DNA of 35,766 nucleotides, from NCBI RefSeq assembly GCF_024170505.1, contig NZ_JALJYG010000017.1, forward strand, positions 1 through 35,766. Reading direction: 5' to 3'. Below the pieces are notes generated by a model that was not told the DNA's origin, ran no database searches, and worked only from the letters and a program-made list of their open reading frames with translations. Shown here piece by piece: positions 1 to 35,766 of the stretch. The stretch comes from Methanocalculus alkaliphilus. GTDB lineage: Archaea; Halobacteriota; Methanomicrobia; Methanomicrobiales; Methanocorpusculaceae. A program made the position numbers and the translations under genes. Every line of letters starts with the position of its first letter. The stretch's first letter is position 1.

Positions 1-245
1 ATACTGGCATTATATTTGTTTGTACATATAATTGTACTTTATGGTTTTTCAATATAATTAGGTGGTACTTTTACAAAGGGTTCGCAAAGTGAGATTAGTG
101 TTTTGTTTTCTCTATTGCATCTAATTAAATCATATTTTTTTACCATATTATAGGTTTTTTTAAGGAATATACGAATTATACCCATATTTGATCTTACAAA
201 TCCATAGAATCATAATATATAGAACCTGGATACAAAATAATCCGT
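1..245. other. AT-rich intergenic leader at left edge
   Basis: No credible gene is visible here. The stretch is strongly AT-rich compared with the coding DNA. It contains TGTACA at 21-26 and TGTACT at 33-38, whose GTACA/TGTAC arms (22-26 and 33-37) form a dyad around TATAAT. A TATA-like element for the next gene lies near 213-221. The gene to the left of the window is unseen, so the dyad could belong to its promoter. Confidence 0.6.
213..221 (+). promoter_or_regulatory. TATA box of the FmdE-family gene
   Basis: An AT-only run, taatatata, lies about 28 nt upstream of the ATG at 246. With the usual archaeal TATA-to-start distance the transcript would begin only a few nt before the ATG, so it would be nearly leaderless. 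No Shine-Dalgarno sequence precedes the ATG, which fits. Confidence 0.45.
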
Positions 246-863
246 ATGAAAGCACAGGATGACAAAAAGGCCCTATTGGAGGCACTGATCCAGTTCCATG
301 GCCATCTCTGCGGCGGACTTGCCTTTGCCACACGGGTCTGCGAGAAGGCAACAAACGAACTTGGAGTGCAGGGCAATGATGGCAAAGATCTACAGGCAGT
401 GATTGAGACGAGTGAAGCCTGCGGAATCGATGCCATCCAGGTGATCACCGGATGCACCTCTGGAAAAGGGAACCTGAACATCAATGATTACGGGAAGCAC
501 GCCTATACCTTCATCAACAGGCGAAACGGGGAGGCGATCCGGATACTCAGACACCGGGACTTTGATCTCGAGAAGATCGATCCCGTCGTCGCAAAACTCA
601 GAAAAGCGGTCTTCTCAGGTGAGGCTACCGAAGAAGAACGGAAGATATTCGACCAGAGGATGGGAAAGGTGGCGGATGTCATCCTCTCGATGCCCGAGGA
701 AGAACTCTTTACCGTCCGGCGTTTCCAGACAGAAGTTATGAAGAAGACAAAAGCCTTTGAACAGGCAGAATGCTCCCGTTGTAAAGAGATGGTTGCTGTA
801 AACCGGCTAAATAAGAGAGATGGTGAGCGTCTCTGCATCCCCTGTTCAGATGAGAGGATGTAG
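246..863 (+). CDS. FmdE-family protein with C-terminal zinc ribbon
   Basis: The protein has 205 residues and matches the FmdE family, named after the E subunit of molybdenum formylmethanofuran dehydrogenase. The N-terminal domain (about 12-130) carries the family motif HGHxCGG (H18, H20, C22) and a later TGCTSGKGN motif. The C-terminus holds two CxxC pairs (C176/C179 and C197/C200), a probable zinc ribbon. FmdE proteins co-purify with the dehydrogenase in some methanogens, but many paralogues stand alone and have no proven role. No fwd/fmd genes are next to this one, so a direct part in methanogenesis is unproven. It converges on the HxlR gene with a 1-nt gap. Family assignment is firm, precise function is not. 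Confidence 0.9.
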   Translation: MKAQDDKKALLEALIQFHGHLCGGLAFATRVCEKATNELGVQGNDGKDLQAVIETSEACGIDAIQVITGCTSGKGNLNINDYGKHAYTFINRRNGEAIRILRHRDFDLEKIDPVVAKLRKAVFSGEATEEERKIFDQRMGKVADVILSMPEEELFTVRRFQTEVMKKTKAFEQAECSRCKEMVAVNRLNKRDGERLCIPCSDERM

Positions 864-864
864 A

Positions 865-1266
865 TCAGGTACTCTCGGAATGGGTGGCACAGAGATTCTC
901 TGCCCCATCTACCCGACATGCGGGCAGGCACTCCCGCCGCCCTGATCCTTTCCGATCTGCTGCCCACTCGATCAGCGGCTGCATCGCGAAGCAGAGAGCC
1001 GCACCCTCAGCAGTCAGCGAATACTCCACCCGTGGAGGGGTCTCTGCATGGAAGCTCCGGTTCAGCAGGCCTTCAGCCAGAAGATCCGAGAGGGTATCGG
1101 TGAGGGTTTTCGGGCTGATTCCTACCAGTATCCGCTCGATATCGGTGAATCGGATACTGCCTGCCATCCCCACTGTCGTGATGATCGGGAGTGCCCACTT
1201 CTTCGAAAGGAGCGGGAGAATGCCCCGAAGCGGACAGATGGTTTGAGAGGGCGTATCCCTGCACAT
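865..1266 (-). CDS. HxlR-family winged-helix regulator
   Basis: The protein has 133 residues. The N-terminus has the HxlR-type pattern CPL...KKW (C11 to W23), followed by a winged-helix region with RFTDIERIL and SPKTLTDTLSDL. HxlR proteins are dimeric, often cysteine-redox or ligand responsive DNA-binding proteins. C2 and C11 sit where such cysteines occur, and three more cysteines lie in an unusual C-terminal tail. The gene is divergent from an ABC exporter pair, and the 85-bp spacer holds a dyad at 1300-1314, so control of that transporter is the natural inference. A TTAAAA element about 30 nt upstream suggests a nearly leaderless message. Confidence 0.9.
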   Translation of the reverse strand: MCRDTPSQTICPLRGILPLLSKKWALPIITTVGMAGSIRFTDIERILVGISPKTLTDTLSDLLAEGLLNRSFHAETPPRVEYSLTAEGAALCFAMQPLIEWAADRKGSGRRECLPACRVDGAENLCATHSEST

Positions 1267-1291
1267 TACTTCAGTGTACCATAGTCATCCC

Positions 1292-1314
1292 TTTTAATGC
1301 TATTCTTTCAATAG
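1292..1314. promoter_or_regulatory. Shared TATA element and HxlR operator candidate
   Basis: TTTTAATG at 1292-1299 can act as a TATA box rightward for the ABC genes, and its complement TTAAAA leftward for hxlR. Next to it, at 1300-1314, lies the dyad CTATT-ctttc-AATAG. For the rightward promoter the dyad falls between the TATA box and the expected start near 1320, which suits a repressor site. The placement is inferred from spacing only. Confidence 0.4.
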
Positions 1315-1351
1315 TAATAGAAAGAAGAGCAATTCAGCAGGAGAAGGGAGT

Positions 1352-2299
1352 GTGAAAGAAGCAGATCATCACGAGGACGCCATCATCGCAACGGACCTCC
1401 GAAAGACCTTCGGCGATATCGTCGCGGTGGACTCGATCTCGTTTGAGGTCAGAAGAGGCGAGATATTCGGATTCCTCGGCCCAAACGGTGCCGGAAAGAC
1501 GACGACCGCACGGATGCTGACCGGGGTGATGCGGCCGGATGGGGGATCGGCTGCTATCTTCGGCAATGATATCGTGCATGCCCCGGTTCGCGCAAAACAA
1601 CGATGCGGGGTGGTGCCGGAGACCGCCAACGCCTACACCGACATCTCCGCCTGGCAGAACCTGATGCTGATGGGGGAGCTCTATGGCGTCCCCCGGGGCT
1701 ATGCGGAAGATCGTGCAGAAACGCTGCTTACAAGCCTCGGCCTCCTCGAACGAAAGGACCAGAAAGTGCAGGGCTTCTCAAAAGGGATGAAACAGCGGCT
1801 GATCCTTGCAATGGCACTCCTCCACGAGCCGGATCTCCTCTTCCTCGATGAGCCGACATCCGGCCTCGATGTCCAGAGCACCCACCTGATCACCGGGATG
1901 CTCCGGGAGCTGAACAGGAACGGAACCACGATCTTCCTCACCACGCATAACATGGAGGAGGCGAACCGGCTCTGCGACCGGGTCGCTATCATCCGAAAGG
2001 GACGGATTGTTGCAATCGACTCACCCGAGCGGCTGAAGATGGCGATAGAACGGCTGCATACCATCGAGGTCAGTTTCAGCCCGGCCGGATCAGCCGGCGA
2101 CCTCGCAACACTCCCGGGGATCGAGTCTGCCCGCCGGGAAGGGGACAAGTGGGTGATCACCACCGGGGACGTCGATTCTGCCATCCACACAATCACCATC
2201 TTCGGAAGAGAACACCATCTGAAGATTGAGATGCTCCGGACACTGGTACCGACCATGGACGAAGCATTTCTCAGGCTTACAGGAGCTGACTCCGCATGA
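1352..2299 (+). CDS. ABC transporter ATP-binding protein (DrrA/CcmA type)
   Basis: This is a 315-residue ABC ATPase. It has Walker A GPNGAGKTT (about 43-51), signature FSKGMKQ, Walker B LLFLDEP and the switch histidine in LTTHNMEEA. The usual Q-loop glutamine position reads VVPET, so Glu replaces Gln, a change seen in some exporter ATPases. About 90 extra C-terminal residues follow, as in DrrA-like drug or polysaccharide exporters. The start is a GTG preceded by a purine-rich gagaaggga. Its stop overlaps the permease start by 4 nt (ATGA), so the two are translationally coupled and probably form one exporter. The substrate cannot be read from sequence. Confidence 0.95.
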   Translation: MKEADHHEDAIIATDLRKTFGDIVAVDSISFEVRRGEIFGFLGPNGAGKTTTARMLTGVMRPDGGSAAIFGNDIVHAPVRAKQRCGVVPETANAYTDISAWQNLMLMGELYGVPRGYAEDRAETLLTSLGLLERKDQKVQGFSKGMKQRLILAMALLHEPDLLFLDEPTSGLDVQSTHLITGMLRELNRNGTTIFLTTHNMEEANRLCDRVAIIRKGRIVAIDSPERLKMAIERLHTIEVSFSPAGSAGDLATLPGIESARREGDKWVITTGDVDSAIHTITIFGREHHLKIEMLRTLVPTMDEAFLRLTGADSA

Positions 2300-3051
2300 A
2301 CCCGGAGAGTATCATCGAACAGGCAAAGCGGGCTTTTGCGATCACAAAGAAGGATATCCGGATCTACTATGCAAAAGGGCCGGTCGTGATCTTCGGCCTC
2401 TTCATGCCGCTCTTCCTCTTCCTCGCATTCGCAGCCGGAAACCGGGGATTGTCAATGCCGTTTCTCATCTCGGGCCTGTTGGCGATGACCGTCTTCTTCA
2501 CGGCAACCGCTGTCTCCCCGGTGATCCAGCCCTGGGAGGCGCAGGCACGGACCCTTGAGAGGCTCATCGCCTGCCCCGTCACGATGAAGACCCTGATCGC
2601 AGGTGATATGTTCGCCTCCGTCCTCTTTGGGATCGGGATCGCCGTCGTCCCGATTGGGATCGGGGCGATCCTCGGGATCATCCCCCTCCACCCCTTCATC
2701 CTCGCCGCCGGGATCATCCTCGCCTCGATCTGCTTCTCGGCGCTCGGGCTCCTCCTCTCGACACCGGCGACGAATGTGCCGTCAAACATCATGATGCTCT
2801 CCTCCCTCCTGAAGTTCCCGCTCATCTTCATCAGCGGCGTCTTCATCCCGGTGGAGCAGCTCCCCTTTGCGGGACAGGTGCTTGCAGTCTGCTCCCCCCT
2901 CACCTACTTCACCGATATTGCCCGCTACTGCATCATGGGAACGAACACCTTCCCGTTGTTTGCTAACTTCGCTGCACTGGCGGTATTTTCTATCGTATTT
3001 ACTCTGCTGGCGATCAGGCTGCATGCACGGACGGTGAGCAGGCGGATCTGA
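2296..3051 (+). CDS. ABC-2 type transporter permease
   Basis: The protein has 251 residues and about six hydrophobic helices after a cytoplasmic N-terminus of some 35 residues. Between helices 2 and 3 is the stretch ERLIACPVTMKTLIAGD, typical of ABC-2 exporters. The C-terminus ends with a short basic tail. It overlaps the ATPase gene by 4 nt and should be the membrane half of the same exporter, regulated by the divergent HxlR protein. Efflux of a toxic compound is likely but the substrate is unknown. Confidence 0.92.
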   Translation: MNPESIIEQAKRAFAITKKDIRIYYAKGPVVIFGLFMPLFLFLAFAAGNRGLSMPFLISGLLAMTVFFTATAVSPVIQPWEAQARTLERLIACPVTMKTLIAGDMFASVLFGIGIAVVPIGIGAILGIIPLHPFILAAGIILASICFSALGLLLSTPATNVPSNIMMLSSLLKFPLIFISGVFIPVEQLPFAGQVLAVCSPLTYFTDIARYCIMGTNTFPLFANFAALAVFSIVFTLLAIRLHARTVSRRI

Positions 3052-3068
3052 GCGATGCCGGAATACTG

Positions 3069-3090
3069 AAGAGAAAAAGAGAAGGAGGAG
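3069..3090 (-). terminator. Pyrimidine-rich terminator of the first binding-protein gene
   Basis: Read on the minus strand, the 40-bp spacer after the stop at 3092 is a pyrimidine run with a T5 core (CTTCTCTTTTTCTCTTC). Archaeal transcription commonly ends in such T-rich tracts without a hairpin. Confidence 0.4.
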
Positions 3091-3091
3091 A

Positions 3092-4237
3092 TTAGATCGG
3101 GATCTGCGTGAACCCGAGGTTTCCATACTGGCTGTTCAGATCTGCAAAGACCGGTTCTCCAAGGAAGAAGGTCATGATCTCTTCAGCCTTCTCCACAGGA
3201 TCCACATCCTCAAACCGGTCGGGGTAGAGGACGTTCCCGACAAAGTACGCGTTTGCAAGGACCGTCTCGTAGTTTGTCATGTAGAAGTTGTAGGGGAGGA
3301 CACCATAGACCCTGCCCTCCTTCACCGCAGTCAGTCCTTGTAATGCGGGATCATGCTTCAGCTGCCCGATTGCACCTTCATCATCTGTTGTCATGGTATT
3401 CACATCAATGAAGAGATACTCGGGATCCCAGTCCACCAACGCCTCTTTGGCAACATCGGCATGTGCAATACCAAGACCTCCGGCAACATTATCTGCATGC
3501 ACCCAGAGGAACGGCGGGTACGCCGGTTCGGTCGAGATGATGCCATGGGTTCCGGCAAGGCTCACACCTCCGATATAGACCCGCTTCTGTTCAGCAGCAG
3601 GGATATCACCTGTGCGTGCCTCAAGATCCGCTATCGTCGCATCGATGTACGCGATCACCTCTTCGGCACGATCATCTTTTCCTATCGCCGTACCCATCAC
3701 CCGGAGGGCGGTATGAATCTCGGCTTTTTCGGCATCATTTCTGAGAGAGCCATAGACAAATCCAACCACCGGCAGACCCGTCCTCGCCTTCAGATCGTCT
3801 ACGTCAGCCATACCGGCGGCATATGAAGTTCCAGGCAGGAATCCCTTGAAGACGAGATCAGGGCCGATAGCAATGATCTTTTCAGGGTCGTCCCTTCCAC
3901 GCAGCTCGCCAAAGAGTGGGAGCGTCATGAAATGATCGCGGTGGACCAGGGCATAGGGCCTCCCCTCGATCTCCCGGTAGTTCTTATCCTGACTGTCAAC
4001 ACCGACGACGAGATCCTCACCCTGCAGGTACACAAGGTACCGGAGGGTTCCCGATCCCGAACAGAGGACACTCTCAACAGGGGTTGCAAAGGTCACCGTC
4101 CGGCCGAAGCCATCCGTCACGGTCATCTCAGATCCAGAAGGCTTCTGATCAGCTCCGGGATCTGTTGTACATCCGGCAACTGCAAGGAGGGCGAGGAGCA
4201 CCGCTCCGCAGAGGATGACACCAATTCGACTATTCAT
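3092..4237 (-). CDS. ABC transporter substrate-binding lipoprotein (metal-chelate type)
   Basis: The protein has 381 residues. A signal peptide ends in the lipobox AVAGC, with the lipidated Cys at residue 23, so it is a surface-anchored lipoprotein. The rest matches the Peripla_BP_2/TroA-like fold used for iron-siderophore, heme or cobalamin capture: TVTDGFGRTVTFATPVESVLC near the start, then DDPEKIIAIGPDLVF, and a C-terminal AEEIMTFFLGE. No permease or ATPase gene for import is adjacent. The next gene upstream on this strand is a clear paralogue, including the shared tail LNSQY..LGF, so the pair arose by tandem duplication. The ligand is not predictable; iron chelates or cobalamin are the default guesses. 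Confidence 0.9.
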   Translation of the reverse strand: MNSRIGVILCGAVLLALLAVAGCTTDPGADQKPSGSEMTVTDGFGRTVTFATPVESVLCSGSGTLRYLVYLQGEDLVVGVDSQDKNYREIEGRPYALVHRDHFMTLPLFGELRGRDDPEKIIAIGPDLVFKGFLPGTSYAAGMADVDDLKARTGLPVVGFVYGSLRNDAEKAEIHTALRVMGTAIGKDDRAEEVIAYIDATIADLEARTGDIPAAEQKRVYIGGVSLAGTHGIISTEPAYPPFLWVHADNVAGGLGIAHADVAKEALVDWDPEYLFIDVNTMTTDDEGAIGQLKHDPALQGLTAVKEGRVYGVLPYNFYMTNYETVLANAYFVGNVLYPDRFEDVDPVEKAEEIMTFFLGEPVFADLNSQYGNLGFTQIPI

Positions 4238-4274
4238 AGCACCACTTCGTATGAGGATGGGCGAGACGCTTACT

Positions 4275-4314
4275 TAAACACACCTGTTTATTCTTGTGTA
4301 GTAGATATTATAAC
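4275..4314 (-). promoter_or_regulatory. Promoter and operator candidate of the first binding-protein gene
   Basis: On the minus strand GTTATAATATC (4304-4314) is a TATA box. The expected start, about 25 nt downstream, falls near the perfect dyad TAAACA-cacc-TGTTTA at 4275-4290. Upstream of the TATA box, TAACAAAT occurs twice in the same orientation, at 4311-4318 and 4331-4338, exactly 20 bp apart. A dyad on the start site plus paired upstream repeats suggests controlled expression, for instance by a metal regulator. Confidence 0.4.
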
Positions 4315-4377
4315 AAATTTTTCGATGTTTTAACAAATCATGTGAAGAAGAAATCATGCAGGAGGTACGGACAACCG

Positions 4378-4396
4378 GTGGGGGAACCCCCCCCAC
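4378..4396 (-). terminator. GC-rich hairpin downstream of the second binding-protein gene
   Basis: GTGGGGG (4378-4384) can pair with CCCCCAC (4390-4396) over a 5-nt loop. It lies 25 nt after the stop of the 4422-5561 gene. No strong T run follows on the minus strand, so it may act as an RNA-stabilising end rather than a classic terminator. Confidence 0.35.
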
Positions 4397-4421
4397 TTGG
4401 GAGAAAAAGATGAGAAGGGAT

Positions 4422-5561
4422 TCAGAGGTGGAGCTGCGAGAACCCAAGACCGCTATACTGGCTGTTTAACTCTGAGAATACCGGCTCCCCGACGAGGAAG
4501 GAGTAGATCTCATCAGCTTTTTCAGCCGGATCGATATCTGCAAACCGCTCCGGGTAGAGGACGCTGCCGACAAAGTACGCATTTGCCAGGACGGTCCCAT
4601 AGTTTGTGGTATAGGCATTGTACGGGAGTACGCCATAGATCTTCCCGCTCTTCACGGCAGAGAGACAATTCAGTGCGGGATCGGTCGTCAGCTGATCGAT
4701 CGCACCGGACTCTCCGAGGTTTGTTGTGGAGAGATCGATGAAGATATAGTCGGGATCCCAGTCCACAAGGGCTTCCTTGGCAACATCGGCATGCGCAGTT
4801 CCAAGACCGGAAGCCACATTCTCCGCATGCACCCAGCCAAACGGTCCATATGCAGGCTCGGTCGAGATGATGCCGTGGGCACCCCTGCTACCGACACCAC
4901 CGATATAGACCCGCTTTCGTTCTTCTGGAGGGATATCCCGTGTTCGATCCTCCAGATCGGCAATCGTCTCATCAATGAAGGCGATAACCGCTTCGGCACG
5001 TGCCTCCCTCCCGATGACACTGCCCATCAGGCGGAGGGAGTCAAACATCAGGTGACGGTCTGCCTCTGTCCGGAACGATCCATACTGGAACCCGATGACC
5101 GGCACCCCGGTTCTCTGCTGAAGTGCCTCGGCATCAGCGGCATCGGCCCCGGATGCTATCCCGGATGAACCCGCCTTGAAGATGAGATCGGGGCCGATTG
5201 CAATGACCTTCTCGGGATCATCATTGCCACGGAACTCGCCAAAGAGCGGAAGAGCGGCAAATCTCTCGGCATGAACAATCGAATATGGCCTGCCGAGGAC
5301 ATTATCCTGTTCCTTATCAGCAGAGTCCACCCCGGCAGCCAGATCCTCTGCCTGGAGGTAGACGAGATACCTGAGCGATCCTGCACCCGAGCAGAGGACA
5401 GACTCCACATCTGATGGAACCGGGACCTCCCGTCCATACTGGTCGGTGATGATAACCGTATTCTCAGAGGAGAGATCCGCAACACAGCCCGTTGTTGCCA
5501 GAAACAGAAGGAGCAGGAGGGGAATCCATCCATAACCAAAGTTAAATTTCCTATAATCCAT
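4422..5561 (-). CDS. ABC transporter substrate-binding lipoprotein, paralogue of the preceding one
   Basis: The protein has 379 residues. A basic N-terminus, a leucine-rich core and the lipobox ATTGC (Cys26) mark a lipoprotein. The mature part follows the 3092-4237 protein almost colinearly: GVDSADKEQ against GVDSQDKNY, DDPEKVIAIGPDLIF, RKRVYIGGV, HGIISTEPAY, HADVAKEALVDWDPDY, and the same C-terminal block. It belongs to the Peripla_BP_2 metal-chelate binding family. Neither copy has transporter partners in the window, so they may feed an importer elsewhere or act as surface scavengers. The 184-nt spacer between the two contains its own promoter for the downstream copy, so separate regulation is likely. 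Confidence 0.9.
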   Translation of the reverse strand: MDYRKFNFGYGWIPLLLLLFLATTGCVADLSSENTVIITDQYGREVPVPSDVESVLCSGAGSLRYLVYLQAEDLAAGVDSADKEQDNVLGRPYSIVHAERFAALPLFGEFRGNDDPEKVIAIGPDLIFKAGSSGIASGADAADAEALQQRTGVPVIGFQYGSFRTEADRHLMFDSLRLMGSVIGREARAEAVIAFIDETIADLEDRTRDIPPEERKRVYIGGVGSRGAHGIISTEPAYGPFGWVHAENVASGLGTAHADVAKEALVDWDPDYIFIDLSTTNLGESGAIDQLTTDPALNCLSAVKSGKIYGVLPYNAYTTNYGTVLANAYFVGSVLYPERFADIDPAEKADEIYSFLVGEPVFSELNSQYSGLGFSQLHL

Positions 5562-5812
5562 TATTTTTTAGTTAGCCATCAGTATACATGAAGATATCGC
5601 TTTACCACAGCAAATATTAAAAATAAAGCCAAAATTAAGAATTATCCACAAAAATCCCTGACTCTTTCACCATATTGTATCCGGGAAAAGAGGGATAATC
5701 GAACGGCAGGGGATCGTTCAAGAGCAGGCAGAGATTCCAACAATGGAGAGCCGGGAGTAGAGGAGATATTTAATAACGATTATTTTATATATAATATACC
5801 TATAGAGACACT
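5562..5812. promoter_or_regulatory. AT-rich divergent promoter region
   Basis: This spacer of about 250 nt separates the second binding-protein gene (minus) from the HTH-PAS regulator (plus). On the minus strand TTTATTTTTAATA near 5612-5625 is a plausible TATA box for the binding protein. On the plus strand ttttatata at 5783-5791 is a strong TATA box for the regulator, placing its transcript start near 5810-5816. No ORF with coding character was seen in between. Confidence 0.5.
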
Positions 5813-7705
5813 ATGCAACCCCGCCAGGAGGATGAGCATGACATGCAGGCAAGAGTCCTGCGTGGACTCCATTTCCGACCGAAGGGAATGACCATCACCG
5901 AAGTGGCCAGGCGTATCGGTGCAACCCGGAACTCGGTCTCAAAGCACCTTGAGATCCTCAGGATCGCAGGAAGGGTTGAGATGCGATCCATCGGCAACGC
6001 AAAGCTCTATTCAGTCGCCCGGCGGGTTCCACTCTCGGCCTTCCTCTGTTTTACAAAGAACCTGATCCTTGTCCTTGACAGCGAGAAGAGGATCGTCCAT
6101 GCCAATGATCTCTTTGTCAAAACCTTCGTACCATCAATGGAGGAGGTGATCGGCCTCTCGATCCATGATGCAGCACTTCCTCTGATCACCTCACCTGAGG
6201 GACTCGCAATGATTGAGAGGAATGGAACTGATGAGCATTCCACCACTGATCTCCGGTTCAAGAAAGATTCAGAGGAGCTCTTCTTCCAGATGCAGGTCAT
6301 ACCGACGACATTTGATGATGGTGAAAAGGGGATCACGATTATTTTGGAGGATATAACAGAACGGAAGCGGATGGAAGAGGATCTGCGGGAGAGTGAGGAG
6401 CGATACAGGAATATTGTTGAGGATCAGACAGAGTTCATCTGCCGGTTCAGGCCGGATGGAAGATACCTCTTCGTCAATGGGGCCTACTGCCGGTACTTCG
6501 GCCTCGACAGGGATGATATCCTTGAGCATGGATACCATCCGGAGATCCCTCCTGAAGACCGGGAGCGGCTCCGGACGTTCTTCACCTCATTGACAGAGAG
6601 AACGCCATTTGGGATAATACAGCACCGGATCATCATGCCGGATGGCTCTGTCCGGTGGCAGGAATGGAGTGACCGTGCGATCTTTGACTCCTCGGGGAAG
6701 GTCACTGAATATCAGTCCGTCGGCCGCGATATCACCATACAGAAAGAGGCTGAGGAGGCGTTGTTCCAGCAGTCTGCTGCACTCTCCATCCTCAATGAGA
6801 TCATCATCACCGCTAACAGGTGCCAGAGTATGGAGAAAATACTGGAGACGCTTCTGACGATGACGATCCAGCTCCTTTCGTATGATGCCGGGGGAATCTA
6901 CCTTATCGATCCCGGTGGGGATACCGCCTCGGTTGTCCATTCATATAATCTGCCACAAGAGTTTCTCACCCATGTCAGAACCATCGGGATTCGTTCACCA
7001 CCGGCAAGTACACTCTTTCTCAAGGGCGATCCTCTGATAACAGACGCCTACTCTGATACCTGCCCAGTTCATGGACCCCTCTCCGGTTTCTCTTCCGTAG
7101 TATGTGTCCCTCTTGTTGCCGGAGGGAGCGTCATCGGCGCACTCAATGTCGCCAGCCGGACGAAGAAGAGAGTGACCCCGCATGAAGAGCAGATACTCCT
7201 CTCCATCGGTCGTGAGCTTGGGGCTGCCATCAACCGGATGATTGCGGAAGACCGGCTGCGGAAGAGCGAGCGGCTCTTTCGGGAGATCGTTGACCTCTCT
7301 CCCTTCCCGACGGCTATCATCGATGCCGGCGGGAGGTATCTCTTCGTCAACCGCCAGTTCACCCGGACATTCGGGTACATACCTGAAGATATTCCCACCG
7401 GAAAAGAATGGTTTGAGAAGGCATTTCCTGACCCTGAGACACGGAGGGGGGTGATCGCCTCATGGAAGGCAGATCGTGAGCAGATACGGCAGGGCGAGGT
7501 GAGACCCCGGACATATCCGGTCCGGTGCAAGAATGGCGACACACGGATGATCCTCTTTCAGCCGGTCGAGCTCTCCGATGGGACCGAGTATGTCACGTAT
7601 ACGGATGTCACGGAGGACAGGGCTGCATACAGGATTCTGCTTGGCGAGATCGCATCACTCCAACAGAGAAGGAGTTTGGAGGAAGGCTCAGATGATCCGA
7701 TATAG
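5813..7705 (+). CDS. One-component regulator: HTH-PAS-PAS-GAF-PAS
   Basis: The protein has 630 residues. Residues about 12-72 form a winged-helix domain (GMTITEVARRIGATRNSVSKHLEIL). PAS domains follow at about 75-190 and 200-315; the first ends in IILEDITERKRMEEDL and the second in SVGRDITIQKEAEEAL, typical PAS/PAC ends running into short coiled coils. A GAF domain spans about 330-485 and a third PAS about 495-610. There is no histidine-kinase or GGDEF domain, so this looks like a DNA-binding sensor rather than a two-component kinase, an architecture common in Methanomicrobia. The ATG at 5813 is nearly leaderless with respect to the TATA box. An in-frame ATG at 5843 has a perfect AGGAGG (5826-5831) 11 nt before it and is a real alternative. 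Ligand and targets are unknown. Confidence 0.88.
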   Translation: MQPRQEDEHDMQARVLRGLHFRPKGMTITEVARRIGATRNSVSKHLEILRIAGRVEMRSIGNAKLYSVARRVPLSAFLCFTKNLILVLDSEKRIVHANDLFVKTFVPSMEEVIGLSIHDAALPLITSPEGLAMIERNGTDEHSTTDLRFKKDSEELFFQMQVIPTTFDDGEKGITIILEDITERKRMEEDLRESEERYRNIVEDQTEFICRFRPDGRYLFVNGAYCRYFGLDRDDILEHGYHPEIPPEDRERLRTFFTSLTERTPFGIIQHRIIMPDGSVRWQEWSDRAIFDSSGKVTEYQSVGRDITIQKEAEEALFQQSAALSILNEIIITANRCQSMEKILETLLTMTIQLLSYDAGGIYLIDPGGDTASVVHSYNLPQEFLTHVRTIGIRSPPASTLFLKGDPLITDAYSDTCPVHGPLSGFSSVVCVPLVAGGSVIGALNVASRTKKRVTPHEEQILLSIGRELGAAINRMIAEDRLRKSERLFREIVDLSPFPTAIIDAGGRYLFVNRQFTRTFGYIPEDIPTGKEWFEKAFPDPETRRGVIASWKADREQIRQGEVRPRTYPVRCKNGDTRMILFQPVELSDGTEYVTYTDVTEDRAAYRILLGEIASLQQRRSLEEGSDDPI

Positions 7706-7791
7706 AACGATGATCAAAACTCCTGAGGGAATGAAAATTCCATACTATACTAATAAATATATGCAAATCTGTACCGCAGTTCATCAATGAT

Positions 7792-7845
7792 TTATAAATT
7801 TACTTTTATGATCAATGTTCATAGAGGAACTATAGAGGAGGTGAT
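7792..7845 (+). promoter_or_regulatory. TATA box and strong ribosome-binding site of the HEAT-repeat gene
   Basis: The TATA-like tttataaa lies at 7792-7799. GGAGGTGAT at 7837-7845, which matches the 16S 3' end over nine bases, sits 5 nt before the ATG at 7851. The predicted leader is about 30 nt. Such a complete Shine-Dalgarno sequence suggests efficient translation. Confidence 0.6.
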
Positions 7846-7850
7846 AAACG

Positions 7851-8336
7851 ATGGCAGATGGAGAAGAGAAGCAGACCCAGGATGAGGTCTCAACGCATAT
7901 AAAGAACCTGATGCAGATGGACATATACCATAGCCTGATGGAAGCTGCTGAGCTTGGGAGGATAGGCGGCCCGGCAGTCAGTCCGCTTATGGAGGAGCTT
8001 GCTTCCGGAAACAGCGCCGGCCGCTGGAGGGCGGTGATGGCACTTGCCAGGGTGGGGAGCCCGGCTGTTCCGGCACTTATTGATGCTCTGAAGAGGGAGG
8101 ACGAACATCTTCGGACGGCTGCGGTATGGGCTCTTGCTGAGATCGGGGATGAACGCTCTGTTGACTGCCTCATTGAGAATCTCAATTGCAGTTCCTCAGA
8201 GTCCTGCCAGGCAGTAACCGCGGCTGCACTTCTGAAGATTCATACCCCGGCCGCAGTTGCCGCTGTTGAGAAGAAGATGCATGATGCTGGTAAAGAATTC
8301 GAGGATGTCGTCTCGGTCGCATTGTATGGCACCTGA
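7851..8336 (+). CDS. HEAT-repeat protein
   Basis: The protein has 161 residues and no signal peptide or membrane segment, so it is cytosolic. It contains consecutive HEAT/PBS-lyase-like helical repeats: ELGRIGGPAVSPLMEELAS, then WRAVMALARVGSPAVPALIDALK, then LRTAAVWALAEIGDERSVDCLIENL, and a weaker fourth (QAVTAAALLKI). Such proteins are usually protein-binding scaffolds; related PBS-lyase HEAT repeats occur in phycobilin lyases, but nothing here implies that activity. It is followed 115 nt later by thiC on the same strand, after a T6 run at 8349-8354. Function is unknown. Confidence 0.85.
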   Translation: MADGEEKQTQDEVSTHIKNLMQMDIYHSLMEAAELGRIGGPAVSPLMEELASGNSAGRWRAVMALARVGSPAVPALIDALKREDEHLRTAAVWALAEIGDERSVDCLIENLNCSSSESCQAVTAAALLKIHTPAAVAAVEKKMHDAGKEFEDVVSVALYGT

Positions 8337-8391
8337 GACGCCACCCACTTTTTTCAGGGTTCATTGAAATGGGATTTCCTCCGGACCACAA

Positions 8392-8443
8392 TACGTACGT
8401 TCATTCGGGATTGGTGCAGAAGGTGTACGTACAAACCGGAGGA
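8392..8443 (+). promoter_or_regulatory. thiC leader with two GTACGT palindromes and a Shine-Dalgarno site
   Basis: ACGTACGT (8393-8400) and TGTACGTACA (8424-8433) are perfect palindromes about 32 bp apart, centre to centre. GGAGGA at 8438-8443 is a good ribosome-binding site 8 nt before the thiC ATG. No canonical TATA box is obvious. Archaeal thiamine genes are known to be controlled by ThiR-type repressors in some lineages; these palindromes are candidate operators. No TPP-riboswitch core was recognised. Confidence 0.4.
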
Positions 8444-8451
8444 TCCAGCAG

Positions 8452-9690
8452 ATGGGCACAATCATAGAAGAGGCACGGCAGGGGCGGATAGCACCCGTCG
8501 TCAGGGCCGCAGCAGAGCGGGAGGGGATCGACCCCGCCACCCTCCTCCCGGGGATCGCCCGGGGAAGTATCACTGTGATGGCACGGGGGGATCTCGGCAT
8601 CGGGATCGGAGAGGGGCTCTCTGCAAAGGTGAATGTGAATATCGGCACATCAACAGTGAAGTCAGATATCGCAGCCGAGGTTGAGAAGGCCAGGATCGCC
8701 GAGCGCTATGGAGCAGATACCCTCACCGACCTCTCGATGGGAGGGGATATCCGGGAGATCCGGGCGGCGGTGCTGAAGGGAACGACGCTGCCGCTCACCA
8801 CCGTCCCAATCTATCAGGCGGTCATCGATGCCGGCGGGATCGGGGAACTCGATGCGGATGGGATTATCGATACCCTCAGGCAGCAGGCGGCGGAGGGGGT
8901 GAGCTCATTCGTCCTTCATATCCCGGGCCACAAGACGATTGCAGCCCTGAGAGAGAGTGAGCGTATCCTTGGTGTCGTCTCAAAAGGTGGCTCCATGACT
9001 GCGGCATACATGCTCCGGACCGGGAAGGAGAACCCCTTCATCGAGCATTTTGATGAGGTGATGGAGATCGCCCGGCGGCATGAGATCATCGTCTCGCTCG
9101 GCAACACGATGCGTGGCGGGAGTATTATGGACGGAACCGATGCAGCCGCACGGATGGAACGGGAGGAGCATATCCGGATCGCCGATGCCTGCAACCGGGA
9201 GGGGGTCCAGGTGATCATTGAGGGGTGTGGCGGCCATCTCCGGATCGACCGGATTCCGACCTGTGTCCGTGCGTACAAGGATGCCTGTCCGTACCCCCTC
9301 TTCGTCGCCGGACCCCTGGCGACCGACCGGGCCGTCGGCCATGATCAGATCGCAGGGGCGGTCGGGGCGAGCGTCGCCGTCTCAGCGGGGGCGGACTACC
9401 TCTGTGCGATCACGCCGGCAGAGCATATCGGCCTTCCCACAAAAGAAGAGGTCCGCGAAGGGCTGATGGCTTTCCGGATCGCAGCTCATATCGGCGATAC
9501 GGTCAGGATCGGATCAGATGCCGCCGATGCAAGGCTCTCCGTCTGCCGTGCCGGGCTCGACTGGAAAGGCCAGGTACAGCATGCCATCGATCCGGAGCGG
9601 ATCGCCGAAGTCGTTCCTGATGAGGGGCCCTGCTCGATGTGCGGCGAGTATTGTGCCATCAAGATCATGCGGGAGTCGCTCTCCCGCTGA
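8452..9690 (+). CDS. thiC: Phosphomethylpyrimidine synthase ThiC
   Basis: The protein has 412 residues. ThiC converts 5-aminoimidazole ribotide to the hydroxymethylpyrimidine phosphate moiety of thiamine by radical SAM chemistry, using a [4Fe-4S] cluster bound by a C-terminal CxxCxxxxC motif. That motif is present at C394, C397 and C402. The barrel carries typical ThiC stretches such as MARGDLGIGIGEGL, ADTLTDLSMGGDI, LPLTTVPIYQA, VSKGGSMTAAYML and LGNTMRGGSIMDGTDAA. The length fits archaeal ThiC, which lacks the long N-terminal domain of plant and many bacterial enzymes. No other thiamine gene is adjacent. The stop is 1 nt from the stop of the convergent DUF362 gene. Confidence 0.97.
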   Translation: MGTIIEEARQGRIAPVVRAAAEREGIDPATLLPGIARGSITVMARGDLGIGIGEGLSAKVNVNIGTSTVKSDIAAEVEKARIAERYGADTLTDLSMGGDIREIRAAVLKGTTLPLTTVPIYQAVIDAGGIGELDADGIIDTLRQQAAEGVSSFVLHIPGHKTIAALRESERILGVVSKGGSMTAAYMLRTGKENPFIEHFDEVMEIARRHEIIVSLGNTMRGGSIMDGTDAAARMEREEHIRIADACNREGVQVIIEGCGGHLRIDRIPTCVRAYKDACPYPLFVAGPLATDRAVGHDQIAGAVGASVAVSAGADYLCAITPAEHIGLPTKEEVREGLMAFRIAAHIGDTVRIGSDAADARLSVCRAGLDWKGQVQHAIDPERIAEVVPDEGPCSMCGEYCAIKIMRESLSR

Positions 9691-9691
9691 T

Positions 9692-10798
9692 TCAGATCCG
9701 GATCAGGTCATACGCACTTCTTCCAAGCCCGATCCGCTCTCCATGGCGGATCTGCGTTCTGATAGGAATCTCCGGCCAGACCCCGGCGAACTTATCCTCG
9801 CCGGGGCGATGGTGTGCGGCCAGTCGCGTCCCTGAGAATCCCTGCTGGCCATCGACGAGATCGAGGCTTGCCGCATCGATTGCGACCGGGTCCGTCGAGG
9901 CGAGGATACCGATATCCGGGACGATTGGCCGGTCGCTGAAGGGAGCACAGTCGCAGTCCGGGGTGATCCGAAGGAGGACATTCAGGTAGAGTGCCTTTTC
10001 TGGGAAGAGGGAGGCGGCACCGAGGGCGTACTCGGCGAGGTATTCCGAGAGGCGTGCGGCATCACGTTTATAATCGAAGTAGATCGCCGATTCCGGGCAG
10101 ACCTCAAGGCAGATGCCGCAGCCGATACATCGGTGCGAATCAACCAGTGCAAAGCCATCGAACCTGATCGCCCCCTCCGGGCAGGCAGAGATGCAGCCGC
10201 CGCAGCCGACACACTCCTCATCCCTGACGATGGCGGGCATCGCCCGGTGCTGTTCGCGTTTTCCCTCTGCGGAGGCACACCCCATCGCAAGGTTCTTGAT
10301 CGCACCGCCAAACCCGGCGACGGCATGGCCCTTCAGGTGCGACACCACGACCAGGGCATCCGCCTCGGCGATCCCCGCAGCAATCCGGGTCTCGTTCTTA
10401 TGCACACCCGGGATCTCCACCACCACATCATTCTTCGACCGCAGACCATCAGCAATAAAGACCGGGGCGCCGATCACCTCGGAGCCGAACCCGTGCCGGA
10501 TCGCAAGGGCGAGATGGGAGACGGCATCAAACCGCATCCCCCGGTAGAGGGTGTTCGTATCGGTCACAAACGGGACCCCGCCCGCCTCTTTCACCTTCGA
10601 GACGACCTGCCGGATATAGAGGGGGGAGACGAAGCTGTCGCACCCCTCCTCTCCGAAATGGGTCTTCACCGCGACAAGCCCCTGGTCCGGGATCATCTCC
10701 TTCAGGCCGGCCTCGTCAAGGATCCTAAGGATCTTTGCCTGGAGGCTCTCCCCACAACATCCCGCCTCAGACGAGGCGAACCACACCTTTGCAGCCAT
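9692..10798 (-). CDS. DUF362 protein with two 4Fe-4S ferredoxin motifs
   Basis: The protein has 368 residues from the chosen start. It has a DUF362 domain ([42 protein letters not shown]) with an inserted bacterial-type ferredoxin pair, [15 protein letters not shown] and [15 protein letters not shown], each binding a [4Fe-4S] cluster. DUF362/ferredoxin proteins are cytosolic, common in methanogens and anaerobes, and functionally uncharacterised; an electron-transfer or cofactor role is a guess. The ORF is open up to an ATG at 10858, giving a proline-rich N-terminus that looks artificial. The ATG at 10798 begins MAAKVWF, which resembles the usual family start, so it is preferred; 10819 is another option. 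No start has a clear ribosome-binding site. Confidence 0.88.
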
Positions 10799-10858
10799 GG
10801 AGAAAGGTGGGGCGTTCATGGGAGAAGATACTTGGGGAGGGGGGGGAGGTATTTCCAT

Positions 10859-11239
10859 TTTGGAAACAACTGCCGGTAGGAGGCGAGTTCTAAGACGAGC
10901 GATACAACCAGAATAAGATTTGGGTTTCAGAAAGTGGAATACACATCAAGGTGGGTTGATGGTTGTTTCCAGGCCTGGTGTTGAAGTGCTACAATACCAC
11001 AACATCCAGCAATTATCCAGCCTGCATCCAACGTAATTTTTAAAATTTTACAATATTGGAGCCTGTTTTTTTAATTTGAGGTTTTTAAAGGCTTAAATAA
11101 TATCCAACTATTATCTAAATCTGAAAGGCCCTCTTCTCTGCCTTTGGTATAGATCCAAGGCGAACCACACCACCCCGTCACAGAGGGAATCTTTTAAGTA
11201 ACCATGCAATCAATACCTAACCAGATACCTGCGCCATGA
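10859..11239. other. 380-nt intergenic region, mostly AT-rich
   Basis: No convincing gene was seen. From about 10930 to 11030 the DNA is less AT-rich and can fold: GTGTTG can pair with CAACA-type sequences, and GCTGGAT occurs twice on the minus strand within 11001-11022. The block is flanked by an AT-rich run at 11031-11050 that reads TTTTAAAAATTA on the minus strand, a possible TATA box. That would give a leader of 150-200 nt for the DUF362 gene, or a separate small RNA. A further T7 run follows at about 11069-11075. The right end carries the aIF1A promoter. Confidence 0.35.
11191..11200 (+). promoter_or_regulatory. TATA box of the aIF1A gene
   Basis: cttttaagta lies about 45 nt before the ATG at 11240, predicting a transcript start near 11220 and a leader of about 20 nt. 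No strong Shine-Dalgarno sequence is visible in that leader. Confidence 0.4.
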
Positions 11240-11596
11240 ATGGATACATTCAGCAACGATACCGCAGGGGAGAAAGAGGTAGATCATCTGACTGGAAATA
11301 ACAGGAAACCCGGAGAACCGGAAGAGGTCGTGCGTGTCCGTCTTCCAAATAAGCGTATGAAAGAACAATTCGCCGTTGCAGATCTGATGCTTGGATCGAA
11401 CCATATCCGGATTCGCTGCGGGGACGGAATCACCCGTATGGGACGGATCAAAGGGAAGATCAAGAAGCGGGTCTGGATCCGTGAGGGAGATATTTTAATC
11501 GTCATTCCCTGGAGCTTCCAGGATGAGAAGGCCGATATCATCTATCGCTATACCAAGCCGCAGGTGGACTGGCTCAGATCCCATAACTACCTCTGA
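11240..11596 (+). CDS. eif1A: Translation initiation factor aIF1A
   Basis: The protein has 118 residues and is the archaeal counterpart of eukaryotic eIF1A. It binds the A-site region of the 30S subunit and helps tRNA and mRNA placement at initiation. The block GEPEEVVRVRLPNKRMKEQF, followed by the OB fold (IRIRCGDGITRMGRIKGKIKK), RVWIREGDILIVIPW and the tail VDWLRSHNYL, is diagnostic. The N-terminus is about 20 residues longer than many homologues, with an acidic segment before NRKPGEPEE; the first in-frame ATG after the promoter is used, and no later Met exists before the conserved block. It is monocistronic between an AT-rich spacer and a shared terminator. Confidence 0.96.
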   Translation: MDTFSNDTAGEKEVDHLTGNNRKPGEPEEVVRVRLPNKRMKEQFAVADLMLGSNHIRIRCGDGITRMGRIKGKIKKRVWIREGDILIVIPWSFQDEKADIIYRYTKPQVDWLRSHNYL

Positions 11597-11600
11597 TATT

Positions 11601-11620
11601 CTCTCTTTTTAAAAAAAAAA
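11601..11620. terminator. Bidirectional T/A-tract terminator
   Basis: A T5 run ending a pyrimidine tract (11601-11610) is followed directly by A10 (11611-11620). It serves aIF1A on the plus strand and, read on the minus strand as T10 just after the stop at 11624, the pilin-like operon. Confidence 0.6.
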
Positions 11621-11623
11621 GAT

Positions 11624-12361
11624 TCAGAATCCGGATACCCGGATAACCACCGTTCTGATGACGAGGCGGTTGACACCATGCCTGCGATATTCATCACCAG
11701 TTCGAACAAATCCGAGACGGTCGGTCATATAATTCCCCCAGGCAACTGAATAGTCATCGCCGGGATCAGCATTATAGCGGAGAGAGACATGCTCCCCTGC
11801 ATTAATCTGATATTCATCTGTTCTGACGGAGACACCTTTCATCTCGATCCGGCCGACACCCGCAATAGATCGGGTCCTCTCCGTCTTAATCTCAATAAAC
11901 GAGAGGATAAGCGTATTGCTCGGATCATCATAGAACCATCGCGGCTCTGCAATCATCGCAGAACCTGTCCCAAATCCCGGACGGGTCAGGACCGCCCCAT
12001 TCTCGATGACGATATGTGTCCTGTCATGATCCGCAACATACCGGAGCTGGCCGGGGGTGCTCTCTTTGGTAAGATTACCACCTTTGTAAACCTCAAAGAA
12101 TCCCGACGCATCCGTCACCGTCAGCACCCCTCCCTGTACCTGGAGTGCCGTCTCCTTGTAGGGAACCATCTTATAGCTGAGACTCTTGAAGTCGTTCTGG
12201 AGAACGATCATCGTCTGCTCCATATTCCGAACATCTGCCTGGCTCTGGCCGGCGACGATGAGGGGGAGACCATACAGGACGACGATCGCTATCCCGGTCA
12301 CGACGATTGAGAAGATGAGGATGAAACCTACCGCCTCCGATACCCCGTCATCATGCCGCAT
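11624..12361 (-). CDS. Pilin-like membrane-anchored protein, DUF7289-like
   Basis: The protein has 245 residues. A short charged N-terminus (MRHDDGVSEAVGF) runs into one hydrophobic helix (about 10-35) and then an extracellular beta-rich domain, the layout of archaeal type IV pilin-like proteins of the DUF7289 type. The start at 12361 is chosen because AGGAGGTG (12368-12375) lies 6 nt upstream; the longer ORF from 12451 has no such support. It is the last gene of a six-gene minus-strand operon and starts 1 nt after the upstream stop. Surface assembly is inferred; the matching ATPase and TadC-like membrane genes are not in the window. Function is unknown. Confidence 0.8.
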   Translation of the reverse strand: MRHDDGVSEAVGFILIFSIVVTGIAIVVLYGLPLIVAGQSQADVRNMEQTMIVLQNDFKSLSYKMVPYKETALQVQGGVLTVTDASGFFEVYKGGNLTKESTPGQLRYVADHDRTHIVIENGAVLTRPGFGTGSAMIAEPRWFYDDPSNTLILSFIEIKTERTRSIAGVGRIEMKGVSVRTDEYQINAGEHVSLRYNADPGDDYSVAWGNYMTDRLGFVRTGDEYRRHGVNRLVIRTVVIRVSGF

Positions 12362-12362
12362 C

Positions 12363-12797
12363 TCAGACACCTCCTGAGTCATAGACGATCCTGGTAAATC
12401 CGCCCCCGGTCGTCGATCCCATGACTGCTCTCGTCGCCCCGATCCCGGCAAGCGAGATCACCGTCTGAGACCGCTCGTTCCTGACCTCTATCTCCTGATC
12501 AGTACCTGCCCGCCTCACCGTGATGGTATAGCCAGCTCCGAGGACCTCCTCGGGAATATCTATTTCTGATATGATCGAGCCGTTCACCGGGGCGATGGTA
12601 TAGACATCCACCACCCGGACAGACATCCCGTTGCCGATATCGACAAAGGAGTGGTAGGTGAACCGTTCGGCCGGCCTTTCCATCAGGGCATGATTGGCCG
12701 TGATCATCACCATCACAAGGAGGACCATCAGAACTCCGGTAATAATGATATAACCGATGAGGTTTGCAACACCGTCAGACGAGCAGGGTCTCTTCAT
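12363..12797 (-). CDS. Pilin-like membrane-anchored protein, DUF7266-like
   Basis: The protein has 144 residues. After MKRPCSSDGVANLIG comes a hydrophobic helix of about 20 residues (YIIITGVLMVLLVMVMITA), then a beta-rich domain ending in TRAVMGSTTGGGFTRIVYD. The short charged head plus one N-terminal helix fits the pilin-like families found in clusters in haloarchaea and methanogens, best DUF7266. It overlaps the upstream gene by 23 nt, and GGAG lies 9 nt before its ATG, so translation is coupled. It probably assembles with, or helps mature, a surface filament together with its neighbours. Function is unknown. Confidence 0.78.
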   Translation of the reverse strand: MKRPCSSDGVANLIGYIIITGVLMVLLVMVMITANHALMERPAERFTYHSFVDIGNGMSVRVVDVYTIAPVNGSIISEIDIPEEVLGAGYTITVRRAGTDQEIEVRNERSQTVISLAGIGATRAVMGSTTGGGFTRIVYDSGGV

Positions 12798-13137
12798 ACA
12801 CTGTAACTCCGTTATTATATCGTATCATTACCCTCGTCATATGAGGAATATCCGGTTCTGGTCTCCAATCCACTGAAATGATTGCATGGTTCCTCTTCAG
12901 TGAGAGAAGCCGCATATCCTCATAGACATCATGAGTAAATGAATCATCCCCAACTGAACTGATCACCTGCCCCCGGAGATCACGTATCTCGTGTTTGGGG
13001 AACTCAAGGACTCCTTCCGCAGTCGTCTGGCCGACAAGCGTCGCCTGGCTGACGATGAGCATCAGGAAGAGGAGCGAGATGCTGATGAGAAACCCCATCA
13101 GGACGATCCACTGCCCGTCTTCATTCAGCCCCGCCAT
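12775..13137 (-). CDS. Pilin-like membrane-anchored protein, DUF7261-like
   Basis: The protein has 120 residues. The head MAGLNEDGQW is followed by a helix (about 11-30) of Ile, Leu and Phe, then a small soluble domain exposed outside. The pattern DGQ-W-hydrophobic matches DUF7261-type pilin-like proteins. GAGGTGATC lies just upstream of the ATG, a strong ribosome-binding site within the 13-nt overlap region with the preceding gene. Family placement rests on pattern and gene order rather than on a distinctive motif. Confidence 0.75.
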   Translation of the reverse strand: MAGLNEDGQWIVLMGFLISISLLFLMLIVSQATLVGQTTAEGVLEFPKHEIRDLRGQVISSVGDDSFTHDVYEDMRLLSLKRNHAIISVDWRPEPDIPHMTRVMIRYNNGVTVYEETLLV

Positions 13138-13631
13138 AGGATCACCTCAAGGAGAACCACCTGGTCCCTATTCTGGATCGGAGGATGGAGATTATGCCCC
13201 TCTCGCAGATAGACCCACCTCGTTACCCGTACCGCAGGATCATATCCCGTATACTTTTCAGACTCCTTGAATTTGACAGATCCAGTCGTAGAGCCTGTCC
13301 GGTATAATATATTCGCAGAATATTGCACATAATCATCATCAAGGGCAAAGGATCGCTCCCTGAGAAGCCGATAGTAGTCCTCATGGAAACCTCCATCATC
13401 CCCGTTATTGAGCAGAATCTCAAGCTGTGTCCTCCCACCACGCCCGATGGGCATATCCATCACCGCCAGTGCATCAGCCCCCAGCTGCTCAAGGAGCATA
13501 TCATCAATATGGGTATCACCCGGCGTATAGATACTGATCGCCTGGAAGACGATTGTCGCTGTTGCGATCATCAGGAGTGCCGCCGCAACCCCCTCGATGG
13601 TATACAGGGTTGCATCATCCCGCACTACCAT
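13125..13631 (-). CDS. Pilin-like membrane-anchored protein, DUF7288-like
   Basis: The protein has 168 residues. The N-terminus MVVRDDATLYTIEGVAAALL leads into a helix ending near TATIVFQAISIYTPG; the YTIEG-helix-TP pattern is typical of DUF7288. The rest (ILLNNGDD.GFHEDYYRLL, then NILYRTG) looks like a soluble extracellular domain. It overlaps the upstream gene by 7 nt, and GAGGTG precedes the ATG. It belongs to the same operon and presumably the same surface structure as its neighbours. Confidence 0.78.
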   Translation of the reverse strand: MVVRDDATLYTIEGVAAALLMIATATIVFQAISIYTPGDTHIDDMLLEQLGADALAVMDMPIGRGGRTQLEILLNNGDDGGFHEDYYRLLRERSFALDDDYVQYSANILYRTGSTTGSVKFKESEKYTGYDPAVRVTRWVYLREGHNLHPPIQNRDQVVLLEVILWRG

Positions 13632-14626
13632 ACCGCCACCTCAAGGATCCCGGGCTCTGCTGGAGGAATGGATGCAGTACTATAATCATACCTGATCACC
13701 TGGCGATCGGCACCGTCCGGATTACGAGGAAAAATGAAGGTAATTGTTATTGTATCTGCCTGGCGCCACGGAGGATTTGTAACCGGATGAAGCACAAAGA
13801 TAAAATCATCTGAAACCGGCTCACCATCCTGCAACGTATCATCGAGAGAGACGACCTCATTCCCATCAATCTCAACTGTATAGGCGGCAAACGGGATGGT
13901 GATCCCCTGCCTCGCGATCTCGATCTCATGAAGAACCACGGTCTCATTCCCGGTGACATTGAGGTACTCTCTGATGTTCCTGACCTCAATCCGGAGCGGA
14001 TCGACCCGTGGATCGATCCGGAAGAGAGGATCAACCGACCGGTCAATAAGGGTGGGACATGGGATCTCGATGGTGAGCCGCTGATCAGCGGTCTGATTCT
14101 CCGGGAGATGAAACTCATGGTGAACATATCCATCCCTGATAAGAGATGACGTCTCTTTGACGGTTACCACCCGCCTCACCACGCCGAACTGCTCAGGAGG
14201 GGTAGGCCCGACGGACCACCGGTCATCTCTATGACTGAGGGTGATATGAAAGGAGTACGGGTAGTCCCCAAAGATGAGGGAACGCAGGTAATCATCAGGA
14301 TAGGTGAAGAAACCGGTATCAAAGAAGCGATCAATCTTCGCCGGCGAGAGGATATGGGGGCTCCCATGCTCGACGGTAAGCCCCATCCTGATGACATTAC
14401 CGGGATCTGTCTGCTGCTCCCAGACAGGGAAGTCCGGTGATATTGGCATACCGGGATCCTCGACCAGGATCACCCCGGTCCGGTACGCAACGGCATCATA
14501 ATCAATCTTGGCTGACTGGACAGCAAAGAGGGGGTGGGGAACCATTGCAACGACGACAATGAAGGCTGAGATGAAGATGGTAAACCCGACCAGAAAGTCG
14601 ATGGGAACCATCGCCCTGTCCTTCAA
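13625..14626 (-). CDS. Pilin-like membrane-anchored protein, DUF7287-like
   Basis: The protein has about 333 residues, the largest of the set. Its N-terminus MKDRAMVPIDFLVGFTIFIS runs into VVVAMVPHPLF; the DF-hydrophobic-VP pattern fits DUF7287. The body is rich in beta-prone segments and probably lies outside the cell. The chosen start is a TTG at 14626 that forms a TTGA overlap with the lipoprotein stop and has GGAGG about 10 nt upstream. An ATG at 14611 would remove five residues and is the main alternative; the ORF itself is open to 14722. A C-terminal block (SIPPAEPGILEVAVW) closes the protein. Confidence 0.78.
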   Translation of the reverse strand: MKDRAMVPIDFLVGFTIFISAFIVVVAMVPHPLFAVQSAKIDYDAVAYRTGVILVEDPGMPISPDFPVWEQQTDPGNVIRMGLTVEHGSPHILSPAKIDRFFDTGFFTYPDDYLRSLIFGDYPYSFHITLSHRDDRWSVGPTPPEQFGVVRRVVTVKETSSLIRDGYVHHEFHLPENQTADQRLTIEIPCPTLIDRSVDPLFRIDPRVDPLRIEVRNIREYLNVTGNETVVLHEIEIARQGITIPFAAYTVEIDGNEVVSLDDTLQDGEPVSDDFIFVLHPVTNPPWRQADTITITFIFPRNPDGADRQVIRYDYSTASIPPAEPGILEVAVW

Positions 14627-15009
14627 TCGCCAGCCCCCTCCCAGATGATCACAGGTGTCGGTTCGGAGGGCACGGGGAAGTTCCCGGGATCGATCGCCCT
14701 CTCCGGCTCCCGGCCCTCCCAATCGGTAAAGACGATCTCCCCGGAGGTGATATACACCATCAGGAATGCACCCTCCGGATCACGGGTGAGGAACGCCCAT
14801 GATGCCGCGGTCTCATCGGGGTGGACATCACGGCCGATGATCAGAAATACCTGATCACCCGCTGCTGCTACCGCCTCATCAAGGCCGATCCGGAGAACCT
14901 CTTCCCCCGGAGGGTCAAGGAAGACCAGAGAGGGGAGAGGATCATCCTGTGAGGGAGCTATACACCCGGATATTAGGAGGAGGAGAGCGAGGATCAGAAC
15001 AGGGAACAT
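14623..15009 (-). CDS. Small predicted lipoprotein, first gene of the pilin-like operon
   Basis: The protein has 128 residues. The signal MFPVLILALLLLISGC ends in a lipobox with Cys16, so it is anchored by lipid on the outer face of the membrane. The remaining 110 residues include VFLIIGRDVHPDETAASWAF and the end PVIIWEGAGD, with no family recognised. Its stop overlaps the next gene's TTG start, so production is coupled to the pilin-like proteins. It starts 60 nt after the DUF1015 stop and no clear TATA box precedes it, so co-transcription with DUF1015 is possible. Confidence 0.75.
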   Translation of the reverse strand: MFPVLILALLLLISGCIAPSQDDPLPSLVFLDPPGEEVLRIGLDEAVAAAGDQVFLIIGRDVHPDETAASWAFLTRDPEGAFLMVYITSGEIVFTDWEGREPERAIDPGNFPVPSEPTPVIIWEGAGD

Positions 15010-15069
15010 GATACATACCTGATCTCTCTTTTCTCTTTCAATCCTATGAGCTTTTGGATCACCGGCAGG

Positions 15070-16323
15070 TCAGTCAAGCAGATGTACAACGAGGCCCGAG
15101 AGGAGTTTGGGCTCAAACCATGTCGATTTCGGTGGCATAATGCCATCCTCATCTGCGATTGAACAGATATCATTGACATCTATCGGCTGCATCAGGATAG
15201 CCGCTGCATACTCCCCGGAGTCGACACGGGCGATGAGATCGGCAACTGGTGCTGCACCACCCATGAAATCAAGGCGTGGATCACCACGGGGATCATGGAT
15301 CCCAAGGAGCGGCGAGAGGACCCTCTCCTGCAGGAGCGAGACATCGAGGCGGCCGATGGCATCTGTTGCCGGGTCGATCGGATGAGAGAGTTCGTAGAAT
15401 CGTCCCGCAACATAGAGGTGCATACAGTATCGATCAGAGTCGCCCGCCATCGGCGGGATCGTCGATGCATGCAGATCCGGGCTGAAGATCTCACGGACCG
15501 TGAAGAGGGTCGTCAGTTTTGCAAGAAAATCCTCCGCAGTCATCCCGTTCAGATCCTTCATCAGGCGGGAATAGCCATGGATGAGCACCGAGTCGTGGGC
15601 AAAGAGGACGCCCATGAACCGGGTCGCCTCCTCTGTGAGATCGCCCCTCTCCTTGCGCCGCTCTGCAACATTGACGGCACTCTTCGCACGGTGATGGCCA
15701 TCTGCAATATACAGGGACGGCACATTCGCAAAGAGGGTGGTAATCTCCCTGATTACCGCCGGATCCCTGATCGGATAGATCCTGTGTATCGAACCGGAGA
15801 CCGTCGTCGTCTCTGCGATCGGATCGCCCGCTACAGCATCCTCGATATACTTCCGGAGACCCCCGGGATCACGGTACAGGAGAAAGACCTGACCGGTATT
15901 GGCATTGACTGCATCGATATGGCGTGTCCGATCCTCCTCTTTGTCATACCGGGTCAGCTCGTGCCGCTTGACCACCCGGTTCTGGTACTCAAAAACCCCG
16001 ACACAGGCGACGAGGCCGGTGAAGGTTTGTCCCTCATCCTCCACCTGGTAGACGGAGTAGCTCTCTTCATCATCCTTTTGGAAGAGTCCCTTCTCCTGCA
16101 TCTCCGTGAAGACCGCGCGGGCACGCTCATAGACGGCATCGTCATAGGGAGGGGTGTCCGGCAGTTCTGCATCGGATCGGATAACCCGGAGAAAGCTCTT
16201 TGGATTCTCTGCGATACATGCCGCAGCCTCTTCTGCGCTGACGACATCATAGGGGACTGATGGAATGTTTGCAGACTCCTCCGGTGCCGGACGGAGTGCT
16301 GTAAACGGATATATGGCAACCAT
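15070..16323 (-). CDS. DUF1015 family protein
   Basis: The protein has 417 residues. The start at 16323 (MVAIYPFTALRP) is preferred because homologues begin near the IxPFxALRP block and GGAG lies 6 nt upstream; a GTG at 16335 would add four residues. Family hallmarks are VPYDVVSAEEA, RHELTRYDKEEDRTRHID, SLYIADGHHRAKSA and DFMGG. The DGHHR motif recalls the active-site motif of ParB/SerK-type kinases that phosphorylate free serine, but that link is inferred. No signal peptide or membrane segment is present, so it is cytosolic. DUF1015 genes often sit near serine metabolism in bacteria; here the neighbours give no such clue. Confidence 0.9.
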   Translation of the reverse strand: MVAIYPFTALRPAPEESANIPSVPYDVVSAEEAAACIAENPKSFLRVIRSDAELPDTPPYDDAVYERARAVFTEMQEKGLFQKDDEESYSVYQVEDEGQTFTGLVACVGVFEYQNRVVKRHELTRYDKEEDRTRHIDAVNANTGQVFLLYRDPGGLRKYIEDAVAGDPIAETTTVSGSIHRIYPIRDPAVIREITTLFANVPSLYIADGHHRAKSAVNVAERRKERGDLTEEATRFMGVLFAHDSVLIHGYSRLMKDLNGMTAEDFLAKLTTLFTVREIFSPDLHASTIPPMAGDSDRYCMHLYVAGRFYELSHPIDPATDAIGRLDVSLLQERVLSPLLGIHDPRGDPRLDFMGGAAPVADLIARVDSGEYAAAILMQPIDVNDICSIADEDGIMPPKSTWFEPKLLSGLVVHLLD

Positions 16324-16365
16324 GGAAAACTCCACGTAGTAGTAGGTACTGTACTCTAAAGAAAG

Positions 16366-16854
16366 ATGGTGACGGTACGACCAGAGCCGGGGTTTGGGAT
16401 CGGGTTTTACATCCGGCGTGCGATCCCGGCTGATATCCCTGAGATCTCAGCGATTGAGAAAGAGGCCTTCACCGACCCCTGGGGAGAGGAGGGGATCCGG
16501 GAGGCGATGACCCTCTATCTCACCTCATTTTTTGTTGCGGTCGCGGACGGAAAGGTCATCGGCTTCGTCGGTGGAGGGCTTGAGAATACCGGGGAGGTCA
16601 TCTACGGCCACCTCTGCACACTCTTCGTTGCGGAGCAGTACCGCAACCGCGGACTCGGCCGTGCCCTCAGCGACCGGATTGACCATGACTTCATCCTGCA
16701 TGGGGCAACAGCTGTACAGCTTGAGGTACGGGTCTCAAACCGGGATGCAATCGCCTTCTACCGGAGGTTAGGGTACCAGGAGATCTTCACCTATGACAGC
16801 TATTACAAAGATGGCGAGGACGGGGTCGTGATGATGAAGTGGTTCTCATCATGA
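16366..16854 (+). CDS. rimI: RimI-type ribosomal-protein alanine N-acetyltransferase
   Basis: The protein has 162 residues of the GNAT fold. The acetyl-CoA loop reads QYRNRGLGRAL (about 91-101), and the C-terminal VSNRDAIAFYRRLGYQEI with MMKWF is typical of RimI. Archaeal RimI/Ard1-like enzymes acetylate protein N-termini, including ribosomal proteins. The first about 14 residues precede the conserved IRRAIPADI block and may be an over-extended start. It is divergent from DUF1015 and followed after 7 nt by the XRE regulator, so the two plus-strand genes probably form an operon. Confidence 0.88.
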   Translation: MVTVRPEPGFGIGFYIRRAIPADIPEISAIEKEAFTDPWGEEGIREAMTLYLTSFFVAVADGKVIGFVGGGLENTGEVIYGHLCTLFVAEQYRNRGLGRALSDRIDHDFILHGATAVQLEVRVSNRDAIAFYRRLGYQEIFTYDSYYKDGEDGVVMMKWFSS

Positions 16855-16861
16855 TGATGGG

Positions 16862-17413
16862 ATGAATCTTATCCTTCCATGCGCATATCCTATGATAATG
16901 TTCTCCCGTCGGATCTTTGAGACTGAATTTGCTGAGGCGCTCGAAGAGGAGCTGAAGAGGAGGGATATGACGGTCCGGGAGCTCTCCCAGAAGACCGGCA
17001 TCCCCCCGGCAACACTCTATAAGATCGCATCAGGTGAGCGGGACCCCCGCCTCTCGACGGTACGGCGGATCGTTGCCACGCTTGAGCCGCAGGAGGGCCG
17101 CTTCATCGCAGTCATCGCCGCAAAGTTTCTCCTCGACGAGATCGAAGGGTCCGAGGTCTCCGTTGAGGGGGAGCCTGTCCGGCTGAAAGGGTATGCGGCA
17201 AACTCCATCGACGAGTGCATCACCGCGGCTGTTGAGGCGAGGAAGGAAGGTGCCGCCGGTGTCATCTGTGCCCCGGTCCTCGCCTCGATCATCGAGCGGG
17301 TCGTTGACATCCCGGTGGCGATACTCAAGCCCGAGCCGAAGACGGTCATCGATGCCGCAGGGATCATCGCACGGCGGATCGAGCGGTTCAGGAAGGGCGG
17401 ATCCCCGCCCTGA
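16862..17413 (+). CDS. XRE-type HTH regulator with a C-terminal sensor-like domain
   Basis: The protein has 183 residues. A helix-turn-helix of the Cro/cI type spans about 35-75 (MTVRELSQKTGIPPATLYKI, ASGERDPRLSTVRRI). The C-terminal 95 residues (SIDECITAAVEARKEGAAG, VICAPVLASIIERVVDIPV) look like a small alpha/beta ligand-binding domain, distantly reminiscent of the N-terminal sensor of PrpR; this is inference. ATG codons at 16892 and 16898 are alternative starts, and none has a ribosome-binding site. The gene converges on trpA and overlaps it by 26 bp, with a 7-bp hairpin in the overlap. Its placement makes it a candidate regulator of the trp operon, but no binding evidence exists. Confidence 0.82.
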   Translation: MNLILPCAYPMIMFSRRIFETEFAEALEEELKRRDMTVRELSQKTGIPPATLYKIASGERDPRLSTVRRIVATLEPQEGRFIAVIAAKFLLDEIEGSEVSVEGEPVRLKGYAANSIDECITAAVEARKEGAAGVICAPVLASIIERVVDIPVAILKPEPKTVIDAAGIIARRIERFRKGGSPP

Positions 17414-18167
17414 TAGCCCTGACCACCGCCGCGACATCCTCCCCCGGATCGCCGGATGATGCCTCGATTGCGGCGGTGATCGCCGAGCCGGCGATGACGG
17501 CATCCGCACCCGCAGAGACAGCCTCTTCAGCCGTTCCGGCGGATCCAATCCCAAATCCGACGGCAACAGGGAGGTCCGTTACCGCCTTCAACGCTTCTAT
17601 CCGGGGACAGAGATCGGTCGGGAGATGGTCCCGCCGCCCGGTGACACCGGGGGCCGAGACGAGATAGAGGAACCCCTTTCCGAGAGTGCCAAACTCCTTC
17701 ATCCTCATCGTGGGCGTCGATGGGGCGATGATGAAGATGGGATCAAGCCTCTCCTGCGCGATGAGGGATCGCCCCTCCTCAGGCGGCATATCAACGACCA
17801 GAATACCATCGGCGCCCGCCTCTGCTGCATCCAGCAGGAAACGATCCTCACCTCTGGCAATGACCGGGTTTGCATAGGTCATCAGGATGATCGGCACCTC
17901 GCTCTCTCTTCTGACAGCCTCGATGAGCGAGAAGACCGTCCCGATGCCATTGCCTGACCGGATCGCCCGTTCATGACCCCGCCGGATGACGGGACCGTCT
18001 GCGACCGGGTTTGTGAACGGAACGATCAGCTCGATCATATCGGCCCCCGCTGTGATCATCGCACGGATCACCGCAAGCGATGCCTCAGGGGTCGGGTCCC
18101 CGGCAATGGTGCAGGCAATGAGGAGGGGCTGGCTCCGGCGGCCAAAGGCGTCCGTTATCCGGGTCAT
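17388..18167 (-). CDS. trpA: Tryptophan synthase alpha chain
   Basis: The protein has 259 residues, a TIM barrel that splits indole-3-glycerol phosphate into indole and glyceraldehyde 3-phosphate and passes indole to TrpB. The catalytic Glu lies in [18 protein letters not shown], the catalytic Asp region in [12 protein letters not shown], and the phosphate-binding loop in [14 protein letters not shown]. In the first motif VPFTNP replaces the more common PFSDP, a change seen in archaea. It is the last gene of the operon and overlaps trpB by 4 nt (ATGA). Its 3' end overlaps the convergent regulator gene by 26 bp. Confidence 0.97.
17394..17411. repeat. Perfect hairpin in the trpA/regulator convergent overlap
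   Basis: AGGGCGG (17394-17400) and CCGCCCT (17405-17411) pair perfectly over the 4-nt loop ATCC. The element codes for the C-termini of both convergent proteins. No T run follows on either side, so it may block RNA degradation or act as a bidirectional pause rather than an intrinsic terminator. Confidence 0.5.
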
Positions 18168-19312
18168 GCCCCACCCCCGGTGATCGCCTGGAGGTCCTTA
18201 TCCCCACGTCCTGAGAGGGTGACGGCGATGAGGCTCTCCTCCGGCATCTCCTCAGCGAGGCGGAGGGCGGCGGCGACCGCATGGGCCGACTCCAGTGCCG
18301 GGATAATCCCTTCTCTCCGTGAGAGGAGACGGAAGGCCGCCACCGCCTCTGCATCGGTGACGGTGAGATACTCTGCCCGGCCGATGTCGCGGAGGAGGGC
18401 ATGCTCCGGGCCGACACCCGGATAGTCAAGTCCGGCCGAGATGCTGTGGGTCGGACTGATCCTCCCCTCCTCATCCTGGAGGAGGGAGGTGTAGGCACCA
18501 TGAAGGACACCCGGGCTGCCGCAGGTGAGGGAAGCACCATGATCACCGGGATTCAGTCCTCTGCCACCGGCTTCGGCACCGATCAGCCGGACCGGATCAT
18601 CGAGGAGGGGGAAGAATGTCCCGATGGCATTTGATCCGCCCCCGACACAGGCGACGACGGCATCAGGCAGCCTCCCCTCCTCTGCAATGGACTGGGATCG
18701 CAGCTCCTCCCCGATCACCGACTGGAGATCACGGACCATCCGTGGGAAGGGGTCGGGGCCGACACAGGATCCAATCAGGTAATGCGAGTCGTCGGCGGTC
18801 GCGGCCCAGCTCCGGAGCGCCTCATCGACGGCATCAGAGAGGGTCTTTGATCCCGTCGTCACCGGGGTGACGGTTGCCCCGAGAAGCTCCATCCGGGAGA
18901 CATTCGGGGCCTGGCGCTGCATATCGACCGCTCCCATGAAGACCTCCACCTCAAGGCCGAGGACCGCACCCGCCATCGCCGTCGCCACACCGTGCTGGCC
19001 GGCCCCGGTCTCGGCGATCAGGCGGGTTTTCCCACTCTTCTCTGCGAGGAGCGCCTGGCCAAGCGTATTGTTGATCTTATGGGCACCCCCATGAAGGAGA
19101 TCCTCTCTCTTGAGGCAGATGGTCGAATTCGTCCCAAGGTTTCTGCACCGGTAGAGCGGGGTTGCCCGGCCGGCATAGCGTCTGAGGAGAGAACCGAGTT
19201 CTTCCTGTGCCTTGGGATCCTCTCTGAAGGCATCATAGGCATCGGCAAGATCACGGAGCGGCTCCATCAGGATCTCAGGGGCATACCGGCCTCCGTATGG
19301 CCCAAACCTCAT
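18164..19312 (-). CDS. trpB: Tryptophan synthase beta chain (TrpB1 type)
   Basis: The protein has 382 residues from the ATG at 19312, chosen because it makes the ATGA overlap with trpF that is the rule in this operon; an ATG at 19327 would add five residues. TrpB condenses indole with serine using PLP. The PLP lysine lies in [11 protein letters not shown] (Lys79), GAGQHGVA is the substrate-carboxylate loop and VGGGSNAIG binds PLP phosphate. The length and these motifs fit the TrpB1 class that pairs with TrpA, consistent with the adjacent trpA. Confidence 0.97.
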
Positions 19313-19878
19313 ATGCCACCCCGACATGCCCGAAGAAATGCCTCCATCAGGATCGGATCCTTCAGGCCCGGCCGCCGTTCGACACCACTTGAGACATCCA
19401 GCCCGGCCGGATGAAGTGAAGAGACCACAGCGGGTACCGAAGCCGGGGTGAGACCTCCGGCGAGGATCACCGGGAGATCGGTCCGCCGGATCGCCGCCTC
19501 CGCATGATCGATATCCATCCGGATACCCCGGCCACGTGACGCATCGAGGAGGAGGCGATCCGATCCCTCGGGGGGATCTGCGATCCCGTCCCAGTCGGTG
19601 ATGGTGATGAACCGGTCCGGAACAGAGAGGGGATGATAGATCTGAACGGCATCCGGGGAGAGGCTGCAGATCATCCGGAGATCCGCCGGGGACCGGCTCG
19701 TCGTGACACAGACCGTCTCGACCCTCCCTGACGCTGCCTCCATGATCGCCTCTGCACGGCGCCGGGATACTGAACGGGGGGAGTCTGAAGAGAGGATGAT
19801 CCCGATCGCATCAGCCCCTGCATCAATCGCAGCGAGGGCATCTGCGGGGCGGGTGATCCCGCATATTTTTACATACAT
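19309..19878 (-). CDS. trpF: Phosphoribosylanthranilate isomerase
   Basis: The protein has 189 residues, a single TIM barrel that performs the Amadori rearrangement of phosphoribosylanthranilate. The general base Cys6 is in VKICGIT and the general acid Asp161 in [17 protein letters not shown] carries phosphate-binding residues. It is slightly shorter than bacterial enzymes of about 200 residues. The usual VQLHG segment is replaced by VQIYHP. It overlaps trpC by 10 nt and trpB by 4 nt. Confidence 0.96.
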
Positions 19879-20609
19879 GCAAACGCCTCTGTTGCTCTCC
19901 TTGGATCATCTGATGATGCAATTGCGGTTCCGATGAGGACCGCGCCGCACCTGCCACGGTACCTTCCCAGATCCTCCGGTGTCATGATACCGCTCATGAC
20001 AACAGCCATCCGCCCGTATGATCGGATCAGGGGGGCAAGCCGGAGAGCACGGTCAGGATCGATCTGAAGCGTCCGGAGATCCCGGTTATTGATCCCGATG
20101 ATCCGGGCACCGGTCGCCAGTGCCGCCTCTGCTTCTGCCTCATCTGCGATCTCAACGACCGGCTCAAGGCCGCAGGCAAACGAGTGATCAACGAATGCCG
20201 GGAGATCATCTCCAAGCACCATCGCTATCAGAAGGACGGCATCAGCACCGATGGAACGGGTTTCCGCAATCTGTGCAGGATGGACGAGGATATCTTTCCT
20301 CAGAACCGGGAGATCGGTATGCCGCTTCACCTCCCTGATGAAGGAGGGGTCGCCCCCAAAGACCGTCGGTTCGGTCAGGACCGAGATGGCGGCCGCACCA
20401 CCGGCGGCCATCTCCCGTGCAAGGAGGCCGGGGGGGAGCGAGGCACCGGTCGGCCCGGACGGGGAGGCATACTTCACCTCAGCGATCACCGCAGGATCAG
20501 AAGCAGTGAGTGCATCATAGAAGGGTCGCACCGGATCATGGGTATCGGGGACGCTCTCCGGAAGGAGCTCCCCTCTCCTGAGAGAGGCGGCGATGAGGGC
20601 CTCTATCAT
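19869..20609 (-). CDS. trpC: Indole-3-glycerol phosphate synthase
   Basis: The protein has 246 residues. It closes the ring of carboxyphenylamino-deoxyribulose phosphate to indole-3-glycerol phosphate. The catalytic Lys is in AEVKYASPS, a second Lys in VLRKDILV, and catalytic Glu and Asn in EPVVEI and GINNRDL; SGI near the C-terminus binds phosphate. AEVKYASPS differs from the commoner AEIKRASPSKG but keeps the key Lys. It is not fused to TrpF, unlike in many enterobacteria. It overlaps trpD by 4 nt. Confidence 0.96.
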   Translation of the reverse strand: MIEALIAASLRRGELLPESVPDTHDPVRPFYDALTASDPAVIAEVKYASPSGPTGASLPPGLLAREMAAGGAAAISVLTEPTVFGGDPSFIREVKRHTDLPVLRKDILVHPAQIAETRSIGADAVLLIAMVLGDDLPAFVDHSFACGLEPVVEIADEAEAEAALATGARIIGINNRDLRTLQIDPDRALRLAPLIRSYGRMAVVMSGIMTPEDLGRYRGRCGAVLIGTAIASSDDPRRATEAFACM

Positions 20610-21625
20610 GAGAGATCACCCCTGGAGAAGCCGGCAAGGAGGCGGAGGGATTCGGCCGCCCTGCCATCATCGATGGAGGCTTCCGCGATGGAGAGGGCGG
20701 CAGGGAAGGTCTCTGCCCCGCCGCCGGCGATGATCGCCCCTGCCGCATTCAGGAGGACAATGTCACGGCAGGGTCCCTCCTCTCCGTTGAGGAGAGCCCG
20801 GACAACTCCTGCACTTTCGGCGGGATTCTCCACACGAAGCGATGTAACAGGAGCGTCGGAGAGCCCGAGATCCGATGCCAGAAGCGTATATTCGGAGATT
20901 GTTCCGTCCTTTAGCTCAAGGATCCGGTTCTCTCCATGGAGTGCAAGTTCATCGAGCCCTGCTCCGGAAACGACGAGTGCCCGCCGGACCCCGAGCGATC
21001 GAAGTGCTTCAGCCATCGGGTGAAGAAGGGCGGGATCGGCAACCCCGAGCAGTCGGTTCACCGGGCCTGCGGGGTGCGAGAGGGGTCCGAGGATATTGAA
21101 GATCGTCCGGAACCCGAGTTCGGACCGTATCGAGGCAAGGCTCCTCATCACCGGATGATACTGGCCTGCCGGAAGGAACGCAATCCCGGCTACACGAAGA
21201 GCCTCGCCAACCTTCCCTGAAGGCAGGCCGGGTGCCACCCCGAGTTCTGCAAGGAGATCAGCTGAGCCGGATCTGCTGGTGACCGCCCGGTTTCCGTGTT
21301 TCAGGACAGGGATGCCTGCGCCTGCCGTGACGAAGGCGGCGGCAGTACTGATGTTGAAGGTCATCGCATGGTCGCCGCCTGTCCCGCAGGTATCAACGGC
21401 CTTCTCCGCACCCTGGAGTGAGAGCGGGCGGGCATGGGAGAGAAGGTATGATGCACAGAGAGAGAGATCCTCACCGGTGAGCGTATGGTGACGGAGTGCC
21501 GTCAGGAATGCACCCGCCTGGGCAGGGGTTGCACACCCCGAGATGAGATCATCAAAGGCAGACCCTATCGCACCGGGTGGGAGCGGGGTCCCCTCGATGA
21601 TGGACCGGCAGATGGACTGAATCAT
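20606..21625 (-). CDS. trpD: Anthranilate phosphoribosyltransferase
   Basis: The protein has 339 residues. It transfers the phosphoribosyl group of PRPP to anthranilate. The PRPP loop DTCGTGGD is followed by TFNIST, and KHGNRAVTSRSGSADLL is the second signature. FNILGPLSHPA and a DELAL stretch (SGAGLDELALHGE) complete the family pattern. The length is usual, and it is not fused to TrpG. It overlaps its neighbours by 4 nt on both sides, pointing to coupled translation. Confidence 0.97.
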   Translation of the reverse strand: MIQSICRSIIEGTPLPPGAIGSAFDDLISGCATPAQAGAFLTALRHHTLTGEDLSLCASYLLSHARPLSLQGAEKAVDTCGTGGDHAMTFNISTAAAFVTAGAGIPVLKHGNRAVTSRSGSADLLAELGVAPGLPSGKVGEALRVAGIAFLPAGQYHPVMRSLASIRSELGFRTIFNILGPLSHPAGPVNRLLGVADPALLHPMAEALRSLGVRRALVVSGAGLDELALHGENRILELKDGTISEYTLLASDLGLSDAPVTSLRVENPAESAGVVRALLNGEEGPCRDIVLLNAAGAIIAGGGAETFPAALSIAEASIDDGRAAESLRLLAGFSRGDLS

Positions 21626-22203
21626 GCGACCACCCCCTCCTTCAGAAACGATTCGACAAGACCGGGGCCGTCCCTGGTCAGGAAGCTCTCGGGATGGAAC
21701 TGTACCCCTTCAATCGGGTATCGACGGTGGCGGATGCCCATCGGGAGATCATCGCCGACCGATCTGGCGGTGATGACCAGATCGTCCGGAAGCCTGGTCC
21801 GGTCAACCACAAGGGAGTGGTACCGGACGGCAGGGAAGGGATTTGGGAGCCCGGTATATATCCCGGCTCCATCATGGCGGATGGATGTCACCTCCCCATG
21901 GACCGGGCGGGGTGCATGGATGATATAGCCTCCTTCGGCGGTGCAGATCGCCTGATGGCCAAGGCAGACACCGAGCGTCGGGGTATTGTGAGAGAGGGTG
22001 TTGAGGACCTCACCCAGAAGGGGAAAGTCTCCCGGCCTCCCCGGACCAGGGGAGAGGATGATCCGATCGGGATCCGCCTCGGTTACCCGGTCAAGGGGTT
22101 GATCCGCCGGGATGACAATCGGCTCTGCCCCAAGACCCCCGATGATCTGGACGAGGTTATAGCTGAAACTGTCGAAACAGTCGATGATGACGACCTTCAT
22201 CAT
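21622..22203 (-). CDS. trpG: Anthranilate synthase glutamine amidotransferase subunit
   Basis: The protein has 193 residues, a class I glutaminase that supplies ammonia to TrpE. The nucleophile is Cys80 in GVCLGHQ, with His170 and Glu172 in FHPES; ILSPGPGRPGD forms the oxyanion region. In archaea the same subunit may also serve aminodeoxychorismate synthase, but the operon setting points to tryptophan. It starts inside the trpE stop (ATGA). Confidence 0.96.
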   Translation of the reverse strand: MMKVVIIDCFDSFSYNLVQIIGGLGAEPIVIPADQPLDRVTEADPDRIILSPGPGRPGDFPLLGEVLNTLSHNTPTLGVCLGHQAICTAEGGYIIHAPRPVHGEVTSIRHDGAGIYTGLPNPFPAVRYHSLVVDRTRLPDDLVITARSVGDDLPMGIRHRRYPIEGVQFHPESFLTRDGPGLVESFLKEGVVA

Positions 22204-23426
22204 CCAGCCCTCCCGGCAGCCGCGATGGCACGGAGGCAGGCTTCCGCCTTGATCGCCGTCTCATCGTACTCTCTGTCGGGATCGGATCCGGCAACGATAC
22301 CGGCACCAGCCTGAACCTCTGCCATCCCGTTCCTGATCACAACCGTCCGGATGGTGATCGCAAAGTCGAGCGATCCGACTCCTGCGATCCCGACTGCCCC
22401 GGCATAGATGCCACGGGAAGCACCCTCCTCACCTGCGATCAGCTCCATTGCACGCCTCTTCGGGGCACCGGTCACGGTTCCTGCCGGAAAACAGGATCTC
22501 AGTGCATCATAGCCGTCATAGCCTGCCGCCGACTCGGCAGATACCGTCGTGACGAGATGCATCACCCGCGAATACCGTGCCACCTCCGCATACGGAGAGA
22601 CACGGACCGAACCATACCGGGCAACACGGCCGATATCGTTCCGTGCGAGATCGACGAGCATCAGGTGTTCGGACCGCTCCTTCGGATCTGCCAGGAGTTC
22701 CCCGGCAAGAGCGGCATCATGGAGAGGATCACGACCACGCGGCCTTGTCCCTGCGATAGGCACAGTCGTGAGCGCAGGGCCGCGTGCCGAGACGAGCATC
22801 TCCGGGCTCTCCCCTGCCACCTGTTCATCCCCATAATCAAGGAAATATCCATAGCAGGACGGGTTCTTCGACCGGAGATGCGCATAGATGGACAACGGAT
22901 CCTTCTCATACGGAAGATTAAATTTGCGGGAGAGGACTGCCTGGTAACAGTCACCATCCCGTATCCGTGCTTTGAGCCTCCGGACACCGTCGGTGAAGAT
23001 GGATCGATCCATCGTCGTGGCAGTGGCTCCGGGAATGGGGGCTTCTGAGACCATCCCCATTGAGAGATCCGCATCCTCGAGGGAGTGAGCCATCCTGCGG
23101 AGACGAACATCAGCCTCATCGCCGGGACGCCTCGACGAGAGGGTGATCTCGTCCGGAGTAATGACTGCACTCTCACGGGGAATGAGGAATCGGCCTCCCC
23201 CCTCATATCCAAGATACCCGGCAGGGGAGAATGGAGGATGAGAGGCGATGGAGCGGAGGGTATCGAACGGATCACCGGGGAGATCGATGATCTCAGAGGA
23301 GAAACCGAGGGTCACCGGGAGATCCGGGAACTCAAGAATATAACCAGGCCCGTCAGCGAGGGCCGCATAGACCGCAACCGGATCTGCACCCGGGATCGGG
23401 AGAGAGAGGACGGTTGCGGAGGTCAC
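22200..23426 (-). CDS. trpE: Anthranilate synthase component I
   Basis: The protein has 408 residues, shorter than bacterial TrpE of about 500 but similar to compact archaeal forms. It makes anthranilate from chorismate with ammonia from TrpG. The chorismate-binding half shows VPIAGTRPRG, EHLMLVDLARNDIGRV and CFPAGTVTGAPKRRAM. The N-terminal part keeps GYLGYEGGGRF, but the tryptophan feedback motif LLES is not clearly present; YILEF is at the corresponding place, so feedback control may be altered. The start is a GTG at 23426, the first in-frame start after the promoter. It is the first gene of the trp operon. Confidence 0.95.
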   Translation of the reverse strand: MTSATVLSLPIPGADPVAVYAALADGPGYILEFPDLPVTLGFSSEIIDLPGDPFDTLRSIASHPPFSPAGYLGYEGGGRFLIPRESAVITPDEITLSSRRPGDEADVRLRRMAHSLEDADLSMGMVSEAPIPGATATTMDRSIFTDGVRRLKARIRDGDCYQAVLSRKFNLPYEKDPLSIYAHLRSKNPSCYGYFLDYGDEQVAGESPEMLVSARGPALTTVPIAGTRPRGRDPLHDAALAGELLADPKERSEHLMLVDLARNDIGRVARYGSVRVSPYAEVARYSRVMHLVTTVSAESAAGYDGYDALRSCFPAGTVTGAPKRRAMELIAGEEGASRGIYAGAVGIAGVGSLDFAITIRTVVIRNGMAEVQAGAGIVAGSDPDREYDETAIKAEACLRAIAAAGRAG

Positions 23427-23483
23427 CAGTCCGATGGCATCACCGGAATATCAGAGCTGCTCTGCATACGCTATCATGTGTTT

Positions 23484-23519
23484 TGTACATATTTATACAT
23501 TACCATACAGATATGTACA
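23484..23519 (-). promoter_or_regulatory. trpE promoter: TATA box flanked by TGTACA (TRP-box-like) repeats
   Basis: On the minus strand the TATA box reads TATAAATA (plus-strand 23490-23497), about 65 nt upstream of the trpE start. TGTACA occurs at 23484-23489, touching the TATA box on its downstream side, and at 23514-23519 on the upstream side. The nine-base arms TGTACATAT and ATATGTACA form a perfect inverted repeat spanning 36 bp. TGTACA is the core of the TRP box bound by the repressor TrpY in Methanothermobacter. A TrpY-like repressor acting here is inferred by analogy. Confidence 0.6.
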
Positions 23520-23535
23520 TCAATATACAGGAGAG

Positions 23536-23543
23536 TTTTATAT
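23536..23543 (+). promoter_or_regulatory. TATA box of the GerW-family gene
   Basis: ttttatat lies with its centre about 27 nt before the ATG at 23567, so transcription should begin almost at the start codon and the message would be leaderless. It is back to back with the trpE promoter, and the TGTACA dyad lies only 17 bp upstream. Confidence 0.5.
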
Positions 23544-23566
23544 CTGTTTCCGATCCACTCCATCGC

Positions 23567-23926
23567 ATGACTGAAAAGAATGTCCTGGAGGGTGTACTTG
23601 ACCATCTTCAGACGATGGTCTCATCAAACATCCTCCTTTCAGATCCGATCGAATCAGGGAACCGATCCATCTTTACCATCTCCTCGGTCGGGTTCGGCTT
23701 TGGCGGCGGTGAAGGGAGATCGAACGACGGTGGAGCGGGGGCAGCCGGGGCCGGCGCAGGTGTCACCCCGATTGCAGTGATGGTTATTCATAAGGATATT
23801 CCCGGTGCCGAGGGTGTCCAGATCTTCACACTCGGGAAGAAGGGAGAGGTTGCACAGGCGATCTCAACGGCTGCAGAATCCCTTCCATCCGTGATCGATG
23901 CGCTGCGGAGTCCAAAGAAAGAGTAA
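23567..23926 (+). CDS. GerW (YtfJ) family protein
   Basis: The protein has 119 residues. It begins MTEKNVLEGVLDHLQTMVSS and continues with SVGFGFGGGEG, a Gly/Ala-rich loop and VTPIAVMVIHKD, the pattern of the GerW/YtfJ family. In Bacillus YtfJ is a sporulation protein needed for spore germination; archaea do not sporulate, so the archaeal role must differ and is unknown. The start at 23567 is chosen from the TATA box spacing; the frame is open upstream to 23414. DUF2953 follows directly, the same pairing as ytfJ-ytfI in Bacillus. No membrane segment is present. Confidence 0.88.
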   Translation: MTEKNVLEGVLDHLQTMVSSNILLSDPIESGNRSIFTISSVGFGFGGGEGRSNDGGAGAAGAGAGVTPIAVMVIHKDIPGAEGVQIFTLGKKGEVAQAISTAAESLPSVIDALRSPKKE

Positions 23927-24490
23927 ATGGATCTCCTCCTCCCAATCCTTATAATCGCATGCATCGGAGGGCTGATCCTCCCCTTCCTCCTCTCATTCTG
24001 CATCACCATCCGGGGATCACTCGACCCGGAGGGCTGGTCTGCGGGGGGATCCCTCGGCCCGGTCACCGTTCTTCTCCTTCCAGGGATGCTGATCGATCTC
24101 TCCCTCTTCGGACGGAGCGTTCATACATTTTCGTTCCCTGAGATGGTGAAGGAGGAGAAGAAGGAGGTTGAAGAGGCTCCCCCCGGGGAGGGCGGAGGCC
24201 TTCACATCCCGGCAATTCCATCGATTCCGCACCTGCCGATCAGCATCGACTCGGTGGATATCAGCGGACGGCTGGGGACAGGAGATGCCGGAGAGACCGG
24301 CAGGCTGTATGGCTGGATCCAGGGTCTCAGAGGGGCACTATCATGGACGAGGGTTCATATATCCGTCATTCCCGACTTTGCCCGGCCCGACTGGTCGATC
24401 AGGATCAGCACCCGGCTCCGTATCAGATCGGTCTTCCATCTCATCCTCTCAATCGCTCCAATCGCGTTTGTTATGGCGAAAGAGCAGTAG
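23927..24490 (+). CDS. DUF2953 membrane protein (YtfI-like)
   Basis: The protein has 187 residues. A hydrophobic N-terminal helix (about 2-25) and a second weaker one near 45-60 are followed by a polar linker, an amphipathic domain (SWTRVHISVIPDFARPDWSIRISTRLRIR) and a C-terminal hydrophobic stretch. The DUF2953 pattern is best seen in this last block. The ATG directly follows the gerW stop (TAAATG), so translation is coupled. In Bacillus the DUF2953 protein YtfI is encoded beside ytfJ, and this pairing supports the assignment. Function is unknown. Confidence 0.78.
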   Translation: MDLLLPILIIACIGGLILPFLLSFCITIRGSLDPEGWSAGGSLGPVTVLLLPGMLIDLSLFGRSVHTFSFPEMVKEEKKEVEEAPPGEGGGLHIPAIPSIPHLPISIDSVDISGRLGTGDAGETGRLYGWIQGLRGALSWTRVHISVIPDFARPDWSIRISTRLRIRSVFHLILSIAPIAFVMAKEQ

Positions 24491-24493
24491 AGA

Positions 24494-24502
24494 TTATATA
24501 AT
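24494..24502 (+). promoter_or_regulatory. TATA box of the 24534 gene
   Basis: ttatataat lies just after the DUF2953 stop, with a predicted transcript start near 24524, about 10 nt before the ATG. The gene therefore seems to have its own promoter rather than depending on the gerW operon. Confidence 0.45.
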
Positions 24503-24533
24503 ATGATTGCGTCTTTTCAATACGTGATAGTGT

Positions 24534-25214
24534 ATGACAGATGATGAGAAGAGGGAACAGGAGGGAGTCAGACAAGACCCCCTGCAGGCCTATAAGGAAG
24601 AGACTCCTGATGATGTGGCTCATGAGGAGGTGACTCAGGGGGAGAAGACTCATGAGGTTGAGACTCATGAGATAGAGACCCCGCCGCCTCAGACCGTTCA
24701 TGAGAAGGAGACGATCCATGAGGTCAGGTATGTGGAGCCGCCTGAGACGAAGAACGGGAATCTGAAGATCATTGGTGTCATCATTCTGATCCTCCTCCTC
24801 CTGATTGTCGCAGCCTTTGCCACATTGAACGTGAGCATCTATGCACCTGTCTCAGGAGCGACATACCCCTATACAACCACCTATGACGTCTGGTTCCCAC
24901 TTGGAAAGACGGTTGAGGTTGCAGGGATGGACATGGTCGCCCTCTCAACGGCCGATGAGATGCTCATCTCTGTCGATGGCGTAACCGAAAAGATCGAAGT
25001 TGGAGAGAATAAATTGATCTCAGAGAAGAGGGCGGTCGTCAAGACCCTCGGCCAGACGATATTTGATACCAACTTCCAGATATATCTCAATTACCGGGGA
25101 GTCTCGGATCCGAGGACTGCCAACTTCTTCCTCTCTGTGAGAACTTCAGAACAGGTGCCCGAGCCGGTTATTAAACTCCTCATTCCGAGAGAGATCCAGG
25201 CGGTCCCCGCCTAA
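24534..25214 (+). CDS. Single-pass membrane protein with acidic repeat N-terminus
   Basis: The protein has 226 residues and no family was recognised. The first about 75 residues are very acidic and low in complexity, with the near-repeats KTHEVETHEIET. One membrane helix follows (about 77-98, IIGVIILILLLLIVAAFATL). The C-terminal 125 residues, from NVSIYAPVSG on, look like a beta-rich extracellular domain. The topology is thus an acidic cytoplasmic tail and an outside domain. The last 69 nt overlap the convergent truA gene. Possible roles in surface organisation are speculation. Confidence 0.75.
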   Translation: MTDDEKREQEGVRQDPLQAYKEETPDDVAHEEVTQGEKTHEVETHEIETPPPQTVHEKETIHEVRYVEPPETKNGNLKIIGVIILILLLLIVAAFATLNVSIYAPVSGATYPYTTTYDVWFPLGKTVEVAGMDMVALSTADEMLISVDGVTEKIEVGENKLISEKRAVVKTLGQTIFDTNFQIYLNYRGVSDPRTANFFLSVRTSEQVPEPVIKLLIPREIQAVPA

Positions 25215-26027
25215 CCAATCTATTATTTTTCGTCCCACCAGATGGGAGCGTTCCTCTTCTCCAAGCCAGATCGCCGCCTTCGATGATCGGGCCATAGGAT
25301 GGTAGGCCAGGCCGCAACTGACATCCCAGAGGATGAGGGGATCGGCCGGTGCAGCCGGGATCCGATCTCCCGGCTCTCTGAGTATCTCTGCAACCCGATC
25401 CGGGGTGATCAGGCCTGAACCGGCAGCCAAAAGCAGAGTTGCCATGCCCCGGACCATATTCCAGAGGAAACTCTCCCCCACAACCTCAAAGATGATCAGC
25501 CCCTCTTCAATCCATATTTCTGTCGTGATGATCCGCCGCCTGGGATCACGCCCATCCACCACACGGGCGATCCGTGAGAAGTCATGCAGGCCGATGAAGT
25601 GTCTGGCCGCGGCCTCCATCATCTCCGGATCCAGACCCGCCAGGGGAAAGAGGTATCGGTATGTCCTGCTCTCTGCGGCATAGCGTGGGTTAAAGCCGGG
25701 AGGAACATACGCCCATCCGGTGGACCAGCAGTCGGGAGGGAGCAGCTGGTTGAGGATCGCGATGGCACGATCAGGATATGATGTCGAGAATGCGATCACC
25801 TGACCGTATGCAGAGACCCCGGCATCGGTCCGTCCCGCTGAGACGAATGCGGCAGATCGGAAGTCAGAGAAGAGTCCAAGCCGGATGCATGCATCGATGA
25901 TAACACCCTCAACGGTCCGGGCATCCGGCTGCTGCTGGGATCCGGAGAACCGCCTCCCTGCATAGGCGATCCGAAACGCGATCCTTACAGTTTGAGATTC
26001 GGTATCCGCCGTTTCAACCGCCCCCAT
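25146..26027 (-). CDS. truA: tRNA pseudouridine synthase A
   Basis: The protein has 293 residues. TruA converts U38-U40 of the tRNA anticodon arm to pseudouridine. The catalytic Asp68 is in SAGRTDAGVSA, and SRTYRYLF, GLHDFSRIAR and FLWNMVRGMATLLL are conserved family blocks. The N-terminus before RIAFRIAYAG and the last about 22 residues are probably lineage-specific extensions. The latter lies opposite the 3' end of the convergent membrane-protein gene. The ATG at 26027 has a GGAG 3 nt upstream and lies inside the PHP gene (43-nt overlap), so the two are probably co-translated. Confidence 0.93.
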   Translation of the reverse strand: MGAVETADTESQTVRIAFRIAYAGRRFSGSQQQPDARTVEGVIIDACIRLGLFSDFRSAAFVSAGRTDAGVSAYGQVIAFSTSYPDRAIAILNQLLPPDCWSTGWAYVPPGFNPRYAAESRTYRYLFPLAGLDPEMMEAAARHFIGLHDFSRIARVVDGRDPRRRIITTEIWIEEGLIIFEVVGESFLWNMVRGMATLLLAAGSGLITPDRVAEILREPGDRIPAAPADPLILWDVSCGLAYHPMARSSKAAIWLGEEERSHLVGRKIIDWLGGDRLDLSRNEEFNNRLGHLF

Positions 26028-26662
26028 GTACTCCGGAGGGACTGGCGGGTATAGGTCCGGAGGGGTGTCATTCTGCAGGATGCGATCGTCTTCCCCTCAC
26101 GAATGGCTGTCAGGATCGCATCAATCGACGGCTCGGCATCGATGATCGTTGTACCATAGCCGACATACCGCCAGTGATGGGCATCGCTCCCCCCGATACA
26201 GGGCTTCCCGTATCTCCGGGCCATCATCGCCGCCTTCCGGTTGGCTGCACCGACGATGTACCGGGAGTTGAACGCCTCAACTGCATCGACGAGGAGAATG
26301 GCCTCTTTCAGTTTCAGGCCGACGCCATGGCGCCACATATGAAACGGATGGGGAAGGATGGTCACCCCACCCATTGAATGTGCGATCGCGATCGTCTCTC
26401 TGACGCCGAGTCCGGAGGGGATCGCCTCTGTCACCCCGAGGACGAGGAGATGGCCCTGCTTCGTCGATACCTCGATACCGGGGATGACGATGATCGAGGT
26501 TGGAACCGTCATTGCAACCAGAGCACCGGCGACGGTATCATGATCTGTGATCGCGATGACATCAAGACCGGTCTCTTCCGCTCTCCTGATGACCTCTTCG
26601 ACACTGCTCTCGCCGTCGCGTGAGTGATTGGTATGAATATGGAGATCACACCTGAGCGTCAT
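25985..26662 (-). CDS. PHP-domain metal-dependent phosphoesterase
   Basis: The protein has 225 residues from the ATG at 26662, where the conserved domain begins at once (MTLRCDLHIHTNHSRDG); the ORF is open to 26854 but that extension looks non-coding. PHP metal ligands are visible as DLHIHT, the aspartate-histidine pair in ITDHDT, a Glu in PGIEVST, a His in TILPHPF and GSDAHH. The family includes histidinol-phosphatase-like and nucleotide phosphoesterases, and this short form resembles archaeal PHP proteins that lack an assigned substrate. It overlaps truA by 43 nt, so an RNA-related role is possible but unproven. Confidence 0.88.
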   Translation of the reverse strand: MTLRCDLHIHTNHSRDGESSVEEVIRRAEETGLDVIAITDHDTVAGALVAMTVPTSIIVIPGIEVSTKQGHLLVLGVTEAIPSGLGVRETIAIAHSMGGVTILPHPFHMWRHGVGLKLKEAILLVDAVEAFNSRYIVGAANRKAAMMARRYGKPCIGGSDAHHWRYVGYGTTIIDAEPSIDAILTAIREGKTIASCRMTPLRTYTRQSLRSTWGRLKRRIPNLKL

Positions 26663-26784
26663 TGGTATGATGTATTCTCCCGGAGAGCTGAATAAACCAT
26701 AGGATAGGGGGGGATGGCCGATGGAAGGTATCTCCCGATAAATGCTGTAGCTCGGTACCCCCGGATGCGGGCCGTTTGAAAGAC

Positions 26785-26976
26785 CTACACCTGTCGTCTT
26801 CGTGGAGATGTGGCAGACGGGATCTGTATCAGAATATCCCCAAGGATATAACATCCGACTGCAACAAGAAGAAGGACCGGGATCGGGAGGTTCAGAATAT
26901 AGCCGATCAATACGACTATGAGCGAGATTGCCAGAATCGTCATGAAGCGAAAGCCCTCTTTGGGCTGTCTATCCAT
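26785..26976 (-). CDS. Small two-helix membrane protein
   Basis: The protein has 63 residues. It contains two hydrophobic helices (about 12-29 and 31-51), a cytoplasmic-looking head MDRQPKEGFRF and the basic tail SPRRRQV, so both ends are probably inside. Coding status is supported by AGGAG 4 nt before the ATG and by a TATA box (TTTATAATA on the minus strand near 26996-27005) about 25 nt before that. No family was recognised. The PHP gene starts 122 nt downstream and may share the transcript. Confidence 0.6.
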   Translation of the reverse strand: MDRQPKEGFRFMTILAISLIVVLIGYILNLPIPVLLLVAVGCYILGDILIQIPSATSPRRRQV

Positions 26977-26995
26977 AGATCTCCTACACAGGCAG

Positions 26996-27005
26996 GTATT
27001 ATAAA
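26996..27005 (-). promoter_or_regulatory. TATA box of the small membrane-protein gene
   Basis: The minus strand reads CTTTATAATA, placing the transcript start about at 26977 and leaving little or no leader beyond the AGGAG site, which lies at the very 5' end. Confidence 0.4.
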
Positions 27006-27107
27006 GGTTGCTATAGCCGGGTGATCAGCGGGCATGTCACCAATGGTTTACATCTTCAGAGCACAGAATACTCCACAACATAATTATTTTTCTCAGCCGA
27101 TGATACT

Positions 27108-28481
27108 ATGCAGACCACCGATTCAAGGATGCACAGAGGGGTATCCATCCTCACCGGAGATCCGAAGCAGGCGATCATCAGGCTCTCAGTCCCGGTCATC
27201 ATCGCAATGCTCCTTCAGTCGGTCTATAACCTCGTTGATGCAATCTGGGTTGCCGGACTTGGCGATGGCGCCCTCGCCGCAGTCGGGTTTGTCACTCCGC
27301 TCTTCCTCATCCTGGTCGGGCTCGGCACAGGGCTTGGAGCCGGAGTCAGCTCAGCGATATCGCGGCGGATCGGGGCCGGAGATCGAAGAGGGGCGGACTA
27401 TGCCGCTGTGCAGGGTATCGGGATCATCCTCCTCATATCAGCTATCATTACTCCGATCCTCGTCCTCTTTGCAGAACCGCTTGCCGTTGCAATCGGCGCG
27501 GGAGACGCAGCAGAGCTGACCGCGACCTATGCTCGTATCGTCTTTCTGGGGACGCCCTTCCTCCTCTTCTGCTCGGTCGCCTATGCGATCTTCAATGCCG
27601 AGGGATCGACGAGGAAGACGATGTACGCGATGGGTGCATCGGCGGTCCTCAACTGTATCCTCGATCCAATCCTGATCTATCCGATGGGCTTTGGCATCGC
27701 TGGAGCGGCAATGGCGACGGTCATCTCGATCCTCGCTGTGACAGTGGTCATCTGCTACTGGCTCTTTGTTGAGAGGTCCACCTATGTGACGCTGCGGCGA
27801 TCTGATCTCCGGCCGGAGAAGAAGACGACTGCGGATATCATGACAGTCGGGATTCCTGCAAGCCTCCAGTTTGTGATGATGTCCGCCGTGGCACTCCTCA
27901 TCAACGCCCTCCTTCTCCGGACGACAGGGACATCCGGGGTTGCTGTCTATACCGCGGGCTGGCGGGTCGTCCTCTTCTCGATCATCCCGCTCATCGGGAT
28001 CAGTACCGCCCTCATCTCCATCTCCGGTGCGGCATATGGGGCACGTGACCACCAGAGGCTGAAGAGCATCCATCGGATCGCTCTTCAGTACGGGCTTCTC
28101 ATCTCCCTTATCCTGACAGCAGCAACCTGGATCCTCGCACCTGCCCTTGCAGCCATCTTCACCTACTCTCCGGAGAGCGCCCATATGGCACCAGGGATCA
28201 CGGCCTTCCTCAGAACCATCTGCTGGTTCTTCCCGTTTGTACCGGCAGGTATCTTCTCATCAGCCGTCTTCCAGGGGACCGGGAAGGGGCTCTCCGCATT
28301 GATCCTTGAATTCTGCAGAAATATCCTCTTCATCACGGTCTTCATCCAGGTGCTGGGGATCACACTTGGGTTTGGCGAGACCGGGATCTGGTGGGGAGTC
28401 GTTGCCGGGAACTGCTGTGGCGGGTTGCTTGGGTTCCTCTGGACACGCCGCTATATCGCAGGATTGATCCGGCATGGATAA
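27108..28481 (+). CDS. MATE family multidrug/toxin exporter
   Basis: The protein has 457 residues with about 12 hydrophobic helices in two similar halves. Family motifs include PVIIAMLLQSVYNLVDAIWV in helix 1 and GLGTGLGAGVSSAISRRIGAGD, repeated in the second half as IGISTALISISGAAYGARD. MATE proteins export cationic compounds against Na+ or H+. The domain assignment is firm, the substrate unknown. The ATG at 27108 follows a TATA-like attattttt near 27082-27090, so the message is probably almost leaderless; an ATG at 27129 is an alternative. The AlkD-like gene starts 39 nt after the stop and is probably in the same operon. Confidence 0.95.
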   Translation: MQTTDSRMHRGVSILTGDPKQAIIRLSVPVIIAMLLQSVYNLVDAIWVAGLGDGALAAVGFVTPLFLILVGLGTGLGAGVSSAISRRIGAGDRRGADYAAVQGIGIILLISAIITPILVLFAEPLAVAIGAGDAAELTATYARIVFLGTPFLLFCSVAYAIFNAEGSTRKTMYAMGASAVLNCILDPILIYPMGFGIAGAAMATVISILAVTVVICYWLFVERSTYVTLRRSDLRPEKKTTADIMTVGIPASLQFVMMSAVALLINALLLRTTGTSGVAVYTAGWRVVLFSIIPLIGISTALISISGAAYGARDHQRLKSIHRIALQYGLLISLILTAATWILAPALAAIFTYSPESAHMAPGITAFLRTICWFFPFVPAGIFSSAVFQGTGKGLSALILEFCRNILFITVFIQVLGITLGFGETGIWWGVVAGNCCGGLLGFLWTRRYIAGLIRHG

Positions 28482-28520
28482 TACCGCAGACCCCTCTACC
28501 AGAGAGAGAGGGAATGGACC

Positions 28521-29237
28521 ATGGACAGAGTCATCGGGGAAATACGGGCCATTCTGCAGGACGGGGGAGATCCGGAGCTTGCGGAGAGGGGAAAAAGGTT
28601 CTTCAAGGAAAAGGTGACCTCTTACGGCTTCAGGACGGCTGAGGTGACCAGAATTGCAAAGGAGTTCTGGAAAAGGATAGCAGCGAGGGAGAAGGAGGAG
28701 ATATTTAGCCTCTCCGAAGAGCTCTTCAGCTCAGGGTATCTCGAAGAGGCATTCATCGCCTGTACGTGGCTTCCGATGCTGAAAGGCCGGTTTGAGCCTG
28801 CCGACATGGATATCTTCGAGGACTGGATCGGGAGATATATCAAAAACTGGGCAACCTGTGATACCTTCTGCAACCATACGGTGGGAGACCTCCTGATGCA
28901 GTTCCCTGACTGTACAGAGTATCTTCTTGGCTGGACCGGGTCAGGGAACCGGTGGTTCAGACGGGCGGCGGCGGTCTCCCTCATCGTTCCGGCAAGGAAG
29001 GGTGATTTTCTCCCCGAGGTCTTTGCAATTGCAGATCGCCTCCTCACCGATGAGGATGATCTCGTCAGGAAGGGGTATGGATGGCTTCTGAAGGAGGCAA
29101 GCCGGGTCCACCGCGACGAGGTTTTTGCCTACGTCCAGGAGAAGAAGCCGATGATGCCGAAGACGGCCCTTCGGTATGCGATTGAGCTGATGCCGGCTGA
29201 TATGCGGGCAGAAGCGATGAAGAAGGATTGGACGTAG
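28521..29237 (+). CDS. AlkD-like DNA alkylation repair protein
   Basis: The protein has 238 residues, made wholly of HEAT-like helical repeats as in the AlkD/AlkC family of DNA glycosylases that remove N3/N7-alkylated bases without base flipping. Trp110 and Asp114 in KNWATCDTFCNH, Arg147/148 in RWFRRAA and Trp188 in YGWLLKEA lie at the positions of the Bacillus AlkD active site (Trp109, Asp113, Arg148, Trp187), so activity is probably retained. It lies 39 nt downstream of a MATE exporter, a pairing that would combine export and repair of damage. A hairpin of T and A runs (29242-29270) ends the operon. Confidence 0.92.
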   Translation: MDRVIGEIRAILQDGGDPELAERGKRFFKEKVTSYGFRTAEVTRIAKEFWKRIAAREKEEIFSLSEELFSSGYLEEAFIACTWLPMLKGRFEPADMDIFEDWIGRYIKNWATCDTFCNHTVGDLLMQFPDCTEYLLGWTGSGNRWFRRAAAVSLIVPARKGDFLPEVFAIADRLLTDEDDLVRKGYGWLLKEASRVHRDEVFAYVQEKKPMMPKTALRYAIELMPADMRAEAMKKDWT

Positions 29238-29241
29238 GGAG

Positions 29242-29270
29242 ACTTTTTCAATAGTACACATAAAAAAAGT
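29242..29270. terminator. Bidirectional terminator between convergent genes
   Basis: ACTTTTT (29242-29248) and AAAAAGT (29264-29270) are complementary across a 15-nt loop. Each strand therefore carries a T run after its gene: the AlkD-like gene to the left, and the 84-residue gene whose stop is at 29316 to the right. Confidence 0.5.
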
Positions 29271-29315
29271 GGGATGAAGCTGTTCCATCAGGGAAGACGG
29301 AGCGAGGAGGCCGGA

Positions 29316-29570
29316 TCAGAACCTGTCAAAAACAGTATCAGGCACTCTCCCCTTCACCTTCTTCCGGGGAGGGATGTCAGAGATATCTGCTGCATCCATC
29401 TCACGAAAGCGGGATGACCACTTCTTCTGCACCCTCTCGTCACGAAGAATCTTTCTCGTATGCCTATCGGGGTTCTTGACAGCCAGATATTCGGATATAT
29501 CATCAAGGCCGCCGAGATACTCCTCCTGATAGAGGATATCCCGTGAATTTCGCGTATTCTTTCGCGGCAT
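29316..29570 (-). CDS. Small charged protein of unknown function
   Basis: The protein has 84 residues, rich in Lys, Arg, Asp and Glu, with no membrane helix or cysteine. Notable stretches are NSRDILYQEEYLGGLDDI, RHTRKILRDERVQKKW and the end DTVFDRF. No family was recognised. Balanced charge, an own terminator and a spacer with promoter-like DNA upstream make it a credible gene rather than a shadow. It starts 116 bp from the divergent Cache lipoprotein gene. A nucleic-acid or ribosome contact would fit its basic segments, but that is a guess. Confidence 0.6.
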   Translation of the reverse strand: MPRKNTRNSRDILYQEEYLGGLDDISEYLAVKNPDRHTRKILRDERVQKKWSSRFREMDAADISDIPPRKKVKGRVPDTVFDRF

Positions 29571-29686
29571 CTATCTCACGTATCGATAAATCGTTGTCTC
29601 ATGAAAATCATAAATATTTCTCTCACGGCATGGAGGAGGGGGGAGGGATCCGGATTCCTTTTTATCTTTGGTGCCGTTATCTTCGT

Positions 29687-31333
29687 ATGAGATGGTGGAA
29701 TGCCGTAATTGTAGCCCTTCTCCTCATCACACTCCCGAGTGCAGGGTGTGTCGGAGAAGAGAAGCTGAATGATGAGATGGAAGAGCTTGTAGCCGGATCC
29801 ATCAGCCTGATCGAGAGGGAGCTCATCGCCATAACGGAGATCACAGATCAAAATGCCGATCTCCTCTCGGAGAAGGGGCTCGATTCCCCTGATGCCCTTA
29901 CGATCATGGGCGATCGCCTCCGGACGATCCCCTATGCACATTCATCACTCGTCATCGGGGCAGACGGAGTCGTCATCAGCGCCGTTCCCGAAGAGTATGC
30001 CGGGATCGTGGGAATGGATCTCTCCTTCCAGCCTGCCGTCCGGCGAGCCAATAGCGAACAGGTGCCGATCGTCTCGGATCTCTTCTGGCTCGTCGAAGGA
30101 TTCTACGGTATCTCCCAGAGCAGCCCGATCTTCGATGCCGATGGGGAGTACCTTGGGTATACCGATATCACGTATGAACCGGAGATCCTGATCCGCCGGG
30201 TCATCACCCCCCTCCTTTGGGAGAGGCCGTATGATCTCTGGGTCACCGATACCAATGGAACGATCCTCTATGATACCACCGCCGAGGAGATCGGGAGGAA
30301 TCTCTTCATCGATCCGGCATATCAGACCGGAAACCTCCAGGAAGTCTTTATGGAGATCGTCTCGTCAGCGAGCGGGAGCACTGAGTATACCTTCTGGGAC
30401 CGGCACTGGGGTCAGGAGGTCAGAAAAGAGGCTGTCTGGGGGACGGCCGGAGTCTATGGTGCCGAGTGGAGGGTGGTCACTACCCGGAGCATCGGGCAGG
30501 AGCGACCGGATGCAACCCTCGATCTCCGTCCGGTTCCAGGAGCTGATGAGATCGATGCGATGAGGGCATTTGTGGATGATGCAGCAGCCTATGCCCGGCT
30601 GCATGGGAGAGAAGAGGCAGCTGCCGCCTTCAATGATCCGGAGGGACCATTCGTTGATGGTGAGTTGTATATCTTTGCCTATGCGATGGATGGAACAACA
30701 GTCGCACTCCCCTTCCAGCAGGGGCTCATCGGTGAGAACCGGATGGCTGTCACCGACCGGCACGGGGTCCGGTTTATTATGGATCTCATCGGGATGGCAG
30801 AGAGAGGAGGAGGTAGCCTCTACTACATCTATCCAAATCCCCAAAATGAGTTCCGGGATGAACTGAAGATCTCATATGTGACTCCCGTCGATGAGACCTG
30901 GTTTGTCGGATCCGGCATCTATCTCCCGGGAAGAGCGGCAGCCTTCAGCCAGGATGAGATCGATGCCCTCACCAGCCGTGTCCATGACGCACGGGATGGT
31001 GCGATGAAGCTTGGAAGAGAAGAGGCTCTTGCCGCATTCAATGATCAGGAGAGGGAGTTTGCAGCAGGAGAGGCGTATATCTTCGCCTACGGAATGGACG
31101 GCACCACACTCGCCCTCCCCTTCCAGCCAGAGGTGATAGGATCAGACCGGAGCAGTTTCAGGGATCGGTTCGGTGTTCCTGTGCTCCTCTGGGAGATAGA
31201 TGTTGCAGCGAGGGGGGGCGGATTCGTCTATGTCACCTACCACAGCCCGGTGACGGGTGAAGAGGGGCTGAAGCTCTGCTATGTCACACCCGTCGATGAT
31301 GCATGGTTTGTTGGATCAGGAATATACGCATAA
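29687..31333 (+). CDS. Lipoprotein with three Cache-type sensor regions
   Basis: The protein has 548 residues from the ATG at 29687. The signal MRWWNAVIVALLLITLPSAGC carries a lipobox with Cys21. The first region (about 25-280) resembles a double Cache domain. Two further single-Cache repeats follow at about 286-420 and 421-548, sharing EEALAAFND/EEAAAAFND, YIFAY.MDGTT.ALPFQ, RGGG..Y and YVTPVD..WFVGSGIY. There is no C-terminal membrane helix, HAMP, kinase or chemoreceptor part, so it is an external ligand binder without its own output. The ORF is open to 29543, but the lipobox and a TATA-like run near 29658-29666 fix the start. Small organic acids are usual Cache ligands. Confidence 0.88.
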   Translation: MRWWNAVIVALLLITLPSAGCVGEEKLNDEMEELVAGSISLIERELIAITEITDQNADLLSEKGLDSPDALTIMGDRLRTIPYAHSSLVIGADGVVISAVPEEYAGIVGMDLSFQPAVRRANSEQVPIVSDLFWLVEGFYGISQSSPIFDADGEYLGYTDITYEPEILIRRVITPLLWERPYDLWVTDTNGTILYDTTAEEIGRNLFIDPAYQTGNLQEVFMEIVSSASGSTEYTFWDRHWGQEVRKEAVWGTAGVYGAEWRVVTTRSIGQERPDATLDLRPVPGADEIDAMRAFVDDAAAYARLHGREEAAAAFNDPEGPFVDGELYIFAYAMDGTTVALPFQQGLIGENRMAVTDRHGVRFIMDLIGMAERGGGSLYYIYPNPQNEFRDELKISYVTPVDETWFVGSGIYLPGRAAAFSQDEIDALTSRVHDARDGAMKLGREEALAAFNDQEREFAAGEAYIFAYGMDGTTLALPFQPEVIGSDRSSFRDRFGVPVLLWEIDVAARGGGFVYVTYHSPVTGEEGLKLCYVTPVDDAWFVGSGIYA

Positions 31334-31345
31334 TAATCGGTGGGA

Positions 31346-32542
31346 TCAAAATCCCACCTCGATCAATCCGTCCGACGATCCGGTGATCGACTCTCCGCCA
31401 CCAGGCCGTACAAGGTACGTATTTTCTGTTCCGACCATTCCAACCCCGGTTACACCGATCTTCGGCTCAATGGCAATCGCCATCCCGGAGGTGAGCGGCT
31501 CATCGAACCCTTCTGCAATGACCGGGTACTCATCCACCTGGAGTCCGACACCATGGCCGAGGAACGGGGCACGCCGCGTTCCGTATCCCATGAAGTTTCC
31601 GGCATATTCCGGCGGTATTGAGTCGATGATATGCCGGTAGATGGCAGACGGGATCGCACCGGGGGAGAGGAGGGAGGCCATCTCCATCTCAAGCGAGCGG
31701 CAGAAATGATGGGATCTGATCGCCTCATCCGGGAGCGGGGCGCCAAACTGGTAGACGACGGTTTTGTCGGTATGGTATCCCTCATATCCACACCCGACAT
31801 CAAGGAAGACGAGATCACCCTTCTCTAAAAGCCGGTCCCGGGAACCCAGGAGCGGAACGGCAGGGGAGAGACCGACCGAGCTTCCGGGACCGTTGAAGTA
31901 GCTCGGAGCAATCGAGTGCGTACCGAATGCGATCTGGCCAAGGACGATCTCGGTCTCAAACATCCCGAATCTGACGATCCCCTGATGCCCCTCCTCGATG
32001 AGGATGGTATGAAGTTCACACCCCAGCGCAGCCTCACTCATTCCGGCCCTCAGAATCTCCGGGACACGATCCTCAAGGACACGGGCATGGATGGCACCGG
32101 CCCGTCTCATGAGATCGATCTCGTAGGGGCTCTTCTCTGCCCGGACCGCCGCAATTACCCGGTCAAGAGAGAGGAACTGCTGTACCGGGAAGTACTTCCC
32201 AAACCGATCCAGAAGGGCGACCACAACGATCTCCGTCTCGATATGGCAGGTCGATGGGAACGATCCCATCCCCTCTGCCGCATCACGGTAACTCCGCATC
32301 GGGCGGATATCAGGGAAGGTTGATTCGCTTCGTGCCCTCTCATAGCTCCTCCTGACCCAGTAGACGGGATCACCATCCCTGGGGATGAAGAGCATCCCGT
32401 CCTGCATCGTCCCGGAGAAATAGTACTGGTTGATCTTTCCGGTGATGGCAGCCATCTCCCATCCGGGATCTCTTCTATCCATCCGTTCCCTGAACCGGGA
32501 GATTCTGGCCTGAAGTTCAGAGGCGGGTACCTTCACAGACAT
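31346..32542 (-). CDS. M24 family metallopeptidase (Xaa-Pro aminopeptidase-like)
   Basis: The protein has 398 residues from the ATG at 32542 (MSVKVPASELQARISRFRER), where the creatinase-like N-terminal domain begins; the ORF is open to 32635. The pita-bread fold shows its five metal ligands: two Asp in FLDVGCGYEGYHTDKTVVY, a His in FLGHGVGLQVDEYP, a Glu in MAIAIEPKIG and a Glu in GTENTYLV. It is probably a cytosolic proline dipeptidase or aminopeptidase. It lies 74 nt after the isochorismatase-like gene on the same strand and 12 nt from the convergent Cache gene's stop. Confidence 0.93.
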   Translation of the reverse strand: MSVKVPASELQARISRFRERMDRRDPGWEMAAITGKINQYYFSGTMQDGMLFIPRDGDPVYWVRRSYERARSESTFPDIRPMRSYRDAAEGMGSFPSTCHIETEIVVVALLDRFGKYFPVQQFLSLDRVIAAVRAEKSPYEIDLMRRAGAIHARVLEDRVPEILRAGMSEAALGCELHTILIEEGHQGIVRFGMFETEIVLGQIAFGTHSIAPSYFNGPGSSVGLSPAVPLLGSRDRLLEKGDLVFLDVGCGYEGYHTDKTVVYQFGAPLPDEAIRSHHFCRSLEMEMASLLSPGAIPSAIYRHIIDSIPPEYAGNFMGYGTRRAPFLGHGVGLQVDEYPVIAEGFDEPLTSGMAIAIEPKIGVTGVGMVGTENTYLVRPGGGESITGSSDGLIEVGF

Positions 32543-32616
32543 GCAGAAGAGATCTCTTGCCAAGACTACTTGATACCCTCTGCATGGGAGAGACCATTCG
32601 TAAAAGAGGGGTATGA

Positions 32617-33180
32617 TCAGATCATCGCGCTGCATTCCCCGGTCGCGAGAATACGGACACCGATTGCCGCCATATCCCTGATATTTGCCTCATGGATCTC
32701 CCCGGTCGCCGCCGCAGTCGCATCGGAGACGAGATACGTCTCATACCCAAACGCCATTGCATCAAAGACCGTCGTCCTGATACAGTTCGGCGTCTGAATC
32801 CCGAGAACGACGATCCGCCCGATACCAAGCGATCTGAGGAGGAGATCGAGATCGGTCCCGAAGAACCCGCTCATCCGTGTCTTGGAGAGGATATATTCGT
32901 CGGGAAGGGGTGCCAGCGGATCGATCACCGCCGCCCCTCTCGTCCCCGCGACTGCAAACGGTGTTTTGGCAAAGAGATCCCGCCTGAAATGCTCGACATC
33001 AGCACCATCCGTCCGGTGGACCCGGAGAAGATGAATCACCGGGAGGTTCCTCTCCCGAAACCTCGTGAGAATCGTCGAGATAGGTTCGATGATCCCGTCT
33101 GCACCGGCAACCCGGAGTGGAGCACCCGGACCGACGAAGTCGTTCTGCATATCGATGATGAGAAGGGCAGTATTCTTCAT
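32617..33180 (-). CDS. Isochorismatase-like cysteine hydrolase
   Basis: The protein has 187 residues of the isochorismatase fold. The catalytic triad is Asp10 (LLIIDMQNDF), Lys100 (ILSKTRMSGFFGTDLD) and Cys133 (QTPNCIRTTVFDA). The family includes nicotinamidase, N-carbamoylsarcosine amidohydrolase and many uncharacterised amidases. The absence of obvious nicotinamidase metal-site histidines after DFVGPGAPL argues for the general group. The start is the only one near the conserved N-terminus. It is divergent from the 33265 gene across an 84-bp spacer and probably co-transcribed with the M24 peptidase gene. Confidence 0.92.
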   Translation of the reverse strand: MKNTALLIIDMQNDFVGPGAPLRVAGADGIIEPISTILTRFRERNLPVIHLLRVHRTDGADVEHFRRDLFAKTPFAVAGTRGAAVIDPLAPLPDEYILSKTRMSGFFGTDLDLLLRSLGIGRIVVLGIQTPNCIRTTVFDAMAFGYETYLVSDATAAATGEIHEANIRDMAAIGVRILATGECSAMI

Positions 33181-33264
33181 ACCAGTCTGATCAGGGGCGA
33201 TCCGGAGATATCAGTTTCGGCATATTCATTAGCCCCTGAGGAGAAGTAGCAGAAGCGGAGTTCA

Positions 33265-33897
33265 ATGATGATGGAAAGTGATGACGATGGGCGAAAGGAG
33301 ATTCAGGGGGAGATCGCCACAACCCTCCATGGATCATCGATCATCGACTTCTCCTATGAGTATGACTTCACCCAGACTCGTGGCGTCCGGCTCTGGTTTT
33401 CAATGATCCGGCTCAGGACACCTGCAGGGCTTCCGATCACCCTGAATGGGGAGGGGATCTGTATCGAGGATCAGGATCCGCTTGGTGAAAAGGGAATCAA
33501 TCTCTCGATTCGTGGAAATGCATACAGCCCCGGACCGGAGGTTCCAATCGCACAGATCGAGGAGGTGATCCGGCGTGATCTTCTCACCCTCTTTGACGGT
33601 GCAGGGATCACCGCAGTTGATGGACTTGGATTTGGGGATGACCCCGTCTATGAGAGAGACGGGGCATCCTTCCACCCCCTGAAGGCGGAGACGATCACGT
33701 TTTGGAACCATGATGGGTTTTCGTTCCTCTTTCGGCCGGAGGGGTTCTGCCAGAGTAATCCGACCCACCGGACGAAGGTATGGATCGCTCTCGATGCTTT
33801 TTTAATGGTCGATTACGAGGGGGCATGTGCATGCGTCTCAGATGCATTCTTCTCTGAGTTCCAGGAGGGAGGGATCCCCCGGCAGGAAGAGAGATAG
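33265..33897 (+). CDS. Conserved-looking protein of unknown function
   Basis: The protein has 210 residues and no family was recognised. There is no signal peptide or membrane helix. The sequence is acidic, with beta-prone segments such as IIDFSYEYDFTQTRGVRLWF, MIRLRTPAGLPITLNGEG and ETITFWNHDGFSFLFRPEGF, and cysteines at CQSN and ACACVSD. Three ATGs in a row follow GGAG, which supports the start. It lies 37 nt before GAPDH, but that gene has its own TATA box, so a shared role is not implied. Confidence 0.75.
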   Translation: MMMESDDDGRKEIQGEIATTLHGSSIIDFSYEYDFTQTRGVRLWFSMIRLRTPAGLPITLNGEGICIEDQDPLGEKGINLSIRGNAYSPGPEVPIAQIEEVIRRDLLTLFDGAGITAVDGLGFGDDPVYERDGASFHPLKAETITFWNHDGFSFLFRPEGFCQSNPTHRTKVWIALDAFLMVDYEGACACVSDAFFSEFQEGGIPRQEER

Positions 33898-33901
33898 AGG
33901 G

Positions 33902-33909
33902 GTTTTATT
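33902..33909 (+). promoter_or_regulatory. TATA box of the GAPDH gene
   Basis: A tttatta-type element lies about 29 nt before the ATG at 33935, predicting a start near 33930 and an almost leaderless message. It overlaps the region right after the stop of the upstream gene. Confidence 0.45.
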
Positions 33910-33934
33910 ATCACTCGCCCAATAATGGTTGATT

Positions 33935-34957
33935 ATGATCAGAGTTGCCATTAACGGGTATGGAACCATCGGGAAGCGTGTCGCCGATGCGGTCACCTGC
34001 CAGCCGGATATGGAGATCGTCGGCGTCTCCAAGACGAAACCGTCCGCAGAAGCATATGTCGCAGCCTCACGCGGGTTTCCCCTCTATATCGCCGATATAA
34101 CAAAGAAGGATGCCTTTGAGAAGGCAGGTATTGCGGTTGCAGGATCGGTCGGGGAGATGCTTGCCAGGTGTGATATCGTCATTGATGCAACCCCCGGCGG
34201 TATGGGAGCAAAGAACAGGGCACTGTATGAGAAGGCCGGTGTCAAGGCCATCTTTCAGGGTGGAGAGGATCACGAAGTGGCAGGGGTCTCATTCTCATCA
34301 TCCTGCAACTATAGCGAAGCACTCGGCAAAGATGCGGTCCGGGTCGTCTCCTGCAACACCACAGGGCTCTGCCGGATCATCAGACTTGTCGATGACGAGT
34401 ACGGGGTGAAGAAGGTGCGGGCGACGATGATCCGGCGTGGGGGCGATCCCGGAGATATCAAACGTGGCCCGATCGACGCAATCGTCCTCAATCCGGTGAC
34501 GATCCCCTCCCACCATGGCCCGGACGTCAGATCGGTCCTCCCGGGGATCAATATCGTCACAACCGCCGTCATCGTCCCGACGACGATGATGCATATGCAC
34601 GTCGTCCAGATGGATCTCAAAAAGCCGGGAGATCGAAACCGGATCATCGAACTGATCGCAGCAGATCCACGAATCGGGCTTGTCAGGCCCGCAACCGGGA
34701 TCACCTCGACCGCTGAGCTGAAGGAGTTTATGAACGATCTCGGGAGACCGCGATCGGATCTCTGGGAGAACGGGGTCTTTGAAGGATCGATATCCGTTGA
34801 TGGCGATGATCTCTGTCTCTTCCAGGCGATACACCAGGAGGCGGATGTCGTCGTTGAGACGATCGACTGTATCAGGGCGATGATGGGCACCATCACCGAT
34901 CCACGGGAGTCGATAGCCCTGACGAACTACTCACTCGGCTTCACCCCCATCGGATAG
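33935..34957 (+). CDS. gap: Glyceraldehyde-3-phosphate dehydrogenase, archaeal type II
   Basis: The protein has 340 residues. The start MIRVAINGYGTIGKRVADAV matches the family exactly; a TTG at 33929 would add two residues and is less likely. The Rossmann fold is followed by the catalytic Cys140 in SCNTTGLCRI, and PTTMMHMHVVQMDL is a typical archaeal block. The enzyme interconverts glyceraldehyde 3-phosphate and 1,3-bisphosphoglycerate with NAD(P), mainly in gluconeogenesis in methanogens. It is cytosolic and probably monocistronic. Confidence 0.97.
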   Translation: MIRVAINGYGTIGKRVADAVTCQPDMEIVGVSKTKPSAEAYVAASRGFPLYIADITKKDAFEKAGIAVAGSVGEMLARCDIVIDATPGGMGAKNRALYEKAGVKAIFQGGEDHEVAGVSFSSSCNYSEALGKDAVRVVSCNTTGLCRIIRLVDDEYGVKKVRATMIRRGGDPGDIKRGPIDAIVLNPVTIPSHHGPDVRSVLPGINIVTTAVIVPTTMMHMHVVQMDLKKPGDRNRIIELIAADPRIGLVRPATGITSTAELKEFMNDLGRPRSDLWENGVFEGSISVDGDDLCLFQAIHQEADVVVETIDCIRAMMGTITDPRESIALTNYSLGFTPIG

Positions 34958-35016
34958 GCAGAGACTGTCCGCTCATCCCTTTTTCATAAGAGCCCTGAGA
35001 GAAGAGCCCTCCTGAA

Positions 35017-35032
35017 GAGATATCGATATCTC
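35017..35032. promoter_or_regulatory. 16-bp perfect palindrome upstream of the phosphoesterase gene
   Basis: GAGATATCGATATCTC at 35017-35032 is a perfect palindrome ending 25 nt before the ATG at 35058. Upstream, AGAGCCCT is repeated at 34989-34996 and 35003-35010, and a TATA-like tttttcata lies near 34980-34988. The palindrome would therefore be close to the transcript start, a normal position for an operator. Confidence 0.35.
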
Positions 35033-35057
35033 GTCCCGGAAACAGACGTATCAGTAG

Positions 35058-35555
35058 ATGAAGATCGGAATCATCTCAGATACGCATGACACACTATCGG
35101 CTGTCCATGAAGCGATACGCCTCTTCTCCTCTCTGGAAATCGATCATCTCCTTCATGCCGGGGATATCACCTCTCCTGAAACACTCCTGCTCTTCTCAGC
35201 ACTCCCCTGCCCGGTGACGGCCGTCTTTGGAAACTGTGACAGGGATCGCTCCTCCCTCGGAGAGGCCGCCCAAAGTGCCGGAAATATCAGTATTCCAGGA
35301 CGTATCGCGGATCTCACGATTCATGATCAGAGGATCGGTATGATGCATGGGGATGACCCGCTCGCGCTGATAGCCGCTGCTGAATCAGGGTGTTTTGATA
35401 TCATCATCACCGGCCATACCCATCGGCCATCAGTCAGGAGATCCGGTGATACGCTCTTCATCAATCCCGGAGAGGCCTCCGGAGAACGGTATGGCGAGGC
35501 GACCGTGGCACTCTTTGATACTGAGAAGAATGATGTTGAGATTATTATCCTCTGA
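35058..35555 (+). CDS. YfcE/MJ0936-type metallophosphoesterase
   Basis: The protein has 165 residues. The binuclear metal site is complete: Asp8 and His10 in SDTHD, Asp36 in HAGDIT, Asn59 in FGNCD, His97 in MMHGDD, and His120 and His122 in GHTHRP. This class hydrolyses phosphodiesters in vitro, and its physiological substrate in archaea is unknown. It is cytosolic and slightly shorter than some homologues but intact. No ribosome-binding site is visible, and the palindrome at 35017-35032 is its most notable upstream feature. Confidence 0.93.
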   Translation: MKIGIISDTHDTLSAVHEAIRLFSSLEIDHLLHAGDITSPETLLLFSALPCPVTAVFGNCDRDRSSLGEAAQSAGNISIPGRIADLTIHDQRIGMMHGDDPLALIAAAESGCFDIIITGHTHRPSVRRSGDTLFINPGEASGERYGEATVALFDTEKNDVEIIIL

Positions 35556-35666
35556 TCGGAAAAAGGAGATTTCACGTGGAAAGAGCACTGCATCCGCTCT
35601 TGTATGATAATTATTAGAATAAACGACAATGCATCTGCTGTTGTGTGTAGTTTTAATAAGAAGAAG
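35556..35666. other. Spacer between the phosphoesterase gene and 5S rRNA
   Basis: AT-rich with no gene seen. An imperfect direct repeat is present: TGCATCcGCTcTTGT at 35589-35603 and TGCATCtGCTgTTGT at 35630-35644, 41 bp apart and matching at 13 of 15 positions. A pyrimidine-rich tail CTTCTTCTT on the minus strand follows the 5S end and may be its terminator. Confidence 0.4.
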
Positions 35667-35766
35667 TGGTATTGGCAGCGTTGAACAGTTCCCGAGGACT
35701 CTCGTACCTCAGTACAGTGTTCGACGCAGGTGGGCTTAACTGCCGGGTTCGGAATGAGTCCGGGTG
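35667..35766 (-). rRNA. 5S ribosomal RNA, 3' part (truncated by the window edge)
   Basis: About 100 nt on the minus strand match archaeal 5S rRNA. The read-out begins CACCCGGACTCATTCCGAAC, continues with CCGGCAGTTAAGCCC, and ends near GCTGCCAATACCA. The conserved loop-B/helix-III block CCGAACCCGG..GTTAAGCCC is clear. The 5' end lies beyond 35766, and the exact 3' end is uncertain by a few nt. A 23S and 16S gene probably lie to the right on the same strand. Confidence 0.88.

Follow-up and report, generated by a model that had tools for sequence, protein, structure and literature searches.

Xie and Reeve reportedly found in 2005 that TrpY of Methanothermobacter thermautotrophicus acts by excluding TBP from the TATA box. 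Tryptophan regulation in archaea has been described in detail for only two lineages, those of TrpY and Tar, and the TrpY homologue TK1227 shows that such a homologue need not control trp (PMC6737238). In the TrpY/TRP-box system of M. thermautotrophicus, TGTACA boxes lie over the TATA box of the trpE promoter and the full trp operon is controlled; Tar (TK0271) of the Thermococcales, an activator whose gene belongs to the aro operon, exerts transcriptional control over another archaeal trp operon (PMC6737238). Bacterial trp attenuation employs a short leader ORF with Trp codons (trpL) just 5' of trpE.

The locus described here shares features with each of these systems and adds a third archaeal case, an order-wide cis-regulon defined by sequence. 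Like the TrpY system, it has TGTACA boxes over the TATA box at the trpE promoter of a full trp operon. By contrast with that system, however, the boxes belong to tandem 10-bp direct repeats that contain the TATA box, a Spore_YtfJ gene occupies the place of a divergent trpY, trpB2 and possibly a transporter are also marked, and a leader ORF has a Trp codon that overlaps the start of trpE. Whereas Tar is an activator, the operator here covers the TATA box, which points to repression; unlike trpL, the leader has one Trp codon, which overlaps the trpE start codon. As we discuss below, we consider it reasonably probable that two layers of control act at this one promoter, repression by operator occlusion and translational sensing of charged tRNA-Trp.

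The repeat array at the trpE promoter

The window (the whole 35,766-nucleotide stretch analysed) carries a trpEGDCFBA operon on its minus strand, with a Spore_YtfJ-family gene as the divergent neighbour (Table 1), in a Methanocalculus genome close to that of M. chunghsingensis (96% identity for the HTH protein considered below). The original prediction placed TGTACA elements at 23484–23489 and 23514–23519, on either side of the minus-strand TATA box TATAAATA, and described the nine-base arms TGTACATAT (23484–23492) and ATATGTACA (23511–23519) as perfect inverted copies; both statements are correct. Six of the nine arm bases are bound to match, TGTACA being palindromic, and TGTACA is over-represented in the window (7 occurrences versus 2.2 expected, a count reached by 0 of 100 shuffles), so that single boxes mean little. 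Read along the minus strand from 23529 to 23484, the same region consists of TGTATATTGA, TGTACATATC, TGTATGGTAA, TGTATAAATA, and TGTACA, which are five direct units at an exact pitch of 10 bp, placed between the TATA boxes of the trp operon and of the divergent gene.

First, no run of five units arose in simulations, in which the best runs were 2 units in 300 whole windows and 3 units in 20,000 intergenic regions. Second, no pitch other than 10 bp yielded a five-unit run, except for the 20-bp harmonic. Third, at least three consecutive units occurred in the 2.09-Mb genome only in the trpE array and at one unrelated place. We set aside this second three-unit TGTA site (L001, C9:63366), which lies close to a tRNA-like sequence and the remains of a ribbon-helix-helix-like gene; its TGTACG/TGTA array (G000:C9:63366–63389), also of 10-bp pitch, is perhaps the autoregulatory operator of an integrated element.

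In the first of the proposed layers, a DNA-binding protein would sit on this helically phased TGTA(Y)A row, with one unit per turn of the helix and the TATA box included, and the bound protein would block TBP when tryptophan is plentiful. Repression is the predicted outcome because the operator overlaps the TATA box; both the protein and its ligand are putative.

Table 1. Trp operon, promoter elements, and neighbouring genes in window coordinates.
Feature	Position	Strand	Remarks
HTH_3 regulator with C-terminal alpha/beta domain	16898..17413	+	convergent with trpA; weak repressor candidate
trpA	17388..18167	-	
trpB	18164..19327	-	
trpF	19309..19878	-	
trpC	19869..20609	-	
trpD	20606..21625	-	
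trpG	21622..22203	-	
trpE (Chorismate_bind)	22200..23429	-	start CTG 23429 by genus conservation, or GTG 23426
Leader ORF, MQSSSDIPVMPSDW and stop	23423..23467	-	ATG 30 nt 3' of first T of TATA; probably leaderless
Leader Trp codon TGG	23426..23428	-	overlaps trpE start region (CTG 23429–23427); TGG in 58/58
GGTGAT, Shine-Dalgarno-like sequence of trpE	23439..23444	-	within leader ORF; from sequence
Trp operon TATA box TATAAATA	23490..23497	-	within fourth operator unit; TGTATAWATA in relatives
Operator, five TGTA(Y)A direct units, 10-bp pitch	23484..23529	-	from sequence, simulations, and order-wide conservation
Operator unit 1	23529–23520	-	
Operator unit 2	23519–23510	-	
Operator unit 3	23509–23500	-	
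Operator unit 4	23499–23490	-	
Operator unit 5	23489–23484	-	
TATA-like TTTTATAT of divergent gene	23536..23543	+	from sequence
Spore_YtfJ-family gene	23567..23926	+	divergent from trpE; not a regulator

Trp codons are scarce in the trp operon of the window (17388–23426), with 3 in 2,021 residues and none in trpE, trpG, trpD, trpC, or trpA. Methanocalculus TrpE (408 residues in the window) is about 100 residues shorter than in the rest of the order, where TrpE open frames are near 500–560 residues, and the missing portion is N-terminal.

Conservation of the array and genes marked by it

We compared the trpE upstream region of the window with those of 70 further loci from 33 genera, giving 71 trp loci that come from related genomes, so counts among them are not counts of independent events. 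The boxes and the direct repeat were conserved in this alignment, but the dyad, whose conservation the original prediction had proposed as a test, was not. Direct-repeat units were kept in the nearest relative (four units) and in more distant ones (two to four units), whereas the dyad was lost even in the nearest relative (L007; L076 is identical in sequence), and the inverted repeat outside TGTACA was not retained in the trpE upstream regions of relatives. Judged by these alignments, what is conserved is an array of direct repeats at 10-bp pitch rather than a dyad. Operons that begin with trpE have TACAAYAATGTATAWATATGTACAA in common where the TATA box lies, and to either side of it bases are conserved at 10-bp intervals; among 47 aligned operators, the 10-bp peaks were C 0.60, C 0.94, T 0.91 (the TATA unit), C 0.98, and C 0.51. 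Operons that begin with trpB2 have a similar but weaker box over the trpB2 TATA.

When 150 Methanomicrobiales genomes were searched with the order consensus TACAAYAATGTATAWATATGTACAA, allowing up to 3 mismatches, 78 matches were found, compared to 0 for the reversed pattern used as a control. When the matches were assigned from their positions or from the gene read downstream of them, 44 fell at trpE, 29 at trpB2, 3 at an AMP-ligase gene, and 1 at a gene for a TrpP-like transporter, and one was left unassigned. The boxes might instead be an ordinary promoter element of the order, as their overlap with the TATA box and its flanks could suggest, but the location of 73 of the 78 genome-wide matches at trpE and trpB2, with none in the control, largely refutes this explanation and leaves it barely credible. 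As a cis-element, the array is well supported, by its sequence and distribution, as a tryptophan-specific operator over the TATA box. Because it marks trpB2 and, in some genomes, the TrpP-like transporter as well, the genes under it make up a tryptophan regulon. The proposal that TRP-box control extends to this lineage thus stands insofar as it concerns the operator, because throughout the order an operator of the TGTACA type is retained over the TATA box of trpE and marks tryptophan genes; the name TrpY cannot be given to the regulator. Elsewhere in the phylum, 20 trpE neighbourhoods outside the order showed neither such an array nor such a leader.

The TrpP-like membrane protein with an upstream array (L176, G100:C4) is from genus g6, which is Methanoculleus-like, and its only Pfam match, to PF17099 (TrpP), had an E value of 0.0021 and fell below the cut-off. 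The promoters of trpB2 and the ligase gene in Methanocalculus carry 10-bp TACA repeats, which at trpB2 are downstream of the TATA box. The ligase, an AMP-forming acyl-CoA ligase encoded two genes 3' of trpB2, has the array in four Methanocalculus genomes (L204, 2028–3602; L307; L309; L310), and one might guess that it serves salvage of aryl acids such as indoleacetate.

Candidate regulators of the trp operon

That no TrpY-like gene adjoins the operon, as originally noted, holds for the divergent neighbour but overlooked the HTH gene convergent with trpA. No named TrpY of Methanothermobacter turned up in the genome scan, which gave 80 loci, and no dedicated gene tracking the trp operon emerged. 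Bacterial TrpR is similar only by analogy, in that its operator function depends on Trp; the PF01371 profile, which matches in E. coli and B. subtilis, had no match among 61 genomes from the order, and we rejected TrpR as the regulator.

Among the nearest neighbours of trp operons, the HTH_3 gene adjacent to trpA encodes the sole recurrent regulator, and its product could be the array-binding tryptophan repressor. It is the commonest gene flanking trp operons (11 of 71 loci), is always convergent with trpA, and has a predicted fold (pTM 0.55) that combines an HTH with a small alpha/beta domain resembling, in weak matches, the sensor halves of LacI and PrpR. We nonetheless doubt this assignment. 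The protein is present at about one copy per genome throughout the order, even in near-complete Methanocorpusculum genomes without trpE, its gene is unlinked to trpE in most other lineages of the phylum, and no array is found at the promoter of the gene itself. Moreover, the protein starts with MFSRRIF and contains no Trp, whereas TrpY homologues carry W2, which we take to be their only tryptophan.

The near-complete Methanocorpusculum genomes that keep the HTH_3 protein without trpE are G018, G042, G060, G065, G070, G074, G090, and G094; in G024, G036, G048, and G078, also Methanocorpusculum, a full operon occurs together with the array. This contrast within one genus is a natural experiment through which the regulator of the array might be found. 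In L302, from a different family of the phylum, trpE has a divergent neighbour, 76–712 bases upstream of the trpE frame, whose product carries a C-terminal ACT domain and is a possible amino-acid-sensing regulator there. We rejected it as the regulator of the order, in which neither a protein search nor PF24367 found a relative.

A leader reading frame at the trpE start codon

The peptide motif MP[VSLR][DE]W is encoded just ahead of trpE in 58 of the 71 trp loci (26 genera, six families), as ATG CCN NNG GA[A/C] TGG in a frame that differs from that of trpE. In these leader-bearing loci, trpE starts with [A/C]TG followed by G, and the leader Trp codon overlaps that start. TGG was found in 58 of 58 motif loci, even though the search pattern did not demand it. 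The motif was absent from 13 loci that retain trpE, including those of genus g13, which has perfect operators; the leader is therefore not essential, and leader and operator are separable.

Could the motif be nothing beyond an initiation context for trpE, consisting of a Shine-Dalgarno sequence and a spacer, so that the array would be a Trp-repressor site and MPxEW never a regulatory peptide? Several observations fit this explanation: GGTGAT suits the archaeal anti-Shine-Dalgarno sequence, some conserved leader bases double as the Shine-Dalgarno region of trpE, the 13 loci just mentioned do without the motif, and in trpB2-first operons, where the leader ATG overlaps the trpB2 stop, the motif directly follows that stop and could act as an initiation context. 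Other evidence makes the explanation rather unlikely, although it deserves some weight. First, the base 3' of the trpE start was G in 58 of 58 loci, compared to 8 of 134 at trpG, trpD, trpC, trpF, trpB, and trpA, yet codon 2 of trpE varies among D, E, V, G, and A. Second, where trpE leads the operon, the leader ATG is usually 27–37 nt past the first T of the TATA box, at about the expected transcript start, and ATGs between TATA+24 and the motif are mostly in the leader frame (43, versus 11 in the two other frames). Third, MP[VLR][DE]W is kept in f3 even though the upstream Shine-Dalgarno-like bases differ. A leader with a constrained Trp codon is thus well supported by sequence comparison, and the distance of its ATG from the TATA box suggests that the leader ORF of trpE-first operons is probably translated from a leaderless transcript.

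At the overlap, trpE starts with AUG in 37 loci and with CUG in 21, and never with GUG or UUG; in the window, GTG directly follows the CTG, and either may be the start. The next canonical codon in the trpE frame of the CUG loci L080, L100, L120, and L127 is at codons 39 to 99, and in several CUG loci it is well inside or past the conserved N-domain. Given these conserved CUG starts, many of these genomes probably have trpE annotated incorrectly.

The same geometry could mean that ribosomes translating the leader produce TrpE by a –1 frameshift at a hungry Trp codon, which would join VMPVE or VMPSD to the trpE frame and permit synthesis during starvation. The leader frame does enter trpE exactly at the Trp codon, and several genomes have no ATG, GTG, or TTG in the trpE frame before the conserved N-domain. 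Nevertheless, a slippery heptamer is absent, a plain AUG stands at this position in many genomes, and a single genus includes both kinds of start (AUG in L119 and CUG in L120, one each), all of which makes frameshifting very improbable.

We return to translational sensing as the second layer. The transcript would begin at or near the ATG of the short leader ORF, whose one Trp codon, part of the conserved motif, overlaps the start of trpE. With charged tRNA-Trp plentiful, leader ribosomes would pass over this start region and compete with initiation there; with charged tRNA-Trp scarce, they would pause at the Trp codon or leave the RNA there, and a small subunit retained by GGTGAT within the leader could restart at the overlapping AUG or CUG of trpE. 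Geometry and conservation suggest translation of the leader, the pausing, and the direction of this effect. Any control by the leader would be translational, because there is no interval for terminator hairpins before trpE. Our tentative view, held at slightly under even odds, is that Methanomicrobiales sense charged tRNA-Trp by stalling of ribosomes at the leader Trp codon, which would decide the synthesis of a TrpE that often starts at CUG. Next to the tandem codons of bacterial attenuators, a single Trp codon would make a weak sensor. Within the literature searched, this is apparently the first amino-acid-codon leader proposed for Archaea and, if the proposal is true, it would parallel bacterial attenuation by purely translational means, atop a helically phased operator.

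No terminator or antiterminator hairpins were found between leader and trpE, where there is no room for them. The one hairpin seen in the window covers the Shine-Dalgarno region: in this genome, the RNA of positions 23430–23447 may fold as UCCGGUG-AUGC-CAUCGGA, which would mask the Shine-Dalgarno bases of trpE.
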